From Chthoniobacterales bacterium (lineage in GTDB: Bacteria > Verrucomicrobiota > Verrucomicrobiia > Chthoniobacterales > UBA6821): a stretch of 64,000 bases of DNA. Position numbers and translations under genes: made by a program. Shown here one piece after another: positions 1 through 64,000 of the stretch. Under the pieces are notes generated by a model. It ran no database searches and was not told the DNA's origin. It saw nothing but the letters and a program-made list of their open reading frames with translations. Each line of letters begins with the position of its first letter. The stretch's first letter is position 1. Where the stretch lies: NCBI GenBank assembly GCA_019747895.1, contig JAIEQF010000020.1:1-64000 (forward strand), in the 5' to 3' direction.

Positions 1-2
1 CG

Positions 3-176
3 CCTGATCTTTCCATTCCTGATTCCTCTCGCTCTTGGAATGTTTCTGATCTTTTGGAGCTCTTAGAGGATGGAGAAGGAGGTAAAGAAGAGAACTCGTT
101 AGAGGACTCTTGGGACATCTCCTCAAGCCACTCTGGACATTCGACCCGCTTGCCATTAGGTTTTAGTGATCTATAG
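3..176 (+). CDS. C-terminal fragment of an unidentified acidic protein
   Basis: A reading frame is open from the window edge to a TAG at 174-176 (57 codons). The encoded tail is rich in Ser, Asp, Glu and Leu and shows no recognisable motif. It could be the end of a large protein like the secreted or coiled-coil proteins elsewhere in the window. With no start visible and no family match, the coding call is tentative. Confidence 0.4.
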   Translation, partial: PDLSIPDSSRSWNVSDLLELLEDGEGGKEENSLEDSWDISSSHSGHSTRLPLGFSDL

Positions 177-747
177 CGAGTGAAAGCTTGATCCTAAAAA
201 ATGATTCTTTGCACCATCACTCAAAACAAAAGTTCTGATCATTTTGACTCAGACCCAAAAAATTTCTCAAACAGAGAATTCACTCTTCATAACTTGAGTG
301 TTTAACCTAAAAACGTGTCTAGAAACAGAAAATCTTTCGCAATATATAGTCAAATTACTTAGAACTTACAAGCAACTGACTTGTCCTTTTTAGGAAAAGA
401 CTGCGTTCTCATCCCGTCACGTTATCGTTTAGATAGCGCTGGGTCTTCGGCCTGGCCTTTTCTAAAAATTCCTGCGTTCTTCCCTGTAATTTCTAAGTAA
501 TTTGACTATACTTTGCCTCAAAAAGTTTTTTCAATTGGCTTACGTCCCAAAAGGTATGCCGCACCAACTAGAAAAACCTTTTTTGAACAAAGTCCTTACA
601 ACATACATGCGGCGTGTCAGCCGCTGGATGGACTGCCGAAGGCAGCCCCGAAGGGGTAAGCCTCGCGGGAGTGAGCGAAGCCCATCTTTCCCATTTCTAA
701 ACCTGCTTTTAGGTTTAATGAAGCCTGAGCCTTAATTTAACGAGTTT
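177..747. other. Gene-free stretch
   Basis: No convincing gene is seen. The only structured part is a GC-rich repeat copy at about 600-690. An open frame at 502-735 runs through that repeat and has no family features, so it is not called. The rest is AT-rich. Confidence 0.5.
600..690 (-). repeat. GC-rich dispersed repeat, copy 1
   Basis: Read on the minus strand this matches a segment nested in the palindromic element at 27438-27518. Both share CTCCCGCGAGGCT, then GGGCTGCCTTC, GCAGTC, ATCC, GCGGCTG and CACGCCGCA in the same order, with scattered changes. It is much more GC-rich than its surroundings. With two copies it is a dispersed repeat of roughly 80 bp. Confidence 0.65.
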
Positions 748-1221
748 TTATTTTTTTGGTAAGAAAAACTCAATTGCTCTTTCTCCATGTTCTAGTGGAG
801 TGATGACAATGCGAATGGTCTCTTGTGGTAGTATGTTAGGAAATTTATTGCCCCATTCAATAATCGTCAATCCCTCTGCAAAATAATCGTCGAGGCCCAA
901 TTCAAGGGCTTCTGCTTCACTTTGAAGGCGATAAAAATCACCATGGTGAAGACGCTTTTCACACGATCCATAGCTTTGCAATAGCGTAAAAGTGGGGCTT
1001 GTCACTTCATCAGTAACTCCCATGGCAATAGCGACGCCTTTCACAAAATGTGTTTTGCCTGCTCCCAGTGGACCTTCCAGGCTAATAACGCCTCGTTGAC
1101 CTAACTTTTGAAGAATTTGGGCAGCGATGGCATTTGTCTCTTTAATATTTGTTGCATGAAAAAGATGAGAGTGAGGTGAAATTTTTCCCATGGGTTGTGT
1201 GCTTGGGTTCGTGCTTGTCAA
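748..1221 (-). CDS. tsaE: tRNA threonylcarbamoyladenosine biosynthesis protein TsaE
   Basis: TsaE is the cytoplasmic P-loop ATPase that works with TsaB and TsaD to make t6A37 in ANN-decoding tRNAs. The 157-residue protein has the family Walker A motif (GPLGAGKT, about residues 50-57), the TSPTF motif (74-78), HGDFYRL near 93-99 and the IIEWGNKF block near 120-127. Length is normal for the family. The longest start is a TTG at 1221; an ATG at 1191 also leaves the domain intact. The gene is divergent from the lipoprotein gene at 1249, so the two promoters share a 27-57 bp region. tsaB and tsaD are not in view. Confidence 0.93.
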   Translation of the reverse strand: MTSTNPSTQPMGKISPHSHLFHATNIKETNAIAAQILQKLGQRGVISLEGPLGAGKTHFVKGVAIAMGVTDEVTSPTFTLLQSYGSCEKRLHHGDFYRLQSEAEALELGLDDYFAEGLTIIEWGNKFPNILPQETIRIVITPLEHGERAIEFFLPKK

Positions 1222-1242
1222 TTTATCGTTAGTTGATACAAA
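1215..1242 (+). promoter_or_regulatory. Promoter of the lipoprotein gene, leaderless spacing
   Basis: TTGTCA at 1215-1220 and TACAAA at 1237-1242 are separated by 16 nt. Only 6 nt separate the -10 from the ATG at 1249, so transcription would begin at or next to the start codon. The -35 box overlaps the TTG start proposed for tsaE, which slightly favours the internal ATG (1191) for tsaE. Confidence 0.5.
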
Positions 1243-1248
1243 GGCTAC

Positions 1249-1662
1249 ATGAAATTTAAAAATAAAAACCTATTTTACTCATTTGTTGTTCTTCCATTGG
1301 CTGCTTGTGCCCTTGCTGCTTGCCAACCACGTGCCGCTAAAAATGGCGCTGGAGATGGTCCCTTTCAATGTATCTCAGCAACAATCATGGTTGCAGGAAA
1401 ACCAACAACAACGGTGCTTGAGTGGAATGAAAAGACAGGGATGGCTCGGATCTTGGATAGCATGGTGGTGACTTCAAAAGCAACAGGAGCTCAAAATGTC
1501 GTGATTGGTTGGATTCCTCTTGGAGATCTTCAGGGAGCTATTCAGGAAATCGTAAATCGTAATCAAGCTATGCAGCAGCAAGCACCTCCTGCAGCACAAA
1601 ATGTAATGCCAGCTGCAGTTCAAGAAGCAACATCAGCTGCTTCTGCTAAAAAGAGAAAGTAA
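1249..1662 (+). CDS. Putative lipoprotein of unknown function
   Basis: The 137-residue product starts with a basic N-terminus, a hydrophobic stretch and two possible lipobox cysteines (LPLAAC, Cys20, and ALAAC, Cys25, followed by Gln). It should be exported and lipidated. The centre (about residues 40-95) is a small domain with no family I recognise. The tail is rich in Gln, Ala and Pro and ends in a basic KKRK. No SD is seen; the promoter spacing suggests a leaderless mRNA. The gene sits between tsaE (divergent) and the SRP RNA. No function can be inferred. Confidence 0.75.
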   Translation: MKFKNKNLFYSFVVLPLAACALAACQPRAAKNGAGDGPFQCISATIMVAGKPTTTVLEWNEKTGMARILDSMVVTSKATGAQNVVIGWIPLGDLQGAIQEIVNRNQAMQQQAPPAAQNVMPAAVQEATSAASAKKRK

Positions 1663-1702
1663 ATTTTTCTTTCTTAGAAAAGAGTTTTGGTTACACTGAA
1701 TC

Positions 1703-1795
1703 GGTCAGGGGCTATGAATTGCGGACTGATGAATCCCGCCAGGGCAGGAATGCAGCAACGGTAATTAGATCTTCATTGTCGTAGTCCTCTGACAC
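1703..1795 (+). ncRNA. ffs: Signal recognition particle RNA (small bacterial type)
   Basis: The apex of SRP helix 8 is exact: CAGG (1740-1743), stem GCA, tetraloop GGAA (1747-1750), stem TGC, then AGCA (1754-1757). CCG/CGG pairs close it outside. The termini pair as GTCAGGGG (1705-1712) with the complementary tract ending CTCTGAC (to 1793). The total of about 92 nt fits the Alu-less bacterial SRP RNA. It binds Ffh and guides FtsY-dependent membrane targeting. Exact ends are uncertain by a few bases. A palindromic element begins directly downstream. Confidence 0.9.
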
Positions 1796-1798
1796 TTT

Positions 1799-1948
1799 TA
1801 AAACTATTTGATGAATTCTACTGCTGCAGCGCAGGACTGCGTCACGCCGCTGCTCGCGTCATCGAGTGTTTCTATATACACTCAGCCGCTGTGCGCCGTC
1901 GTTCCTTGTCCTGCATCTGCATCAGCGAGTTTCTTAAACAGTTTTTAT
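1799..1948. repeat. Palindromic element, copy A
   Basis: An imperfect palindrome of about 150 bp. The left outer arm AAAACTATTT near 1800 pairs with AAACAGTTTT near 1936-1945, and ACTGCTGCAGCGCAGG pairs with the complement of the CCTGCATCTGCATCAGC segment. The core (GCTCG, ATATACACTC, CTGTGCGCCG) is shared with copies at 5868, 20183, 27318 and 57750. It lies directly after the SRP RNA and may act as its 3' boundary. Confidence 0.75.
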
Positions 1949-1971
1949 TCTCAAGTAGGTTTCAATTTTTT

Positions 1972-1998
1972 CCTGTAGCCTGCAACCTGTAACCTGCT
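1972..1998. repeat. CCTGCAA-type heptamer arm upstream of tatC
   Basis: Three to four degenerate tandem copies of the word CCTGYAA/CCTGTAG end a few bases before the tatC GTG start. No inverted partner arm is evident here. Confidence 0.65.
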
Positions 1999-2001
1999 CC
2001 A

Positions 2002-2766
2002 GTGGACTACCGCAACATTTTTTCTTTTCGAGAGACCGGAGATGAGCCTCGTCCTTTTTTAGATCATCTGGATGATTTGCGACGGTTAGTCATTAAGATT
2101 GCCCTCATTGTTGTAGTGGCCATGGTTGGCTCTTTTTTCTTTCGCGATCACTTGGCTGCTATCATGCAGCGACCGCTTTTTAATGTAGACCCTATGCGGG
2201 TTGGAAGCTTGCAGTCGTTAGGGGTGGCTGATTCGATGACTGTCTCTTTTGAGCTTTCGTTTTATGCTGGGATTATAGTTTCTTTTCCCATTTTAATTTT
2301 TCTCATCGCGCAATTTCTTTTTCCGGGGCTCCATCAAGCTGAAAAGCGACTGATTGTTCCTGTGGCGGTCTTTAGTTTTTTTCTTTTTTTAATCGGAATT
2401 TCTTTTGGTTATTTTGTGGTTCTTCCCGGAACACTCGACTTTTTTTTCAGAGACGCTAAGGCCATGCATTGGACGCCGATGTGGACGGTTCGAGATTACT
2501 ATTCTTTTACAACACAATTTCTCGTAGCTTTTGGAGTGGCTTTTGAAATGCCGATGGTGGTACTGGTGCTCGTCAAGTTGGGCTTTTTAACAGCAGCTTC
2601 CCTTCGCAAAACAAGGGCTGTTGCTATCATTACTATTTTTACCGTGGCAGCTTTTATCACACCATCACCTGATTTGATGACTTATTTGCTCATGGGAGGA
2701 CCGATGGTCATCCTCTACGAACTTTGTATTTTATTAGCCCGATGGGTGGAGCCACGAGATAAGTAA
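2002..2766 (+). CDS. tatC: Sec-independent (Tat) translocase subunit TatC
   Basis: TatC is the polytopic inner-membrane receptor of the twin-arginine pathway for folded proteins. The 254-residue sequence has the N-terminal signature PFLDHLDDLRR (18-28) and a pattern of six hydrophobic helices, including the segments FPILIFLIAQFLFPG and TPSPDLMTYLLMGGP. Length is normal. The start is a GTG directly after a heptamer repeat arm, with no SD; there is no earlier ATG in frame. Its TAA stop lies in the left arm of the next repeat. No tatA or tatB gene is nearby, so they must be elsewhere. Confidence 0.95.
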   Translation: MDYRNIFSFRETGDEPRPFLDHLDDLRRLVIKIALIVVVAMVGSFFFRDHLAAIMQRPLFNVDPMRVGSLQSLGVADSMTVSFELSFYAGIIVSFPILIFLIAQFLFPGLHQAEKRLIVPVAVFSFFLFLIGISFGYFVVLPGTLDFFFRDAKAMHWTPMWTVRDYYSFTTQFLVAFGVAFEMPMVVLVLVKLGFLTAASLRKTRAVAIITIFTVAAFITPSPDLMTYLLMGGPMVILYELCILLARWVEPRDK

Positions 2767-2912
2767 TGAGTAACGAGTAAAGGGTGTTTTTAAAATCGAA
2801 AAACAATTAATTTTTCGAAATTCTTATTTTGTTAGATTTTATTTTTCAAAAAAAGTTTAGAAATAGTATTTTGTCATTTGCGACAGCCACTCATTACCCA
2901 TTACTCATTACT
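2763..2912. repeat. CTCATTA-type inverted heptamer pair between tatC and xfp
   Basis: The left arm (2763-2785, TAATGAG/TAACGAG words) and right arm (2889-2912, CTCATTA/CCCATTA words) are inverted around an AT-rich spacer. The spacer holds a hairpin TCGAAAAA-loop-TTTTTCGA at 2796-2818. The arms contain the tatC stop codon and the last codons and stop of xfp, so the element spans exactly the gap between two convergent genes and may serve as a bidirectional terminator. Confidence 0.8.
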
Positions 2913-5293
2913 TTTTCTACCAATGGTACGGTGGTAGAGAATTTCCAATTTCGAATCTCTGGCAAGTCTTCGCCGTGAGTGTTGATGTATTGTTTATGCT
3001 CCACCAATTTGTCTTTGAGCTTTTGCTTCAGATAAATGCCTTTAGTCTCCGTTTGAGGCAGGCGATCAATCGCATTCATGACTAGATGAAAACGATCGAG
3101 TTCGTTTAACACGGTCATGTCAAAAGGGGTCGTGATGGTCCCTTCCTCTTTGTAGCCGTGAACATGGATGTTCTTGTGATTCGTGCGGCGGTAAGTCAAT
3201 CGATGGATGAGCGTGGGATAGCCGTGAAAAGCAAAGATCACAGGCTTATCCTTTGTAAACATATCATCAAAATCGATGTCACTGAGTCCGTGAGGATGTT
3301 CTTTTTGAGGTTGGAGTTTCATTAAGTCAACAATGTTGACGACACGAATTTTTAATTCGGGAAGATGTTCGCGCAAGATGGAGACAGCAGCGAGTGTTTC
3401 GAGTGTGGGTACATCACCGCAGCAAGCCATCACGACGTCGGTCTCTTCATTTTGATCGTTGCTAGCCCATTGCCAGATGCCGATGCCCTCAGTGCAATGT
3501 TTAAGCGCAGCATCCATGGTGAGCCATTGTGGTGAGGGATGTTTTCCTGCGATGATGACGTTGACGTAATGACGGCTCCGCAAACAATGATCCATCACTG
3601 AAAGCAGGCAGTTGGCATCAGGAGGAAGATAAACACGAACAACTTCAGCTTTTTTATTCACCACGTGATCGATGAAGCCAGGATCTTGATGGGTGAAGCC
3701 GTTGTGATCTTGGCGCCAAACATGAGAAGAAAGCAGATAATTCAGCGAAGCAATTTTGCTGCGCCATGGAATCTGCGAGGTTACTTTCAGCCACTTGGCA
3801 TGCTGATTAAACATCGAGTCGATGATGTGGATAAAGGCCTCATAACAGTTGAAGAGTCCATGACGGCCCGTGAGAAGATAACCTTCCAGCCATCCTTCGC
3901 ACTGATGTTCGCTGAGCATTTCCATAATGCGTCCCGTTGGTGCAAGAAATTCATCTTGAGGTATGGTTGTTGCATTCCATTGTCGCTCGGTAACTTCAAA
4001 CGTTGATTCCAAGCCATTGGAAAGCGTTTCGTCAGGGCCAAAAATTCTGAAGTTCTGCTCTGATTCATTCAGCTTGATCACATCGCGTAAGAATTTTCCA
4101 AGAACACGAGTATCTCCAATACCAGGAACTCCTGGCGTTGGCACAGCAACAGCATAATCACAAAAATTAGGCATGCGAAGATCGTGTAACAAGAGGCCAC
4201 CATTGGCGTGAAGATTAGCTCCCATCCGGCGTGTGCCTATTGGAGCAAGCTCTGCGAGTTCTTTGTTCAAGCGACCTTGTTCCTCAAAAAGTTCTTCAGG
4301 TCGATAACTTTTGAGCCATTGTTCTAAAAGCTCTAGATGCCCAGGATGAGTAGCTGGGTCAGAAATAGGAACTTGATGGGACCGAAAGGCTCCTTCGATT
4401 TGATGGCCATCGACAATTTTAGGTCCTGTCCATCCTTTGGGAGAATTTAAAATAATCATGGGCCAATGAGGTCTGGTTTTATTTCCATGAACCCGAGCTT
4501 CCTCTTGAATTTTTTTTATCTCTTCAATTGCACCATCGAGCGTTGAAGCCATAGCTTCATGCATGAGCGTAGGATCGTGACCTTCGACAAAATAAGGGGT
4601 CCAGCCGTAGCCTTCAAATAATTTTTTTAATTCTTCCTGAGGGATGCGCGCGAGAATGGTTGGATTAGCAATTTTATAACCATTGAGGTGCAAAATCGGC
4701 AACACGGCACCATCAGTGACTGGATTGAGAAACTTGTTAGAATGCCACGCCGTTGCAAGCGCCCCCGTTTCTGCTTCTCCATCTCCAACAACACAACTGA
4801 CAATCAAATTAGGATTGTCTAAAACAGCGCCAAACGAATGGCTGAGTGAATAGCCGAGTTCTCCTCCTTCGTGGATAGAACCTGGACATTCAGGTGATGC
4901 ATGACTTGGAATCCCACCAGGAAAAGAAAATTGAAGAAAGAGTTTTTGCAAGCCTTCCTCATCTTGGGTGATGTTGGGATAAATCTCGCTGTAGGTTCCT
5001 TCCAAGTAAGTGTTACTGACAACAGCAGGTCCGCCATGTCCCGGTCCAGAGACGTAGATCATGTCGAGGTCATATTTTTTAATGACACGATTGAGGTGTG
5101 CATAAATAAAATTTTGTCCCGGCGTTGTTCCCCAATGACCCAGTAGCATTTTTTTGATATCAGTCAATGCTAGCGGGCGCTTGAGCAGGGGATTGTCGCG
5201 AAGATAAATTTGGCCAACCGAGAGATAGTTGGCTGCACGCCAGTAGGCATCGATGTTGTGGAGCTGTTCCGACGTTAGGGTTTTTGTTTTCAT
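2894..5293 (-). CDS. xfp: Xylulose-5-phosphate/fructose-6-phosphate phosphoketolase
   Basis: A thiamine-diphosphate enzyme that cleaves xylulose 5-phosphate (and often fructose 6-phosphate) with phosphate to acetyl phosphate plus glyceraldehyde 3-phosphate or erythrose 4-phosphate. The 799-residue length is standard. Family signatures seen are GPGHGGPA (83-90), the TPP/Mg motif GDGEAETG (170-177) and a C-terminal block with [14 protein letters not shown]. Its ATG overlaps the ackA stop by 4 bp (ATGA), so the two genes are translationally coupled and together convert sugar phosphate to acetate with ATP gain. The last residues (VMSNG) and stop are encoded by a CTCATTA repeat arm. Substrate range cannot be read from the sequence. 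Confidence 0.96.
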
Positions 5294-6624
5294 AAAAAAG
5301 GAATGACAGATTTTGCTAGCATCAGCTCTTCATCGGTCGGTATCACACGAACTGTAACATGAGACTCTTCCGATGAAACAACCGATTCGTTTTTTTGATT
5401 TTTTTCTTCATCAAGTTCGATGCCTAAGAAAGCAAGTCCGTCACAGATGCGTTGACGAATCGAGGGAGCGTGTTCGCCGATGCCTCCTGTAAAGATCAAA
5501 GTGTCGAGTCCATCAAGTGCTGCAGCAAAGGAACCAATTTGTTTTTTTATTTGATAACAAAAAAGTTCAATGGCCTCTGCTGCACGAACATCTTTTTTTT
5601 CAATGGCCAAAAGATCGCGGAGATCAGAGCTAGTTTCGGAAATTCCCAGGAGTCCCGATTTTTTATTAACCATCTCTTGAAATTGTTCTGTTGTCATCTG
5701 TTCGGTCTGTGCAAGAAAGGAGCTGAGTTCTGGATCAAGGTCACCAGAACGAGTTCCCATCATGATTCCTGATGTTGGAGAGAACCCCATGCTGGTGTCA
5801 ATCGACTTGCCATGATAAACAGCAGTGAGGCTAGCGCCGTTGCCTAGATGAGCGATGATAATTTTTCCTTGAGACCGCTTCCCAAACTTTACTGCTGACG
5901 CGGATAGCTGTGTCGCGCCGGTGCTCGCCTCGTCGAGTATTCTCTTATACACTCCTCGTCTGTGCGCCGTCGCTTCTTGCTCTCCATCGTCATCAGCTAG
6001 TTTTGAAAGTGGTCTTTCGATAAGACGTTCGAGGCTTTCTAGCTCTTGGAGAAGAAAGGAACAGGACAAGCCATGAAATCCATAACGGCGTACCCCCTTG
6101 GCTTCATAGCAGCGTGGGATCGGCAAGAGCTGAGCGACTCGTGGGAGATCCTGATGGAAGGCGGTATCAAAACAAGCGATTTGAGGAAGTTTTAGAAACT
6201 CTTGCTGTAATTTTTCTATGAGCAAAACTTCCATCGGAAGATGATCCGGATCAAAGGCACTCAGGCGGTGTAACTCTTGCAGCATTTCCGTAGTGATCTG
6301 TTCAGGCTGATAATACCTGGTTCCGCCGTGTACGATGCGATGAGCGATGGCAGTTACTGCAGTACATTTTTTGTTATCCTTGATCCAAGAAATCAGAATG
6401 TTGATGGCAGCTGTGGAATCAGTTGCTTGAACCACGTGTGAAAAATTTTCTTCCGGATGATTTCCTTTAACAAAAAAAATAGCTTCAGGAAATCCTATGC
6501 GATCAATGCCGCCTTGGAAGAGCCGCTGAGGGTTGCTGTGTGTGTCACGAGAAGCTTCAAAGAGCGCAAACTTAATGCTCGAAGAGCCACCATTGATCGT
6601 CAAAATATGTGGCGGCGTTTTCAT
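5290..6624 (-). CDS. ackA: Acetate kinase with an in-frame repeat insertion
   Basis: Acetate kinase makes ATP and acetate from acetyl phosphate. Family blocks are present: NGGSSSIKF near the N-terminus, [38 protein letters not shown] and FTGGIGEH. At 444 residues it is longer than the usual ~400. The surplus lies at about residues 201-252, between RRYGFHG and HLGNG, exactly where palindromic repeat copy B (5868-6023) sits. The frame stays open through the insert. All catalytic motifs are intact on both sides, so the enzyme is probably active with an extra loop. It is first in an operon with xfp. No SD is visible; TACGAT lies 6 nt before the ATG. Confidence 0.95.
5868..6023. repeat. Palindromic element, copy B, inside ackA
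   Basis: The core matches copies A, C, D and E (GTGCTCG, CTTATACACTC, CTGTGCGCCG, CATCAGC). The outer arms GAGACCGCTTCC (about 5872) and GAAAGTGGTCTTTC (about 6004-6018) are inverted with few mismatches. The measured span is about 156 bp, a multiple of three, and translates without a stop as part of AckA. Confidence 0.8.
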
Positions 6625-6670
6625 AACAAGATCGTAGCATGTGCAGTCTACATGGCTATCTTTTAGAAAA

Positions 6671-6746
6671 TGGTGACCCTAACGGGATTCGAACCCGTGT
6701 TACCCCCGTGAAAGGGGGGTGTCCTAGGCCTCTGGACGATAGGGTC
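6671..6746 (-). tRNA. tRNA-Glu (UUC)
   Basis: A complete cloverleaf on the minus strand: acceptor GACCCTA pairs with TAGGGTC, the anticodon stem CCCCC/GGGGG holds loop CTTTCAC (anticodon TTC), and the T arm has GGTTCGAATCC. The 3' CCA is encoded (6671-6673). Confidence 0.96.
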
Positions 6747-6823
6747 AAAAGAGGAGCCTCGTACTCTAAACGCAAATGAGAAGAAGTTCAACCAAATATT
6801 CTGACTGCTGCAGAATAAAAAAT

Positions 6824-6964
6824 AATTAACCGTAAAGAACGCAAAGGGCGAAAATTTTTTTTTTAGGGGATTCTTAAGCTGATTGAGCTGAATTTTAAGA
6901 AAATGAAATCAGTTTTAAAAATTATTAATTCTTTGTGTTTTCTTTGCGGTCTTTGCGGTTAATT
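6824..6964. repeat. ACAAAGA-type inverted pair
   Basis: The left arm (6824-6854, AATTAACCGTAAAGAACGCA and following) and right arm (6929-6964, TTTGTGTTTTCTTTGCGG, ending GCGGTTAATT) are inverted around an AT-rich spacer. This lies between tRNA-Glu and the HIT gene. Related pairs recur at 10216, 29698, 40288, 41208, 49728, 54205 and 61861. Confidence 0.75.
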
Positions 6965-6991
6965 TATCTTCTTTCTATACAAGCGTGGAAC

Positions 6992-7327
6992 CTATCCCGG
7001 TGGCCAGGCCATCTTTCGTTTTCCAAGAAGGTGCAAATGCAAATGAGGAACAGCCTCTCCACCATCAGGCCCATTATTGATGACGATGCGAAAACCATTT
7101 TCCAATTTTTGTTCGCGAGCGACTCGTGCAGCAGCCAGCAGCAAGGTTCCCAGGAGCATCTGATCTTCAGGTGTTGCTTCAATAATGCGAGGGATTGCTT
7201 TTTTTGGAACGATGAGAGCGTGGAAGGGGGCTTGTGGCGCGATGTCTTGAAAAGCGATCCATGTCTCTTCTTCAGCGAGAATGGTTGCTGGGATTTCGCG
7301 AGCGATGATTTTTTCGAATAAAGTCAT
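6992..7327 (-). CDS. HIT family nucleotide-binding protein
   Basis: A small HIT-domain hydrolase of the HinT/HIT type, which usually hydrolyses nucleoside phosphoramidates or dinucleotides. The signature is HLHLHLL near the C-terminus, preceded by INNGPDGGEAVPH, and IVPKKAI in the centre. The open frame extends 5 codons further to 7342, but that upstream ATG lies in a palindromic repeat, so MTLFEKIIARE (7327, about 111 residues) is preferred. No SD helps the choice. Single-gene context; the physiological substrate is unknown. Confidence 0.9.
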   Translation of the reverse strand: MTLFEKIIAREIPATILAEEETWIAFQDIAPQAPFHALIVPKKAIPRIIEATPEDQMLLGTLLLAAARVAREQKLENGFRIVINNGPDGGEAVPHLHLHLLGKRKMAWPPG

Positions 7328-7328
7328 C

Positions 7329-7412
7329 AAGCAGGGATACATCTCCGCTTTCGCGGAGACAAGGTATATTTAAACATTGAAGACTGGATTCCCGCCTTCG
7401 CGCGGACAAAAG
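7329..7412. repeat. Pair of CG-rich mini-hairpins (CCCGCCTTCGCGG type)
   Basis: Two short GC palindromes stand in an AT-rich gap: CTCCGC-TTTC-GCGGAG at about 7343-7358, and a second around CCCGCCTTCGCGCGG near 7391-7405. Related units recur at 47043-47120 and 61912-61970. They lie between the start of the HIT gene and the end of the SUMF1 gene. Confidence 0.6.
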
Positions 7413-7433
7413 GGCTACAGGAAAAAATTCTAG

Positions 7434-9011
7434 TTACTTTGTATGGGTACACGATTTGTTATGTCGATGCCCCCATCCTGCGCCGGGAAGAGCTTTTGGA
7501 ACAGTTGTTGTTGCTGCCGGAGGAGCAGACGGAGACGCACCATTTGCAAAAGTTTCTAACCCATTTGCTATTTCTTGACGCAATGCTTGTTCTAGCTCTG
7601 CGTTTTCAACTGCGGCACCATGTGAATGTTCAATGCCAAGAGCGTGCAACAAGGAATCAATTCCTTCATGAATGGTCCCAAAAAAATCAGCGACGCACTT
7701 GAGCCCACATTTTTCAAGACAGCTTCCTAAAATTCCTGCAACGTCAAAACCAATTTTGTCTCCCAACATGCAAGCGATGTCGAAGAGGGCATGAACAATA
7801 GTGCCAGCAGCTCCGTAGTATTCTTGATTTTCGTATTCATGAAGGATGACGGCTCCCATGTAGGCACAGTAAGGAAGAAGTGCGTAAAGTCCCAATTGTT
7901 GAAAGACGATGGCTTCAACAACTTCGCCTCCTATATTCCAGAGAGTCCATTCTGAGGCACTACCAGCAGCTTTTAATCCATTGATAACAGACGACGGGGC
8001 ATCGGTTTTGTTATCTTGTTGAGCTGATGCTGTCTCATCTATTATAGGAGCTGGTGCTGCAATACGAAACCCAACATCGTCATGGCCCATCGTAGGATCG
8101 AGAGGTGTGTCGGGAGCATCGTTACGAAGCATCTCGTAAGTTGTCTTCCAAGATCCTCCCTCTGCGAGAGCGTTTCCATCTTCATTAAAATCACTGCTCC
8201 AATTTTTGACATTGGCTCCCATGTCGTAGGTGCCGAATGGGCCAGGAGAGCCGCTAAAACTGCCGACTGGTGTGATGTAGAGAGGTCCTTTAGTGGAGTG
8301 ACTGTTGCCCCAAAAATAAGAAGTGTAATAATAATTTGCTTGGTTGGCAGAGGAACCGATGGTGTTGCCAGGAGAAAGAGGAGAGAGTGCCCGTGTTGGA
8401 TAATCCCAATAACGATCCAGGTCACGTCGATAAAAAGCAGCCTTATGAAATTGATTTCTATCCGGAAGAAAGTAGCGAGCCCCGGGCATGAGCTCAATAA
8501 CTTGTTCCTCACCATTTTTTGAAAAACGATAAGCGCCATCGTAAAGAACTTCATCCGTCACAGCATCGCCTGTTGGACAATCGTGATGAAGCCAGTTGCA
8601 AAAGCAGACCGCATCAATCCAGCTAGTGTAGGTGATCGGGAGCTTGGCGCAATCGTCATTAATGAGGTTGTAAATAAAATGAATTCCATCTTCTCCTAAA
8701 GATTGTGAGATGCATTTGATCGCTGGGTCAGAACCCATTTCTGGATGATAAAATCCATGAGCGCCCGTCGTCTCAACCGCATTTAAAAAAGCGCAGTACT
8801 GTTTCGCGGTGGTGTCGTATTTTGCGATTTGGAAATTCGCGTCAACTTTTCCAAGGCAGTTCGCATCAGCGGGGTTGCCTGGGTGGTCAACCGGAAGAAG
8901 TTTGAAATCGAGTGCTAACGTTTCCGGAGCTGGTTCAGCGAGGAGGGAAGAGGGTGTTAGAGCTAGGGTCGCAGCGCACAGCAGGCTCAAAATGCATTTA
9001 GAAATGTTCAT
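7434..9011 (-). CDS. Secreted SUMF1/FGE-fold protein with C-terminal hydrophobic region
   Basis: The 525-residue product has a clear signal peptide (about residues 1-25, ending LLAEPAP). Residues about 50-330 follow the formylglycine-generating-enzyme fold, with blocks QYCAFLNAVE, ITYTSWIDAVCFCNWLH, YFLPDRNQFHKAA, GTYDMGANVKNWSSD, AEGGSWKTTYEMLR and DDVGFRIAAP. The catalytic cysteine pair of true FGE is missing from the GGSW-GFR region, so sulfatase activation is unlikely; a binding or structural role is more probable. Residues about 355-470 are hydrophobic and Gly/Cys-rich, perhaps membrane-associated, and the tail is His-rich. It has its own promoter (9021-9049). The truncated gene at 62056 shares the N-terminal part. 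Confidence 0.8.
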   Translation of the reverse strand: MNISKCILSLLCAATLALTPSSLLAEPAPETLALDFKLLPVDHPGNPADANCLGKVDANFQIAKYDTTAKQYCAFLNAVETTGAHGFYHPEMGSDPAIKCISQSLGEDGIHFIYNLINDDCAKLPITYTSWIDAVCFCNWLHHDCPTGDAVTDEVLYDGAYRFSKNGEEQVIELMPGARYFLPDRNQFHKAAFYRRDLDRYWDYPTRALSPLSPGNTIGSSANQANYYYTSYFWGNSHSTKGPLYITPVGSFSGSPGPFGTYDMGANVKNWSSDFNEDGNALAEGGSWKTTYEMLRNDAPDTPLDPTMGHDDVGFRIAAPAPIIDETASAQQDNKTDAPSSVINGLKAAGSASEWTLWNIGGEVVEAIVFQQLGLYALLPYCAYMGAVILHEYENQEYYGAAGTIVHALFDIACMLGDKIGFDVAGILGSCLEKCGLKCVADFFGTIHEGIDSLLHALGIEHSHGAAVENAELEQALRQEIANGLETFANGASPSAPPAATTTVPKALPGAGWGHRHNKSCTHTK

Positions 9012-9020
9012 GAAGAGGAG

Positions 9021-9049
9021 AGTATCAGCTAATGATAATAAAATATCAA
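9021..9049 (-). promoter_or_regulatory. Promoter of the SUMF1-fold gene
   Basis: On the minus strand TTGATA (9049-9044), 17 nt, then GATACT (9026-9021). The predicted start is 2-4 nt before the ATG at 9011, so the leader is nearly absent. The -35 lies inside a large AT-rich palindrome (9028-9078). Confidence 0.5.
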
Positions 9050-9078
9050 TAATTTAATGATATTTTGTTATCATTAAC
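9028..9078. repeat. AT-rich palindrome between the nrdR operon and the SUMF1 gene
   Basis: GCTAATGATAATAAAATATC (from 9028) and the arm starting AATGATATTTTGTTATCATT (to about 9077) are inverted with about three mismatches and only a few bases of loop. It overlaps the promoter of the downstream gene and follows the last gene of the nrdR pair, so it could be an operator or a terminator hairpin. Confidence 0.55.
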
Positions 9079-9092
9079 TCCTAACTGCTCCA

Positions 9093-9665
9093 CTAAACAA
9101 TTCTAATCTCAAGAGACCGAGATGGGTTTCGTTTTGTTTCCCATGAAGATGCGATCCCACAGATGCGAATATAATTCACAATTTGCTGCTTGGTTTCTTT
9201 GCGACCGAGACGCTTGCGATGGAAGAGATGACGCAGGGAGGCATCTAAGCCGTAAATTTCAAGTTGTTCTGTTGAGGACTGGGCTACTTTTTCAAGACGC
9301 TTTTTGAGGAGTTGAAAAAAAAGAAGTTCATAACCTTCGCCAGCTTCTTTAGCGAGTTCAAGAAGCGAGAGAGTTGTCGGCGGAGGTGGAAGAAAAAAAG
9401 CAGCAGCAAGATCAGAAAATCTCAGCGAGAGGAGAAGTTGTTTGATGATCGTTTCTAGTTCGGCAATGCTGATCGCGCTTCCACTCCACTCGCGTCGCAA
9501 ATAAAGTTCCACGCTTTCAGCAAGCTCATGAGCAAACCACCAGCAGCCGTAGCCTTGTGCAGAAGCTGTTGTTTGCAATGCATTTTTAATCCATGATTTT
9601 TGAAATGAGAAAGCCGATCCGTTGGGGAGCGTAATGAGAGGCAGGCCGTGGAGTAGTGCGATCAT
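9093..9665 (-). CDS. Conserved-looking hypothetical protein in the nrdR operon
   Basis: A 190-residue protein, Leu- and Glu-rich and probably helical, with GYGCWWFAHELAESVELYLRR in its first half and a basic segment LFHRKRLGRKETKQQIVNYI near the C-terminus. I do not recognise the family. It starts 3 bp after the nrdR stop codon, so it is almost certainly cotranscribed. The C-terminal basic helix could bind nucleic acid, but nothing firmer can be said. Confidence 0.7.
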   Translation of the reverse strand: MIALLHGLPLITLPNGSAFSFQKSWIKNALQTTASAQGYGCWWFAHELAESVELYLRREWSGSAISIAELETIIKQLLLSLRFSDLAAAFFLPPPPTTLSLLELAKEAGEGYELLFFQLLKKRLEKVAQSSTEQLEIYGLDASLRHLFHRKRLGRKETKQQIVNYIRICGIASSWETKRNPSRSLEIRIV

Positions 9666-9668
9666 TCC

Positions 9669-10160
9669 TCAGGTTGCAGGTTGCAGGTTGCAGGCTGTAG
9701 GTTGCAGTGCTACTTTTTTCAGTGATTCAATTTCTTCAATGAAGGCACCGATCTCTTCGAACCGCCGATAAACAGAGGCGTAGCGGACATAAGCAACCGG
9801 ATCGAGATGGCGTAGCTGTTCCATGACCTGGTCGCCAATGAATTTTGTGGGGACTTCACGTTGGTGAAAAGAGTCTAAATGATTCAAGACAGCAGAGACG
9901 GCTTGCTCCATCATTTCCAGGGCAACCGGGCGCTTTTCACAAGCTTTCAAAAAACTAGTGAGGAGTTTTTGACGATCAAGATGTTCGCGACGACCATCGC
10001 GCTTGATGACGAATGTTTCGAGATGCTCAATTTCTTCGTAGGTTGTGAAGCGATGAGCGCACCCTAAACATTCGCGGCGACGGCGGATGCTATTTCCTTC
10101 TTTGGAAAGGCGAGAATCAATGACTTTATCATCAACAGAATTACATTTAGGGCACAACAT
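9669..10160 (-). CDS. nrdR: Transcriptional repressor NrdR
   Basis: NrdR senses ATP/dATP and represses ribonucleotide reductase genes by binding NrdR boxes. The zinc ribbon is intact (Cys3, Cys6, Cys31, Cys34; MLCPKC and ECLGC), followed by the ATP-cone (about residues 48-138, with FVIKRDGRREHLDRQKL). The 163-residue length is typical or slightly long. The last 12 residues (LQPTACNLQPAT) and the stop codon are encoded by a CCTGCAA heptamer arm at 9670-9707, so the tail is repeat-derived. No nrd genes or clear NrdR boxes were noticed in the window. Confidence 0.95.
   Translation of the reverse strand: MLCPKCNSVDDKVIDSRLSKEGNSIRRRRECLGCAHRFTTYEEIEHLETFVIKRDGRREHLDRQKLLTSFLKACEKRPVALEMMEQAVSAVLNHLDSFHQREVPTKFIGDQVMEQLRHLDPVAYVRYASVYRRFEEIGAFIEEIESLKKVALQPTACNLQPAT
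9670..9707. repeat. CCTGCAA-type heptamer arm at the nrdR 3' end
   Basis: Five degenerate tandem copies of GGTTGCA (GGTTGCA, GGTTGCA, GGTTGCA, GGCTGTA, GGTTGCA). The array encodes the C-terminal tail of NrdR and overlaps its stop. Confidence 0.75.
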
Positions 10161-10215
10161 GGTGTTTCAAAAAGAAGAACTCATGAAGAGTTGACGCAAG
10201 ATGTTGTGCCGTCAA

Positions 10216-10412
10216 GAAAATTAACCACGAAAGAATGCAAGACAAAGAAAAAAATAGCCACAAAAGAACACAAAGAGCGCAAAAAAGAAATAACATCAAA
10301 CTTGCTGGTTGAAGCTCTGGCTTCATTTTAAAATAACTCAGCTTGTCAATTTGAGAGAGCGAGTTGCCGCTAGTTTTTTTCCTTTGTGCTCTTTTGTGGC
10401 TATTCCTCTTTT
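10216..10412. repeat. ACAAAGA-type inverted pair
   Basis: The left arm (about 10216-10287) contains AATTAACCACGAAAGAATGC and ATAGCCACAAAAGAACACAA. The right arm (10376-10412) contains CCTTTGTGCTCTTTTGTGGC and TATT. It lies between nrdR and tRNA-Asp. Confidence 0.75.
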
Positions 10413-10418
10413 TCCCTC

Positions 10419-10492
10419 CGGAGTCGACGGGACTCGAACCCGCAACCCCCGCCGTGACAGGGCGGTGCTCTAACCAATTGAGCTACGACTCC
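10419..10492 (-). tRNA. tRNA-Asp (GUC)
   Basis: Minus-strand cloverleaf: acceptor GGAGTCG/CGACTCC with discriminator G, D arm AGCTCAATTGGTTAGAGC, anticodon stem CCGCC/GGCGG with loop CTGTCAC (anticodon GTC). CCA is not encoded. Confidence 0.96.
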
Positions 10493-10619
10493 TAGGAAAA
10501 CTTCTCGTAAGAATAATACGAGGAAGAGATATCATCCACGCATTTTCTTTACAGGCAATCTTATTTTATCATTTTGTGAAAATTTTTTTCAAAAAAGAAT
10601 TTTTTGTCACTTGTTTCAT

Positions 10620-10648
10620 GCAGCCTGCAGCCTGTAACCTATGGCCTG
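10620..10648. repeat. CCTGCAG-type heptamer arm at the ubiD start
   Basis: Tandem words CAGCCTG, CAGCCTG, TAACCTA, TGGCCTG. The upstream in-frame ATG at 10641 lies within this array, which is why the next ATG (10653) is preferred for ubiD. Confidence 0.65.
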
Positions 10649-10652
10649 TTTT

Positions 10653-12116
10653 ATGTCCCATTCTTCTCTCTCTCATTTTTTAAAAAAACTCGAAGAGGCA
10701 GGAGAACTGCGTCGTATCAAGTCTCCCGTGGCTACAGAACTTCAAATTACGGAGCTTGCTGATCGTGAGATGAAATCTCCTGGAGGAGGAAAAGCATTAC
10801 TATTCGAGCAACCCACCGTTGATGGAACAGTTTCAAAATTTCCACTGGCCATTAATACAATGGGATCGCGGTGCAGAATGGCCATGGCTCTGGGGCGCGA
10901 GTCGGTGGACGATTTAGCAAAGCAGCTAGAATTTTTGATGAAAGCCAAGCCGCCGCAGTCCTTTCGCGATGGTGTGACGTTGCTGCGCCAAGGAATTGAC
11001 TTGCTTCACGCACGCCCACGGATGGTGAAGGATGCCCCGTGTCATGAAGTGATTCATTATTTTGATAACAACAAAAATAATTTTTCGCTGCACGATCTTC
11101 CGATTTTGAAATGCTGGCCGCAAGATGGAGGGCGCTTCATCACGCTTCCAACCGTCTATACCAAAGATCCTGACACGGGCGTGCGCAATGTTGGAATGTA
11201 TCGCATGCAAGTTTATGATAGCGCTACGACAGGAATGCATTGGCAAATCCATAAAGTTGGAGCACGTCACGGAAAGCGTTATTACGAGAGGGGAGAGCCG
11301 ATGCCTGTCGCCGTGGCCTTGGGAGGGGATCCTGTGCTGACGCTGGCAGCAACAGCGCCCCTGCCTGATGGGATTGATGAAATTCTTTTCGCTGGTTTTG
11401 CACGCAAGCGTTCTGTCGATCTCGTGAAGTGCCTCACGGTACCACTAGAGGTTCCTGCTGAAAGTGATTTCATTATCGAGGGGTTCGTCCATCCTGGCGA
11501 AACGAGGCCTGAGGGCCCATTCGGAGATCACACCGGTTTTTATACACCAGTTGATCATTATCCCGTTTTTCATGTGACGGCGATCACGCATCGACGCGAG
11601 GCGATCTACCCAGCAACGATTGTTGGCGTGCCACCGATGGAAGATTTTTATATTGGTGAAGCCAGCGTTCGGATTTTCTTGCCGATTTTTAAAATGAATT
11701 TTCCTGAGATTGTCGACATGGCTTTGCCGGCAGAAGGTGTCTTTCACAATTTAGTTTTTGTCAGCATTCGAAAGCAATATCCATGGCAGGCTTTCAAAAT
11801 CATGCATGGCCTCTGGGGAATGGGACAGATGATGTTTTCAAAATATATCATCATCGTCGATGAGGATTGCGATGTGCAAAATACCTCAGAGGTTCTCTTC
11901 CGACTTTGTGCGAATACCGATCCGCAGCGCGATAGCACGATTACCAAAAATCCAAGCGACAGTCTTGATCACGCTCCAACGCTAGCCAACATGGGATCGC
12001 ACATGGGGTTTGATGCGACGCGTAAACTTCCTGGCGAAGGCTACACACGTGGCTGGCCTGACTTGGTCAAGATGGATCCTGCCATCAAGCAGTGGGCGGA
12101 TCAGTTTGTGAGATAA
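10653..12116 (+). CDS. ubiD: UbiD family prenylated-FMN decarboxylase
   Basis: UbiD enzymes use prenylated FMN (made by UbiX) for reversible decarboxylation; the classical member removes the carboxyl of 3-polyprenyl-4-hydroxybenzoate in ubiquinone synthesis, with related roles in menaquinone routes. The protein is about 487 residues, normal length. The signature HPGETRPEGPFGDHTGFYTP lies near two thirds of the way along, with MHWQIHKVGARH in the substrate/cofactor region. The start is taken at 10653 (MSHSSLSHFLKKLEEAGEL) because the upstream ATG is repeat sequence. No ubiX or quinone genes adjoin it. Its 3' end overlaps the convergent GNAT gene by 32 bp. The substrate is not certain. Confidence 0.92.
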   Translation: MSHSSLSHFLKKLEEAGELRRIKSPVATELQITELADREMKSPGGGKALLFEQPTVDGTVSKFPLAINTMGSRCRMAMALGRESVDDLAKQLEFLMKAKPPQSFRDGVTLLRQGIDLLHARPRMVKDAPCHEVIHYFDNNKNNFSLHDLPILKCWPQDGGRFITLPTVYTKDPDTGVRNVGMYRMQVYDSATTGMHWQIHKVGARHGKRYYERGEPMPVAVALGGDPVLTLAATAPLPDGIDEILFAGFARKRSVDLVKCLTVPLEVPAESDFIIEGFVHPGETRPEGPFGDHTGFYTPVDHYPVFHVTAITHRREAIYPATIVGVPPMEDFYIGEASVRIFLPIFKMNFPEIVDMALPAEGVFHNLVFVSIRKQYPWQAFKIMHGLWGMGQMMFSKYIIIVDEDCDVQNTSEVLFRLCANTDPQRDSTITKNPSDSLDHAPTLANMGSHMGFDATRKLPGEGYTRGWPDLVKMDPAIKQWADQFVR

Positions 12117-12624
12117 AACGAGTGCGATAGCGCACTTCTTGAACTAAAACGTCCAAGATTTTTTCATAACGAGAAACTTCATCAGAATGCCAACCTGCTT
12201 GCCGATAGAAATGAATGGCTGGTTCATTTTTTGAAAGAACCCACAAGATGGCTTCTTGATAACCATCCTCCTTCAACGCTCCTACGCTTGCTGTTAAAAG
12301 TTGGTGTCCTAATCCATGGCGCCACCAATGAGGTGCAATGTAGATGGCGTAGATTTCACCTAGGTCGGAGAAGTCTCTTGAACGTCCAAAAGATGAAAAG
12401 CCCTGGACTTCATTTTTTGTTTTGATCACAAAAGTTTTTTGATCGCTTTTAGGAGAATCAAGTCTTTTTTGCCAAAGCTGTTGACGCTCAGAAATGTTGA
12501 GGCTGTCGAGGTAATTTTGGGAAATGAGTCCGCGATAGGCCTCCTGCCAGGCTTTCACGTGAATCGAGGCTATGACTGCAGCATCGTTTGGAGATGCCAG
12601 TCTTATTTGTAGTTGAGAAGACAT
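12085..12624 (-). CDS. GNAT family N-acetyltransferase
   Basis: A 179-residue single-domain acetyl-CoA-dependent acetyltransferase. The N-terminal pattern IRLASPNDAAVIASIHVKAW is typical, and the acetyl-CoA loop region reads IYIAPHWWRHGLGHQLL (about residues 92-108), matching the Q/R-x-x-G-x-G/A motif in relaxed form. The C-terminal HFYRQAGWH block is also typical. It starts directly after the squalene-synthase-like gene (abutting, same strand), so the two are probably cotranscribed. The acceptor substrate is unknown. Confidence 0.9.
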   Translation of the reverse strand: MSSQLQIRLASPNDAAVIASIHVKAWQEAYRGLISQNYLDSLNISERQQLWQKRLDSPKSDQKTFVIKTKNEVQGFSSFGRSRDFSDLGEIYAIYIAPHWWRHGLGHQLLTASVGALKEDGYQEAILWVLSKNEPAIHFYRQAGWHSDEVSRYEKILDVLVQEVRYRTRFISQTDPPTA

Positions 12625-13401
12625 CTAGGAAGTAAAATAAACATGCCATGCTAAGCACAACTTTTTTAAAAAGCTCACACGATAGCGCTGATGGAAAACA
12701 TCGTAGCGATCCCGTTGCATTTTTTCCAAGAGAGTTCGATAGATGGCTTCCATCAGGCGCGCGGGGCGCATGAGATGGCGCTCGCGAGATGACATTTTTT
12801 CCCAAGCAAGATCTGCTTTTGCAAAATAGGAGAGGGCGCGTTCTGCTTGATGATGGAAGAGATGTGTGGCTTGAGGTGAGGGAACTCCTCGAAGGATTTC
12901 TTCTGCCGTGACGTTGAAGCGCTCGAGATCTTCGAGTGGAATGTAAATTCTGTTTTGAGCGGAATCTTCAGCCACATCGCGGAGGATGTTGGTGAGTTGA
13001 AGAGCGATTCCCAAATTTTCTGCATACTTCTGAACGCTCGTCCCATCAGCTCCGAAGAGCTGTGCGCTCACAAGTCCTACTGCTGAAGCCACGCGCCATG
13101 CATAGAGGCGTAGTTCTTCAAATGTGGCATAGCGATTGATGGTAAAATCCATTTGCATGCCACGGATGATTTCATCAAGAAGTTTTTGATCGAGTTGATA
13201 GTGTTGAATGATATCTTCGAGGGACTCAAGAGAGGTTTTTAAAAAATTTTCTTTTTCAAATTGGGTTAATGAAGAGTGATCAACGCATTCATCAATGCTG
13301 TGACAAAATGTATAAAAACGAAGCGCATCTTTGCGTCGAGTCCATGGCAAAAGGTAGAGCGCGATAGCCAGATTGGATTTAATTGGAACAAAAAAATTCA
13401 C
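12625..13401 (-). CDS. Squalene/phytoene synthase family protein (HpnC/HpnD-like)
   Basis: A trans-isoprenyl diphosphate synthase that condenses two prenyl diphosphates head-to-head. The first Asp-rich region is CHSIDECVD (about residues 33-41) and the second is LTNILRDVAEDSAQNRIYIP. Length is 258, shorter than the usual 270-290, because about a dozen N-terminal residues before SNLAIALYLLPWTRR are missing. The only in-frame start is a GTG at 13401 within the repeat arm that begins at 13390, with a TAG further upstream, so the repeat supplies the start. Hopanoid or carotenoid partners are not in the window, so the product cannot be specified. Confidence 0.87.
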   Translation of the reverse strand: MNFFVPIKSNLAIALYLLPWTRRKDALRFYTFCHSIDECVDHSSLTQFEKENFLKTSLESLEDIIQHYQLDQKLLDEIIRGMQMDFTINRYATFEELRLYAWRVASAVGLVSAQLFGADGTSVQKYAENLGIALQLTNILRDVAEDSAQNRIYIPLEDLERFNVTAEEILRGVPSPQATHLFHHQAERALSYFAKADLAWEKMSSRERHLMRPARLMEAIYRTLLEKMQRDRYDVFHQRYRVSFLKKLCLAWHVYFTS

Positions 13402-13603
13402 AGGGATGGAAGCAATGGAAGGGATGAAGAAAGGCTATCAACTTTAGGCTGTAGGCTATAGAAAATTTTAGATCAAAACATAAATTAAAAAATTGAGTAA
13501 CATAATCGAGTTATTTTTTTGCCGAAGGCATTGCCTTGACCTACAGTCTACAGCCTACAGTCTTTTTCAATACCCATCGCTTCCATCCCTGTGAATTTCT
13601 TCC
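13390..13603. repeat. Nested inverted repeat: GGGATGGAAGC outside, CTACAGC heptamers inside
   Basis: Outer arms AATTCACAGGGATGGAAGC (from 13396) and CGCTTCCATCCCTGTGAATT (to about 13598) are inverted. Inner arms carry GTAGGCTATAG words (13448-13463) and CTACAGTCTACAGCCTACAG (13541-13560). A mini-hairpin AAGGC-ATT-GCCTT stands before the right inner arm. The element separates the squalene-synthase relative from pgsA and contains the start codon of the former. Confidence 0.8.
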
Positions 13604-13604
13604 T

Positions 13605-14183
13605 ATGACTTTACCTAATCAAATCACTATTGGGCGAATCTTGCTCATTCCGATTTTTGTTTTACTCGCTGTTTACTATGGCCACACCGTGGCGGCTGGA
13701 ACTCCCGACGAACACTTGCGTCTCGGAGCCATCATTGTTTTTGTTATGGCAGCCGTGAGTGATGGCATTGATGGCTGGTTGGCGCGTGCTTTCCATTCGA
13801 AATCTACCTTGGGAACTATGCTCGATCCTATTGCTGACAAGGGATTGATGTTAACGGCGATCATCACGTTGAGTGTGAGTAATTGGGATCGATCCTTGCC
13901 ATTTTGGTTTCCGGTAATTGTGATCACGCGTGACATTATTATCGTGGTCGGTTGGATGGTCCTTCATTTTTTAAATGATTATGTCGAAGTTCGTCCTAGT
14001 ATTCTTGGCAAGATAACAACCTTTTTCCAAATGCTGACAGTCGTCACGGTATTATTACAGTGGCCTCATTATGGCATTGTTGTTATCATCGCAGGGGTCA
14101 TGACTTTTTTAAGTGGTATCGGCTATATTCTCGATGGGATTCGGCTGTTGAAAATTAATGGTCATGATGGACCGCAGCTATAA
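13605..14183 (+). CDS. pgsA: CDP-diacylglycerol-glycerol-3-phosphate 3-phosphatidyltransferase
   Basis: PgsA makes phosphatidylglycerophosphate, the committed step to phosphatidylglycerol and cardiolipin, in the inner membrane. The CDP-alcohol phosphatidyltransferase motif D-G-x2-A-R-x8-G-x3-D-x3-D is exact (DGWLARAFHSKSTLGTMLDP and following AD). Several hydrophobic helices follow. The open frame extends upstream to 13536, but those 23 codons are repeat sequence; ATG at 13605 gives a normal 192-residue protein starting MTLPNQITIGRILLIP. No SD. Confidence 0.93.
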   Translation: MTLPNQITIGRILLIPIFVLLAVYYGHTVAAGTPDEHLRLGAIIVFVMAAVSDGIDGWLARAFHSKSTLGTMLDPIADKGLMLTAIITLSVSNWDRSLPFWFPVIVITRDIIIVVGWMVLHFLNDYVEVRPSILGKITTFFQMLTVVTVLLQWPHYGIVVIIAGVMTFLSGIGYILDGIRLLKINGHDGPQL

Positions 14184-14244
14184 ATACCACCGCTTTCAAC
14201 AGTGGCCGAATGCGGTTGATCGTATCCCCTAAAAAATAAATTCT

Positions 14245-15687
14245 ATGCACCGTGTAGCCATTGTTGGCCGACCTAATGTCGGAAAATCTTCCATTTTTAA
14301 TCGCCTTCTTGGACGACGGCTAGCCATTGTGTACGATCAGCCTGGCGTGACGCGCGATCGCTTAGCTGCCGTCTGTCATCAAGGAAAATTTCCTTTTGAA
14401 ATCATCGACACTGGTGGCATCGGTGACAATCCTGATCCAGAATTTGCCGAGGCAACGCACCTAGCGGCAGCAGCAGCGATTAAGTCTGCTGACCTGCTCT
14501 TATTCATTGTTGATGGGCAATCAGGGATGACTCCCGTTGATCAAGAGTTAGCAGATCAACTCCGCCGTAGTGGACGACCTCTTTTTTTAGTTGTTAATAA
14601 AATTGACGAACAAAAGCACACCTCCTTCCTAGATGATTTTTATCAGTTCGGTTTTACAACGGTGATGGGAATGAGTGCTGCTCATGGTCGTGGGATGAAT
14701 GATCTTTTAAAAGCGATCGAAGTGCAGCTTGGTGAAACAAAACAGGAAGAGGAAACAGGCGAAGTGGCAATTCCTAAATTAGCCATTGTTGGTCGACCTA
14801 ATGTCGGTAAATCATCACTCCTCAATAAACTTCTCGGAGAAGAGCGAAGTATTGTGAGTGAGATCTCTGGTACGACACGTGATGCGCTTGATGTGAACTG
14901 TGATTTACAAGGAACTCCTTATATTCTTGTCGACACGGCAGGATTGCGTCATCGCTCGCGCCCCGATACTTCGGTGGAAATTTTTAGTGCGATGCGGTCT
15001 GAAGAGGCTCTGCGCCGAGCGGACGTGGGTGTTTTGGTTTTGGATGCGACTGCTGGAGTGACGGCTCAAGACAAAAGAATTGCTGGGCTCTTGCAAGAAT
15101 CAATGAAGCCATGTCTGATCATTCTCAACAAATGGGATCTCATGCAAAAAGAGGATGGAGGACGCATGGCTCAGGGAGAGGAAGCACAGAAGATTCGCAA
15201 TGAACTTTTCTTTTTTGATTTTGCACCGATTATTTGTCTTTCAGCCAAGACCGGTCAAGATGTCAAGCGGCTGGCAATGGCGCTGGAAGAGGTGAGGCAG
15301 GCAGCTGAGATTCGGATTGGAACGGGAGAATTAAATCGATTTTTCAAACAGGTTTGGGAAAGTCAGCCGCCTCCTTCAAAAGGTGGTAGGCGTTTCAAGC
15401 TTCTCTACGCAACGCAGGTTGTTCCTGAAGTAAAACGACCTTTTCACCCGCCAGAATTTTTACTCTTCGTGAATAATGCTGATTTAATGACAGACGCCTA
15501 TCACAAACACCTTCTCCATACTATCCGTGATGAGTGGCCTTTTGCTGGGCTTCCTATCAGGTTGCGCCTGCAGGGGCGTCTCTCCCGCGAAGAGCAAGAT
15601 CGACGCAGTGGTTTTGATGGGACTTCTTCAACAAAAAAAGAGCAGACGCTGAAGAAGAATGCTAAGGGGAATCGACTGGGGGGCTAG
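14245..15687 (+). CDS. der: Ribosome-assembly GTPase Der (EngA)
   Basis: Der is the tandem-GTPase needed for 50S subunit maturation. Two full G domains are seen: [14 protein letters not shown] near residue 8 with DTGG and NKID, and [14 protein letters not shown] near residue 183 with DTAGL and NKWD. The C-terminal KH-like domain contains [20 protein letters not shown] and IRLRLQGR. The 480-residue length is within the family range. It follows pgsA by about 60 bp on the same strand and may be cotranscribed. No SD precedes the ATG. Confidence 0.97.
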
Positions 15688-15689
15688 CC

Positions 15690-15880
15690 GTAACTACCAA
15701 CGTTCCGTTGGTAGTTAGTTCGTAGTTGGTAGTTCGTGGTTTGTAGAAAATCTCATTAGTCAGTTTTTTAAAAAGATTTCCAAATTTCTACTAAACGAAC
15801 AATTCAATGTTGATTCACTCACAAAATTTACTACGAACTACCAACCACGAACTACGAACTGTGACTACCTTGGTAGTCAC
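15690..15880. repeat. CAACTAC-type inverted heptamer pair with mini-hairpins
   Basis: The left arm (15690-15746) holds GTAGTTG/GTAGTTC words and a mini-hairpin CCAACG-TTC-CGTTGG. The right arm (15829-15880) holds GAACTAC/CAACCAC words and ends in GTGACTACC-TT-GGTAGTCAC. The spacer is AT-rich. It lies between der and the promoter at 15884. Confidence 0.8.
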
Positions 15881-15883
15881 GTG

Positions 15884-15911
15884 TTGACAGAAAAAAGATG
15901 TTATCTAGAAT
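15884..15911 (+). promoter_or_regulatory. Strong sigma-70-type promoter
   Basis: A perfect TTGACA (15884-15889), 16 nt spacer and TAGAAT (15906-15911). Transcription would start near 15918, so the ATG at 15898 would be upstream of it. This selects the ATG at 15922 as the real start of the next gene and implies a nearly leaderless mRNA. Confidence 0.65.
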
Positions 15912-15921
15912 AACCGCTGCT

Positions 15922-16101
15922 ATGGAAATACTCCCACGTCCCATTTCTCCTACCGAAGCTGAAATCAAAGCAGAAGAGCAACAAATTCGTTGTATTCTTT
16001 TTGGAATGCCTCGTCTCTTTGTTTTTTCTTTGATGCTGCTTGTCATCATTACTGCAGTTGCGGTGGCTTATAATTTTAATGTGATGCAGTGGTTAGAATA
16101 A
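15922..16101 (+). CDS. Small single-pass membrane protein
   Basis: About 59 residues: a short acidic N-terminal part (SPTEAEIKAEEQQIRC), then one transmembrane helix (LFVFSLMLLVIITAVAVAYNF) and a short tail. The frame extends to an ATG at 15898, but that codon lies inside the promoter. It is followed after 12 bp by a c-type cytochrome gene, so it probably belongs to a small respiratory or electron-transfer unit, for instance as a cytochrome-oxidase accessory or anchor. I do not recognise the family. Confidence 0.65.
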   Translation: MEILPRPISPTEAEIKAEEQQIRCILFGMPRLFVFSLMLLVIITAVAVAYNFNVMQWLE

Positions 16102-16113
16102 ATTTTGCTTTGC

Positions 16114-16416
16114 ATGAAAAAGCTAAGCTGTTTATTAGCGCTACTGTTAGTTGCTAGAACAGTTGTTGGAAAAGCAACAGAACAAGAAGGGAGGGTTCTT
16201 TACGAAACGCGTTGCGCCATTTGTCATGGACTTGATGCCCCCGGTACTGGCCCGCTGGCTCATAAGAGTACGCCTCCAGCAAATGATTTTACTTCGGCTG
16301 CGTTTCAAAAACGATTGGCAGAAAATCCAGGCGTCATTGTTTCATCAGTAGTCTTGATTCCCAATGGAACGTTGATCCCAGAAACCCTGAAGAAAAATGG
16401 AGAGCGAGTGAGTTGA
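16114..16416 (+). CDS. Small monoheme cytochrome c-like protein
   Basis: About 100 residues. A signal peptide (MKKLSCLLALLLVARTVVG) precedes ATEQEGRVLYETRCAICHG, which carries one CxxCH heme-c site (CAICH). The mature protein of about 80 residues fits a class I cytochrome c, though no clear distal Met ligand block is visible: the only Met after the signal peptide is absent and the axial ligand may differ. The upstream frame starts 3 codons earlier at 16105; the ATG at 16114 gives a better signal peptide. Cotranscribed with the small membrane protein upstream. Periplasmic electron carrier is the likely role. Confidence 0.8.
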   Translation: MKKLSCLLALLLVARTVVGKATEQEGRVLYETRCAICHGLDAPGTGPLAHKSTPPANDFTSAAFQKRLAENPGVIVSSVVLIPNGTLIPETLKKNGERVS

Positions 16417-16496
16417 GAGCGCTTAACAAATATTTGATAGAGTTGATCAAGAAAGAAGCACGTTAGACTTTTAGAAAAAACCCTTCGTTTTTGAAT

Positions 16497-16537
16497 TTTT
16501 ACTCGTTACTCATTACAGCAAGCATTGCGTAGCAATG
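16497..16537. repeat. CTCATTA heptamer arm plus mini-hairpin
   Basis: TTTACTCGTTACTCATTAC is followed by the mini-hairpin CATTGC-GTA-GCAATG (16523-16537). It stands at the 3' side of two convergent genes, the cytochrome and pdxH. Confidence 0.6.
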
Positions 16538-16547
16538 ATCGCTAAGG

Positions 16548-17237
16548 CTACGGATTGAGTCGCTCTATTTTCCACTCGCCATTTTCTTTTTTTGTATAAC
16601 GAAAGCGATCGTGCAATCGATTGCTGCGACCTTGCCAGAACTCGATAGAATAAGGTTCTACGAGATATCCATTCCAAAAGTCAGGCGTTGGAATTATTTT
16701 ATTTTCAAAACGTGATTCTATTTTTTGAAAAGATTTTTCTAATTCATCGCGACTGGAGAGGGGAGTGCTCTGATGCGAAGCCCAAGCAGCAAGCTGGCTT
16801 TGACGAGGGCGCGATTGAAAATATTTTTCCGTTTCAACGCGTGGTAATATTGTGACGTGGCCATTGATGTGAACTTGACGCTCGAGCAGATGCCAATGAA
16901 ACAGCAAGGCGACGCGAGGATTTTCAGCGATCTGTTTTCCTTTGGTGCTAGTGCTATTGGTAAAAAAACGAAAGCCAGTTTGATCATAGCCTTTGAGCAA
17001 AACAGTGCGTGATGTAATTTGAAGGTCATGACTTGTTGTTGAAAGAACCATTGCGTTGGCCTCAATGACTCCTTGAGAAATCAGTGCCTCTTGAAACCAA
17101 ATATGGAATTGTTGTAGAGGGTCGTCCTGCAAGGCTCTATTTTCCAGGGTTCCGCGACTGTAGTCACGTCGCATATCAGCTGGATCTTGTTTTAATGCGA
17201 GCTGTTTTTGAAGAGACAGTTTCATTTTGTTTGACAC
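16548..17237 (-). CDS. pdxH: Pyridoxine/pyridoxamine 5'-phosphate oxidase
   Basis: An FMN enzyme that oxidises pyridoxamine or pyridoxine 5'-phosphate to pyridoxal 5'-phosphate. Family blocks: MRRDY near residue 22, SRTVLLKGYD, FFTNSTSTKGKQI, LLFHWHLLERQVHINGHV, ESRFENKIIPTPDFWNGY and the C-terminal EFWQGRSNRLHDRFRY followed by WKIERLNP. Length is 229 from a GTG at 17237; an ATG at 17225 is also possible. TATTAT stands 5 nt before the GTG, which would suit a leaderless GTG start. PLP supply serves glyA and the glucan phosphorylase in this window. Confidence 0.95.
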   Translation of the reverse strand: MSNKMKLSLQKQLALKQDPADMRRDYSRGTLENRALQDDPLQQFHIWFQEALISQGVIEANAMVLSTTSHDLQITSRTVLLKGYDQTGFRFFTNSTSTKGKQIAENPRVALLFHWHLLERQVHINGHVTILPRVETEKYFQSRPRQSQLAAWASHQSTPLSSRDELEKSFQKIESRFENKIIPTPDFWNGYLVEPYSIEFWQGRSNRLHDRFRYTKKENGEWKIERLNP

Positions 17238-17255
17238 ATGGAATAATAATTGAAA

Positions 17256-17290
17256 AAGGCTGTAGCCTATAGCCTATAGTCTATAGCCTT
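17256..17290. repeat. CTATAGC-type heptamer array
   Basis: Tandem words GTAGCCT, ATAGCCT, ATAGTCT, ATAGCCT upstream of pdxH. The two ends (AAAGGCTGTAG and CTATAGCCTTT) are themselves complementary. The rest of the gap to tRNA-Thr (17291-17577) holds no gene I can support. Confidence 0.65.
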
Positions 17291-17495
17291 TGGTCAATAC
17301 AATAAGAAATTTTCAAGCTTTCAGAAGCTGTAGCTGAAAAAAATAAATGAGCAGAGACGAGCTTTGCCTTGACAGAAGCTTCTCTACTGTTATTGATAAC
17401 AATCCGTTTTCTTACGGATTCTTGATGCGCCGCCGCCTCAAAGCCTAAAAATGTAAATAGAAGCATCTCTTTCTGTCTACGTTTTTAGGTTTACC

Positions 17496-17525
17496 TTGGC
17501 TTTAGCGAGTAAGTCATGGTACTGT
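17496..17525 (+). promoter_or_regulatory. Possible promoter of the tRNA-Thr/tuf unit
   Basis: TTGGCT (17496-17501), 18 nt, then TACTGT (17520-17525), about 50 bp before tRNA-Thr. Boxes are imperfect and this is only a candidate. Confidence 0.3.
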
Positions 17526-17577
17526 AGGGAAACAGAAAAATACGACTTCGCGTCGATGTTCTTTCATAATAATTTAA

Positions 17578-17653
<76 letters not shown>

Positions 17654-17701
17654 GAAGGACATCTCGCAATCATCAATAACTACTAGAACACAAATACTAC
17701 A

Positions 17702-18886
17702 ATGGCTAAGGACACATTCAAACGCATTAAGCCGCACGTTAACGTCGGCACTATTGGTCACGTCGATCACGGCAAGACCACTCTCACTGCTGCTATCACT
17801 ACGGTGCTTGCAAAAACTGGTAAGGCTCAAGCACGAGCTTATGACCAGATTGATGCTGCTCCTGAAGAAAAAGAGCGCGGTATTACAATCTCTACTGCAC
17901 ACGTAGAATATGAAAGTGATGCGCGTCACTACGCTCACGTTGACTGCCCAGGACATGCTGACTACGTCAAAAACATGATCACTGGTGCTGCTCAGATGGA
18001 CGGAGCCATTCTTGTTGTTAGTGCTGCTGATGGTCCGATGCCTCAAACTCGTGAACATATCCTCTTGGCTCGCCAAGTTGGTGTGCCATCGATGGTCGTT
18101 TTCATGAACAAGGTTGACCTTGTTGATGATCCAGAACTCCTTGACCTTGTTGAAATGGAAATTCGTGATCTTCTCACTTCTTACAATTTCCCAGGTGATA
18201 CAATTCCTATTGTTAAAGGAAGCGCTCGTAAAGCGCTTGATGGCGATCCAGAAGCTGAGAAGCAAATTATTGCACTCATTGAAGCTGTGGATCAATATAT
18301 CCCACTGCCGGAGCGTCCAAAAGATCTTCCGTTCCTTCTTCCTGTGGAAGATGTCTTCAACATTGAAGGCCGTGGAACCGTTGCTACAGGCCGTGTAGAG
18401 CGTGGTATCCTCAAGAAAATGGAAGAAGTCGAAATCGTTGGTCTCAAAGATACCGTGAAGACAACGGTGACTGACATCGAAATGTTCCGTAAACTTCTTG
18501 ATACAGCAGAAGCTGGTGACAACGTTGGTCTTCTCCTTCGTGGTGTTAAGAAAGAAGATATCGAGCGTGGACAAGTCATTGCTAAAGTTGGTTCGATTAA
18601 GCCTCACAAAAAATTCAAGGCTGAAATCTACGTGCTGAGCAAAGACGAAGGTGGCCGTCACACTCCTTTCTTCTCGAACTACCGTCCTCAGTTCTATTTC
18701 CGCACGACTGACGTTACCGGTAGCGTTAAGCTTCCTGAAGGCGTTGAAATGGTCATGCCAGGAGATAACGTTTCTATCGAGGTAGAACTGATCACTCCAA
18801 TTGCAATGGAAAAAGCGATTGGCTTCTCCATTCGTGAAGGTGGTCGGACAGTTGGCGCAGGAAAAGTTGCTGAAATTCTTGACTAA
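17702..18886 (+). CDS. tuf: Elongation factor Tu
   Basis: EF-Tu delivers aminoacyl-tRNA to the ribosome. The 394-residue protein has the complete GTPase set: GHVDHGKTT (19-27), DCPGH near residue 81, NKVD near 136, the switch region RGITIS, and domains 2 and 3 ending [18 protein letters not shown]. It is flanked by tRNA-Thr and tRNA-Trp and followed by secE and nusG, as in many bacteria. No SD is present (ACAAATACTACA before the ATG), remarkable for one of the most translated genes. Confidence 0.99.
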
Positions 18887-18909
18887 CGTCTAGAAAATAA
18901 CAAGTTGAG

Positions 18910-18939
18910 ATGGGAGATAGAGTGACCCTCTTCTCCCAT
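18910..18939 (+). terminator. Hairpin after tuf
   Basis: ATGGGAGA (18910-18917) pairs with TCTCCCAT (18932-18939) around a 14-nt loop. No T tract follows, so it may be an RNA-processing or partial termination site before tRNA-Trp rather than a strong terminator. Confidence 0.35.
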
Positions 18940-18964
18940 GTTCAATATTCAGCTATAGTTTTTT

Positions 18965-19037
18965 AGGTCAGTAGCTCAATTGGTAGAGTAGCGGTCTCCA
19001 AAACCGTTGGTTGTGGGTTCGAGTCCCTCCTGGCCTG
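18965..19037 (+). tRNA. tRNA-Trp (CCA)
   Basis: Acceptor AGGTCAG/CTGGCCT with one G-T pair, anticodon loop CTCCAAA (anticodon CCA), T arm GGGTTCGAGTCCC. The 3' CCA is not encoded in register. It lies upstream of secE, as is common. Confidence 0.95.
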
Positions 19038-19229
19038 GGCCATTGCTGAGCAATGGCCATTTGTTAGTTGTCAGTTCTCAGTTGCCTGTAATTTTAGATC
19101 GTTAATCAATAATGTTATTTAATCTTGGGATTTCACTGCTATTTGCAATTTCATAAAAATAAAATTTTAAAATAGAGCTAGGAATATAGCGCCGGCAACT
19201 CATTACCCTTTACTCGTTACTCATTACTA
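19038..19229. repeat. Mini-hairpin plus mixed heptamer arms
   Basis: A perfect hairpin GCCATTGC-TGA-GCAATGGC abuts the tRNA-Trp 3' end (19038-19058). GTTAGTTGTCAGTTCTCAGTTG words follow (19061-19085), and an ACTCATTACCC arm lies before secE (19197-19229). Confidence 0.65.
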
Positions 19230-19243
19230 AATCGAAGATTTTT

Positions 19244-19459
19244 ATGTTTCAAAAAATAAGTAAATACATTAAAGAGGTTCAAGTTGAGCTTCATAAAGCT
19301 CAATGGCCATGGGACAAGGAAGAGCGTGGTTTCAAGCGTTACAAGGAATTGTGGAATTCTAGCTTGGTAGTCATTATTGCAATGCTCTTAATTGGTGGAT
19401 ATATTGCTTTTTTTGATTTTATTACGGTGAATGTAGTCGGTTTTTTAACACGCCCATAG
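19244..19459 (+). CDS. secE: Preprotein translocase subunit SecE
   Basis: A short single-TM SecE of the essential minimal type (71 residues). The amphipathic region reads FQKISKYIKEVQVELHKAQWPW and the TM helix is LVVIIAMLLIGGYIAFFDFI. It clamps SecY in the inner membrane. It lies between tRNA-Trp and nusG as expected. Identification rests on the conserved E-x-x-K-x-x-W/P pattern, size and position. Confidence 0.93.
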   Translation: MFQKISKYIKEVQVELHKAQWPWDKEERGFKRYKELWNSSLVVIIAMLLIGGYIAFFDFITVNVVGFLTRP

Positions 19460-19622
19460 CCTTGCGAAGCAAGGCTTGTAATTAGTGAAGGGTAATGGGT
19501 AATGAGTTTCATTTCTTGAAAACTTAATATTTTTTTCATTACTTCATTCTTTACTCCTTACTTTTCACCTTTTAGTATTTCCCCTTTACTCATTACCCAT
19601 TACTCATCACTCATTACTTCTT
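19459..19622. repeat. Mini-hairpin and CTCATTA inverted pair between secE and nusG
   Basis: The mini-hairpin GCCTTGC-GAA-GCAAGGC begins at 19459. The left arm (19479-19508, GGGTAATGGGTAATGAG) and the long right arm (19540-19622, repeated CTCATTA/CCCATTA/CTCATCA words) are inverted. The right arm reaches the nusG ATG and occupies the place where a ribosome-binding site would be. Confidence 0.8.
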
Positions 19623-20186
19623 ATGCCTCTCGCTCCTAAAGATCAATGGTTCGTCGTTCATGTCCTCTCCGGTTTCGAGCAGAAGGTGCATGACAATATT
19701 CTCAAGCGCGTTAAATCTGAAGAATTAGGCGATTGTATTTTTGAGGTTTTAATTCCAACCGAGCGCGTTCAAGAAATTAAACGCGGTAAAAAAACAGAGA
19801 CCACGCGTAAATTTTTTCCAGGCTATATCATCATTAATATGCATCTTTTTGATGAGAATGATAAATTGGTTGACAAAACCTGGTACTTTATCAAGGAGAC
19901 CAATGGCGTTATCGGTTTTGCTGGAACAAAAGATCGCCCTGTTCCAATGCGTCCTAAAGAAGTTTCAGGAATGCTTGCTCAAATGAAAGAGCGTGAAGAG
20001 AACATTACGCAAAAAATTATTTTTGAAGTTGGAGACAAAGTTAAAGTCGCTGATGGACCTTTCCAAAATCAACAAGGCATTGTTGAGGAAGTCGACCCAG
20101 AACGTGGTAAACTGCGTGTTTCGGTTAGTATTTTCGGTCGCGAGACGCCGGTGGAGCTGGAGTATTGGCAAGTGGAAAAAGCCTAG
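19623..20186 (+). CDS. nusG: Transcription termination/antitermination protein NusG
   Basis: NusG binds RNA polymerase, couples it to the ribosome (NusE) or to Rho. The 187-residue protein has the NGN domain (WFVVHVLSGFEQKVHDNI; FFPGYIIINM; GVIGFAGTKDRPVPM) and the C-terminal KOW domain (FEVGDKVKVADGPFQNQQG to ETPVELEYWQVEKA). Length is normal. In most bacteria rplK-rplA follow nusG; here a palindromic element and recJ follow instead. Confidence 0.97.
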   Translation: MPLAPKDQWFVVHVLSGFEQKVHDNILKRVKSEELGDCIFEVLIPTERVQEIKRGKKTETTRKFFPGYIIINMHLFDENDKLVDKTWYFIKETNGVIGFAGTKDRPVPMRPKEVSGMLAQMKEREENITQKIIFEVGDKVKVADGPFQNQQGIVEEVDPERGKLRVSVSIFGRETPVELEYWQVEKA

Positions 20187-20348
20187 AAGCTATTTGAAGT
20201 TCTACTGAGCGAGCGAATAGCTGCGTTACTTCGGTGCTCGTCGCTTCACGTATTACATATACGCTCAGCGCTTGTGCTCCGAGGTGCCTTGCTCTTCATC
20301 ACGCTCAGCGAATTTGAAACAGCTTCTATCACATTCCAATCGTCTCAG
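20183..20348. repeat. Palindromic element, copy C
   Basis: The outer arms TAGAAGCTATTTGAAGTTCT (20184-20203) and the complementary arm ending GAAACAGCTTCTAT (to about 20339) pair nearly throughout. The core (TGCGTTACTTCGGTGCTCG, CATATACGCTC, TGTGCTCCGAGG) is almost identical to copy D. It begins at the nusG stop and fills most of the nusG-recJ gap. Confidence 0.8.
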
Positions 20349-20426
20349 TGAATTTTGAACACGTTTTTTAAATTTTTTTCATAGTTTCTTCTTGCAGCAA
20401 AATTTGAGAGTATTTTTTTAAACTAA

Positions 20427-22130
20427 ATGCAAAAGAAATGGAGCTTCCCGCCAGAGCTAGATTCTAAACTGGTTGCGAGACTTGCTGATGAATTAAAATT
20501 ACCTCTTCCGCTTGCTGAGGTGCTGATTCAACGAGGGTATGGGTCTGTAGAAGCGGTAGCAAGTTTTTTAGAGCCGCGTCTTGCTCATCTGCGTCCTCCT
20601 GAGGAAGTTCCTGGCATGATGGATGCTGTAGAGCGGTTACATGAAGCCTTGCAAAAAAAAGAACGCATTGTTTTGTATGGCGACTATGATGTGGATGGTG
20701 TTACTTCTTTGACCATCCTTGGACGATTTTTAAAAGCAGCAGGATTTTTGATTGATTATTTTCTTCCTGAGCGAGCTAGAGAAGGCTATGGATTGAGCCT
20801 TGCAGGAGTAGAGCGCTGTTTGACGACGTATCAACCTGACTTGATTGTTGCCATTGATTGTGGGACAAACTCTCTTGAAGAAGCAACATTTCTTCGTGAA
20901 CAAGGTGTGGCCTTGATCGTCATCGACCATCATGAACCAGCCGCCGCAACAGCAGCAGCTGCAGGAGCAATCTTAGTGAATCCAAAATTAGAAAAAGATA
21001 ACACTAATCATTTTCTTTGCAGCGCAGGATTGGTTTTTAAATTTTGTCATGCTTTTCTGAAACGTTTTCCCAATCGTGAAATAGATTTGCGATATTATCT
21101 CGACTTAGTCGCTCTTGGAACGGTCGCTGATATTGCACCCTTGATGGGAGAGAATCGGATTTTTGTCAGGCATGGATTGAAGCAGCTTGAGAAATCTCAC
21201 TGGCCTGGAATTCAAGCTCTCATCAGTATTTCCGAGGCAAGGGCTCCTTTTTCAACGAGCGATGTCGGTTTTAAATTGGGGCCTCGTATTAATGCTGCTG
21301 GACGTCTCGCATCTGCAGAGGATGCATTGCGATTGCTTCTCACTGAAAATAGAACAGAAGCCTCTCAAATCGCGCGACGTTTAGATCGATTGAATCGTGA
21401 ACGTCAGGACATTGAGCGTGCTGTAACAAGCGAAGCTGAAGCATGGGTGGAGGCTAATCTCGATTTTACGTCTCAAAAAAGTATTGTGGTGGGACAACGA
21501 CATTGGCATGAAGGTGTCATTGGTATTGTTGCTTCGCGACTTTCAAAGCGCTGGCATCGTCCTGCATTCGTCATTGGATTTAACGAAGAGGGGTGGGGCA
21601 AAGGAAGCGGACGAAGTATTCAAGGGCTTTCATTGGTGGCTGCGTTAGAGGCCTGTGGAGCTCTGCTGGAGGGCTTTGGCGGTCATGCTATGGCGGCTGG
21701 GTTAAAAATTCACCAATCATGTTTTGAGGAATTTAAATTGCTTTTTGAAGAAGTGGCTGGAACTTTTCTTAAGGAAGAAGATTTGATTCCTGCTCTTCAT
21801 CTCGACGCGGAAGTTGATCTCGCAATGATTGATCACGCTTGGTTGTCTATTCAAGAACAATTAGCTCCTTTTGGGCCTTCTAATCCTCAACCACTCTTTT
21901 TTGCACGAGCGATGACACCGCTCAAAGAACCGCGGCTTTTAAAAGAAAAGCATGTTCGGTTTGAATTTAGTGGATACGAAGGAAGAACACTGAATGCTAT
22001 TTTTTTTAATGGAGCTTTGGCAGAACTTCCAAAACCTCCATGGGATCTGGCTTTCACGATCGAGCGAAATACATTTCAAGGGTGCTCTGAGCCGCAGATG
22101 AAGATCGTGGCGGTGCGTGCTGCTTCATGA
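20427..22130 (+). CDS. recJ: Single-stranded-DNA exonuclease RecJ
   Basis: RecJ degrades ssDNA 5'-3' in recombination and mismatch or base-excision repair. The 567-residue protein has the DHH motifs YGDYDVDGVTS, AIDCGTNS, IDHHEPA and the DHHA1 motif GFGGHAMAAGLKI, with an OB-fold-like C-terminal part. Length is normal. It stands alone downstream of nusG, separated by palindromic copy C. Confidence 0.96.
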   Translation: MQKKWSFPPELDSKLVARLADELKLPLPLAEVLIQRGYGSVEAVASFLEPRLAHLRPPEEVPGMMDAVERLHEALQKKERIVLYGDYDVDGVTSLTILGRFLKAAGFLIDYFLPERAREGYGLSLAGVERCLTTYQPDLIVAIDCGTNSLEEATFLREQGVALIVIDHHEPAAATAAAAGAILVNPKLEKDNTNHFLCSAGLVFKFCHAFLKRFPNREIDLRYYLDLVALGTVADIAPLMGENRIFVRHGLKQLEKSHWPGIQALISISEARAPFSTSDVGFKLGPRINAAGRLASAEDALRLLLTENRTEASQIARRLDRLNRERQDIERAVTSEAEAWVEANLDFTSQKSIVVGQRHWHEGVIGIVASRLSKRWHRPAFVIGFNEEGWGKGSGRSIQGLSLVAALEACGALLEGFGGHAMAAGLKIHQSCFEEFKLLFEEVAGTFLKEEDLIPALHLDAEVDLAMIDHAWLSIQEQLAPFGPSNPQPLFFARAMTPLKEPRLLKEKHVRFEFSGYEGRTLNAIFFNGALAELPKPPWDLAFTIERNTFQGCSEPQMKIVAVRAAS

Positions 22131-22149
22131 TCTAGATGTCTGCTCTAGA

Positions 22150-22672
22150 ATGAGCTTCATGAAAATTGCTTTTGTCCAAAGTTGAAAGGTTGAGCCGCTG
22201 CTCAAGCAGCTGTTGAGCGCCGCTAGCGCGGCTGTTGAGAAGAATCTACCCCCTCAAAAAAACCTTTGGTAAAAGATTTTTTTTGTACAATCCAGCCTTC
22301 TGGACGAATACTTAGTAGATACGTTTTCTAATTCAAAGTGGAGGCGAGGGTCGGAATCGAACCGACGAATGGGGCTTTTGCAGAGCCCAGCCTTACCACT
22401 TGGCTACCCCGCCATGAAAGATGATGACTCTAGCAGCATTTATCGTGTGATACAAGTGAAGATAAGAAATAACACGCTTTTATTATGTGTTTAAAATAAC
22501 AGCGTGATTTAAACTAAGAATACTTATTGCTACGAGTAGAAGTGAAATGTTTGAAGCGTTAAAAAAGAATGGTCTCTTCTCAACAGCTGTGCTAGCGGCG
22601 CTCAAAACCTGCTTGAGCAGTGGCTCCACCTTTCAACTTTCGACAAGAGCAGTTTTGTGAACCTCATTCTTG
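22150..22672. repeat. About 100-bp inverted repeats flanking tRNA-Cys
   Basis: The left arm (about 22150-22252) and right arm (about 22568-22672, inverted) share AAAGTTGAAAGGT, GAGCC, CTGCTCAAGCAG, TTGAGCGCCGCTAGC and GCTGTTGAGAAGA, in order, with roughly one difference in six. They enclose tRNA-Cys and about 300 bp of AT-rich DNA without a gene. No transposase frame is present, so a MITE-like origin is possible. Confidence 0.75.
22339..22413 (-). tRNA. tRNA-Cys (GCA)
   Basis: Minus-strand cloverleaf: acceptor GGCGGGG with GG-pairing CCTCGCC, short D arm, anticodon stem GGGCT/AGCCC with loop CTGCAAA (anticodon GCA). Discriminator T and encoded CCA (22339-22341). Confidence 0.95.
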
Positions 22673-22695
22673 ACCAGGTAGCTGAACAATTACTT

Positions 22696-23175
22696 TTACG
22701 GCCTGTAAAAATCAAAAAGAAGTATCACTCTCTTGCTTGAACCTCGATTCCAGGCTGAATGGAGCGTTGTATCATCAAAGACAAAAATTTCTCCTTCCTT
22801 CCAAGTGCGCGCTTCTTCTCCTACTTGGAGAGCTGTTGCTGAGTTAGAGTACAATCCAAGGTGGCCGCGTAGCACTTCGCTCGTGTAACCGACATGCGGC
22901 TCAATTTCACATCCCGGTTCCATAATCGAAAATCCATAGGTATGAATACGAGGGATGGCATCGCAAAGAGAGGAGGTGAAAGGAGCCTTGATTTTATTTT
23001 CAGTTAGATCGTTATCTTGAAAACGAAATCCAATAACGTTCCATTTTCCATTATGAATCGGTTCATGCCATTGAACGGCTCCGGAGGCAAGGGCATCATA
23101 TTCTGCTCGAATCGTCTTCCAATGCTCTTCTAAAGGGCGAAGAAAGGAAAAGTCAGTGGTGCTGAGAAAGCTCAT
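22696..23175 (-). CDS. Aspartyl/asparaginyl beta-hydroxylase family dioxygenase
   Basis: A 159-residue protein matching the AspH/LpxO double-stranded beta-helix family (Fe(II)/2-oxoglutarate dioxygenases). Seen are FSIMEPGCEIEPHVGYTSE with the metal His, LRGHLGL, VGEEARTWKEGEIFVFDD and the distal His in TLHSAWNRG, then RVILLFDFYRP. Compact size fits a single-domain member. Members hydroxylate Asp/Asn in proteins or the 2-position of lipid A acyl chains; which applies is unclear. It follows tRNA-Val on the same strand by 24 bp. Confidence 0.87.
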   Translation of the reverse strand: MSFLSTTDFSFLRPLEEHWKTIRAEYDALASGAVQWHEPIHNGKWNVIGFRFQDNDLTENKIKAPFTSSLCDAIPRIHTYGFSIMEPGCEIEPHVGYTSEVLRGHLGLYSNSATALQVGEEARTWKEGEIFVFDDTTLHSAWNRGSSKRVILLFDFYRP

Positions 23176-23199
23176 GGCGAAGATGCTGTAGCCTGAACA

Positions 23200-23271
23200 T
23201 GGGCAGTGAGGGATTTGAACCCCCGACCAACTCGGTGTAAACGAGCCGCTCTACCACTGAGCTAACTGCCC
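23200..23271 (-). tRNA. tRNA-Val (UAC)
   Basis: Minus-strand cloverleaf: acceptor GGGCAGT/ACTGCCC, D arm AGCTCAGTGGTAGAGC, anticodon loop TTTACAC (anticodon TAC), T arm GGGGTTCAAATCCC. CCA is not encoded. Confidence 0.95.
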
Positions 23272-23325
23272 TAAAAAAACAAGCCTTAAGGATCGAGATC
23301 TTTTGAGCAAGAGGCAAGCCTATTT

Positions 23326-24477
23326 TTAAAAAAAAACAGAAGAAACCCAATGAGATAATCGAATGGCAGGTTGATCAATATACTTTTCAAAAACAACCGA
23401 GAGTCCAATAGCAATCAAAAGATAGAGTGCTAAATTGAGACAAAGGGTCAATGGATGTTGCGGCAAGACCAAGTAGAGCCAGCAAGAAAAGGAGCAAAGG
23501 ACGATAAAATGTAAGAGGTACAATGGAAAAGAAATCGTTCCTAAAAATTGAAGCGGTCGGCTCTGAAAAAATTTTATGCCAAAACCATGCACAATGGGGG
23601 CTGTGATCAAGAGAGCGCCAATAGAACTATAGAAGCTTTGTCGATGCCATCGCAGAAGATGGGGGAAGGTATTATAAAAAGGATTTCCATCTTGGAATGC
23701 TCCAAAAAAGAGACCTATGATGAATAGGGGTAAATATAATTTTTTAGGAATGGAAATGACGTTCAAGAGGGATCCTAATAAAATAGCGCAGAGAAAAAGA
23801 AGTGTCTGTTTATCGAGAGCGTATATCAAGATGAACGCTAACAATAAAAAGAGCGCGCGATAGCCTTTTGGTTTTATAATATAAAAAAGCAGGAGACAAA
23901 TTGATCCAATGAACTCTGCTTTGAGCGACCAATAAACAGGATTAAAAACGCCTTCACCTAATATCAAGGAAGCCCAAGCCATATCTCTTAAGGCTGTAAC
24001 GTAAGAAAGACCTGACTGAAAAAAATTATTCAGCCATAGATTTGAGCCAGAGACCGTCGCTGCAGGGATATTGAAATATCCATGGCACTGATAAACCAAA
24101 AACGAAATCAGAACTGAAGCAGCAATAGGGATGTTCAATCTGAGGTAGCGTCCCGATAATCTTCGATGAAGCCGTGTTGTATCATTGTTGGGATGATAGT
24201 AAGGTGCAGCAAGCACGTATCCTGACAAGACAAAGAAAATCATAACTGGAAAGTTTCCGTTATAAAAAAGCGTCATCACTGGTGATGAAAAGATGCTAAC
24301 GAAGAGACTGGGATGGGCAGCTTCGGGAAAAGAGGTGGGATAATTGTTATGAAGCAGGGTTGGTAAAAAGGCGCCGATAAAGTGATGAAGGGCTACTGCC
24401 AAGCAGGCTATGCCGCGTAAGCCATCAGCATTTTTGTTTTTGATGGAAGGAGGTAGAGCGTGTCCTGGAAAATTCAT
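23326..24477 (-). CDS. Acyltransferase 3 (OafA/YrhL-type) membrane protein
   Basis: A polytopic O-acyltransferase of the family that acetylates or acylates polysaccharides. About 383 residues from MNFPGHALPPSIKNK; the frame extends 17 codons upstream to 24528 without domain support. The family N-terminal pattern ADGLRGIACLAVALHHF (active-site His pair) and the FFVLSGYVLAAPYY block are clear, followed by about ten hydrophobic helices and YWSLKAEFIGSI. It lies alone between tRNA-Val and a CTACAGC repeat. The acceptor could be LPS, exopolysaccharide or a membrane lipid. Confidence 0.9.
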   Translation of the reverse strand: MNFPGHALPPSIKNKNADGLRGIACLAVALHHFIGAFLPTLLHNNYPTSFPEAAHPSLFVSIFSSPVMTLFYNGNFPVMIFFVLSGYVLAAPYYHPNNDTTRLHRRLSGRYLRLNIPIAASVLISFLVYQCHGYFNIPAATVSGSNLWLNNFFQSGLSYVTALRDMAWASLILGEGVFNPVYWSLKAEFIGSICLLLFYIIKPKGYRALFLLLAFILIYALDKQTLLFLCAILLGSLLNVISIPKKLYLPLFIIGLFFGAFQDGNPFYNTFPHLLRWHRQSFYSSIGALLITAPIVHGFGIKFFQSRPLQFLGTISFPLYLLHFIVLCSFSCWLYLVLPQHPLTLCLNLALYLLIAIGLSVVFEKYIDQPAIRLSHWVSSVFF

Positions 24478-24525
24478 TTTTTTAGTAGTGCTGTTAGATG
24501 CAAGGAAATACCTAGTTATAGAGAC

Positions 24526-24685
24526 CAAAGGCTATAGACTGTAGGCTGTAGGCTGGAGTTTAAAACAGCTTGAAAATAGAATGTTAGTTAAAATTGATGT
24601 GTTATGCCGATCTTTATTTCTTTAGTGTTTGCCGAAGGCCTTGCTTTGACCTACAGCCTACAGTCTTATAGCCTACAGTCTTTGT
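24526..24685. repeat. CTACAGC-type inverted heptamer pair
   Basis: The left arm (24526-24557, CTATAGACTGTAGGCTGTAGG) and right arm (about 24650-24685, CTACAGCCTACAGTCTTATAG and following) are inverted. The right arm is preceded by GCCGAAGGCCTTGCTTTGAC, nearly the same block as in the element at 13390-13603, so the two are homologous copies. Confidence 0.75.
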
Positions 24686-24760
24686 CTGTAGTTGGAGAGG
24701 GTATCAAAAAAAATAAAAATTCATTTTCAAATTTGATCAACTTTAGAGCAGAATCTAGCC

Positions 24761-27319
24761 ATGGAATCACTTCTCACTTTTAATGTCATTCCGCAACTGC
24801 CAGCGTCGTTAGAACATCTTCGTGAGCTTGCTTACAATATGTGGTGGAGTTGGGAACCGACAGCCCGTCGTTTGTTTCGTGAGCTTGATGTCGAACTTTG
24901 GGAACGTAGCAATCACAATCCTGTACGCGTCTTGCAGCTCTGTCATCAATCACGTTTGATTGAGGTTGGAAATGATGAGCGGTATTTGACAGAGCTCAAA
25001 AAAGTTTATCGCGCATTTCGGAATTATCTTGATCGGAGCGATACTTACAGCTCCTCACATTCCCAAGAAGCCATTGCTTATTTTTCAGCGGAGTATGGTT
25101 TGCATGAGTCTTTCCCGAATTATTCTGGAGGACTTGGCATTCTCTCTGGAGATCATTGTAAGTCAGCCTCTGATCTCGGTTTGAATTTCAGAGCCGTTGG
25201 TCTTCTTTATCGTGACGGTTATTTCAAACAGCAAATTAATAAAGAGGGATGGCAAGAAGCGGTGCAGTTGAATCAAATCGTCAATCATCTTCCGCTGCGC
25301 GAGGTGAAGATTGAGGACAGGCCACTTCGTATTTCCATCGAACTACCAGGTCGCCTTGTGATAGCTCGGGTTTGGGAGCTAGCGCTAGGACGTATTAAAA
25401 TTTATTTGCTCGATACGATGGTTCCTGAAAACAGTGGTGCTGATCAACTGATTACCGCTTCTTTGTATGGCGGCAATCAGGAACTTCGCATGCAACAAGA
25501 GATGGTCCTAGGGATTGGTGGAATCAGGGCGCTCAAAGCAATTGGCTTCTCTCCGAGAGTCTGCCACATGAATGAAGGTCATTCTGCTTTTCTTTCACTA
25601 GAACGCGTTCGCGATTTGGTTGAGGGAGAACAAGGGATTGATTTTGATGCGGCGCTTCAAGTGGTGGCGGCTTCGAATGTTTTTACGACGCACACTCCAG
25701 TTCCTGCTGGCAATGAGGTTTTCAGCGAAGAGCTCATGAAGGCCTATTTTGCAGACTACCCTAGCAAGGTGGGTTTGACGTGGGAACAATTCATGCGCTT
25801 GGGGCAAATGAGCATTGATCCCAAGGCGCTCTTTAGCATGACCATCTTGGCGTTAAGGACGAGTCGCTTTGCTAATGCCGTGAGCCAGCTTCATGGCGAA
25901 GTAAGTCGTCGCCTGTGGCAAGGTGTTTGGAAAGATGTGCCTGTTGAGGAAGTTCCTATCACCAGCATTACTAATGGGGTGCATGCCAAGACATGGGCTG
26001 CAGGAGAGTTTCATGAACTCTATGAAAAATATTTAGGAAAAGATTGGGAAGATCGACAGAGCGATCCTGGATTTTGGCGTGGAGTCATCGATATTCCTGA
26101 TGAAGTATTATGGCAGTTGCATCAAACATTAAAGCAACGAAGCATCGATTTTATGCGCGAAAGGATCCGTCGTCAGCGCGTGCGCAATGGAGAGCCGCCA
26201 GATGAAGTGAGGCATGTTAATCGGATTCTCAACACTGATGTCTTAACAATTGGTTTTGCACGACGCTTTGCTACCTACAAACGAGGAGCTCTTCTTTTTT
26301 CCGATCCCGAACGGTTGCACCGTATTATCACCAATCGCGAACATCCAGTGCAATTTGTTTTCGCCGGTAAGGCCCATCCAGCAGATGAAGAAGGAAAGAA
26401 AATTATCCAACAAGTTTATCAATACTCACGTGACCCGCAATTTGAAGGACGGATTATTTTTGTTGAAGATTATGACATCAATATTGGACGACGCCTCTAC
26501 CAAGGGTGTGATGTATGGCTCAACAATCCTTTAAGACCTTATGAAGCGAGTGGTACAAGTGGAATGAAGCTGCCTCTCAATGGTGGCATCAATCTGAGTG
26601 TGCTTGATGGTTGGTGGTTGGAGAGCTTTAATGGAAAAAATGGATGGGCTATTGGTGCTGAAATCATGGGGGGGAGCAATGACTATCAAAATGAAGTTGA
26701 TATTCAGAGCCTCTTTTCTGTGCTTGAAAACCAAATCGTGCCGCTCTACTACGCCAAGCCTGATGGACGTTTGCCGCTAGCATGGATACAATCGATGCGC
26801 GAATCGATGCGGACTATTGTTCCGATGTTTAATACGCATCGCATGGTCAAAGAATACGATCGCTTTCTTTATGAACCGGCAGGACTTGCTCATGAAGCCA
26901 TGGAGAAAAATAGTTTTCAAAATGCTCGCGAGCTGAGCCACTGGAAAAGAGAGATGTTTCTCCTCTGGCCTCAAGTAGAAATTCTCGAGCACCAAGTCAT
27001 ATCTGTCGAACAGCGTGACGCTTTTTTTGTAGGGGAAGAAGTCATGATCAAAGCCGTCATTAAGCTCGGAGCTATCAAGCCTGAACATGTTCGGGTGCAA
27101 GCCTACTTTGGTCCCTTCGAAAAAAATGTCATCACGGCACCACAGATCCTAGATATCAAAAATGTGATACCTTTGCCAGATGCAGGGGAGGGCGTTTATG
27201 AATACTCTGGAAAAATTCCGGCAGCAGAAAGTGGAAGTTACGCACTCCGTTTGCGCATCATTCCAACGCACCCGTATTTACTCCAATCGCATGAGCTCCG
27301 TTTAATCACCTGGGCGTAA
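24761..27319 (+). CDS. glgP: Alpha-glucan (glycogen/maltodextrin) phosphorylase
   Basis: A PLP-dependent phosphorylase that releases glucose 1-phosphate from alpha-1,4-glucans. The 852-residue protein belongs to the type with an N-terminal domain starting LEHLRELAYNMWWSWEPTARRLF, unlike the E. coli MalP/GlgP type. Catalytic signatures are YFSAEYGLHESFPNYSGGLG, HMNEGHSAF, TTHTPVPAGNEVF, RFATYKRGALL and the PLP-lysine block RPYEASGTSGMKLPLNGG (Lys near residue 606). The C-terminal about 100 residues form an added beta-rich domain. No other glycogen genes adjoin. The product can feed zwf, phosphoketolase and glycolysis. Confidence 0.95.
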   Translation: MESLLTFNVIPQLPASLEHLRELAYNMWWSWEPTARRLFRELDVELWERSNHNPVRVLQLCHQSRLIEVGNDERYLTELKKVYRAFRNYLDRSDTYSSSHSQEAIAYFSAEYGLHESFPNYSGGLGILSGDHCKSASDLGLNFRAVGLLYRDGYFKQQINKEGWQEAVQLNQIVNHLPLREVKIEDRPLRISIELPGRLVIARVWELALGRIKIYLLDTMVPENSGADQLITASLYGGNQELRMQQEMVLGIGGIRALKAIGFSPRVCHMNEGHSAFLSLERVRDLVEGEQGIDFDAALQVVAASNVFTTHTPVPAGNEVFSEELMKAYFADYPSKVGLTWEQFMRLGQMSIDPKALFSMTILALRTSRFANAVSQLHGEVSRRLWQGVWKDVPVEEVPITSITNGVHAKTWAAGEFHELYEKYLGKDWEDRQSDPGFWRGVIDIPDEVLWQLHQTLKQRSIDFMRERIRRQRVRNGEPPDEVRHVNRILNTDVLTIGFARRFATYKRGALLFSDPERLHRIITNREHPVQFVFAGKAHPADEEGKKIIQQVYQYSRDPQFEGRIIFVEDYDINIGRRLYQGCDVWLNNPLRPYEASGTSGMKLPLNGGINLSVLDGWWLESFNGKNGWAIGAEIMGGSNDYQNEVDIQSLFSVLENQIVPLYYAKPDGRLPLAWIQSMRESMRTIVPMFNTHRMVKEYDRFLYEPAGLAHEAMEKNSFQNARELSHWKREMFLLWPQVEILEHQVISVEQRDAFFVGEEVMIKAVIKLGAIKPEHVRVQAYFGPFEKNVITAPQILDIKNVIPLPDAGEGVYEYSGKIPAAESGSYALRLRIIPTHPYLLQSHELRLITWA

Positions 27320-27541
27320 ATTTCATTTGTAAATGCTACTAAGATGGCGAATCGCTGCGTTACTTCGGTGCTCGCCTCGTCACGTATTGCATATACCCTC
27401 CTCCGCTGTGCTCCGAGGCGCCTTGCGCTTTATGCAACTCGCTCGCTCCCGCGAGGCTCGCCCTGCGGGCTGCCTTCAGCAGTCGATCCGGCGGCTGCCA
27501 CGCCGCACGTATTCCTCTCAGCGCATTTCCAAACGAAATTC
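27318..27541. repeat. Palindromic element, copy D, carrying a nested insertion
   Basis: The outer arms AAATTTCATTTGTAAATGCT (27317-27336) and GCGCATTTCCAAACGAAATT (to 27540) are inverted. The core is nearly identical to copy C through CTCCGAGGCGCCTTGCGCTTTATGC. The right half is interrupted at about 27438-27518 by the GC-rich repeat also seen at 600-690. The open frames through it are repeat-derived and not called genes. Confidence 0.75.
27438..27518 (+). repeat. GC-rich dispersed repeat, copy 2, nested in copy D
   Basis: Matches the minus strand of 600-690 (CTCCCGCGAGGCT, GGGCTGCCTTCAGCAGTC, GCGGCTGCCACGCCGCA). Its presence inside the otherwise continuous palindrome D indicates it inserted later. 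Confidence 0.65.
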
Positions 27542-27585
27542 CGATTTCCTTGGAGATGTGTCGTTTAATTTGGTAAGAATTTTTT

Positions 27586-27622
27586 TCCTGTAACCTGCAA
27601 CCTGCAACCTGGTAACCTGCTC
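27586..27622. repeat. CCTGCAA-type heptamer arm
   Basis: CCTGTAA, CCTGCAA, CCTGCAA, CCTGGTAA, CCTGCTCC end 2 bp before the ATG at 27625, leaving no room for an SD. The arrangement is the same as upstream of tatC. Confidence 0.7.
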
Positions 27623-27624
27623 CT

Positions 27625-28677
27625 ATGAAACTAAAAAAAATCCTCATGCCGCTTGTGCAGACAACCGTAACATTGTTGCTGCTCTGGTGGATTTTTCATG
27701 ACTCTGCGAAGCGGCAGCAGATGGCGTTGGCGCTCCAAAATGCGAATGCATGGTGGCTCATTCCTGGTTTTATTTCATTTGGATTGGTTCTGGTAACGAC
27801 GACATGGCGCTGGTCTCTCTTGCTTGCGGTGCAGGGGATTCATCTTGGCTGGAAGAGAACCTGGCAGCTCGTCATGATTGGAATGTTTTTTAATCTCTTC
27901 CTACTTGGCTCGACTGGTGGTGATGTGGTGAAGATTTTTTACACCATGCGGGAAGTCCCTCAAAAAAAGACAGCGGTCTTTTTGAGTATTGTGGTTGATC
28001 GTCTGGTGGGGATGTTTGCGATCATGATGATTACGTTGACGATTGCCATTTGTTTTTTTTCAGATCTAGGAAGAACAATGGTAACACGCAGCCTCTTAAC
28101 AACCGTCGGAGCTGTCTTTGGAGGATTTCTTGTTTTTCTCATCGTCAGTTTAGTTGCGGATCATTTTCATCTTTGGAAAAAAATTCCACACTGGTTGCCT
28201 GGGCATCGTTTTTTAATCGATATCGCTACAGCTTTTTCATCTTATGCCCGTAATCGCGGAGCACTCGTCGGGGCTCTTTGTTACTCTTTCTTGCAAAATA
28301 TTTTTCTGTTTGCCACCACTATTTTTGCAGCCTGTGCCTTTGCCTCTATTCCTGGGGCTCCCAGAATAGTAACGTTGATTGAAGCCATTCCCATTGTAAA
28401 TACGATCAGCGCTATTCCTGTCAGTCTTAGTGGTATTGGCGTGCGTGAGGGGCTTTTTGAAACATTGCTCAACACGATCGATGGAACGCCAAAATCATTA
28501 GCCGTGATTATTTCTTTAACCGCTTTTTTTCTGACGGTGCTCTGGAGTTTGCTGGGAGGCCTTGTCTATCTCTTCTATCGCCCAAGTACTCCTGAGCATC
28601 TTTCTATTAGCGAAATGACTCATGAAGTCGACGTGATGGAACATCTCATAGAAGAAGAGGTAGAGCGGGCTTCATAA
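27625..28677 (+). CDS. YbhN/AglD-type flippase-like membrane protein (UPF0104)
   Basis: A 350-residue polytopic protein of the lysylphosphatidylglycerol-synthase transmembrane family. Family blocks: LFLLGSTGGDVVKIFYT (residues about 90-106), VVDRLVGMFA, and ISAIPVSLSGIGVREGLF near residue 270. About eight hydrophobic helices are visible. Only the TM domain is present, without the MprF synthase domain, so a lipid-transport or glycolipid role is likelier than amino-acylation of PG. Neighbours give no further hint. Confidence 0.85.
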   Translation: MKLKKILMPLVQTTVTLLLLWWIFHDSAKRQQMALALQNANAWWLIPGFISFGLVLVTTTWRWSLLLAVQGIHLGWKRTWQLVMIGMFFNLFLLGSTGGDVVKIFYTMREVPQKKTAVFLSIVVDRLVGMFAIMMITLTIAICFFSDLGRTMVTRSLLTTVGAVFGGFLVFLIVSLVADHFHLWKKIPHWLPGHRFLIDIATAFSSYARNRGALVGALCYSFLQNIFLFATTIFAACAFASIPGAPRIVTLIEAIPIVNTISAIPVSLSGIGVREGLFETLLNTIDGTPKSLAVIISLTAFFLTVLWSLLGGLVYLFYRPSTPEHLSISEMTHEVDVMEHLIEEEVERAS

Positions 28678-28732
28678 AAAAATGATCGTGACATCCCATT
28701 AGTTCTCCGCTACCATCTTCCGACCATTTGTT

Positions 28733-29026
28733 ATGCAACGAAAAAGCGCTTTCTCTCGTAGACTACCTGACCTCGTAACTGAGGAATTAGTCGCTGTCCT
28801 TTCTAAAAAAGGTACCTCTTTTGAATTCAAACAACTTTTTGATATCATTCACGAGCGTCTCAAAAAAAGAAATGCTGCTAGTGGAGGTGAAGAGATGCTT
28901 CGTTTGCGCGCTTATGAAAAGCTGCAACATCTTGTCTCTCGCGGAATGGTCAAGAAAACTGGCAAAAAATACAAAGGTCTCGTTTCGTTAGCCAATGCTT
29001 TGGTCGAGGCGACACCAGCTAAATAA
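28733..29026 (+). CDS. Small basic hypothetical protein
   Basis: A 97-residue protein, rich in Lys, Arg and Leu. The segment FKQLFDIIHERLKKRN followed by LRLRAYEKLQHLVSRGMVKKTGKKYKGL resembles a winged-helix layout (helix, helix, then a basic wing), so DNA or RNA binding is possible. I do not recognise the family. It lies 56 bp after the YbhN-like gene and 29 bp before nuoA on the same strand, so it may be cotranscribed with either. Confidence 0.6.
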   Translation: MQRKSAFSRRLPDLVTEELVAVLSKKGTSFEFKQLFDIIHERLKKRNAASGGEEMLRLRAYEKLQHLVSRGMVKKTGKKYKGLVSLANALVEATPAK

Positions 29027-29055
29027 TTTTTTTAAGCAGCATTACTTCAACGGCA

Positions 29056-29430
29056 ATGATTGATTCTTTTGCTTCCTTGCTCATTCATATTATCGTGGCC
29101 ATCGGCTTTGCTCTCTCGGTTTGGCTGGGAAGCTTTCTTTTGGGGCGCATTGGCACAGCATTAGGAGTTAAAAACTCAGCTTACGAATGTGGTATGTTGC
29201 CTAAGATGACCATTCAGCCTCGCTTCAGCGTGAAGTTTTATCTCGTAGCGATGCTCTTCATTCTTTTTGATATTGAAGTTGTCTTTATGGTTCCTTGGGC
29301 TGTTTGCTATCGTGATTTTATTGCCCAATACGGAACGATCATTTTAGGAAGCATGCTGAGTTTTGTGACCGTTCTGATGGTCGGCTATCTTTATGCGATT
29401 AAGAAAGGTGCGTTGGAGTGGACGCGATAG
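29056..29430 (+). CDS. nuoA: NADH-quinone oxidoreductase subunit A
   Basis: NuoA is a three-TM subunit of respiratory complex I. The 124-residue protein carries the family blocks YECGMLP (with the conserved Cys), FSVKFYLVAMLFILFDIEVVFMVPWAV and a third TM helix. The usual partners nuoB-nuoN do not follow; the next 390 bp are repeats and tRNA-Ser. Complex I genes must therefore be split, unless this is a lone copy. Confidence 0.94.
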   Translation: MIDSFASLLIHIIVAIGFALSVWLGSFLLGRIGTALGVKNSAYECGMLPKMTIQPRFSVKFYLVAMLFILFDIEVVFMVPWAVCYRDFIAQYGTIILGSMLSFVTVLMVGYLYAIKKGALEWTR

Positions 29431-29437
29431 CAGCAGT

Positions 29438-29589
29438 TCAGGTTACAGGTTGCAGCTTACAGGGATTTTTTTGGACTTTCTGTTTATATTTGATCACTAA
29501 TTTTCTCATATGGATTCAGGTAGAACAAAAAATTTTTCTTTTCCTTTCGAAGCTGTAGTTTACAGTTTGCAGCCTGCTGTAACCTGAAT
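29438..29589. repeat. CCTGCAA-type inverted heptamer pair
   Basis: The left arm (29438-29463, CAGGTTACAGGTTGCAGCTTAC) and right arm (29551-29589, GTTTACAGTTTGCAGCCTGC then TGTAACCTG) are inverted around an AT-rich spacer, directly upstream of tRNA-Ser. Confidence 0.7.
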
Positions 29590-29599
29590 CGCTGTTAAA

Positions 29600-29688
29600 G
29601 GAAGGGTGGCTGAGTCCGGTTTAAAGTACTCGACTCGAAATCGAGCGTAGGGTTAAACCTACCGTGGGTTCGAATCCCACCCCTTCCG
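29600..29688 (+). tRNA. tRNA-Ser (CGA)
   Basis: A long-variable-arm cloverleaf of 89 nt: acceptor GGAAGGG/CCCTTCC, anticodon stem CTCGA/TCGAG with loop CTCGAAA (anticodon CGA), variable arm CGTAGGGTTAAACCTACC, T arm GGGTTCGAATCCC, discriminator G. CCA is not encoded. Confidence 0.96.
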
Positions 29689-29697
29689 TATTATGCC

Positions 29698-29813
29698 AGC
29701 TGCTTTGCAGCTAAAAATAAAAGTTAATGGCCACAAAGAACACAAAGAAACCAAAAATTTTAAAAAAAATCTCTTAGCTCTTTGATTTCTTTGTGTTCTT
29801 TGTGGCTATTTTT
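29698..29813. repeat. Mini-hairpin and ACAAAGA-type inverted pair
   Basis: AGCTGC-TTT-GCAGCT (29698-29712) precedes a left arm GGCCACAAAGAACACAAAGA (29729) and the inverted right arm TTTCTTTGTGTTCTTTGTGG (to about 29809). The hairpin would be long and nearly perfect. Confidence 0.75.
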
Positions 29814-29827
29814 TTTATTCTTTGTTT

Positions 29828-30277
29828 ATGAAATCAGTTCTTTTTGTCTGTACCGGAAATACCTGTCGTAGTCCGATGGCGGAAGCTCTTTTGGAAAAAA
29901 TACTTCCTCAGTATTCAAAAATAAAAGTCGCTTCTGCAGGAGTTCAAGCAACTCCCGGTCTTCCTGCAAGTACTATGACATTGAAGGTTCTTGCGGAAGA
30001 GGGAATTAGTTTCACTCGTTTTCAAAGCCAAGTAGTGACGCCTGAGCTAATCGCTCATGCGACTTATGTTTTTGCCATGACGCAACAACATCGTGATTTT
30101 TTAATACGTCACTATCCTCGCCATCAAGAGAAAGTTTTTTTACTGACCGAATGGACGACGCAAGAAGACCTTCTCGACCCGATTGGAGGAAGCTTTCAAG
30201 ACTATCAAGAGTGTAGTGAGGTGATAAAATCTTGTTTAGAAAAAATAGTTCCTTTTATTCAAGGTGAGGTTGAGTGA
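29828..30277 (+). CDS. Low-molecular-weight protein-tyrosine phosphatase family protein
   Basis: About 149 residues. The P-loop C-x5-R-S is at the N-terminus ([16 protein letters not shown]), and the catalytic Asp loop is [13 protein letters not shown] near residue 120. This family includes YwlE-type arginine phosphatases; the Thr in CTGNTCR is the hallmark residue linked to arginine-phosphate preference in YwlE, so that activity is plausible. The frame opens at a TTG (29822) but the ATG at 29828 is preferred. It is followed after 10 bp by glyA, so the two form an operon, an order seen in several bacteria. Confidence 0.9.
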
Positions 30278-30287
30278 TAATCTAGTT

Positions 30288-31523
30288 ATGAATAATTTTC
30301 TTAAAAAAACAGATCCGCAAATTGCTGCAGCCATTGAAGCTGAAGAACAGCGTCAGTACGATCATCTTGAGTTAATTGCTTCTGAAAATTTCACAAGTCA
30401 AGCAGTACGAGAAGCACAAGGCTCTTGCCTCACAAACAAATATGCTGAAGGTTATCCCTCTCGTCGCTGGTATGGGGGTTGTGAGCATGTTGATCGTGTC
30501 GAAGAGTTGGCTCGTGAGCGAGCGCTGGCGCTCTTTGGGGGAGATCATGTTAATGTGCAACCTCATAGTGGTAGTCAAGCTAACATGGCCGTCTATTTCA
30601 CTGCGTTGCAGCCTGGGGATACGATTCTCACAATGGACTTGGCGCATGGTGGGCATTTAACGCATGGGCATCGCGCTAATTTTTCTGGGAAGTTGTACGC
30701 CGTTCATCATTACGGAGTCAGCCCCGAGACTGGTTATATTGATTATGAGGCACTTGAAAAACAAGCCAAAGAAGTCAAACCGAAGATGATCACTGCTGGC
30801 GCTTCTGCCTATTCTCGAACTATTGATTTTGAAAGGATGCGCCATATTGCAGATAGCGTCGGAGCTTATCTTTTTGTTGACATGGCTCACATTGCAGGAC
30901 TTGTTGCCGGGAAAGTTCACCCAAGTCCTATTCCCTATGCTGATTTTGTAGCAACAACAACACACAAAAGTTTGCGTGGTCCTCGTGCAGGTCTGATCAT
31001 TTGCCGAGAGACATTTGCTAAGAAGCTGGATGCCCAGGTATTTCCTGGTGTCCAAGGTGGACCGCTCATGCATGTCATTGCTGCCAAAGCAGTCTGCTTG
31101 CACGAGGCCTTGCAGCCTTCCTTCCGTGACTATGCAAAACAGATTGTCCTCAATGCACAGGCGCTTGCCGGACGTCTGATGGAGCTGGGATATACCATTG
31201 TTTCAGGTGGTACCGATAATCATTTGATGTTAGTCGACCTTCGTCCTCGAGGAATTCAAGGTTTAGAAGCTCAAGAAACACTCGATCGAGTTGCTATGAC
31301 AGTTAATAAAAACGCGATTCCATTCGATACGGAACCAATTACCAAGACAGGTGGTATCCGTCTTGGCACAGCGGCTCTCACGACGCGAGGCTTACGAGAA
31401 GCTGACATGATCAAGGTTGCCGAATTTCTTCACCAAGGATTAGAAAATCGGCATAACGACGAGGCTCTTTTACAACTTCGCAAGCAAGTTACTGACTTTA
31501 CAAAAAATTTTCCAATCCCGTAA
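30288..31523 (+). CDS. glyA: Serine hydroxymethyltransferase
   Basis: A PLP enzyme interconverting serine plus tetrahydrofolate with glycine plus 5,10-methylene-THF, the main source of one-carbon units. About 411 residues from [11 protein letters not shown]; the frame extends 8 codons upstream without support. Signatures: [42 protein letters not shown], the PLP-Lys block [14 protein letters not shown] and [12 protein letters not shown]-like [22 protein letters not shown]. Length is normal. Confidence 0.98.
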
Positions 31524-31712
31524 GACAGGCGAAAGGCTGAAGGCTAAAGACTGAAGGTGATATTACGTGAAAACAAGATACGGTTTTTGAATCCATTTGC
31601 TAATTATGATATCTTTAGTAATAAACCTCTTCCTTCAGCCTTCCACCTTTAGCCTCTCAATTTTATGAACTCAAATCCTCCAGCCTTCAGTCTTCAGCCT
31701 TTAGCCTCGCGA
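31524..31712. repeat. CCTTCAG-type heptamer pair reaching into zwf
   Basis: The left arm (31530-31560, GGCTGAAGGCTAAAGACTGAAG) and the right arm (31626-31712, CCTTCAGCCTTCCACCTTTAG and, after the zwf ATG, CAGCCTTCAGTCTTCAGCC) are inverted. The distal part of the right arm encodes the first residues of Zwf. Confidence 0.75.
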
Positions 31713-33194
31713 TTAGCGCCCGAATCATGTACGCTCGTGATTTTTGGAGCCACGGGAGATCTCACGCATCGCAAGCTCATCCCTGCTCTTTATAACTTAG
31801 CTGTGGAAGGAGCCTTGCCAGCAGGTCTCAATGTTGTTGGGTTTGCTCGTCGTGAAAAAAGCAATGAAGAATTTCGAGATGAACTCAAAGTCACGACGCA
31901 AAAATTTTCTCGCACATCACTGAATGAAGAAATCTGGAATCGCTTTGCTCAATCAATTTCTTATCATCGAAGTGAATTTCATGATCTCAATGGCTATTGC
32001 AGACTTGTGGAGCAGTTGGGCAAGGACGATCTGCTCAGTAAGAGCACGGGGAATCGTCTTTTTTATCTGGCCGTGGCTCCTGATCAAGTCGAAGTCATTT
32101 TGCATAATCTCAAAGAGAGTGGCTTGAATTTTCCTCGTGAAGGAAGTTGGGCGCGCGTGATCATTGAGAAACCATTTGGTGTCGATCTCAAGACAGCACA
32201 TCATCTCAACAAGCTTGTCCATGGTGCATTTCCAGAAAAAGAAACCTATCGCATTGATCACTATTTGGGCAAAGAGACAGCACAAAACATCATGGTCTTG
32301 CGATTTGCTAATTCGATTTTTGAATCCATTTGGAATTCTAAACATGTTCATCATGTTCAGATCACAGCAGCCGAGCCGCTTGGTGTAGAGGGGCGCGCTG
32401 GCTACTACGATAAAGCAGGAGCATTGCGTGATATGGTTCAGAATCATTTATTGCAACTCTTGACCCTCATGGCGATGGAACCGCCAATGAGTATGAGTGC
32501 TGATGCTATTCGTGATGAGAAAGTCAAAGTCTTGAAGTCACTGCGTCCTTTGAGGGGAAAAGATGTTTTTAAAAATGTTGTGCGTGGGCAATATGCTGAG
32601 GGCATTATCAAGGGGCAGCCTGTTCCTGCATATCGTTCAGAACCAGGAGTCGCTCCTGAATCGACTACAGAAAGTTACGTGGCGCTCCAGATTGCGATTG
32701 ATAATTGGCGCTGGGCAGGGGTTCCTTTTTTTGTGAGAGCAGGAAAACGAATGGCTCATACAGGTTCAGAAATTGCTATTACCTTTAACGCTGTTCCTCC
32801 CGTGCTCTTCAATACGCTGGGCCATACTTTAGAGCGAAATGTACTCGTGATCCGCATTCAACCAAATGAAGGAATTTCCCTCGGCATGTCTGCAAAGACT
32901 CCAGGATCTACATTACAGATTGAGCCAGTGAAAATGAATTTCTGTTATGGCACTTCCTTCCAGAAACAAAATCCGGAAGCTTACGAGCGACTCCTGCTTG
33001 ATGCCATGAGTGGCGATGCGACGCTCTTTGCTCGGAGTGACGAGGTTGAAGCCGCGTGGACTTTTGTTGATGGTATTGAAGAGGCTTGGTTGCAATCGAG
33101 TGACGATTTGAAATTTTACCCAAGCGGCGGGTGTGGCCCAGAAGCTGCAGATGACTTGCTAGCGGCCTCAGGAGCGGTTTGGAGAATGTTATAA
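31665..33194 (+). CDS. zwf: Glucose-6-phosphate 1-dehydrogenase
   Basis: The NADP-linked first enzyme of the oxidative pentose phosphate pathway. Signatures: the dinucleotide motif VIFGATGDLTHRKL near residue 27, IIEKPFG, the substrate block RIDHYLGKE and a C-terminal region ending in an alternate AASGAVWRM-type tail. The 509-residue length is normal. The only ATG before the dinucleotide motif is at 31665, so the N-terminal stretch PPAFSLQPLASRLA is translated from a CCTTCAG heptamer arm. The pathway feeds pentose phosphates to phosphoketolase. pgl and gnd are not adjacent. Confidence 0.96.
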   Translation: MNSNPPAFSLQPLASRLAPESCTLVIFGATGDLTHRKLIPALYNLAVEGALPAGLNVVGFARREKSNEEFRDELKVTTQKFSRTSLNEEIWNRFAQSISYHRSEFHDLNGYCRLVEQLGKDDLLSKSTGNRLFYLAVAPDQVEVILHNLKESGLNFPREGSWARVIIEKPFGVDLKTAHHLNKLVHGAFPEKETYRIDHYLGKETAQNIMVLRFANSIFESIWNSKHVHHVQITAAEPLGVEGRAGYYDKAGALRDMVQNHLLQLLTLMAMEPPMSMSADAIRDEKVKVLKSLRPLRGKDVFKNVVRGQYAEGIIKGQPVPAYRSEPGVAPESTTESYVALQIAIDNWRWAGVPFFVRAGKRMAHTGSEIAITFNAVPPVLFNTLGHTLERNVLVIRIQPNEGISLGMSAKTPGSTLQIEPVKMNFCYGTSFQKQNPEAYERLLLDAMSGDATLFARSDEVEAAWTFVDGIEEAWLQSSDDLKFYPSGGCGPEAADDLLAASGAVWRML

Positions 33195-33234
33195 TTTTTT
33201 TCTAAAGCATGCCTGCAATGACTGGAGATTTTCC

Positions 33235-35388
33235 ATGTGTGAAATTTTAACGGTCATTTTTTTATTCACGGCTTCTGCTCTGCTGGCTCAGAGCCAGGAG
33301 GAGATACTTTCTGAACAAGAGAGTTCTCCACTCATGATGTTTTCTTTCTGGGGTGAAAAAAAATCTTCAATAGGCGGAAATGAAAAATGTAATGAATTTA
33401 ATCGAGAGAGAAGTCGTGATGTTACTGGAACGTCACTATCTGGAGGTGCCTATGACAATAGTTCTTCCATCGCTCGCCGAGGAAATATTTCGCTTGGCCT
33501 CAGAGAAAATAATATTGGTGCAGGAGCGAGAGATATCGAGCTTGTTACTTTTGCTAATCGCAATCTTAGAGAAGCGAGGAGTTCCGATTTGTTGCATGAA
33601 CAAGAATTGCAAGAGCAGAAAAAAAGCGGGCTCGAAGTGCTCATTCAATCATTGATGGCGTCGCTTCCTGCTGGTGATCGGTTGCCTCAACTGGGAGAGG
33701 ATCGCCAACTCGTTGCTATTTTTAATAAATATAGAAATCTTTTTTTTACTGCTTATGAAAAAAGAGAGAGGCACCTTCCATTAGCTCTCTCGTACCAGAA
33801 TATCATGATGGATTGTCAGCGCGGTCTTCAGGCTGGAGTAAAGGCTGCAGCAGTACCTGAAGGAAACTTCGAACAAAATGCTTGGAGCAATGTCGTCGTC
33901 GCAACAAAAAAATTACTCTCTTTAAAAGTCCCACTGATTGCAGCTGATGTCTCAAAAAATGGAAACGAACTAAGACGTTTAGTGCCACTCGTAAAAGCTT
34001 ATGAGGATAGTGTTAATCTTCGGATCGAGATTGTTCATGCTTTTGAACAAGGAAAAACAGATGTCGTGCAACGTTTGATAGCGAATGATCCTAGTGACAT
34101 TCTTGAAAAAATGGAGAGATACCGATCTCTTCGACGGAGCGTTCAATCAACTAATAGAACTTTGGCTGATGAGTACAAAAATATTATTAAAACCTATCAA
34201 GAGCTGCTGGCATCTCGACGCGAGAGCGCACATATCCTTGCTCAAGGAGCAGTCTATCCCGAGGTCAGTCAATCCTGGCTTGATGTTGAAAAAAGTTATC
34301 TCATGCTTCTTGGTTGGCAAATCATCGTAGCCAAGTTTGTTGAAGCAAACCCAACATGGCATTACTACAACTCCATTGATTATGATGGAAGGATTGCTGC
34401 CACTCACAAACAGGCTGTTAATTATCGTATGGATGCAGCTCGAGCAGCAGCAATGGGAAAGTTAGAAGAAGCCCTTCATTGCAGTGCAGCAGCAGGAGTG
34501 TGTGAAAAACTTGTTGGTATAAGAAATGCAATAAGTCATCTTGATTTTTTGCAGCTATTACCAAGATTCAGAAGTCTCAGCTTTGCATTGAGCAAACTTG
34601 CCACTAATCAAATGCTCCTCAACAAAGTTCTCTCTCCTGAAATTAATGGCACGCGATCTTGGAGGTCTCGAGAAGCTTCTGACTTTAACAAGCGACTGGG
34701 AGCTGTTTTTCCGGGTTCAGGGAAGAAGGTTCTCAACGGCATCGGAGAGGAAGAGCTGCAGAGGCAGTTAGTGCATGATCTTGAAGTCACTCAGAAAGAA
34801 GTAGACGCGAGTACTAATGCATTAGGTTTAGATAATACAGAACGTCTGCCACTGCTTCGTCAACGATTAGAAGAACTTTGGATGAAGGCTGCTGAGTGCT
34901 ATAAGAGGTATGGCTACAATAAGAGTAAATTTTATGCTGCCCACAATGATGGTTTTTATAGCTCATGGAATAAGGAATATTTTTTAAAGAGTGCAGAATG
35001 TTTTGAGAAGAGGGGGGACTGTTACGTGAGAGCGATCGAGTTTTTGCGAACTGATGACGAAAATAGCGAAGCTCTGGCCACGCGCTGGCTTGAGATAGCC
35101 TCGCTTAGAAACTTCATGCAGATAAAACATGATGAGGGTATTTCTGGTTGCCCTAATTTACCTTTCTCTGCTTGGCAAGCGCTTGAGACGGTCATTAGTT
35201 TGCGAACTCAAGCCATAGACGCTATGTTGCGTGGCGATCCTGCTGGCGTTATCGCTGCATTGGATCATGAAGCCCAGCAACGTGAACCAGCTGCTAGAGC
35301 CGCGGTGCAGGAGGTCCAACGAATCGCAGAAGAAAAATATTTAAAGCGGGTGAATGCTGAGGCCAATGCGGGCATAGGCCCTGGATAA
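33235..35388 (+). CDS. Large secreted helical protein of unknown function
   Basis: A 717-residue protein with a cleavable signal peptide (MCEILTVIFLFTASALLAQS). The mature part has no membrane helix and looks mostly alpha-helical. A Ser/Gly/Arg-rich linker (about residues 40-95) precedes long charged helices with regular Leu spacing, and the second half has repeats resembling TPR-like pairs (for example YFLKSAECFEKRGDCYVRAI). I do not recognise the family. It is convergent with dnaE, 10 bp apart. It could be a periplasmic scaffold or a surface protein; there is no evidence for a specific role. Confidence 0.75.
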   Translation: MCEILTVIFLFTASALLAQSQEEILSEQESSPLMMFSFWGEKKSSIGGNEKCNEFNRERSRDVTGTSLSGGAYDNSSSIARRGNISLGLRENNIGAGARDIELVTFANRNLREARSSDLLHEQELQEQKKSGLEVLIQSLMASLPAGDRLPQLGEDRQLVAIFNKYRNLFFTAYEKRERHLPLALSYQNIMMDCQRGLQAGVKAAAVPEGNFEQNAWSNVVVATKKLLSLKVPLIAADVSKNGNELRRLVPLVKAYEDSVNLRIEIVHAFEQGKTDVVQRLIANDPSDILEKMERYRSLRRSVQSTNRTLADEYKNIIKTYQELLASRRESAHILAQGAVYPEVSQSWLDVEKSYLMLLGWQIIVAKFVEANPTWHYYNSIDYDGRIAATHKQAVNYRMDAARAAAMGKLEEALHCSAAAGVCEKLVGIRNAISHLDFLQLLPRFRSLSFALSKLATNQMLLNKVLSPEINGTRSWRSREASDFNKRLGAVFPGSGKKVLNGIGEEELQRQLVHDLEVTQKEVDASTNALGLDNTERLPLLRQRLEELWMKAAECYKRYGYNKSKFYAAHNDGFYSSWNKEYFLKSAECFEKRGDCYVRAIEFLRTDDENSEALATRWLEIASLRNFMQIKHDEGISGCPNLPFSAWQALETVISLRTQAIDAMLRGDPAGVIAALDHEAQQREPAARAAVQEVQRIAEEKYLKRVNAEANAGIGPG

Positions 35389-35398
35389 ATTCAAGATT

Positions 35399-38300
35399 CT
35401 ACCGCAACAAAGCAGCAAGCTCTCTCTTCACGCTTCTTTCATCACCAACAGAAAATTCCTTATCGATTTTCAAAGTAAGAATATTTCCTTGAGTGTCGAC
35501 AATTTCTAAAATCACCGGACGCGTGCCAGGATGAGCTTGGATGATTTTTTGAATCGTTAACAAACTTTCGGATTCTAATTTATTGCGGTCAAAGGAAAGA
35601 CGCACCGGCTTTTTAGAAGGAAGAGGGGAGAGTGCTTTGACATCGGATGCAATGGCTCGGATGTTTCCATCGCGAGGAATAATTTTTAAAGTACAAGAGA
35701 TCGCAGTTCCAGGCTGCAAGAGCGATTCATGTTGAACGAACTCTTCGTTCCACATCGTGGCTTCAATATTGCCTGAATAATCTTCCAGGAGAAAAATTCC
35801 AAAAGCCTTGCCTTCTTTTTTTGTAAACTTTTTTTCCAATGTGCTGACCAGTCCTGCAACTTTTTCTTTGATAGGCTCTGTGATTTCAGAAAATTGTGCC
35901 AGTGGAGTGAACTTTCCTTTTTCTAATGTGCCTTGATAATCATCGAGAGGATGGCCTGTCACATAAAATCCGAGCAGCTCTTTTTCATAAGAAAGTTGAA
36001 GCGCATTGGGCCAAGGAGCAAGATTGTTGGGAGAAGAAGGGTTTGCTTTTTTAGCAGGAGCAAAATCTTCCATGCTGTCAAAGAGGGAAACTTGACCAGA
36101 GACTCGATCGCGTTGAATCGAGCTTGCTGCGGCCATGGCTGGTTCAATTGCCTCAAAAAGTTCAGCGCGATGGCGGCCATCAAAATCAAAAGCTCCACAT
36201 TTAACGAGACTCTCCAGGATTTTTTTATTCACGCTGCGAGAGTCGAGTCGCGAACAAAAGTCTTCTAACGATTTGAAAGGACCGTTAGCCTCTCGTTCTG
36301 CGATGGCGCTTTGCATGGCAGCAGCGCCGACATTTTTAACGGCAGCAAGGCCAAAACGAATCGCAGAAGCGTTGCTTTGCTCTTCGTGGTTAGCGGTTGG
36401 CAGTTGGCAGTTGGCAGTTAATAGGCCATCGCCTTGCGATGGCAGGTTGTGATTGGAAGTAACTTTTCGATCTTGAAAACCTCCAGCCTCCAGCCTCCAG
36501 CCTCCAGCCTGCCGCGTAGCGGTCTCCGGCAAGAAGGAAAGTCCGCTGACATTGATGTCAGGAGGAAGAATCGCAATTTCCATGCGCGCGCACTCAGCAA
36601 CCAAGATCGTGATTTTTTCGGTGTTGTTGACGGCATTACTCAAAAGTCCTGCCATGAATTCAACCGGGTAGTTGGCTTTGAGGTAGGCTGTTTGATACGA
36701 GATCAACGCGTAGGCCGCGCTATGACTTTTGTTGAAACCATACTCAGCAAATTTTTCCAAGAAGTCAAAAATCGCATTAGCTTGTTTTTCGGGAATCTTA
36801 TTGAGTTTTTTGCAACCTTCCACAAAAACCAACCGCTCTTTAGCCATTTTCTCTTTGTCTTTTTTTCCCATAGCACGACGCAAGAGATCGGCTTGACCTA
36901 GCGTGTAGCCTGCAAGAGCGTTTGCGGCTTGCTGTACCTGTTCTTGATAAATGATGATGCCATAAGTTTCTTTACAAATCTCTTCCAAGAGAGGATGGGC
37001 ATAAGCAATTTTTTTATTTCCTTTTTTGCGCTCGATGTATTCATCGATATTCTGCATCGGGCCCGGACGGTAAAGTGCAACCAAAGCAATCAAGTTGCTG
37101 AAATGATCCATCTGCATTCTTTTTGCAACATTGGTCATGCCGCCGGATTCAAGTTGGAAGACACCAACAGATTCGCCGCGATTGAGAAGAGCAAAGGTTG
37201 CTGCATCATCCATTGGAATTTTGGACAGCGAGAAGTCTGGATTTTTTTTATGGATGAGTTTAATGGCATCATCCATGACGGTGAGGGTGGTCAGTCCAAG
37301 AAAGTCCATTTTAAGGAGTCCTAACTCGGTCAATGGGGCCATAGAATATTGACTGACAATGCCACCATCATTGCCTCGTGTGAGGGGAATGTATTCTGAG
37401 AGATCACGGTCAGCGATGACGATACCGGCAGCATGAACACCAGCATTGCGGGTGAGCCCCTCTAAAAAAGTTGCATAGTTCCAAAGCTGAGCCGTGGAAG
37501 GTTCTTCTTCGACAGCCTTTTTGAGATCGGCATTTTTTTCAAGCGCGCTTTTTAGCGTGATGTTCAGTTCATTGGGAATCATCTTCGCGACGCGATCGCC
37601 ATCGCTATAGCTCCAGCCCAAGACGCGACCTACATCGCGGACAACGCTCTTGGCTCCCATGGTGCCGAAGGTGATGATTTGAGAGACGGCTCGTTCACCA
37701 TATTTATTGCGAACATACTCGATCACATCACCGCGGCGATTTTGACAAAAATCGATGTCGATATCGGGAGGGCTGATACGATCAGGGTTGAGGAAGCGTT
37801 CAAAAATAAGTCCGTATTCTAAGGGATTAAGATCTGTGATCTCGAGGACATAGGAAACAAGGGAACCAACCGCAGAACCACGTCCTGGGCCGACGGGAAT
37901 GCCATTAGTTTTGGCATAATGAATAAAATCCCAAACGATGAGGAAGTAACTGACAAAGCCAGTTTTTTCTAAAATTGATAATTCATAATCGAGGCGCTGG
38001 CGTAATTCTGAATTTGTTCCAGCCTCTTCTCCAAAGCGGTCGCGAAGTCCTTTTTCACAAAGCTCTCGAAGATAACCTTCTCGTGTTTTTTCTGGCGGTG
38101 GTGTGTAGTCGGGATATTTGGACTGGTCAAATTCAATGGTAAGATTGCAGCGCTCTGCAATTTTAACCGTGTTGCTAATGGCTTCTGGACAGTCTGCGAA
38201 GAGGGCTGCCATTTCGTCTCCGGATTTAAAATAGAGTTCTGGAACGTAGTGCATCCGCTTTTCATCGGCCACCATGGCTCCTGTCCCAATACAAATCATC

Positions 38301-38968
38301 ACATCGTGAGCTTCATGGTGAGCCCGCTCAAGAAAGTGAACATCATTCGTGGCAACAAGTCCCAATTCAAATTCCTTGGCAAGCTGGATCAAGAGAGGGC
38401 GATTGCGCCGTTGAGCCTCAATACCATGATCACTCAATTCAATAAAGAAATTTTCTTTTCCAAAAATATCTCGGTACTCAATCGTAAGGGCGCGTGCTTT
38501 TTCAAAATCATTTTCGCTGAGGGCTGAATTGATTTCTCCCTTGAGGCAACCGCTTAACGCGATGAGGCCTTCGGAATGTTTTGCGAGAAGCTCTTTGTCA
38601 ACGCGAGGCTTGTAATAAAATCCTTCCAGGTGAGCGGCCGTAGAAAGTTTGATGAGGTTGTGATAACCGATATCATTGGTGGCCAGGAGAGTGAGGTGGT
38701 AAGCGGTGTCGCGGCCATGGCTAGTCGATTTTTTTTCATGCATCGATCCTGGAGCCACATAAATTTCACAGCCAATAATCGGTTTAATTCCAGCAGCCAC
38801 TGCAGTTTGATAAAATTCAATAGCTCCAAAGAGGTTGCCATGATCAGTGAGAGCCACTGCAGGCATTTGATAATCGGTTGCCTTAGAAATTAGCTCATTA
38901 AAGCGGATAGCACCATCTAAGAGCGAGAACTCGCTATGAAGATGAAGATGAACAAAAGGTGTGGGCAT
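35399..38968 (-). CDS. dnaE: DNA polymerase III subunit alpha with a repeat-derived insertion
   Basis: The replicative polymerase. The 1189-residue protein has the N-terminal PHP domain (HLHLHSEFSLLDGA; ALTDHGNLFGA), the polymerase block GPGRGSAVGSLVSY, the catalytic Asp motif PDIDIDF, FNKSHSAAYALISYQ, a helix-hairpin-helix region and a C-terminal OB fold (VAGLVSTLEKKFTKKEGKAFG). DnaE1-type length. Between VSGLSFLPE and AIRFGLAAVKNVG (about residues 813-861) lies an extra segment of about 50 residues, encoded by two heptamer arrays (36385-36530). Homologues pass directly through this point. The frame is open and all motifs flank it intact, so the gene should be functional. Confidence 0.97.
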   Translation of the reverse strand: MPTPFVHLHLHSEFSLLDGAIRFNELISKATDYQMPAVALTDHGNLFGAIEFYQTAVAAGIKPIIGCEIYVAPGSMHEKKSTSHGRDTAYHLTLLATNDIGYHNLIKLSTAAHLEGFYYKPRVDKELLAKHSEGLIALSGCLKGEINSALSENDFEKARALTIEYRDIFGKENFFIELSDHGIEAQRRNRPLLIQLAKEFELGLVATNDVHFLERAHHEAHDVMICIGTGAMVADEKRMHYVPELYFKSGDEMAALFADCPEAISNTVKIAERCNLTIEFDQSKYPDYTPPPEKTREGYLRELCEKGLRDRFGEEAGTNSELRQRLDYELSILEKTGFVSYFLIVWDFIHYAKTNGIPVGPGRGSAVGSLVSYVLEITDLNPLEYGLIFERFLNPDRISPPDIDIDFCQNRRGDVIEYVRNKYGERAVSQIITFGTMGAKSVVRDVGRVLGWSYSDGDRVAKMIPNELNITLKSALEKNADLKKAVEEEPSTAQLWNYATFLEGLTRNAGVHAAGIVIADRDLSEYIPLTRGNDGGIVSQYSMAPLTELGLLKMDFLGLTTLTVMDDAIKLIHKKNPDFSLSKIPMDDAATFALLNRGESVGVFQLESGGMTNVAKRMQMDHFSNLIALVALYRPGPMQNIDEYIERKKGNKKIAYAHPLLEEICKETYGIIIYQEQVQQAANALAGYTLGQADLLRRAMGKKDKEKMAKERLVFVEGCKKLNKIPEKQANAIFDFLEKFAEYGFNKSHSAAYALISYQTAYLKANYPVEFMAGLLSNAVNNTEKITILVAECARMEIAILPPDINVSGLSFLPETATRQAGGWRLEAGGFQDRKVTSNHNLPSQGDGLLTANCQLPTANHEEQSNASAIRFGLAAVKNVGAAAMQSAIAEREANGPFKSLEDFCSRLDSRSVNKKILESLVKCGAFDFDGRHRAELFEAIEPAMAAASSIQRDRVSGQVSLFDSMEDFAPAKKANPSSPNNLAPWPNALQLSYEKELLGFYVTGHPLDDYQGTLEKGKFTPLAQFSEITEPIKEKVAGLVSTLEKKFTKKEGKAFGIFLLEDYSGNIEATMWNEEFVQHESLLQPGTAISCTLKIIPRDGNIRAIASDVKALSPLPSKKPVRLSFDRNKLESESLLTIQKIIQAHPGTRPVILEIVDTQGNILTLKIDKEFSVGDERSVKRELAALLR
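36385..36530. repeat. Heptamer arrays with mini-hairpins inside dnaE
   Basis: Array one (36392-36420) has four TTGGCAG-type words. A mini-hairpin GCCATCGC-CTT-GCGATGGC follows at 36425-36443. Array two (36480-36512) has four to five CCTCCAG words and ends near CCGC-GTA-GCGG. The whole element reads in frame within dnaE. Confidence 0.8.
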
Positions 38969-39042
38969 GGAATGGTGCTAAGTTAAACCAATTTTAGGAT
39001 GAAAATTAAAATTAAGATTGAAGTTTAATGAACGTTCCACAA

Positions 39043-39150
39043 TAAGTTTGAGTATTTCTAGTTTGAGTTTGAGTGCAATAGGCGCTTCGCGTTTGTTATG
39101 ATAAAGCGAAGCCTAGCTAACTCAAACTCAAACTAGAAATACTCAAACTT
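39043..39150. repeat. CAAACT-type inverted pair, copy 1
   Basis: Arms AGTTTGAGTATTTCTAGTTT (from 39046) and its exact complement (to about 39149) form a perfect stem of nearly 30 bp. The spacer contains GATAAAGCGAAGCCTAG, also found with changes in the element at 43788, so the two are copies of one element. Confidence 0.85.
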
Positions 39151-39223
39151 TCGTCGCTCTACGATAAGTTAACTTCTTTTTTTGAACATCATACCAAAAT
39201 CCTCTTAACTTAGTACCGCTCTG

Positions 39224-40282
39224 TTAAGGTTCAAGCGCCTTAGCGATATTCAGTCGCCCAGCTATTGTTTTTCCTTGAAGGTCAGGAACGGGATCCGTTG
39301 CAGCGAGCAATTTTGCGATAATTTCCCGGTAAGAGAGATTTGGAAATTCAGCCATCATGAGTGCTAGAGCTCCTGTGACATGCGGAGCCGCCATGGAAGT
39401 GCCGCTCATATGACCATAAAAAGGATGGTGACTGATATCAGTAGTTATAACAGAAGTGGAGTAGATCGAAGAGCCAGGTGCTCCAAGGTGGACTGTTGTT
39501 GGTCCATAGTTTGAGAGCTGTGCCAAATGATCGTTACCATCAGTGGCTGCCACCGCAACAATATTGTCGAGCCCGCAACTTGCAGGATACTCGGGCCAGA
39601 GATCGTTATTGCTGCCAGAGTTGCCTGCTGCTGCAACAATGATGACACTCTGGCTCTGAGCTCGCTTCAAAGCTTCTAGAAAAGCGGAAGCATCAACATT
39701 CATGCCAGAATGGCCCCAGCTGCAATTGATAATTTTTGCCCCATGGTTGCAGGCGTAGTCGATGCAGATGATGGCATCACTATCTGCAGCATTGCCTGCT
39801 GAATCAAAACATTTGCAAGCCATGAGCTGGACTTCCCAGGCAATGCCAGTGATCCCAATGTTGTTGTTGCCAGCGGCGCCAATGATTCCTGCACACATTG
39901 TTCCATGGCCCTTGGCTGCCTGATTCGCGTCATCCATGGGATCTCCAGTAATGTCACAAGTCGTGTTATTAGTCGCATGGACCGCATCACAGCCATAGAT
40001 GTCATTGCAAGTTGGATGATCATTGTGCCACATATTGGCGGCGAGATCTTCGTGGGTGTAACAAATACCAGTATCAACAACAGCGACAATAATAGAAGCT
40101 GCAGAGGTTCTTATTTTCCAAGCGCCGGGAGCATTGATGCCATCAGGAAAACGAAGGTATGTTCGAGGGCTGCGAGCAAGTTCCCATTGGGAAGAATAAT
40201 AAGGATCGTTGGGAGTTACTTCTTCTGCGTGCAATGAGGCGCTGAATGCTAGGAAGATGAAGTAACTGAACAGATATTTCAT
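39224..40282 (-). CDS. Secreted subtilisin-like (S8) serine protease
   Basis: A 352-residue exported protease: signal peptide (MKYLFSYFIFLAFSASLHA), then a catalytic domain with the Asp block VVDTGICYTHEDLAANMW, the His block GHGTMCAGIIGAAG, the oxyanion Asn block VAAAGNSGSNND and the Ser block GTSMAAPHVTGALALM. It lacks a classical propeptide. Six or more Cys in the mature part (for example NDIYGCDAVHATNNTTCD) suggest disulfides. Closely related to the longer protease at 57931 (both have SAAS-V-VAV-DTG-YTHEDLAANMWH). Confidence 0.94.
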   Translation of the reverse strand: MKYLFSYFIFLAFSASLHAEEVTPNDPYYSSQWELARSPRTYLRFPDGINAPGAWKIRTSAASIIVAVVDTGICYTHEDLAANMWHNDHPTCNDIYGCDAVHATNNTTCDITGDPMDDANQAAKGHGTMCAGIIGAAGNNNIGITGIAWEVQLMACKCFDSAGNAADSDAIICIDYACNHGAKIINCSWGHSGMNVDASAFLEALKRAQSQSVIIVAAAGNSGSNNDLWPEYPASCGLDNIVAVAATDGNDHLAQLSNYGPTTVHLGAPGSSIYSTSVITTDISHHPFYGHMSGTSMAAPHVTGALALMMAEFPNLSYREIIAKLLAATDPVPDLQGKTIAGRLNIAKALEP

Positions 40283-40287
40283 TTTTA

Positions 40288-40405
40288 AAATGCATGAGCC
40301 ACAAAGAACCCAAAGAAATCAAAAAGAAATTTTTTATAAAAAATTTCTAGAAATTCAAGAGAGCCTTTTTCTTTGATTCCTTTGGGTTCTTTGTGGCTAT
40401 TCTCT
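40288..40405. repeat. ACAAAGA-type inverted pair at the coaX 3' end
   Basis: The left arm AGCCACAAAGAACCCAAAGA (40290) and right arm TTTGGGTTCTTTGTGGCT (to about 40398) are inverted. The right arm encodes the C-terminal tail of CoaX. Confidence 0.75.
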
Positions 40406-41198
40406 TTTTTTCCTGACTGCCGACAGTCCGACACCCCACTTCGCGAATCCCTTCGAGTGTTAAGTTAAGATCGATATGATCAAAAAGTTTTTCTTTGCCA
40501 GCGACCAGTTGAGCATCGGTTCCTGTGCCAATAAGGAGAGGACGTTTTCCAGAAAAATTTTCCTTCGTAATTTGTTCAACCACTTCTCTAACAAGTCCAC
40601 GAGCACCAAGAAGTAATCCGGAGTGAATAGCTGTTAATGTATTTTTCCCAAGTGCACGTCGTATCGGTGAGGGGATAGCTAGAGGAAGTAATGCTGTCCG
40701 TTCGTGAAGGGCTTTTGATGAAGTCAAAAGCCCCGGAGCAATGATGCCGCCTAGATAAGCGCCATATTGATCAATGATGTCAAAGACAATGGCTGTTCCA
40801 AAATTAGCAACAATGCAAGGGGCCGGATAACGGTTTTTAACCGCAACAACATTAACCAGGCGATCAGATCCAATGGAGCTAGGGTTGGGATAGCGAATCT
40901 TTATTCCAAGGTCGGTCATGGCATCGATGCAGAGCAATGGAACTTTCTTTTTTTTGCAAAAGCGAGTGATGAGTTGTTTGGCCTTTGGCACTACTGAAGC
41001 AATGATGACTCGTTGCACCGACCATCCCTCGATGATCGTGTTCAATGATTCAAGCGAGAGTTCTGTTGTTGCCAGGCGCCGTGTTGCAAGAATGCGGTGA
41101 GGTGTTGTCAGCGCAAACTTGCAAGTGGTATTGCTCAGATCAGCAACAAGCCATCTTTCATCAGAGGCGAGGTTGTTTGTAAAGTTAATGGCCTTCAT
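40347..41198 (-). CDS. coaX: Type III pantothenate kinase
   Basis: CoaX phosphorylates pantothenate, the first step of CoA synthesis. The ASKHA-fold blocks are LVADLSNTTCKFAL (phosphate-1), PNPSSIGSDRLVNVVA, NFGTAIVFDIID and GGIIAPGLLTSSKALHERTALLP. About 283 residues from MKAINFTNN at 41198; the frame runs 24 codons further upstream, but that sequence is repeat-derived. The final 20-odd residues (rich in Lys; RIATKNPKESKKKALLNF) are encoded by an ACAAAGA repeat arm, beyond the usual family end. A CoaB-like ligase is 6 kb away. Confidence 0.92.
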   Translation of the reverse strand: MKAINFTNNLASDERWLVADLSNTTCKFALTTPHRILATRRLATTELSLESLNTIIEGWSVQRVIIASVVPKAKQLITRFCKKKKVPLLCIDAMTDLGIKIRYPNPSSIGSDRLVNVVAVKNRYPAPCIVANFGTAIVFDIIDQYGAYLGGIIAPGLLTSSKALHERTALLPLAIPSPIRRALGKNTLTAIHSGLLLGARGLVREVVEQITKENFSGKRPLLIGTGTDAQLVAGKEKLFDHIDLNLTLEGIREVGCRTVGSQEKKRIATKNPKESKKKALLNF

Positions 41199-41207
41199 TT
41201 GGTGGTG

Positions 41208-41426
41208 ATTAACGTCAAAAGAATTCACCACAAAGATCGCAAAGCCGCTAAAGCGGCACACAAAGAACACAAAATAAAATTTTTAATAAAAAATTTTATG
41301 GTTAAAGAATTGGAACTGCAGGCAACTTAAAAAGAGGATGTTTGTTTTTAATACTTAGATTTTTTTTATAAAAAAATCTTTTTGAGTTCTTTGTGTAATC
41401 TTTGAGTTCTTTGTGGTGAATTCTTT
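41208..41426. repeat. ACAAAGA-type inverted pair upstream of coaX
   Basis: The left arm (41219-41275, AATTCACCACAAAGATCGCA with a mini-hairpin GCCGC-TAAA-GCGGC inside it) and right arm (41380-41426, CTTTGTGTAATCTTTGAGTT and CTTTGTGGTGAATTC) are inverted. Confidence 0.75.
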
Positions 41427-41437
41427 TTTAAAACGGT

Positions 41438-41854
41438 CTATGGCCTGAAATCGATAGCTTGATGTTCTTTCTCCGAAGAATGAAACTTACGCGTGACATA
41501 TTCAGTAATAATCGGACGTAGTAACGGAAATAAAAGACGAAGAAATTTTCCTGTCGCCAATGCCAATGTTGTTTCTCCAAGGAGGAGAGAGGGAATGGCG
41601 CCGGCATGTTGCATGAAGGAAGAACGTTTTTTAGAAGAAGGCAGTTTGATTTTTTCTGCCTTTGAAGAGCGACGAAAAAAGCTCGCAATAATTCCTGTTG
41701 CCAAAGCGCTCCCCATCCACGACCAAGGTTGACGGCGAATGGAATTGCGAAGACGCAAGGTGATGTTGACTTCTTCACTAAGAGCCGTGTAATGAAAACC
41801 TATTCGGCGTCGACTTTCATAAATGTTATTTTGAAGTTCTTCAATAGAGTTCAT
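41438..41854 (-). CDS. Small envelope protein of the YqjD/YqjE/YqjK-type cluster
   Basis: A 138-residue basic protein. The N-terminal region (IEELQNNIYESRRRIGFHYTALSEEVN) looks like the charged coiled segment of DUF3618/YqjK-like proteins. A short hydrophobic stretch (WSWMGSALATGIIASFF) and a second hydrophobic region near residues 95-118 follow. It is third in a run of three small same-strand genes after a DUF883-like and a YqjE-like gene. Probably peripheral or membrane-inserted and stress-related; the assignment rests mainly on context. Confidence 0.65.
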   Translation of the reverse strand: MNSIEELQNNIYESRRRIGFHYTALSEEVNITLRLRNSIRRQPWSWMGSALATGIIASFFRRSSKAEKIKLPSSKKRSSFMQHAGAIPSLLLGETTLALATGKFLRLLFPLLRPIITEYVTRKFHSSEKEHQAIDFRP

Positions 41855-41865
41855 GGAAATAAAAG

Positions 41866-42267
41866 CTAATGATGATTGATCTGATTCAATGCTTCGATGT
41901 CATGCAAGAGTTCATCACGTGTTAGCTTGAAAAAAGAAATAGAGCATTTGCGATAAAGAAATAGAAGCAATATTCCAACTGCCAAAAAGTGACTCAGGGT
42001 TAGTAAGCTCAAGGTGAAGAGCAAACTGAGTTTCCATGAGGTAGTGGCGATGATGATGATGATTGCTAGCAAGAAGAGGTAACCAACCAGTCCTAAGAGC
42101 AGCGCTAAAAAAAGAAGAAGAGCACAGAAAAGAGTTTGTTTAACTCCTTGTTTTGCTTCCCATGTAGCAAGTGATGAAAGAGCTAAGAAGTGCTCTAACA
42201 AAGCGGCCGCAAATCGAGCGAGACGTGCGGAGATGCCGGGATGATCGGATGGTTGGGAAAAATTCAT
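41866..42267 (-). CDS. YqjE-like (phage holin superfamily) membrane protein
   Basis: About 133 residues. An amphipathic N-terminal part (ISARLARFAAALLEHFLALSSLATWEAKQ) is followed by two long TM helices (FCALLLFLALLLGLVGYLFL and the stretch ending AVGILLLFLYRK), the layout of YqjE/holin-3-6 family proteins. The frame reaches 42315, but that part is a CTCATTA heptamer arm; MNFSQPSDHPG at 42267 is preferred. It lies between a DUF883-like gene upstream and a third small gene downstream, matching the yqjD-yqjE-yqjK order of other bacteria. Confidence 0.75.
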   Translation of the reverse strand: MNFSQPSDHPGISARLARFAAALLEHFLALSSLATWEAKQGVKQTLFCALLLFLALLLGLVGYLFLLAIIIIIATTSWKLSLLFTLSLLTLSHFLAVGILLLFLYRKCSISFFKLTRDELLHDIEALNQINHH

Positions 42268-42432
42268 TAAAAGTAATGAGTAATGGGTAATGGGTAATGA
42301 GTATTCTAAGATCAAAAAATCATCAGATTTTCGGAAGTATTATTTTCACAAGACGCCGTTTAAAAAACAGAGCTTTCTTTATAGCGCCAGCTACTCATTA
42401 CCCATTACTCGTTACTCATTACTTTTTCTTAT
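42263..42432. repeat. CTCATTA-type inverted heptamer pair
   Basis: The left arm (42270-42302, TAATGAGTAATGGGTAATGG and following) and right arm (42388-42424, ACTCATTACCCATTACTCGT and following) are inverted. It lies between the YqjE-like and DUF883-like genes; the right arm ends just before the stop of the latter. Confidence 0.8.
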
Positions 42433-42434
42433 GG

Positions 42435-42800
42435 CTACTTCCTATTCAGAATAACTCCAAGCACCAAGCCCACTCCAAAAGCAATGCCGAGAGATTGGAT
42501 TGGGTTTTCACGAACATATCCGGTAACTTCTTGTTCTAACTCACAGGCCTTTTCACGATACTGTTGAGTCATATTGGATGTCTGTTCAGCAAGTGAAGAA
42601 TATTTAGCATAGGCTACGTCTCCGATATCTCGAGCAGCAGCCGAGAGTTCATCTTTGCTATCACGAAAAGCGGACTGAGCTACCGAGCGAGCGGTTCCTG
42701 CAAGTTCGCGAGCAGCAGCGGCTGTTGTTTCTAATGCTTTTTTAGCGTGTGCCTGGCTGCTTTCCAATTTATCGGAAATCTGACGGTCTTGAGTATTCAT
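42435..42800 (-). CDS. DUF883/ElaB-YqjD family protein
   Basis: A 121-residue protein with a long Ala/Lys/Glu-rich helix (about residues 5-95) and a C-terminal single TM anchor preceded by the family hallmark YVRENPIQSLGIAFGVGLVLG. Enterobacterial relatives (YqjD, ElaB) are tail-anchored and bind ribosomes in stationary phase. First gene of the three-gene yqj-like cluster. The function here is inferred from family only. Confidence 0.88.
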   Translation of the reverse strand: MNTQDRQISDKLESSQAHAKKALETTAAAARELAGTARSVAQSAFRDSKDELSAAARDIGDVAYAKYSSLAEQTSNMTQQYREKACELEQEVTGYVRENPIQSLGIAFGVGLVLGVILNRK

Positions 42801-42860
42801 AAGGATAGTTGGCTGAAATTGTATTAAAGAAAATAAATAGTCGCAGTTTTAGCTGTGAAA

Positions 42861-43769
42861 TCAAGCTTTCCACAAAATTCTGCTAGTGATACCGCAAGGA
42901 AGGAGTTTTCCATCTCTTGTTCCACGAAGAGCGAGTGGAGCAATGATAGGAGGAAAAATTTCTTTTTGCTTTAAAAGTCTTGTAAAAATTTCTTTTAAAA
43001 CTGAATCAGAAAGACGAGGAGAGTAAGTATTGAGTAGTAAAAAAAGTGGAGAGGGAGTGAGTAGTTGGAGACAATTGCTCAGGAGTTCTTCTAAATGGTC
43101 TTCTAATCTCCAGAGCTCTCTGGATCGGCCGCGCCCGAATGTAGGAGGATCAAGAATAATGGCATCATAGCGATTCCCGCGGCGTTGCTCGCGCGTGATA
43201 AATTTGCTGCAATCGTCGACAATAAAGCGGATAGCACCGTAAGGAATTTCTGAAAGTCGTGCATTTTCTGAACACCATTGGACTGCTGCTTTAGAAGAGT
43301 CAACATGACAGACCGTGGCTCCAGCTGCAGCAGCAGCCACAGAAGCGGCCCCTGTGTAACCAAAAAGATTGAGTGCTTTGATGGGACGTTGTGCAACGAT
43401 AATTTTTTCTCTGCACCATTCCCAATTGCTGGCTTGCTCTGGAAAAAGTCCTACTTGTTTGGTTGCGGTAGGATGAATAGAGAAGCGGAGAGTATTATAA
43501 TGAATATCCCAAGGTGGTGGTGGATTTTTTTTCCAGCTCCATTCTCCTGAGGTTGCAGAATGATGGGAGGGGCGAAACCAACCATCCCATTCTTTCCATG
43601 CGTTGAGATCATGACGGGGCCAAAAAGCCTCTGATTCTGGACGAATGAGAATATGTTTGCCCCAACGTTCTCGCTTCATTCGATCTCCTGAACCGAGGAG
43701 TTCGTAGTCAGGCCAGAATGGCGGTAAGTTAAGGGGGGGATGGGATGATTTCTCAAGCAAGAAGTTCAC
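42861..43769 (-). CDS. Class I SAM-dependent methyltransferase (RlmI-like)
   Basis: About 302 residues. The Rossmann methyltransferase blocks are ALNLFGYTGAASVAAAAAGA (motif I), VCHVDSSKAAVQWCSENA (motif II) and YDAIILDPPTFGRG (catalytic DPP motif IV). The N-terminal part is RWGKHILIRPESEAFW with a W/P-rich linker, lacking the PUA domain of true RlmI. The DPP[TS]FGRG motif points to a nucleic-acid methylase, probably of 23S rRNA cytosine. Single gene; exact target unknown. Confidence 0.85.
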   Translation of the reverse strand: MNFLLEKSSHPPLNLPPFWPDYELLGSGDRMKRERWGKHILIRPESEAFWPRHDLNAWKEWDGWFRPSHHSATSGEWSWKKNPPPPWDIHYNTLRFSIHPTATKQVGLFPEQASNWEWCREKIIVAQRPIKALNLFGYTGAASVAAAAAGATVCHVDSSKAAVQWCSENARLSEIPYGAIRFIVDDCSKFITREQRRGNRYDAIILDPPTFGRGRSRELWRLEDHLEELLSNCLQLLTPSPLFLLLNTYSPRLSDSVLKEIFTRLLKQKEIFPPIIAPLALRGTRDGKLLPCGITSRILWKA

Positions 43770-43787
43770 TTATTTGTAATGCGATGA

Positions 43788-43896
43788 AAGTTTGAGTGCT
43801 AGAAGTTTGAGTTTGAGTTTAATTCGCGCTGCGCGCTTGTGATTATAGCAAAGTGAAGCCTAGATAACTCAAACTCAAACTCAAACTTCAATCTGA
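43788..43896. repeat. CAAACT-type inverted pair, copy 2
   Basis: The left arm GAAGTTTGAGTTTGAGTTT (43810) and right arm AACTCAAACTCAAACTCAAA (43866) are inverted. The spacer shares GCGCTTGTGATTATAGCAAA and GTGAAGCCTAGATAACTC with the element at 39043, allowing for changes. Confidence 0.8.
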
Positions 43897-43932
43897 GTCG
43901 TTATTTGTTTTCTAATTGGTAACAGGTTCTAA

Positions 43933-45261
43933 TTAAAACAAAGACTTAACAGTTAGAATTAACAACCATCCATTTAATCCTGCAATAGTGATAGCGACGC
44001 TCCAGGCCGCTATTTTCATGAACTTGGAATTAACAAATTCTCCCATTTTTTTAGGGTTGCTTGTGAATTGAACTAATGGGATGACCGCAAAGCTCAGCTG
44101 CATACTGAGAATCACCTGACTTGCCAGCAAGAGTTGGTTCATGCCTTTGTCTCCCATGATCCAAATAACAATGACCGTAGGAACAATGGCGATGGAGCGT
44201 GTGAGTAAGCGACGCATCCATGGCTTGAGTCTTAAGTGGAGAAATCCTTCCATGACAATCTGGCCCGCCATAGTTCCTGTGAGCGTGCTGTTTTGTCCAG
44301 CCGCTAAAAGGGCGATGGCAAATAAGCTGCTTGCTCCCGTAATTCCTAAGATCGGCGTGAGGAGTTTGTAGGCGTCTTGAATTTCGGCCACATCACTATG
44401 ACCTGAATGATGAAAAGCAGCAGCAGCGACAATCAGAATTGCTGCATTCACAAACATAGCAAGAAAGAGGGCGATATTAGAATCGATGCTAGCAAAGCGA
44501 ATAGCCTCTTTTTTTCCTACTTGCGTGAGAGGATAATTGCGTGTTTGGACGATCGAAGAATGCAGGTAGAGATTATGAGGCATCACCGTTGCACCTAAAA
44601 TAGCAATGGCCACGTAGAGCATTCCAGGATGAGTGAGGACTTGTGAATGCGGGATAAATCCTTTTGCTACTGCAAACATATCAGGATGTGAAAAAAGAAT
44701 TTCTAATCCAAAAGAAATTCCGATGATTCCAATAAGTGTAATCACTAGCGCTTCTAGATAACGAAAGCCTCGACGTTGCAGAAATAGCAGAGCAATCACA
44801 TCTAGAGCGGTAATGCAAACACCCCAAAGAATCGGGATGTGAAATAATAAGTTGAGAGCAATGGCCGATCCAATCACCTCCGCTAAGTCGCAAGCGGCAA
44901 TAGCAAGTTCGCAAATAATCCAAAGAAAAAAACTCACGCGTGGTGAATAATGCTCACGACATGCCTGTGCCAAATCACGCCCAGTCACGATGCCAAGTTT
45001 TAAGGAGAGTGTTTGCAGGAGCATGGCCATGAAATTGGAAATCATGACGACGAAGAGCAAAGAGTAATTGAATTGCGCTCCAGCAGCTAGGTCGGTCGCC
45101 CAATTGCCAGGATCCATGTAGCCCACCGCCACCAAAAAACCTGGGCCCGTAAAAGCTAACAACTTTTTCCAAAAACCTGAGTTTGGTGATATGTGAATCG
45201 TCCTGTGTGCTTCGGGAAGACTTTTTCTTAACCCAGATATTTCCTCTTCATGAGAATTCAT
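43933..45261 (-). CDS. mntH: NRAMP-type divalent metal (manganese) transporter
   Basis: A proton-coupled Mn(II)/Fe(II) importer of the inner membrane. The 442-residue protein has about eleven TM helices and the metal-site motifs [10 protein letters not shown] in TM1 and [12 protein letters not shown] in TM6. It is divergent from an MntR-type regulator at 45357, with a palindrome in between (45284-45297). TAGGTT lies 6 nt before the ATG, so the mRNA may be leaderless. The neighbouring regulator supports Mn as the main substrate. Confidence 0.95.
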
Positions 45262-45283
45262 CGCTTGAACCTAGCAGAGAAAG

Positions 45284-45297
45284 TTAGCCTTGGCTAA
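45284..45297. promoter_or_regulatory. Candidate MntR operator
   Basis: TTAGCC-TT-GGCTAA is a perfect inverted repeat, 23 bp upstream of the mntH start and 60 bp from the mntR start. Its half-site resembles those bound by DtxR/IdeR/MntR repressors. It would overlap the -35 area of mntH, as expected for Mn-dependent repression. Confidence 0.6.
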
Positions 45298-45356
45298 TTA
45301 TTTTTTGAGAGGCTATTATTCTTTTCTTCTTTGAAAAATAGATTATCTTTTCGGGC

Positions 45357-45797
45357 ATGAACGCATCATTAGGTTCCTCCGCTGCTGTAGAAGATTATCT
45401 CGAGAGGATTCTCGAACTCATGACAAAAAAAGGTTACGCGCGTGTAGTTGATATTGCTGCCAGTCTCAATATTTCTCAAGCGAGCGTTACTAATATGCTG
45501 CAACGTCTCGATGCAGAAGGTTTCATTAATTACGAAAAATATCGCGGTCTGATTTTGACAGAAGCGGGAGAGGCCGTTGCTCGAGCCATTGCTCATCGGC
45601 ATCAGCTGCTCACTGATTTTTTAACGCTTTTAGGAGTGCCTTCCGAAGTTCGAGAGCATGATATCGAGGGAATAGAGCATCACATGAGCCCGTCGACCTT
45701 GTTGGCTATTGAGTCACTAGCAACTGAATTAAAAAAGCATCCAGCACTATTAAAAAAAATCAAAGCAGCTCAGAAAAAAACGAGCAAGCATGCTTAG
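45357..45797 (+). CDS. mntR: MntR/DtxR-family metal-dependent regulator
   Basis: A 146-residue repressor: an N-terminal winged helix (YLERILELMTKKGYARVVDIAASLNISQASVTNMLQRL) and a dimerisation/metal domain with ligands in AIAHRHQLLTDFL and VREHDIEGIEHHMS. There is no SH3-like C-terminal domain, as in MntR rather than DtxR. Divergent from mntH, which it very likely represses when Mn is plentiful. It ends in a Lys-rich tail. Confidence 0.92.
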   Translation: MNASLGSSAAVEDYLERILELMTKKGYARVVDIAASLNISQASVTNMLQRLDAEGFINYEKYRGLILTEAGEAVARAIAHRHQLLTDFLTLLGVPSEVREHDIEGIEHHMSPSTLLAIESLATELKKHPALLKKIKAAQKKTSKHA

Positions 45798-45870
45798 GAT
45801 GGGGCTCAGGCTATCAAACTTACAAATTTTATTTTATAAAATTATGAAATTATGAAGCCTGACCCCACAT
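45797..45870. repeat. TGACCCC-type inverted pair
   Basis: ATGGGGCTCAGGCT (about 45799) and AGCCTGACCCCACAT (45856) are inverted around an AT-rich spacer. The right arm contains the ATG and first codons of the next gene. A related word recurs at 56738-56874. Confidence 0.65.
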
Positions 45871-46748
45871 CTTACGAAGTTTTTTTGAAGTATAGTAACT
45901 ACGCAAAAGTACATGGGGAAAATCTCAGCGCAGGGTTGCAATCTTTTGCGCCAAAGCTGTGGCAAAAACTTTTGGATCCTACTCAAGAATGCTCGCTCTA
46001 TCTGGTCGGAGCAAAAAACGGTCTTTTAGAAGTTCCTTTTCTGAAGTCACTGATAAAGCGACGGAGCTCGATGAAAGAGCTCTATCTCACCTGCCAAGGC
46101 TCTTCATCAGGGATGAGAGAAGAGTTTCGCCAGCGTGCACTTGATAGCGGATTGACCAACCTTGTAGCGGAGTATCAAGTTGTTCATTTCGAAGACTCCT
46201 TATACATTCAGCCACTTGTTCATATTGCCATGGTTCCCTATGAATGGCTTGATATTGTTTCTTGGAAGAATACCCCTCAAGAGCACAACTCATTAGTAAA
46301 ATTCAGAAACAGTCTTCATCATGGAGGTGCTGGAATGATGGTGTTTCCTTATCAAGCAGGCGATCGATTTTTATTATTACAAACATTGAAAGCATTTTTC
46401 TCTGTTACCATGATCATTGGAGAGGAGGTTGTAGAAGAGCTTTGTTACCTTCAGGTGCGCCATCAAGCTTACATCGTGGAAACGATTGTTGATACAGAAT
46501 GCTGTTTTCAGCGAGGGCGTTTTCGTCCTAATCAAGATGGAGAAAAGCTACTTTCTTATTTGCTGCAAGTGGAATGGCAATCGTTGTCTCCACTAGCGAT
46601 GAAAAAAATTGGAGAAAAAATAACGGAGCTATCAGCTCATTACGGCAAAGCAAAAATGATTCTTCAAAATTTATGTATCTGGGTTTTTCCGGGAACTCCT
46701 CACAAGCGAGATTTGGAGAAGGAAGAGTTCGTATTAGAAGAAGCGTAA
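45852..46748 (+). CDS. Hypothetical protein, methyltransferase-like pattern
   Basis: A 298-residue soluble protein. An N-terminal segment (YEVFLKYSNYAKVHGENL) precedes a CSLYLVGAKNGLLEVPFLKS region that resembles a degenerate SAM-binding motif I, and IAMVPYEWLDIVSW with LVKFRNSLHHGGAGMMVFPY is placed like motifs IV-V of small-molecule methyltransferases. The Gly-rich loop is not canonical, so SAM binding is unproven. The first residues (MKPDPTS) come from a repeat arm. It follows mntR by 54 bp on the same strand. I do not recognise a specific family. Confidence 0.6.
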   Translation: MKPDPTSYEVFLKYSNYAKVHGENLSAGLQSFAPKLWQKLLDPTQECSLYLVGAKNGLLEVPFLKSLIKRRSSMKELYLTCQGSSSGMREEFRQRALDSGLTNLVAEYQVVHFEDSLYIQPLVHIAMVPYEWLDIVSWKNTPQEHNSLVKFRNSLHHGGAGMMVFPYQAGDRFLLLQTLKAFFSVTMIIGEEVVEELCYLQVRHQAYIVETIVDTECCFQRGRFRPNQDGEKLLSYLLQVEWQSLSPLAMKKIGEKITELSAHYGKAKMILQNLCIWVFPGTPHKRDLEKEEFVLEEA

Positions 46749-46895
46749 AGAAAAAAATTCACAGGGATGGAAGCGATGGAAGGGATAAAAAATTAACAGC
46801 GAAATACGCAAACTAACACGAAAAGAATTTTTTAGCGCATTTTGGCCTGTTTCGCGGTTTCAAAAAATCTTCTTATCCCTTCCATTCCTGTAAAT
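46746..46895. repeat. GGGATGGAAGC-type inverted pair
   Basis: AAAAATTCACAGGGATGGAA (46754) with a GAAGGGATAAAAA tail pairs with TTATCCCTTCCATTCCTGTA (46872). The outer word is the same as in the nested element at 13390-13603. Inside lie AATTAACAGCGAAATACGC and its loose inverse. Confidence 0.7.
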
Positions 46896-46897
46896 TT

Positions 46898-46979
46898 TGC
46901 TCGGGGAGGGACTCGAACCCTCATGGATTGCTCCACTAGATCCTAAGTCTAGCGCGTCTGCCAATTTCGCCACCCGAGC
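46898..46979 (-). tRNA. tRNA-Leu (UAG)
   Basis: Minus-strand class II tRNA of 82 nt: acceptor GCTCGGG/CCCGAGC, anticodon stem CTAGA/TCTAG with loop CTTAGGA (anticodon TAG), variable arm TGGAGCAATCCA, discriminator A. CCA is not encoded. Confidence 0.95.
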
Positions 46980-46982
46980 GAG

Positions 46983-47128
46983 AGAGAAGAAAATAGCCGC
47001 AAAAGCACGCAAAGAACACAAAAAAATATAATTTTTCTTCTAGTCCTTATCCCCGCGAAGGAGGGGGTCCAGTCTTCAACCTGCAAATAAGCCCTTGTCC
47101 CCGCGAAGGCGGGGATGTAACCTGCGCA
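46983..47128. repeat. ACAAAGA arm plus CG-rich mini-hairpins
   Basis: ATAGCCGCAAAAGCACGCAA and AGAACACAAAAAAA (about 46993-47027) are followed by two GC hairpin units around CCCCGCGAAGG (47051 and 47101; the second is CCCCGC-GAAG-GCGGGG) and heptamer-like CAACCTGC/TAACCTGC words. Similar hairpin units occur at 7329 and 61912. Confidence 0.65.
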
Positions 47129-47129
47129 C

Positions 47130-47786
47130 ATGTGCATCATTGTCACCTGCGGTCCTGGTTGCGAACCAATTGACGAAGTTCGTTTTCTTTCTAATAGTTC
47201 AACGGGAGAGCTCGGGAGCCTCTTGGCATCGGAATTGAAGCAGCATGGCTTTGAAGTGCTCTGTTTGCGGAGCAGGCTCGCGACTTATCCGGTGGCGCAA
47301 CACGTTGAAGTCATTCCTTTTTTAACCAATGACGAATTGGCCGAGATTTTTCAGCAGCTTTCGACAAAGGAAGATGTCGCTGCGATTTTCCATGCTGCAG
47401 CTCTTTGTGATTATCGTGTGGAAAAAGTTACTGCGATGGATGGAAGTACTCTCAATTTAGAAAAAATTCCAACTAGCATTGGTCGCCTAAATTTGACATT
47501 GGAACCAAGTTTAAAGGTCATTGCTCAGTTGCGGGCCTGCTTTCCGCATGCACTGCTTGTCGGTTGGAAGTATGAAGTTTCAGGAACACGAGAGGAGGCT
47601 GATCAAAAAGCGCAACAACAGATCGAAAAGTATCAGCTCGATGCGTCCATTGCCAATGGGCCTGCAACGACCGGTCACTTTGATCTTATGCTTCGGGATG
47701 AATCACGTCATGCACTCTCTTCTAAGAAAGAGCTTGCTCACTTTCTTGTGACGTGGCTTCAGGATACTTTGCCGCAAACTCCGTAG
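47130..47786 (+). CDS. coaB: Phosphopantothenate-cysteine ligase (CoaB) domain protein
   Basis: CoaB couples 4'-phosphopantothenate to cysteine in CoA synthesis. The 218-residue protein corresponds to the C-terminal half of bifunctional Dfp: VTCGPGCEPIDEVRFLSNSSTGELG at the N-terminus, FHAAALCDYRVEK, LNLTLEPSLKVI and ANGPATTGHFDLML. No CoaC (HFCD) half is fused or adjacent, so the two activities are on separate genes. Its end overlaps the convergent ABC-F gene by 65 bp. Confidence 0.88.
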   Translation: MCIIVTCGPGCEPIDEVRFLSNSSTGELGSLLASELKQHGFEVLCLRSRLATYPVAQHVEVIPFLTNDELAEIFQQLSTKEDVAAIFHAAALCDYRVEKVTAMDGSTLNLEKIPTSIGRLNLTLEPSLKVIAQLRACFPHALLVGWKYEVSGTREEADQKAQQQIEKYQLDASIANGPATTGHFDLMLRDESRHALSSKKELAHFLVTWLQDTLPQTP

Positions 47787-49713
47787 TGAGTTGATCCCAG
47801 CGACTGCTTTTGAGTTCACATTTTTCCAAGATGGAAGAAAGTTGGCGATTCAGTTGAAAAGCATTGCTGCTGCCATAAGAAGCTGGATCAGCCAAAGTGC
47901 TTTCGAGCTGCTTTTTTTCTGTTTCTAAAGCCGCAATTTCCTCTTCAAGTGTTGCGATCTCTTTTTCAAGATCACGTCGCACTTTGTTGGCGGCCTTACG
48001 GAGTTCAGCTTCCGCTTTACGCATTGCTTTAATTTCTTTGAGGCCCATCTTGGGAGCCGCAGCGACTGATTCTACCTTGTTCTGTGGTTGATGATTGCTC
48101 AATGGCTGCGCATTACCCGGAGCAACAAGAGCTGCTTTTTCAGAAGTTGCTCCTGATTTTTCGAGGTAATAATCGTAGTCGCCTGCATAAGGAGTTATTT
48201 TTCCAGCATTGATATGCAGAACGCTTGTCGCAGAGGCTTTGATAAAATGGACATCGTGGCTGACAAAGAACAATGTTCCATCATATTGCTTGAGGGCACC
48301 GATGAGGGCATCGATACTCGGCATATCAAGGTGAGTTGTCGGTTCATCTAGGAGTAGAAAATTGGGAGGGTCGAGCAAGAGTTTGACGAGGGCTAAACGG
48401 CTTTTTTCTCCTCCACTCAAAACGCCCACCGGTTTGAAAACATCTTCTCCACTAAAAAGGAAAGAACCGAGAATGGTTCGGGCCATTTGTTCTGGTACTG
48501 GCTTGGCAATGCTCATGGCTTCGGCAAGAACTGTTCGTTTAACATCCATCATTTCGGTTCGATGCTGCGCAAAATAACCAATGGAGGCGTTGTGGCCATG
48601 CTCATAAGTTCCTGCTTCGAGCGGCAACATGCCTGCTAAAATTTTGAGCAGAGTGGATTTGCCTGCACCATTCGGGCCAACAAGGACAGTGCGTTGACCA
48701 CGCTCCACTTCAAGATTCAGATTTTCATAAACGACATGATTGCCGTAAGCCTGCTTGACTCCGGTAAGTCGAGCCACTCGTTGTCCGCTACGTTGTGGTT
48801 GAGGAAATTTAAAATGAACCGTTGATTCGGCGCGTTCTGGTGCCTCAATGCGCACCATGCGAGCGAGTTGTTTAATGCGATCTTGAGCTTGAGATGCTTT
48901 GCTAGCCTTGGCGCGGAAACGATCAATGAAACGTTGCAGTTCGGCAATTTCACGTTGTTGGCTTTTATAAGCAGCGAGTTGCTGTTCCTCACGAGCCGCT
49001 TTTTGTTCTAAGAAAGAATCGTAATTGCCGTTGTAATGATGAAGTTTCCGATGGCGGATTTGAATCATCGATTCACAAATGGCATTGAGGAATTCTCGAT
49101 CGTGGGAGATGGCGAGAATAGCACCACTGTAGTTCATGAGATGATTTTGAAACCAACCAAGTGATTCGAGATCGAGATGGTTTGTCGGCTCATCAAGCAT
49201 GAGGAGATCTGGCTCCATAACGAGAAGGCGAGCCAAATGCGCTCGCATAATCCATCCACCACTCATGGTGCGTGCCATGCGATTGAAATCAGTTTCGCGA
49301 AAAGCGAGACCACTTAAAATTCGTTTTGCTTTTGCTTCGAGGGCATAGCCATTATTTTCTGCAAAGAGCGCCTGTGCCTCTTGATGAACCATATCATCTT
49401 CATCGGGATGATTCCGGAACATCGTATAAACTTCTTCCATTTCAGGATTAATACTGCAGGCTAATTCTAAAATGGTTTCATCTCCTGAAGTTGCATTTTC
49501 CTGGGGGAGATAGCCAATTTTGACATTACGCTCCAGAGCAATAGTGCCTGAATCGGGAGAAGCCTCTTTGAGGATGAGAGAAAAAAGAGTCGACTTGCCA
49601 GCGCCATTAGCACCGATGAGGCCGATACGATTGCCGCGATTGACTTGAAGCGAGGCCTCTTCAAAGAGGGCATGCCCTCCGAAGGATTTTGAGAGATTAG
49701 AAGCAGTTAACAT
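47722..49713 (-). CDS. ABC-F family ribosome-associated ATPase
   Basis: A soluble protein of about 663 residues with two ABC domains: Walker A GLIGANGAGKST and LVGPNGAGKST, signatures TMSGGWIMRAHLARLL and VLSGGEKSRLALVKLL, and Walker B LLMLDEPTNHLD and FLLLDEPTTHLD. The inter-domain linker (FLEQKAAREEQQLAAYKSQQ and following) and a C-terminal coiled coil (KELRKAANKVRRDLEKEIATLEEE-type region) fit the Uup/YheS/EttA group, which acts on ribosomes. The frame reaches 49791, but the first 26 codons are repeat sequence, so MLTASNLSKSFG (49713) is chosen. A resistance role is possible but not indicated. Confidence 0.93.
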   Translation of the reverse strand: MLTASNLSKSFGGHALFEEASLQVNRGNRIGLIGANGAGKSTLFSLILKEASPDSGTIALERNVKIGYLPQENATSGDETILELACSINPEMEEVYTMFRNHPDEDDMVHQEAQALFAENNGYALEAKAKRILSGLAFRETDFNRMARTMSGGWIMRAHLARLLVMEPDLLMLDEPTNHLDLESLGWFQNHLMNYSGAILAISHDREFLNAICESMIQIRHRKLHHYNGNYDSFLEQKAAREEQQLAAYKSQQREIAELQRFIDRFRAKASKASQAQDRIKQLARMVRIEAPERAESTVHFKFPQPQRSGQRVARLTGVKQAYGNHVVYENLNLEVERGQRTVLVGPNGAGKSTLLKILAGMLPLEAGTYEHGHNASIGYFAQHRTEMMDVKRTVLAEAMSIAKPVPEQMARTILGSFLFSGEDVFKPVGVLSGGEKSRLALVKLLLDPPNFLLLDEPTTHLDMPSIDALIGALKQYDGTLFFVSHDVHFIKASATSVLHINAGKITPYAGDYDYYLEKSGATSEKAALVAPGNAQPLSNHQPQNKVESVAAAPKMGLKEIKAMRKAEAELRKAANKVRRDLEKEIATLEEEIAALETEKKQLESTLADPASYGSSNAFQLNRQLSSILEKCELKSSRWDQLTTEFAAKYPEATSQESEQALS

Positions 49714-49727
49714 GAAAAAAGGAATGA

Positions 49728-49858
49728 GAGAATAGCCGCAAAAGAGCAGAAAGCAAGGAAGAGAATAGCCACAAAAGAACACAAAGATCACAAAGAAATA
49801 TTGCCCATGGCTCCTTTTTTCTTTTGTGATCTTTGTGATCTTTTGTGGCTATTTCTTT
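49728..49858. repeat. ACAAAGA-type inverted pair
   Basis: The left arm (49732-49798, ATAGCCGCAAAAGAGCAGAA and ATAGCCACAAAAGAACACAA) and right arm (49814-49856, TTTTGTGATCTTTGTGATCT and TTTGTGGCTATTTC) form a nearly perfect stem-loop between the CYTH gene and the ABC-F gene. Confidence 0.8.
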
Positions 49859-50330
49859 AAGTTTTTTGTTTCCAGTTCCTGAATGGATGAATCGATAAAT
49901 TCGAATTGCAGTACCGAGGATCATCGGAGACCTCCTGGCCAATCCAGGGAGGGAGTTTAATGATCGCATCTGGTTTATCAAGTTCAATCTCAGCAACGAT
50001 AAGTCCTTCATTCTCTCCGTGAAATTCATCTACTTCCCAAGTCATTCCTTCGTGTAAAATTTTATAGCGTGTCTTGGTGACAAGGGGAGTGATGCAGAGT
50101 TTTTGTAATTCTTGAGCTTCTTTAAAAAGAATTTCATATTCGAATTCAGGACGACTAATTCCTTGAGACTTTCCTTTGATCGTGAGGAAGGCTTTTTGCC
50201 CTTCTGTGCGGACGCGCACGGTCGGATTCGGATATTGGGAGAGGTAGCCTTGGCAATAGTTCTCACCAATGGCTCCGAGACGCCAGGTGTCGCTTGTGAT
50301 TAAAAATTTTCGTTCGATTTCAATGGGCAT
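49857..50330 (-). CDS. CYTH domain protein (triphosphate tunnel metalloenzyme)
   Basis: About 157 residues from MPIEIERKFLI. The CYTH signature E-x-E-R-K-F is at the start, and the tunnel residues appear as TVRVRTEGQKAFLTIKG, FEYEI, TRYKI, WEVDEFHGENEGLIVAEIEL. Bacterial members hydrolyse inorganic triphosphate or thiamine triphosphate, or are adenylate cyclases; which is not clear. It lies 4 bp downstream of the DUF5615 gene on the same strand, so it shares their transcript. The upstream 21 codons of the frame overlap that gene and are not used. Confidence 0.88.
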   Translation of the reverse strand: MPIEIERKFLITSDTWRLGAIGENYCQGYLSQYPNPTVRVRTEGQKAFLTIKGKSQGISRPEFEYEILFKEAQELQKLCITPLVTKTRYKILHEGMTWEVDEFHGENEGLIVAEIELDKPDAIIKLPPWIGQEVSDDPRYCNSNLSIHPFRNWKQKT

Positions 50331-50334
50331 GACT

Positions 50335-50700
50335 TTAATTAAGAGGAAGCAATCGAAGACGTGCTTTCTTATTATCAATGACCAAAAGAGCAACTTGCTT
50401 TAATTCTTTTGCACAAGAATGAAGAGTTGCAGTAATTCTCCTTCGGACTTCTCGATCGAACTCATCTCGAATGCGTACTAGTACGACACTTGGACCACTC
50501 TCTGCTGTTGAAAATAGAATTTGCGAAAAATCCAAATCCTGAGTTAGCATGAGATATTGATGTGCCCGAGCATATTGAAAAATAAATTCATCGGTAGCAT
50601 TAAAAGCTCCAAGAGTTGACCAATGAACAGCGTTCAATCCATCTTGAGTTAGCCACTCTACCCAAAGAGGGCTGAGATTCATATCGATGAGTATTTTCAC
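50335..50700 (-). CDS. DUF5615 PIN-like toxin
   Basis: A 121-residue PIN-like protein: MKILIDMNLSPLWVEWL with the first Asp, HWSTLGAFNATDEFIFQYA, and LMLTQDLDFSQIL with the TxDxDF motif typical of the DUF5615/Mut7-C-like PIN fold. Such proteins are found beside DUF433 antitoxins as VapC-like toxin-antitoxin modules and are predicted RNases. Overlaps the DUF433 gene by 4 bp (ATGA). Confidence 0.88.
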   Translation of the reverse strand: MKILIDMNLSPLWVEWLTQDGLNAVHWSTLGAFNATDEFIFQYARAHQYLMLTQDLDFSQILFSTAESGPSVVLVRIRDEFDREVRRRITATLHSCAKELKQVALLVIDNKKARLRLLPLN

Positions 50701-50930
50701 GCAGTGGTTAATACTTCATGATCCGTTGATAAATAGGCTGCATATTCTAAACAGGCATCGATGTCTTCTTCCTCAAGATAAGGATATGCTTTTAAAATAA
50801 AAAAATGATCATGATGAGCTGCCAACATTCTTAAAATATTTGCCACGGTAACTCTCAGGCCCCGAATACAAGGCTGTCCAGACATCACTTGAGGATCGAA
50901 AGTAATTCGTTGATTCAATATGTCGTACAT
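50697..50930 (-). CDS. DUF433 antitoxin
   Basis: A 77-residue protein with the DUF433 core ITFDPQVMSGQPCIRGLRVTVANILRMLAA and the C-terminal helix YPYLEEEDIDACLEYAAYL. The fold is a small winged helix, probably binding its own promoter and neutralising the PIN-like partner. First gene of a three-gene unit with DUF5615 and CYTH. Confidence 0.9.
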   Translation of the reverse strand: MYDILNQRITFDPQVMSGQPCIRGLRVTVANILRMLAAHHDHFFILKAYPYLEEEDIDACLEYAAYLSTDHEVLTTA

Positions 50931-50973
50931 AACAGGGAAGATAATCTATTCTTTTTTTCGAGTCAATTAACTA

Positions 50974-51009
50974 TAAAAAAATGGAGCCTCTGGGGAAGGC
51001 TCCATTTTC
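50974..51009 (-). terminator. Rho-independent terminator
   Basis: ATGGAGCCT (50981-50989) and AGGCTCCAT (50997-51005) pair around a 7-nt loop. Read on the minus strand the stem is followed by a run of T (complement of 50974-50980), so it ends the transcript of the gene at 51060; four T also follow on the plus strand. Confidence 0.8.
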
Positions 51010-51059
51010 GTGAGGTAGGAAGGGATACTTCCGGTGCCTCTATTGAGAGTGAATTAAAA

Positions 51060-51644
51060 TTAGTTTTGATTGCGAAGGGTGATGGTGCCTGATGTTGGGA
51101 CACTGCTGTGCTCATTGCTTTCAATGAGATGGACGCCATTAGGATAGTCGTAGGCAAAGGCATCATGAACAAAAAAGAGACTTCCACCATTGGCTCCCAA
51201 ACTGATAGTGCTAATAACAGTAGCTCCATTGCTTAGCTGGAGAGGGAGAGAAAGCTCGCCATTAGTTAATTGCTTTCCATCTGCTAATGTAAGTGAAGAG
51301 AGAACAATAGAAGAACATCCTAAGTCCAGAGTAGAACCAGGAGTTAAAATAATCGTGACATTTGAACCTCCTACATTGAGCGATTTGAATCTTAGAGTGC
51401 CATCAATGATGAGAGTTGAGTTAGCATCAAGATTGAGGGTATTAAGAGTTAAAGAGGAAGAAATGACTTTTGTGTCTTGTGGGATATGAATACTTGTATC
51501 AGTTGAAATTTGATAAATTAAGGGAAGGGTATTCTCTTGAGCCTTTGTTGATTCAAGCGAGAAGAGGCAGCTTGCAAGAGTTGCACAGGTGATGAGGAGC
51601 AGACGAGCTGCTTGTGATAAGAATAATGGAGTTTTGGCTTTCAT
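51060..51644 (-). CDS. Small secreted beta-rich protein
   Basis: A 194-residue protein with a long signal peptide (about residues 1-36, ending STKAQE). The mature part consists of short repeats rich in Leu, Thr, Ser, Asn and Gly (SLTLNTLNLDANSTLIIDGT; SLNVGGSNVTIILTPGSTLD), the pattern of a small beta-helix or autotransporter passenger. There is no membrane-anchoring barrel or sorting tail. It has its own terminator. It may be an adhesin-like or matrix protein; I cannot name a family. Confidence 0.7.
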   Translation of the reverse strand: MKAKTPLFLSQAARLLLITCATLASCLFSLESTKAQENTLPLIYQISTDTSIHIPQDTKVISSSLTLNTLNLDANSTLIIDGTLRFKSLNVGGSNVTIILTPGSTLDLGCSSIVLSSLTLADGKQLTNGELSLPLQLSNGATVISTISLGANGGSLFFVHDAFAYDYPNGVHLIESNEHSSVPTSGTITLRNQN

Positions 51645-51764
51645 AGGAAGGCAGTGTTAGCAGAAGCGAGATGTTCTTTAAAGAAAAATTTTGGCTGCTC
51701 GGAAATTTTTTCAGCTTCTCCTGTTGGCTTGTTTAAAAAAATTCTCAAAGATAATATCACTTCC

Positions 51765-52220
51765 ATGTTCTTTGTTGAAAAATGGATGGTCTACGCGCTG
51801 GCTGCTGCCATTCTCTGGGGAGCGAGTTATGCCGCGAGTGGTCCTGTTTTACGGGCTGGGATGCCTCCGCTTCTTTTTTATTTTTGCTATTCTGTGGTGG
51901 CTCTTATCACAGCAATTTTTAGTTTTTTAATGAGCGGAGAAAAAATGAGCCTCTTATCCCAACTGAAGGGGCTTTCAGTCTCTCATGCGGGGTGGTTTCT
52001 TTTTTCAATTCTAGCAGCATCTGTTGGAGCCTTGATGACCTACATGGCCATTGGAGAAAAAAATCCAACACTCGCCTCGATCATCGAAATTTCTTATCCT
52101 CTCTTTGTTGTCCTCTTCACCTGGCTTTTTTTTCAAGAATTTCAACTCAATTTCATGACCTTTCTTGGAGGTTTTTTTGTGATCTTTGGAGTGATGCTAA
52201 TTCTTAAATATGCGCCATGA
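51765..52220 (+). CDS. EamA/DMT-type transporter, single-repeat
   Basis: About 151 residues from MFFVEKWMVYALAAAILWG, with five hydrophobic helices and the EamA ending GGFFVIFGVMLIL. Full DMT permeases have two such repeats, so this is a half-size member that probably dimerises. The frame extends to 51654 but without TM support. GATAAT lies 9 nt before the ATG. It overlaps the zeta-like gene by 4 bp (ATGA), implying coupling. Confidence 0.82.
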   Translation: MFFVEKWMVYALAAAILWGASYAASGPVLRAGMPPLLFYFCYSVVALITAIFSFLMSGEKMSLLSQLKGLSVSHAGWFLFSILAASVGALMTYMAIGEKNPTLASIIEISYPLFVVLFTWLFFQEFQLNFMTFLGGFFVIFGVMLILKYAP

Positions 52221-52753
52221 AAAAAGAAACCCCTCAATGCATCATTATCGCTGGGCCTAATGGAGCTGGAAAAACAACCTTTGCTAAACAATTTTTGGCA
52301 CAAGAGGTGAATATTATTCATTTTGTAAATGCCGATCTGATCGCAGCAGGGTTGTCACCACTGCGACCTCAGCTTGCTGAAATAGCAGCAGGACGACTTT
52401 TTCTTTCTGAGTTAAAAAAATTAGCTGCAGCAAAAATTGATTTTGCTTTTGAGACAACATTGAGTGGGCACGCTTATCTACGATTTTTAAAAAAATGGAA
52501 AGCAGAAGGATACTTTATTAGAATAATTTATTTGCGAATTAAGTCTCCTGAGTTATCGTTAGACCGTATTGCAACGCGAGTCACTCAAGGAGGACACGAT
52601 GTTCCAAGAGAAGCCGTGCTAAGACGATTTGATCGGAGTTGGAATAATTTTTTAAATGTTTATCGTGAAATAGCTGATGATTGGCGGATCTATGAAAACT
52701 CAGGAAATGCAATTCAATTGATAGAAAAAAATGAAAAAGAACACTTGCCATAA
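52217..52753 (+). CDS. Zeta-toxin-like P-loop kinase
   Basis: A 178-residue ATPase: Walker A IIIAGPNGAGKTTFAK (about residues 9-24), FVNADLIAAGLSP with the catalytic-type Asp, FAFETTLSGHAYLRFL and a lid IATRVTQGGHDVPREAVLRRF. This is the pattern of the zeta-toxin/AAA_33 family; classical zeta kinases phosphorylate UDP-GlcNAc. A small ORF overlaps its end and may be an antitoxin. Whether it is toxic is unknown. Confidence 0.88.
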   Translation: MKKETPQCIIIAGPNGAGKTTFAKQFLAQEVNIIHFVNADLIAAGLSPLRPQLAEIAAGRLFLSELKKLAAAKIDFAFETTLSGHAYLRFLKKWKAEGYFIRIIYLRIKSPELSLDRIATRVTQGGHDVPREAVLRRFDRSWNNFLNVYREIADDWRIYENSGNAIQLIEKNEKEHLP

Positions 52754-52898
52754 AAAAAGCCAACCAGATTCCATGCAGATAAAAATCGAACGCGCCCTCA
52801 CACGCGCTGCTGAAGAAGCTCGCAAGGTCGCTCGTTTTTATGGAACGCCGATTTATATTCAGGATGAGAGCGGCAAGATTATTGCTCTGAAGCCGTAA
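52731..52898 (+). CDS. Small ORF downstream of the zeta-like kinase, possible antitoxin
   Basis: A 55-codon frame overlapping the end of the kinase gene by 23 bp; an internal ATG at 52773 gives 41 residues (MQIKIERALTRAAEEARKVA and onward, ending DESGKIIALKP). The helix followed by YGTPIYIQDESGKI resembles the short proteins often found beside zeta-like kinases (helix, then a strand pair ending in Gly-Lys-x-hydrophobic). This is a recollection of context, not a family match. It converges with cca, overlapping by 20 bp. Confidence 0.6.
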   Translation: MKKNTCHKKSQPDSMQIKIERALTRAAEEARKVARFYGTPIYIQDESGKIIALKP

Positions 52899-54201
52899 AA
52901 TAATTTTTTGAGATCCATTCCAGCGCCTCTTCGCGAGTGGTGATCAAATTTTCAAGCTGAGCATCTTTGACGGTTTGTAAAACTTTTCCAAATTGAGGTC
53001 CTGGCGTCATGCCAAGCGCGATCAAGTCCTGGCCCGTCACGAGGGGAGGTGGAATGAGCGGCATGTTGGCGAACTCTTCTTTTTTTTCTTGGAGCAATTC
53101 GTAATTGTCGAGCATGCCATGGCTCGAAGCGCAATCGACACGATGCAGTTCCAGTTCATCTTCGAATGTGGGACGTGCCATCAGGCGACGCAAGGTTGAA
53201 AGGCGCATTTTCTGTACATCTTTGAAGCTCATGTGCAGCCGCACAGCAGGGATCACCGCCTCTATGATCTCGTTGGAAAAACGAAGGCGGTGTAAAATTT
53301 TTTCTGCCATTCTTGCTCCGACTTGATCATGAGCGTAGAAGCGCATTCGACCATTTTCATCAACCGTTCGTGTTGCCGGTTTGCCAATGTCGTGAAACAA
53401 AACGGAAAGCACCAATGGCAACGACACTTTTTCAGGAAGCATTTCTAACATCAGGCGTGTGTGTACGAAGACATCGCCTTCAGGATGAAACTCAGGAGGC
53501 TGCTCGCATCCTTTAAGGTTTTCAAGTTCCGGTAAAATTTTCTTCAAGAGACCGCTCTGGTCCAAAAGATCAAAGCCACGCAAGCGATGAGGACTAAGAA
53601 AAATTTTCTGTAACTCATCGCGAATCCGTTCAGCGCTGACAGCATGAATCTCCGGTGCCAGTTCGCAGAGAGCTTTCCAGGTCGTTGGATCAATTTCAAA
53701 ACCGAGTGTCGTCGCAAAACGAACCGCACGAAGGAGGCGCAATTTGTCTTCTGTAAAACGCTCCTGCGGATTGCCGATAGCGCGAATCATTTTTTTGGAA
53801 AGATCTTCGCGCCCCGTTACATAATCAAAAACTTCTTTTGTAATTGGATCATAAAAAAGGCCGTTGATCGTGAAGTCGCGTCGCTTGGCATCCTCTTCAG
53901 CATTGGTAAAAGTAACATTGGTAGGATGGCGACCATCGCAATAACTTCCATCGTGACGAAAAGTGGCCACTTGAATTTCGGCATGTTCTTCCAAGACAAC
54001 AATGACTCCAAATTGTGCTCCGACCGCAATCGTGCGTGAAAATAATTTTTCAATCTGCTCGGGCAAAGCATCTGTTGCAATGTCGTAATCATGGGGCTCC
54101 AGGCCTAACAACATGTCGCGAACACAACCTCCTGCAAAATAGGCCGTGTGGCCGGCATCGCGGAGTTTTTGAAGAACGGAAGTAGCAGAGGATAAAATCA
54201 T
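52879..54201 (-). CDS. cca: CCA-adding tRNA nucleotidyltransferase / poly(A) polymerase family
   Basis: About 440 residues. The class II nucleotidyltransferase head has AYFAGGCVRDMLLG and DYDIATDA, followed by RRDFTINGLFYDP and the RNA-binding block RLLRAVRFATTLGFEID, then an HD domain (VLFHDIGKPATR, DQVGARMAEKIL). Most of the tRNAs here lack encoded CCA, so the activity is needed. The start MILSSATSVLQKL (54201) is preferred; the 24 upstream codons are repeat sequence. Confidence 0.94.
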   Translation of the reverse strand: MILSSATSVLQKLRDAGHTAYFAGGCVRDMLLGLEPHDYDIATDALPEQIEKLFSRTIAVGAQFGVIVVLEEHAEIQVATFRHDGSYCDGRHPTNVTFTNAEEDAKRRDFTINGLFYDPITKEVFDYVTGREDLSKKMIRAIGNPQERFTEDKLRLLRAVRFATTLGFEIDPTTWKALCELAPEIHAVSAERIRDELQKIFLSPHRLRGFDLLDQSGLLKKILPELENLKGCEQPPEFHPEGDVFVHTRLMLEMLPEKVSLPLVLSVLFHDIGKPATRTVDENGRMRFYAHDQVGARMAEKILHRLRFSNEIIEAVIPAVRLHMSFKDVQKMRLSTLRRLMARPTFEDELELHRVDCASSHGMLDNYELLQEKKEEFANMPLIPPPLVTGQDLIALGMTPGPQFGKVLQTVKDAQLENLITTREEALEWISKNYFTASEQ

Positions 54202-54204
54202 AAA

Positions 54205-54722
54205 AGAGGAACAAGGAATAGCCACAAAAGAACACAAAGAGCACAAAGAATTAGAAAAAACTAAGGCCTTCATAAGAGTGCTCGTGCAGTGCTATGGGAG
54301 CCATAGTAAATTTTTTTATCTGAAACTTATAACTACCAAAATTGATTAACAACCCATTTTCGATTTTTATTGCTTTAAGATAGCCTAAAATTTGTGACGA
54401 GTGTTCAGCAGTTATTGTCTGACATGCTTTAAGCTCCACAATCAAACTATCTTCTATTAGTACATCAGCAAAATATTCACCAACTAATGTTCCATCTTCA
54501 TCATAAACGCTTATGGGATGTTGTTGACTTATTCTAAGTCCAGCCTTTTGTAGTCTGTGTACAAGCGTATTCTCATAAACTTTTTCTAAATGACCATGTC
54601 CAAGATAGAGATGAATAGCATAAGCAATTTTTCTTACGATATCTGAGAGTTCATTAGGTGTTTTCATTTTTGTGCTCTTTGTGTTCTTTTGTGGCTATTT
54701 CTTTTTTCTTTTGTGGTTAATT
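54205..54722. repeat. ACAAAGA-type arms flanking the GxxExxY gene
   Basis: The left arm (54210-54250, AATAGCCACAAAAGAACACA with AGAGCACAAAGAATT) and right arm (54669-54722, TTGTGCTCTTTGTGTTCTTT with TGTGGCTATTTC) are inverted and enclose exactly the gene at 54251-54667. In the other copies such arms enclose only a short spacer. Confidence 0.75.
54251..54667 (-). CDS. GxxExxY protein
   Basis: A 138-residue member of the GxxExxY family: LGHGHLEKVYENTLVHRL (the naming motif), VGEYFADVLIEDSLIVELKA (a PD-(D/E)xK-like nuclease core with D-x-x-I-x-x-ELK), and YLKAIKIENGLLINFG. The fold suggests a restriction-endonuclease-like nuclease, but no biochemical role is established to my knowledge. The gene is framed by inverted ACAAAGA arms, which supply its first and last bases, suggesting it arrived as a unit. 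Confidence 0.88.
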   Translation of the reverse strand: MKTPNELSDIVRKIAYAIHLYLGHGHLEKVYENTLVHRLQKAGLRISQQHPISVYDEDGTLVGEYFADVLIEDSLIVELKACQTITAEHSSQILGYLKAIKIENGLLINFGSYKFQIKKFTMAPIALHEHSYEGLSFF

Positions 54723-56252
54723 CCACATTTTTCGATCCAGACTCCGATAGCTCAACGCTTCCAAGAGGTGTTCTGTTTCAATGCTCTCAGAATGCGACAG
54801 GTCGGCGACGGTTCGAGCCACTTTTAAAATGCGGTCATAAGCGCGAGCGCTAAAATTTAATTCGGTGATCGCTTTTTTGAGGAGCTCTTGGCTTTCTTTT
54901 TTTAGGGAGCAATGTTCACGAAGTTGAGTGGGGGTCATTCGCGCATTGCACTTAGTTTTCTGGTGACTGGCAAAACGCTCCTGCTGGAAGCGGCGGGCCT
55001 CGATGACGCGCTGGCGGATAGCTGAAGAAGGTTCTCCAAGCTCTGCTGCAGCAAGTTCGTTGTATTGAATAGCAGGGGCTTCGACATGCAGGTCAATGCG
55101 ATCAAGGAGTGGTCCCGAAATCCGTTGGCGATAGCGTTCGCGCTGCAAGGGAGAGCAGCGACAGGTTCTATTCAAATCACCATAGTAGCCGCAAGGGCAG
55201 GGATTCATTGCCGCAACAAGCATGAAGGCGGCAGGAAAGGTCATGGTTCCTGAAGCTCGTGAGATGGTGACCTTCGCATCTTCTAGTGGCTGGCGGAGTA
55301 CTTCGAGCGTCGAGCGGCGGAATTCAGGAAGCTCATCCAGAAAAAGAACACCATGATGAGCGATGCTGATTTCTCCAGGTGTGATATTCGCGGAGCCACC
55401 GAGAAGGCCCACATCAGAAATGGTGTGATGAGGATCTCGGAAAGGACGTTTTCTGATCACTGCTGTGTCAGGTGGCATGAGGCCGCAAACGCTATGAATT
55501 TTAGTCGTCTCTAAAGCCTCTTCCAATGAGAGAGGGGGCATGATGGTTGGAATGCGCCGAGCCAACATCGATTTTCCTGATCCTGGAGGACCAATGAGAA
55601 GAAGATTATGACCTCCGGCAACGGCGACTTCGACGGCACGTTTGACTTGGTGTTGACCTTTGACTTCCGAAAAATCGACTCCGAACATTTCTTGATGCTC
55701 CAATAAAGCAGAAGTATTTTCCTGGGCCGGGACGAGATCTTTTTCCATGGAAAGAAATTCATAAGCCTCGCGCAAATTTTTAACGCCATAGACGTCGATA
55801 CCTTCGACAACAGCAGCTTCACGGACATTAGCGAGGGGAAGTAGGACCGCTTTTTTTCCCTGTGCTCGTGCTTCCAAGGTCAACGGTAGAGCTCCTTTGA
55901 TCGGACGAATTTCTCCGGTCAACGCTAGTTCGCCAGCAATGTAGCAGCGATCGAGGCGTGGCAATGTTGCTGATTCAGCCAGGGCAATCATTCCAATGGC
56001 GATGGGAAGATCAAAACTCGGTCCCTGTTTTTTGACGTCAGCAGGTGCAAGGTTCACCGTGGTCCTCGTGCGAGGCCAGCCATAACCACTATTGCAAACA
56101 GCGGCGATCACACGGTCTTTGCTTTCTCGGACAATCGTGTCGGGAAGCCCCACCACGATGATGGCTGGGTCTCCAGATCCTGTGTGGATTTCAATTTCAA
56201 TTTCAATGGCATCGATGCCGATAACGGTGGCAGAAAAAATTTTGGTCAACAT
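54717..56252 (-). CDS. comM: YifB/ComM family Mg-chelatase-like AAA ATPase
   Basis: ComM is a hexameric helicase that promotes branch migration during natural transformation. The 511-residue protein has an N-terminal Lon-protease-like fold domain ([22 protein letters not shown]), the AAA core with [13 protein letters not shown] and FLDELPEF, a zinc-like cluster [15 protein letters not shown] and a C-terminal Mg-chelatase domain ([18 protein letters not shown]). The start [14 protein letters not shown] (56252) is preferred over 56291. It suggests competence for DNA uptake, but comEA/comEC are not in view. Confidence 0.94.
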
Positions 56253-56371
56253 TTGACCGATGATGATCCCCAAGAAGATCTCACAGGTCAAAGGGGAAAA
56301 GAAAAAATGAACGAAAAGGAAAAAATGGTGTCAAACGTTGCGACTATTAAGTTCGACTTTTTTCTTATTTT

Positions 56372-56569
56372 ATGCCTTTAGAATCCCACTATCCTGTCAT
56401 GCAGCGTTATTTCAATGACCTCATGTCAACCGTTCAAGAGCCCTCAGAGCCTCTGCACGCTGGCTATCATGAATCTGCTCCTCAAGATGAACAGATAACG
56501 GAGATCCATCGGTTGGAAAATAGCAAGGCTTGTCAGATGGTGAATCTGAATGTGAAGCATCGTGCCTGA
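56372..56569 (+). CDS. Small acidic ORF of uncertain status
   Basis: A 65-codon frame with an acidic, helical-looking product (YPVMQRYFNDLMSTVQEPSE). There is no family match, SD or clear promoter. It sits between divergently placed comM and the sigma gene. It may be a real small protein or chance. Confidence 0.3.
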   Translation: MPLESHYPVMQRYFNDLMSTVQEPSEPLHAGYHESAPQDEQITEIHRLENSKACQMVNLNVKHRA

Positions 56570-56737
56570 GTCTGCAACCTGTTTTGTTCCCTAAAATAAT
56601 TATGAAGCTCCTTCTTGAGCAGACATCTGAACGATAACAAGACCTTCCCCACATAAGTTTTAAAATTCGCAAGAAGTTTTTTTGAACGTTTCTTCCAGTG
56701 AGGTTGTCTAACAAGAAACGAACGATTTTTAAAGCAA

Positions 56738-56874
56738 CTTTTGGGGTCAGAACTTTTGGGGTCAGTGTTCAAATTTCAAATTTTTTAATTCGGCAAAGTG
56801 AATTTTCAAAAAAAAGACCAATCAGAAAAATTTGAAATTTGAACACTGACCCCAAAATACTGACCCCAAAATAA
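56738..56874. repeat. TGACCCC-type inverted pair upstream of the sigma gene
   Basis: The left arm (56738-56788: two copies of TTTTGGGGTCAG then TGTTCAAATTTCAAATTTTT) and right arm (56825-56874: AAAAATTTGAAATTTGAACA then two copies of CTGACCCCAAAAT) form a stem of about 40 bp. It ends 18 bp before the sigma ATG, so it can affect that gene's expression. Confidence 0.85.
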
Positions 56875-56892
56875 TCATCAACCAAAAACATT

Positions 56893-57750
56893 ATGTCCAT
56901 CGAAGATACTGATCCCAGCTTGCAGCGTTATTTGAAGGAAGTTTCTCAATACCCTTTGATTTCTCCTAAACGAGAAATTGAATTATCTGTTCTTATCAAA
57001 AAAGGAGATAAGGAAGCCATTGCAGAAATGACACGTTCTAATCTTCGTTTGGTGATTAAGATTGCTCGCGAATATGCTAATTTAGGATTGCCGCTTTTAG
57101 ATCTTATTTCCGAGGGGAACATTGGTCTCCTTAAAGCAGTAAAGCGATTTGATCCTTCAAAAGGTGGAAAGATGAGTACCTATGGTTCCTGGTGGATTAA
57201 ACAAGCGATTAAGAGAGCTCTTGCCAATCAAAGTAAAACAATTCGCTTGCCGATTCATCTCATTGATAAAATTGCTAAGATTCGTCGTGTTAGTGAGAGT
57301 ATGAGTGAGGCTCTTGGGCGTGAGGCTACGAATGACGAGATTGCCGAAGAAATTGGGCTCAATGCTGCAAAGGTAGCACAGCTTAAAGAAATAGCTTGTC
57401 GCCCAACATCCTTGGATGCTCCGTTAGGAGAAGATAACGACATGGAGTTTTCTGAAACGATTTGTGATGAAAGTGCGATTGATCCTTTTTGCACGCTTCG
57501 TGAAAAAGATATGTACGGTCAATTGACTGATCTTCTTGAAAATTTGGATGAACGTGAACGCTCTATCATTAGTAATCGATTTGGCCTTGATGGTTTAGAG
57601 CCTATTACCTTAGAAGAAGTTGGTGCTAAGATGGGCGTGACTCGTGAACGTATTCGGCAATTGCAAAATAATGCGCTCAATAAAATGCGTCGAGCTTTCC
57701 GAGGAAAAGAGGTTGTTACCTTTTCCTCATTTATGACAGCAACAGCCTAG
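56893..57750 (+). CDS. RNA polymerase sigma-70 family factor (group 2/RpoD-like)
   Basis: A 285-residue sigma factor with region 1.2 (DPSLQRYLKEVSQYPLISPKREIEL), a complete region 2 (NLRLVIKIAREYANLGLPLLDLISEGNIGLLKAVKRFD and STYGSWWIKQAI), region 3 and region 4 (LEEVGAKMGVTRERIRQLQNNALNKMR). It lacks the long region 1.1 and non-conserved region of a typical primary sigma, so it looks like a group 2 (RpoS-like) or short primary-type factor. Region 2.4 is close to the RpoD sequence, so it should read -10 boxes of TATAAT type. It is preceded by a long stem-loop. Confidence 0.9.
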   Translation: MSIEDTDPSLQRYLKEVSQYPLISPKREIELSVLIKKGDKEAIAEMTRSNLRLVIKIAREYANLGLPLLDLISEGNIGLLKAVKRFDPSKGGKMSTYGSWWIKQAIKRALANQSKTIRLPIHLIDKIAKIRRVSESMSEALGREATNDEIAEEIGLNAAKVAQLKEIACRPTSLDAPLGEDNDMEFSETICDESAIDPFCTLREKDMYGQLTDLLENLDERERSIISNRFGLDGLEPITLEEVGAKMGVTRERIRQLQNNALNKMRRAFRGKEVVTFSSFMTATA

Positions 57751-57894
57751 AGTCTGTTCAAATGCTACTGCTATGACGCAGGGCAGCGTTGCGTCGGTGC
57801 TCGACTCGTAGAGTATTACGATATACGCTCCTCGTCTGTGCGCCGCCGCTCCTTGTCCTGCATCCATAGTAGCGAATTTTAACGAGACTCTCGA
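57750..57894. repeat. Palindromic element, copy E
   Basis: The outer arms AGAGTCTGTTCAAATGCTAC (57750) and GTAGCGAATTTTAACGAGAC (to about 57889) are inverted, and ACTGCTATGACGCAGG pairs with CCTGCATCCATAGTAG. The core matches copies A and B (CTCGACTCG, GATATACGCTCCTCGTCTGT, GCGCCG). It begins at the sigma stop codon. Confidence 0.8.
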
Positions 57895-57930
57895 TTGTTA
57901 TGCACCAAGTTTTAAGTTAGCAGTTTCTTC

Positions 57931-59634
57931 ATGAAATTATTTTATCGATTTTTTTTAACCGCCAGTTTTATTTTTTTAAGCCTTCTTTTTTGGAAAGGAA
58001 AAAAGAACTTTTTCAGTCAGCCTTCTGCGGCGCTCTCCATAACGCTTTCTCGTCAACACGAGCAAAATTCACCTCAAGTGAGTGCCAATCACAGAGGGCG
58101 TTTGTCGGTTTCTTCTTCTAAAACAGCGGCGCCTCTTCATGCTCCTTCAAACGAAGAATTACAGGAGTTTCCTGGAGCGCGCGTTGTGGAGGCTGCTGAA
58201 GTTGATGGACCTCATCCCGGACAAAAAATACGCATGCGGATTTTAGAAACGCATTTTAAAGATCCGTATATTCGCACCGAAGAGACAATCGACCAAGCAA
58301 CCGGTACTCTATTGCATCGCACAGAAATGGTGGCCACTCATCTTCTTGTACGATTGCCAGCAGAAGAAGATCCTGAAGCTTTTCTCAACCAGCTTGGTCC
58401 TGATGCCATCGCGCTGGAACGAGTCACTGCAAAAGAACCATTGTATTGTTTGAAGTTAGACTCTCATTCATTAGCAACCTTGCCGCAAATGTTTCATGAA
58501 ATCACTAACAAGCAACTTCCTGTTCTCATGAAGGAACCTGATTTTTTAGTTCATGCGATGATGAAGCCTAATAACCCGTTGTACAGCCAGCAATGGTATC
58601 TGTGGCCAATGTGCCGACCCCATATTGAAGGACCGTGGGATTCGAAAATTTTTTTTTCAGGCATCGATGCTAGCGATGCTTGGAATATACGAACTTCCGC
58701 TGCGTCTGTTGTGGTAGCCGTGATTGATACGGGCATTCGCTACACGCATGAGGATCTTGCCGCGAATATGTGGCATGAAAGCGATCCTGTTGATGGAACT
58801 ATTTGCGGATGGAATTTTTCAGTATTACAAGATGACCCTAAAAAAAGTGATCCTATGGATGGCTTTGGTCACGGAACGGCTTGTGCTGGGATTATCGGGG
58901 CTGTTGGCAATAGTGGAGTTGGGGTAGTGGGTGTTGCTTGGAATGTAAAACTCATGGCGCTGAAATTTTTAAATGATCAAGGAACAGGTGCAGTCAGTGA
59001 TGCGGTTAGTGCTATTAATTTTGCCTGTGATCATGGAGCCAAGATTTTAAATTGTAGTTGGGGTTATGTTCCTCCTGAAGAAGATCCTATTTTCAAAAAT
59101 GTCATTTCTCATAATGACTCAACAGTCTTGCAAGCAGCCATCAGTCGAGCTCGAGATCAAGGTGTCATCGTTGTTGCAGCGGCAGGGAATGAAGGAAAAG
59201 ATAATGACTTGAATCCAGAATATCCGGCTAACTATCCGCTCGATAATATTATTTCGGTAGCAGCAACAACGGAGGATAATCAGTTGGCTTCTTTTTCTAG
59301 CTATGGCACAACAACTGTTCATTTGGCAGCACCAGGAGAAGAAATTTTTTCAACCTGGGCAAGAAGTGATTCTGATTACATTGACGCTCAAACACGACAA
59401 GAAATCTTGGGTGCCAGTAATGCAAGTGATGTTGATAAAGAACCATGCGGAACCTCATTATCAGTGCCTCAGGTTGTCGGAGCATTGGCGCTCTTGAAAG
59501 CACAATTTCCAACATGGAGCTATCAACAACTCATCACGAGAGTGATTAATACGAGTGATAAAATTCCTTCGCTGGCAGGAAAGGTTGTTGGTGGAAAATT
59601 AAATGTTGCAAGAGCTTTAGGTGATCCTCTCTAG
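57931..59634 (+). CDS. Exported subtilisin-like (S8) protease with N-terminal prodomain
   Basis: A 567-residue protease. An N-terminal hydrophobic segment (FFLTASFIFLSLLFW) serves as signal or anchor; residues about 40-215 form a prodomain with low complexity at first. The catalytic domain has VIDTGIRYTHEDLAANMW (Asp), GHGTACAGIIGAVG (His), VVAAAGNEGKDND (Asn) and CGTSLSVPQVVGALALL (Ser). Note SLSVPQ instead of the common SMAAPH, which alters the residues beside the catalytic Ser. Paralogue of the shorter protease at 39224. It converges with recD2, overlapping by 4 bp. Confidence 0.93.
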   Translation: MKLFYRFFLTASFIFLSLLFWKGKKNFFSQPSAALSITLSRQHEQNSPQVSANHRGRLSVSSSKTAAPLHAPSNEELQEFPGARVVEAAEVDGPHPGQKIRMRILETHFKDPYIRTEETIDQATGTLLHRTEMVATHLLVRLPAEEDPEAFLNQLGPDAIALERVTAKEPLYCLKLDSHSLATLPQMFHEITNKQLPVLMKEPDFLVHAMMKPNNPLYSQQWYLWPMCRPHIEGPWDSKIFFSGIDASDAWNIRTSAASVVVAVIDTGIRYTHEDLAANMWHESDPVDGTICGWNFSVLQDDPKKSDPMDGFGHGTACAGIIGAVGNSGVGVVGVAWNVKLMALKFLNDQGTGAVSDAVSAINFACDHGAKILNCSWGYVPPEEDPIFKNVISHNDSTVLQAAISRARDQGVIVVAAAGNEGKDNDLNPEYPANYPLDNIISVAATTEDNQLASFSSYGTTTVHLAAPGEEIFSTWARSDSDYIDAQTRQEILGASNASDVDKEPCGTSLSVPQVVGALALLKAQFPTWSYQQLITRVINTSDKIPSLAGKVVGGKLNVARALGDPL

Positions 59635-61850
59635 CTTTTTGCCTTCAGCCTGCTGAAGAGCCCCCCATAACGAAAACGCGTCGAGGCATTGTGAACGGCT
59701 GTTGTGAATGCTTTTTTTTGCCCTAGCAGCATCACAAGGCTACGACCGCGTGTGAGGCCGGTGTAGAGGAGGTTGCGTTGCAATAGCAGATACTGCTGCA
59801 TCGCAAGAGGCATGACGACGACAGGAAATTCAGAGCCTTGGCTTTTGTGAATCGTGATAGCGTAGGCAAGGGTGAGTTCATCAAGTTCAGAAAAATCATA
59901 AACGACCTTGCGCACATCAAAGTGCACCGTGAGATTTTTTTCCGCAATGTTGATCGTCTTAATGCGACCGATGTCGCCATTGAAAACTTCTTTGTCGTAA
60001 TTGTTGCTAGTTTGCAGAACTTTATCTCCTTCACGAAATACAGTCCCATAAGCTGAAGTCTCTGTGCGATGCTGCTGTGGCGGGTTCAGGCATGCCTGGA
60101 GTTTGAGATTCAATTCGCCAATGCCAAGCGTCCCTCTATGCATCGGTGCCAAGACTTGAATATCCATGATCGGATCAACGCCAAGACGCTTTGGAATGCG
60201 GTCGCGGACGATGGTGAGGAGTGTGGATAAAATTTCTTCTGGTTCTTCACGTTCCAAAAAGAAGAAGTCGTTTGAGGCACTCTCACTGCCTGGTTCTGGC
60301 AACGTTGGAAGTCTTCCTTCATTAATAGCATGAGCTGCTTCAATAATTTGACTTCCTCCTGACTGTCTAAAAATTTCTTTCAAATGAACTACTGGCACCA
60401 CACCGCTTCGAATGATATCGGGCAAAACAAGACCTGGTCCAACACTTGGCAGCTGATCGACATCGCCAACAAGAATCAGTCGTGCTGTGGGAGGATGTGC
60501 CAGGAGGAGGCGACTCATGAGCGGGACGTCGACCATTGACGTTTCATCCACAACGAGAACGTCTGTCTCCAAAGGATTGTCGACATCGCGCTGGAAGCGT
60601 CCTTTCGCAGGCAAGAATTCTAAAAGCCGATGAATTGTTTTTGCTTCGAGTTGCGTTGCCTCGCTCAGGCGCTGAGCGGCGCGGCCGGTTGGAGCGGTCA
60701 AGAGGCAGCGGAGTTTTTTGGCTCGCAAAATCATCAAGAGCGATTGCACGAGGGTTGTTTTTCCAACGCCAGGGCCTCCTGTGATAACGACGATCCGATG
60801 TCCCAATGCTATGCGGAGCGCCTCGCGTTGACTGTGAGACAAAGTTCGGCCTGTTTTTTGTTCCACCCACGGAATCGCTTTATCAGGATCAATAAAAGGA
60901 GTCGGAGCCGCAGCATCGGCGAGATGATGGAGGCGGCTTGCAATGATCTCTTCGGCGACGCGAAGATGAGGAAGAAAAATTAATTCTTTGCCTCCGATGC
61001 GCTCGAGCGTGACGCGTTGATCGTGAAGATGGCGTTCGAGGGCTTGCTCAACAATATTTTCTCCTACCTCCAGGAGACGAAGGGCTGCCTGGATTAACTC
61101 CTCGCGAGGCAAGGCACAATGACCTTCTCCGGTTGCTTCCGTCAAGAGATGATCAATGGCACCTCGCGCGCGCAAGAGTGAATCTTGCTCAAACCCTAAC
61201 TTCATCGCCACTGCATCTGCAGAATGAAATCCGATGCCATGAATGTCGCGAGCCAGCGTGTAAGGATTGGCGCGAATGATGGCGACCGCATCTTCTCCAT
61301 AAGTTTTATAAATGCGAGCAGCGCGGTTGGTGCTGACACCATGAGCGTGAAGAAAAAGCATGATGTCGCGAACAACCTTTTGTTCTGCCCAAGCTTCTTT
61401 GATGCGCTGGCGACGCTCGCGGCCGATTCCATCAACCTCTTCGAGGCGCTTGGATTGATATTCAATAATATCAAAAACTTGTTCGCCAAATTTTTTGACG
61501 AGCTTGGTGGCATAGACAGGACCGATGCCTTTGATGAGGCCGCTTCCTAAATATTTTTCAATTCCTTCGAGTGAGGTGGGAGGTTGTGTCTTGAGCGTGC
61601 GTGCCTTCATTTGAAGGCCATGATCTTTATCTCGCTGCCATGTGCCTTGCGCCGTGATCCATTCTCCTGGCGTTACTGCAGGAAGTGTGCCAACGACACA
61701 GACAAGCTCGCGATGGCCTTCGGCTTGAACTTTTAAAACGCAAAATCCATTTTCAGGATTATGAAACGTTACCCGCTCTACAAGCCCGCTGAGCGCATCT
61801 TCTGGACCTCCTGGGGTAATGTTAGGTTGACGCGAAGAGCGGGATTTCAT
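59631..61850 (-). CDS. recD2: RecD2-type ATP-dependent 5'-3' DNA helicase
   Basis: A 739-residue SF1B helicase that works without RecBC. It has the RecD2-specific N-terminal extension with helix-hairpin-helix region (GSGLIKGIGPVYATKLVKKFG; RLEEVDGIGRERRQRI), motif I GGPGVGKTTLVQSL, motif II VLVVDETSMVDVPL, motif III VGDVDQLPSVGPG, and motifs V-VI with YAITIHKSQGSEFPVV and YTGLTRGR. Length is normal. Together with recJ it belongs to the repair set of the window. Its upstream gap holds ACAAAGA and CG-hairpin repeats. Confidence 0.96.
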   Translation of the reverse strand: MKSRSSRQPNITPGGPEDALSGLVERVTFHNPENGFCVLKVQAEGHRELVCVVGTLPAVTPGEWITAQGTWQRDKDHGLQMKARTLKTQPPTSLEGIEKYLGSGLIKGIGPVYATKLVKKFGEQVFDIIEYQSKRLEEVDGIGRERRQRIKEAWAEQKVVRDIMLFLHAHGVSTNRAARIYKTYGEDAVAIIRANPYTLARDIHGIGFHSADAVAMKLGFEQDSLLRARGAIDHLLTEATGEGHCALPREELIQAALRLLEVGENIVEQALERHLHDQRVTLERIGGKELIFLPHLRVAEEIIASRLHHLADAAAPTPFIDPDKAIPWVEQKTGRTLSHSQREALRIALGHRIVVITGGPGVGKTTLVQSLLMILRAKKLRCLLTAPTGRAAQRLSEATQLEAKTIHRLLEFLPAKGRFQRDVDNPLETDVLVVDETSMVDVPLMSRLLLAHPPTARLILVGDVDQLPSVGPGLVLPDIIRSGVVPVVHLKEIFRQSGGSQIIEAAHAINEGRLPTLPEPGSESASNDFFFLEREEPEEILSTLLTIVRDRIPKRLGVDPIMDIQVLAPMHRGTLGIGELNLKLQACLNPPQQHRTETSAYGTVFREGDKVLQTSNNYDKEVFNGDIGRIKTINIAEKNLTVHFDVRKVVYDFSELDELTLAYAITIHKSQGSEFPVVVMPLAMQQYLLLQRNLLYTGLTRGRSLVMLLGQKKAFTTAVHNASTRFRYGGLFSRLKAKS

Positions 61851-61860
61851 GACTGAGAAT

Positions 61861-61970
61861 TAAGAAAATAGCCACAAAAGAACACAAAGAGCACAAAAAA
61901 ATAAAAAAATAACGTCATTCCCGCAAACACGGAAAGGAACTACATTCCTGCGAAGGCAGGAACCAGAAGA
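61861..61970. repeat. ACAAAGA arm and CG-rich hairpin unit
   Basis: ATAGCCACAAAAGAACACAA then AGAGCACAAAAAAA (61868-61903). Next comes a unit TCATTCCCGCAAACACGG (61915) with ATTCCTGCGAAGGCAGGAA (61944), resembling the hairpins at 7329 and 47043. The inverted partner of the first arm is not obvious here. Confidence 0.6.
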
Positions 61971-62055
61971 CAACCAATACAGAATTGATACTCTCATAAA
62001 AATAAATTTTTTTTTTAATCTTTATTGATAAAAGAAAAAAAGAGAAAAGGGTGCC

Positions 62056-64000
62056 ATGCCATGCCGCTTGCTCCTCTCGATTTTTTTTGTTCTTTCTTTT
62101 TCTGCGATAGCTCAAGAACGTTCCGCACCAGTTACTGTAGGAGAGTATGCGGACTTTTTAAATGCTGTTGCAGTGACGGATTCGCACACGCTTTATCATG
62201 AGACGATGGATGGGGTTACTCGCGACGGAGAGCCTGGCGATTATTATTACCAAGCTGTTGCAGGTGCAGAAAATTTGCCGATTAATTTTGTCACCTGGTT
62301 TGATCAGGCTCGCTATTGCAATTGGAAAGAACATGGCTCTCCCCTGCGTGATGAGGTGACATCGGAGACGACGGAGACCGGAAGTTATACGTTGAACGAT
62401 GACATGAGTGGAAGCGTTGTGAAAAATCCGGCTGCTCATTATGTTTTGCCAATGAGCGAAGAGGATAGCTTTATTGATCCAACCTTGGCTTCTAATGATC
62501 GTGGATTCACCATTGTCGAAGTAGATAGAGTAGATCATTTTAATGCTGTTAGTTTTCTGGAAGCTTCTAAGCCTGAAGCAGGCGATGGAACGTGGAGCAC
62601 TTTTGATGAAGTGCTCGGTGTCGTCGGTGTGCTTGCTATGATCGGAGGAGGAGTTGGATATGCTTATCATCGTTGTCATACCGCTCCGGAAGATCCCAGG
62701 ATGCGTAGTAGTAATGGAACTGTAGTTGAGACGACAGAAGCAAATCGACTACTCGAAGAATCTCCGCTCAATGTACGGTCCGAAGAAGTGGTGGGAGGAA
62801 CATCTGCGAGGATTGACGTTGTTACTGGAAAACCAACAGAAGCAGAAAACTTTGCTCAAGATCAACGCTCTCTCGTGAAAAAATGGGCTGACTGGTTGAG
62901 AGGTCGAGATCATCTCAACTCGATCTTTCAAGATGCAGATCAAATTGACTACATCGTAGACAACGACCCAATACCAGAACAGCGTACGTCTTTTCAAAAA
63001 TTCATTCGATGGATGACGCAACGAGCCTACATCTATAAAGACGTAGCTGATTTTAAAAAAAGAAATCTAGAGTACTTGCAAAAAAAGATTGAACGACGTA
63101 ATGCAGCTCTTACAGAACATCAAGCAGCGATTGAAAATCATCCGGCAGTTGCAACAGTTGTAGCGCGGGAAGCAACGATTGTAGAACTGCAACAGATGCT
63201 CCAAGGTCATGAGCAAACCGAGCAAGAGAAAAAAGCAGAGGAAGATCGAGCTCGCCTTGATCGCTTTAAAAAATTTGCAGACGATCGAGAAAATTTGACA
63301 GAAATAGGAGGATACATTCTTGAAATTTCTAAATTAGAGCAGCTTTGTTATTCAGCTTGCACTGATCCTGCTCTTCAGCACAAAGCGTCCTCATCTACAA
63401 TAGAAGTGAGGGAGTCTTCACTCACCCCATTTCAAATCGTCCGCGAGGCAACTCAATACCTTGTGATTACAAAACTGCAAGCTATAGAAAAAGCAGCAAA
63501 ACGATCTGAGCATGCAAGTGAAGAAAGGGTGGCTGCTGGTCAGATCCAAACCCAATATCATGAAGTTTGTAAAGCTGATGCTGAGCTGATGGAACGGTTG
63601 AAAATATTAGCGAGTAAGAAAGCACTTTTATGGAAATATCGAGCACACATGAAAGATGATTTTGTCGAGCATAAGCCAGCTGAACTAAGTGTTAGTTCCA
63701 TCAAAAAGAAAATGACTGATCTCAACACAACGATTGAAAATTATAGAACGATCACCCAAGGTCGCTTTAATAATGTTAAAACAAATTTTGATGCCGATCA
63801 AAAATCTAATACTATTCGAGAGAGTCATGACCGAGATTCTGTTGCTCAGAGTTTTAGCTCAAGTAATGTCGAGAAAAAGACAAAAACCAGAAACTCTTTG
63901 GCTCAACTCTTTCATTCTTCTGACAAGAGTAGGCAATCGCAGGAGGCTCTTGCAGCAGCAGCGGAAGTTGACTTACCTATAGAAACTGCTTGCCGTGAAC
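62056..64000 (+). CDS. Chimeric SUMF1-fragment/TM/coiled-coil protein, 3' truncated by window
   Basis: The frame from ATG 62056 stays open to the window end (648 codons). A signal peptide (MPCRLLLSIFFVLSFSAIAQ) precedes residues about 25-150 that match the first half of SUMF1-fold proteins (VTVGEYADFLNAVAVTD, LYHETMDGVTRDGEPGDYYY, LPINFVTWFDQARYCNW, HYVLPMSEED), as in the gene at 7434. The fold then stops: the C-terminal half (GGSW...GFR) is missing. A TM-like helix (VLGVVGVLAMIGGGVGYAYH, near residue 195) follows, then over 400 residues of charged coiled coil. The coiled-coil part has no family I recognise. Confidence 0.8.
   Translation, partial: MPCRLLLSIFFVLSFSAIAQERSAPVTVGEYADFLNAVAVTDSHTLYHETMDGVTRDGEPGDYYYQAVAGAENLPINFVTWFDQARYCNWKEHGSPLRDEVTSETTETGSYTLNDDMSGSVVKNPAAHYVLPMSEEDSFIDPTLASNDRGFTIVEVDRVDHFNAVSFLEASKPEAGDGTWSTFDEVLGVVGVLAMIGGGVGYAYHRCHTAPEDPRMRSSNGTVVETTEANRLLEESPLNVRSEEVVGGTSARIDVVTGKPTEAENFAQDQRSLVKKWADWLRGRDHLNSIFQDADQIDYIVDNDPIPEQRTSFQKFIRWMTQRAYIYKDVADFKKRNLEYLQKKIERRNAALTEHQAAIENHPAVATVVAREATIVELQQMLQGHEQTEQEKKAEEDRARLDRFKKFADDRENLTEIGGYILEISKLEQLCYSACTDPALQHKASSSTIEVRESSLTPFQIVREATQYLVITKLQAIEKAAKRSEHASEERVAAGQIQTQYHEVCKADAELMERLKILASKKALLWKYRAHMKDDFVEHKPAELSVSSIKKKMTDLNTTIENYRTITQGRFNNVKTNFDADQKSNTIRESHDRDSVAQSFSSSNVEKKTKTRNSLAQLFHSSDKSRQSQEALAAAAEVDLPIETACRE

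Follow-up and report, generated by a model that had tools for sequence, protein, structure and literature searches.

The acetate kinase gene of a Chthoniobacterales bacterium carries, between two conserved stretches of its coding sequence, a copy of a palindromic repeat that a preliminary description had noted between genes at four other places, and the locus thus raises the question of how such a repeat can lie inside a protein-coding gene and leave it open. We followed the repeat through the window, the whole 64-kb (64,000 nt) stretch of DNA that was analyzed, and through the genome it comes from (G000), a draft of 2.06 Mb in 55 contigs most closely related, among named genomes, to metagenome-derived Verrucomicrobia; the genomes compared with it are likewise drafts from metagenomes. 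All four of the other copies were found in the window, one of them partial. The host gene and the copies are as follows:

5290-6624, minus strand: ackA, acetate kinase, the host gene read through the element (TIGR00016, E 3e-114)
5873-6014, minus strand: palindromic element inside ackA (142-nt model match; cmsearch 142.8 bits, E 4e-34)
1802-1943, minus strand: extragenic copy immediately following the plus-strand gene for the small SRP RNA (1703-1797; RF00169) (cmsearch 130.5 bits)
20186-20326, minus strand: copy outside genes; a 226-codon plus-strand open frame ends 1 nt inside its edge (cmsearch 100.7 bits)
27345-27436, minus strand: partial copy, next to which lies a 65-nt mini-hairpin (cmsearch 52.2 bits)
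57750-57890, minus strand: copy outside genes; a 291-codon plus-strand open frame ends 1 nt inside its edge (cmsearch 112.8 bits)

Other repeats are also present in the window. An A-rich dispersed repeat (ATAGCCACAAAAGAACACAAAGA..) occurs in both orientations at 10222-10286, 29707-29828, 40370-40410, and 46961-47025, with further copies at 49700-49858, 54186-54250, 54654-54712, and 61836-61912. Other long inverted or dispersed repeats lie at 22162-22243 and 22575-22656 and at 39044-39162 and 43776-43847; among them are an 82-nt pair that is 89% complementary and a AAGTTTGAGT-type repeat.

The 444-residue AckA matches the acetate kinase profile (NCBIfam) in two separate stretches. Its segment from FHGLS through GNGAS comprises 83 residues, as compared to 33-36 in aligned relatives. 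The ackA DNA of the closest relative, G005, is that of JAPLTJ010000029.1 (a Verrucomicrobia metagenome genome from Lake Pavin) and is 85-86% identical to that of G000; its product lacks 47 of the insert residues between FHGLS and GNGAS, and the insert is absent from all 43 AckA relatives aligned. These comparisons bear out the excess of about 50 residues over the family given in the preliminary description, which had also allowed that all relatives might carry the same residues; none of those aligned does. The extra residues coincide with the palindromic repeat, and the span proposed earlier, 5868-6023, is a fair outer boundary around the model match. A structure prediction for the whole protein (AlphaFold2, 44 sequences; pLDDT 86, pTM 0.84) has a TM-score of ∼0.87, by target length, to solved acetate kinases, consistent with an intact fold. 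Because residues 201-250 have pLDDT values <50 and are flanked by a helix (185-202) and a strand (254-260), we read the insert as a predicted disordered excursion from a loop, in line with the surface position that the preliminary description had suggested be looked for.

The element is self-complementary and 142-147 bp long, within the size range of Rickettsia palindromic elements (RPEs, about 100-150 bp). The fold energy of the ackA copy is -55.2, which is 4.7 standard deviations lower than that of shuffled sequences (-37.1 ± 3.8), and compensatory changes on both sides are seen in 30 of the 48 consensus pairs across 28 copies. The sequence of the outermost arms varies from copy to copy, with self-complementarity kept within each. 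Aligning filled and empty sites with a one-gap model gives an inserted length of 147 nt, or 49 codons, for most clean pairs and of 144, 141, or 138 nt for others. Insertion likely duplicates 1-3 target bases, the exact extent of which (1-3 nt) cannot be fixed because the ends are palindromic. An 81-nt extension of the left arm occurs twice at the same internal position, at L005:1421-1501 (in LpxL) and at L334:1501-1581 (in a diverged element), suggesting that a longer variant moved as a unit; an independent nested insertion in LpxL was rejected on the same grounds.

A second family, a ∼65-nt repeat of several small hairpins with the motif GCCC..GGGCGAG, has at least 29 copies in the genome, and such hairpins lie in frame inside some of the large elements, for example in TsaC of G005 and in a beta-lactamase-family gene. 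Copies of this family include the following:

27448-27507 of the window, minus strand: 87% identity to the family query
606-669 of the window, plus strand: 83% identity to the family query
L312:1574-1638, L261:1229-1292, and L262:1277-1338: further ∼65-nt hairpin copies

G000 contains at least 75 copies of the large element in its 2.06 Mb, 67 of which were located first. A covariance-model search gave at least 55 scored candidates each in G000 and G005; the four other members of the genus gave 51, 15, 11, and 7. The sister genus gave weak and shorter matches only, and 144 other genomes drawn from the phylum gave none at E ≤ 1e-8. Rfam holds no family for the element, no DNA match was obtained in plasmid and phage collections, and the peptide profile, run against solved structures, returned chance matches only. 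Viral carriers were considered and rejected, as the single pattern hit in IMG/VR was not matched by the model and a scan with the peptide alignment gave no confirmed relative. The ATP/ADP translocase, a marker of an intracellular lifestyle, was also searched for without a match, but the control genomes gave none either.

A search for the palindrome inside other open reading frames of the genome, as proposed in the preliminary description, revealed many in-gene copies: 29 of the 67 located copies in G000 (∼40%) are embedded in long open frames and flanked by coding sequence on either side, and the two best-sampled genomes have about 28 and 25 copies within unrelated, mostly housekeeping genes. 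The hosts in G000 include RibD, RsmE, TsaC, asparagine synthase, Rho/CoaE (two copies), PEP carboxylase, homoserine dehydrogenase, pyruvate/indolepyruvate decarboxylase, PriA, a penicillin-binding protein, YjeF, PurD, triosephosphate isomerase, MiaB, TatD, HrpB, and AckA, with a phosphohexomutase and a beta-lactamase-family protein added later; UvrA is probably a host as well. Those in G005 include SecA, leucyl- and methionyl-tRNA synthetase, aconitase, TGT, NuoG, DnaX, HolA, and a carbohydrate phosphorylase. In many hosts, the profile of the host family matches on both sides of the insert. The dephospho-CoA kinase and Rho genes form one continuous frame in this genus, also where the element is missing (L259, G005:C23). 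A CoaE-Rho gene fusion made by the element was accordingly rejected, since the fusion is present and element-free in G005.

The in-gene copies obey narrow rules of length and frame. The same 142-nt model span is found in 28 of the 29 in-gene copies of G000 versus 13 of the 38 others (p 1e-7), and in 23 of 26 in-gene copies versus 7 of 33 others in G005 and other relatives (p 2e-7). Among the 28 standard-length in-gene copies of G000, which were recognized by their open frame so that openness is partly built into their definition, direction A is read in frame A1 in 11 and direction B in frame B0 in 17, and no other frame is used. The ackA copy, with its whole insertion at about 5868-6023, is read in direction A, frame A1. 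The peptides encoded in directions A and B are unrelated to each other, and the two strands are used about equally. A few copies of 140-141 nt use a third frame, the clearest being in an open reading frame with a UvrA interaction domain. Of 11 candidates for breakage in mid-gene, all with open frames on both sides, ten were examined; in these, the upstream frame ended no more than ∼10 nt from the element edge, and none breaks a gene in the middle.

Stop codons and other lengths are present in copies other than the standard in-gene ones. The extragenic copies of G000 adjoin the 3′ end of an open frame ≥100 codons long in 31 of 38 cases, as compared to 13% of random positions, and the stop codon of the adjoining gene usually falls between -2 and +3 nt of the element edge. 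By eye, several extragenic copies start with the TAG that terminates the gene, and a FabI-like gene retains its usual terminal residues and ends three bases before the element. At three intergenic spots (L023/L199, window 20186/L168, and window 1802/L176), the two sister genomes carry clearly different variants at the same place (72-87% identical), which would fit reuse of sites or replacement of copies.

To see whether the in-gene sites are filled elsewhere, the joined flanks of the 28 in-gene copies of G000 were searched in genomes of the same genus, and contiguous matches were read by the author. In G005, 20 of the 24 decidable sites are empty and 4 are filled; of the four sites that are undecidable there, three are empty in G002. 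The reverse test with 22 G005 copies found all 19 decidable sites empty in G000. The empty site in PriA is 96% identical at the protein level. Such clean empty sites in sister species indicate that the element was recently mobile. Where in-gene copies are shared, their amino acids are largely retained. Three shared in-gene copies (L013/L200, L027/L172, and L022/L215) have dS values of 0.00, 0.05, and 0.15, versus 0.47, 0.43, and 1.28 for their host genes, and the MiaB copy is identical between species at 47 of 49 residues; shared extragenic copies give a mixed picture (66% to 99% identical). The near-invariant silent sites, seen in few cases, suggest that the DNA or RNA is constrained or that copies are homogenized.

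We are confident that these observations reflect a family of active elements that we call RPE1-like: small, non-autonomous palindromes that code for protein and insert in frame. A palindrome of ∼147 bp with self-complementary ends would insert at many sites. As 49 whole codons are added and each strand has one stop-free frame, translation could run straight through an insertion in the right phase; the host protein would gain a 49-residue, probably disordered loop, which even essential proteins could tolerate. Conservation of the frame suggests that the insert is indeed translated as part of the host protein. In any other phase, the reading frame would run into a stop codon immediately, and such insertions would persist only at the 3′ ends of genes. 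The element would then spread by being harmless, as selfish DNA, rather than by serving the host protein. Its movement would rely on an enzyme supplied in trans; no transposase linked to the element and no parent transposon were found in the genome.

The preliminary description had compared this behavior to that of RPEs, a likeness upheld by the in-frame copies in unrelated genes and the empty sites in relatives, and had noted that both the organism and the core sequence appear to differ. The organism does, being a member of the Verrucomicrobia. The view of a different core is probably wrong in part, because the type-A peptide matches the RPE1 profile (TIGR01045, NCBIfam) over its whole length: the consensus does so with an E value of 6e-5 at positions 1-48 of 48. 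Individually, 12 of the 21 type-A copies match, the best at 3.3e-7 and 30.2 bits over 48/48 positions, which is just above the curated cutoff of 30 bits; the other 11 matching copies are below it, with 27.7 bits for the RibD copy and 17.1 bits for the AckA copy. Ten shuffled peptides gave no match to the profile, nor did the type-B peptides of the opposite strand, and the 21 type-A peptides have no strong match to any other family. An approximate RPE1 peptide used as a query had no match in plasmids or solved structures.

Because the length, the ends, and the frame are the same, common descent is likely, and the peptide comparison suggests that the element is probably homologous to RPE1 of Rickettsia, i.e., a relative of it in another phylum. 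On balance, we lean toward RPE1-type coding palindromes having crossed phyla, by horizontal movement between Rickettsiales and a Verrucomicrobia lineage, with recent multiplication in essential genes in frame and with either strand coding. Convergence, in which coding palindromes arose independently in Verrucomicrobia, act in the same way, and owe their motif to the constraints on any coding palindrome, is possible but on the doubtful side. It would account for RPE1 scores that lie mostly below the cutoff, for a family otherwise confined to one genus, and for the lack of a DNA match in plasmid and phage collections; it accounts less readily for an end-to-end match in the same frame and with the same ends, for the copy that exceeds the curated cutoff, and for the specificity of the match, given the shuffled peptides and the lack of another strongly matching family.

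Two explanations that dispense with a tolerated selfish insert fare far worse. The insert might be removed before the mature protein is made, by an intron-like excision from the mRNA or by ribosome hopping (translational bypassing), as might be imagined from so strong a hairpin (-55 kcal/mol) within essential genes and from shared copies that are more conserved than host silent sites, a possible sign that RNA structure is constrained. Under removal, however, neither a length that is a multiple of three nor the absence of stops would matter, yet the 28 standard-length copies of G000 keep the frame, while stops and other lengths do occur in other copies; the near-equal use of both strands is also unexpected for a single excision signal, and we regard removal as highly improbable. 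We give equally little credence to functional domains selected in their hosts as regulatory loops or interaction modules, since, despite the good retention of amino acids in shared copies such as that in MiaB, the same peptide occurs in unrelated proteins, two unrelated peptides serve about equally often, most sites are empty in sister species, and the AckA insert is predicted to be disordered.

Read as a tolerated, in-frame selfish insert, the element extends a phenomenon so far described from Rickettsia and Wolbachia, with Verrucomicrobia as the second phylum; our survey of open-access papers found no report of such elements from Verrucomicrobia. In Rickettsia, most genic insertions are common to species, which makes the mode of movement and the neutrality of the elements hard to settle there. 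Here, sister species differ at nearly every site, so insertion points, ends, rules of tolerance, and effects on the enzymes can be read from filled and empty pairs. If the relationship to RPE1 is true, this would be selfish DNA whose survival depends on its translation and which travels between phyla.

Rickettsia palindromic elements were reportedly described by Ogata in 2000 and 2002, work summarized in PMC10969869 and PMC3767692, and Wolbachia palindromic elements by Ogata in 2005. Among other small repeats, REP elements mobilized by RAYT (Y1 transposases) are likewise palindromes at the 3′ ends of genes, and the genome has two Y1_Tnp genes. At 147 bp, the element is, however, four to seven times longer than the usual REP length of 20-40 bp (PMC3733652). 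Neither Y1_Tnp locus has a copy in it or nearby, so that these transposases are not supported as mobilizers. MITEs and ERIC/BOX-type repeats with open frames (PMC10969869) are also small, non-autonomous, and built of inverted repeats, with occasional in-frame fusions, but in-frame insertion in genes is the exception there and accounts for ∼40% of copies here. WPE-like inserts in Wolbachia lie in frame in addA, addB, and priA (PMC4224334); they share with our element the palindromic, in-frame insertion into core genes without premature stops, and priA as a host, although the organism differs and the likeness noted here is one of behavior. Closest are the RPEs. One report describes them as ∼150 bp elements located in frame within genes of Rickettsia conorii and its relatives (PMC10969869); according to another, every sequenced Rickettsia and Wolbachia species has them, and their genic insertions are mostly common to species (PMC3767692). 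Like these, the element is a palindrome of ∼150 bp with many dispersed copies, found in frame in unrelated genes, including housekeeping genes, and like RPE1, it encodes a type-A peptide that matches the profile end to end, a likeness seen at the level of the peptide. Unlike RPEs, it resides in Verrucomicrobia instead of Rickettsiales, is coding about equally on either strand, and has most of its sites empty in sister species, so that insertion is recent; its extragenic copies abut stop codons, and some copies harbor a second hairpin.
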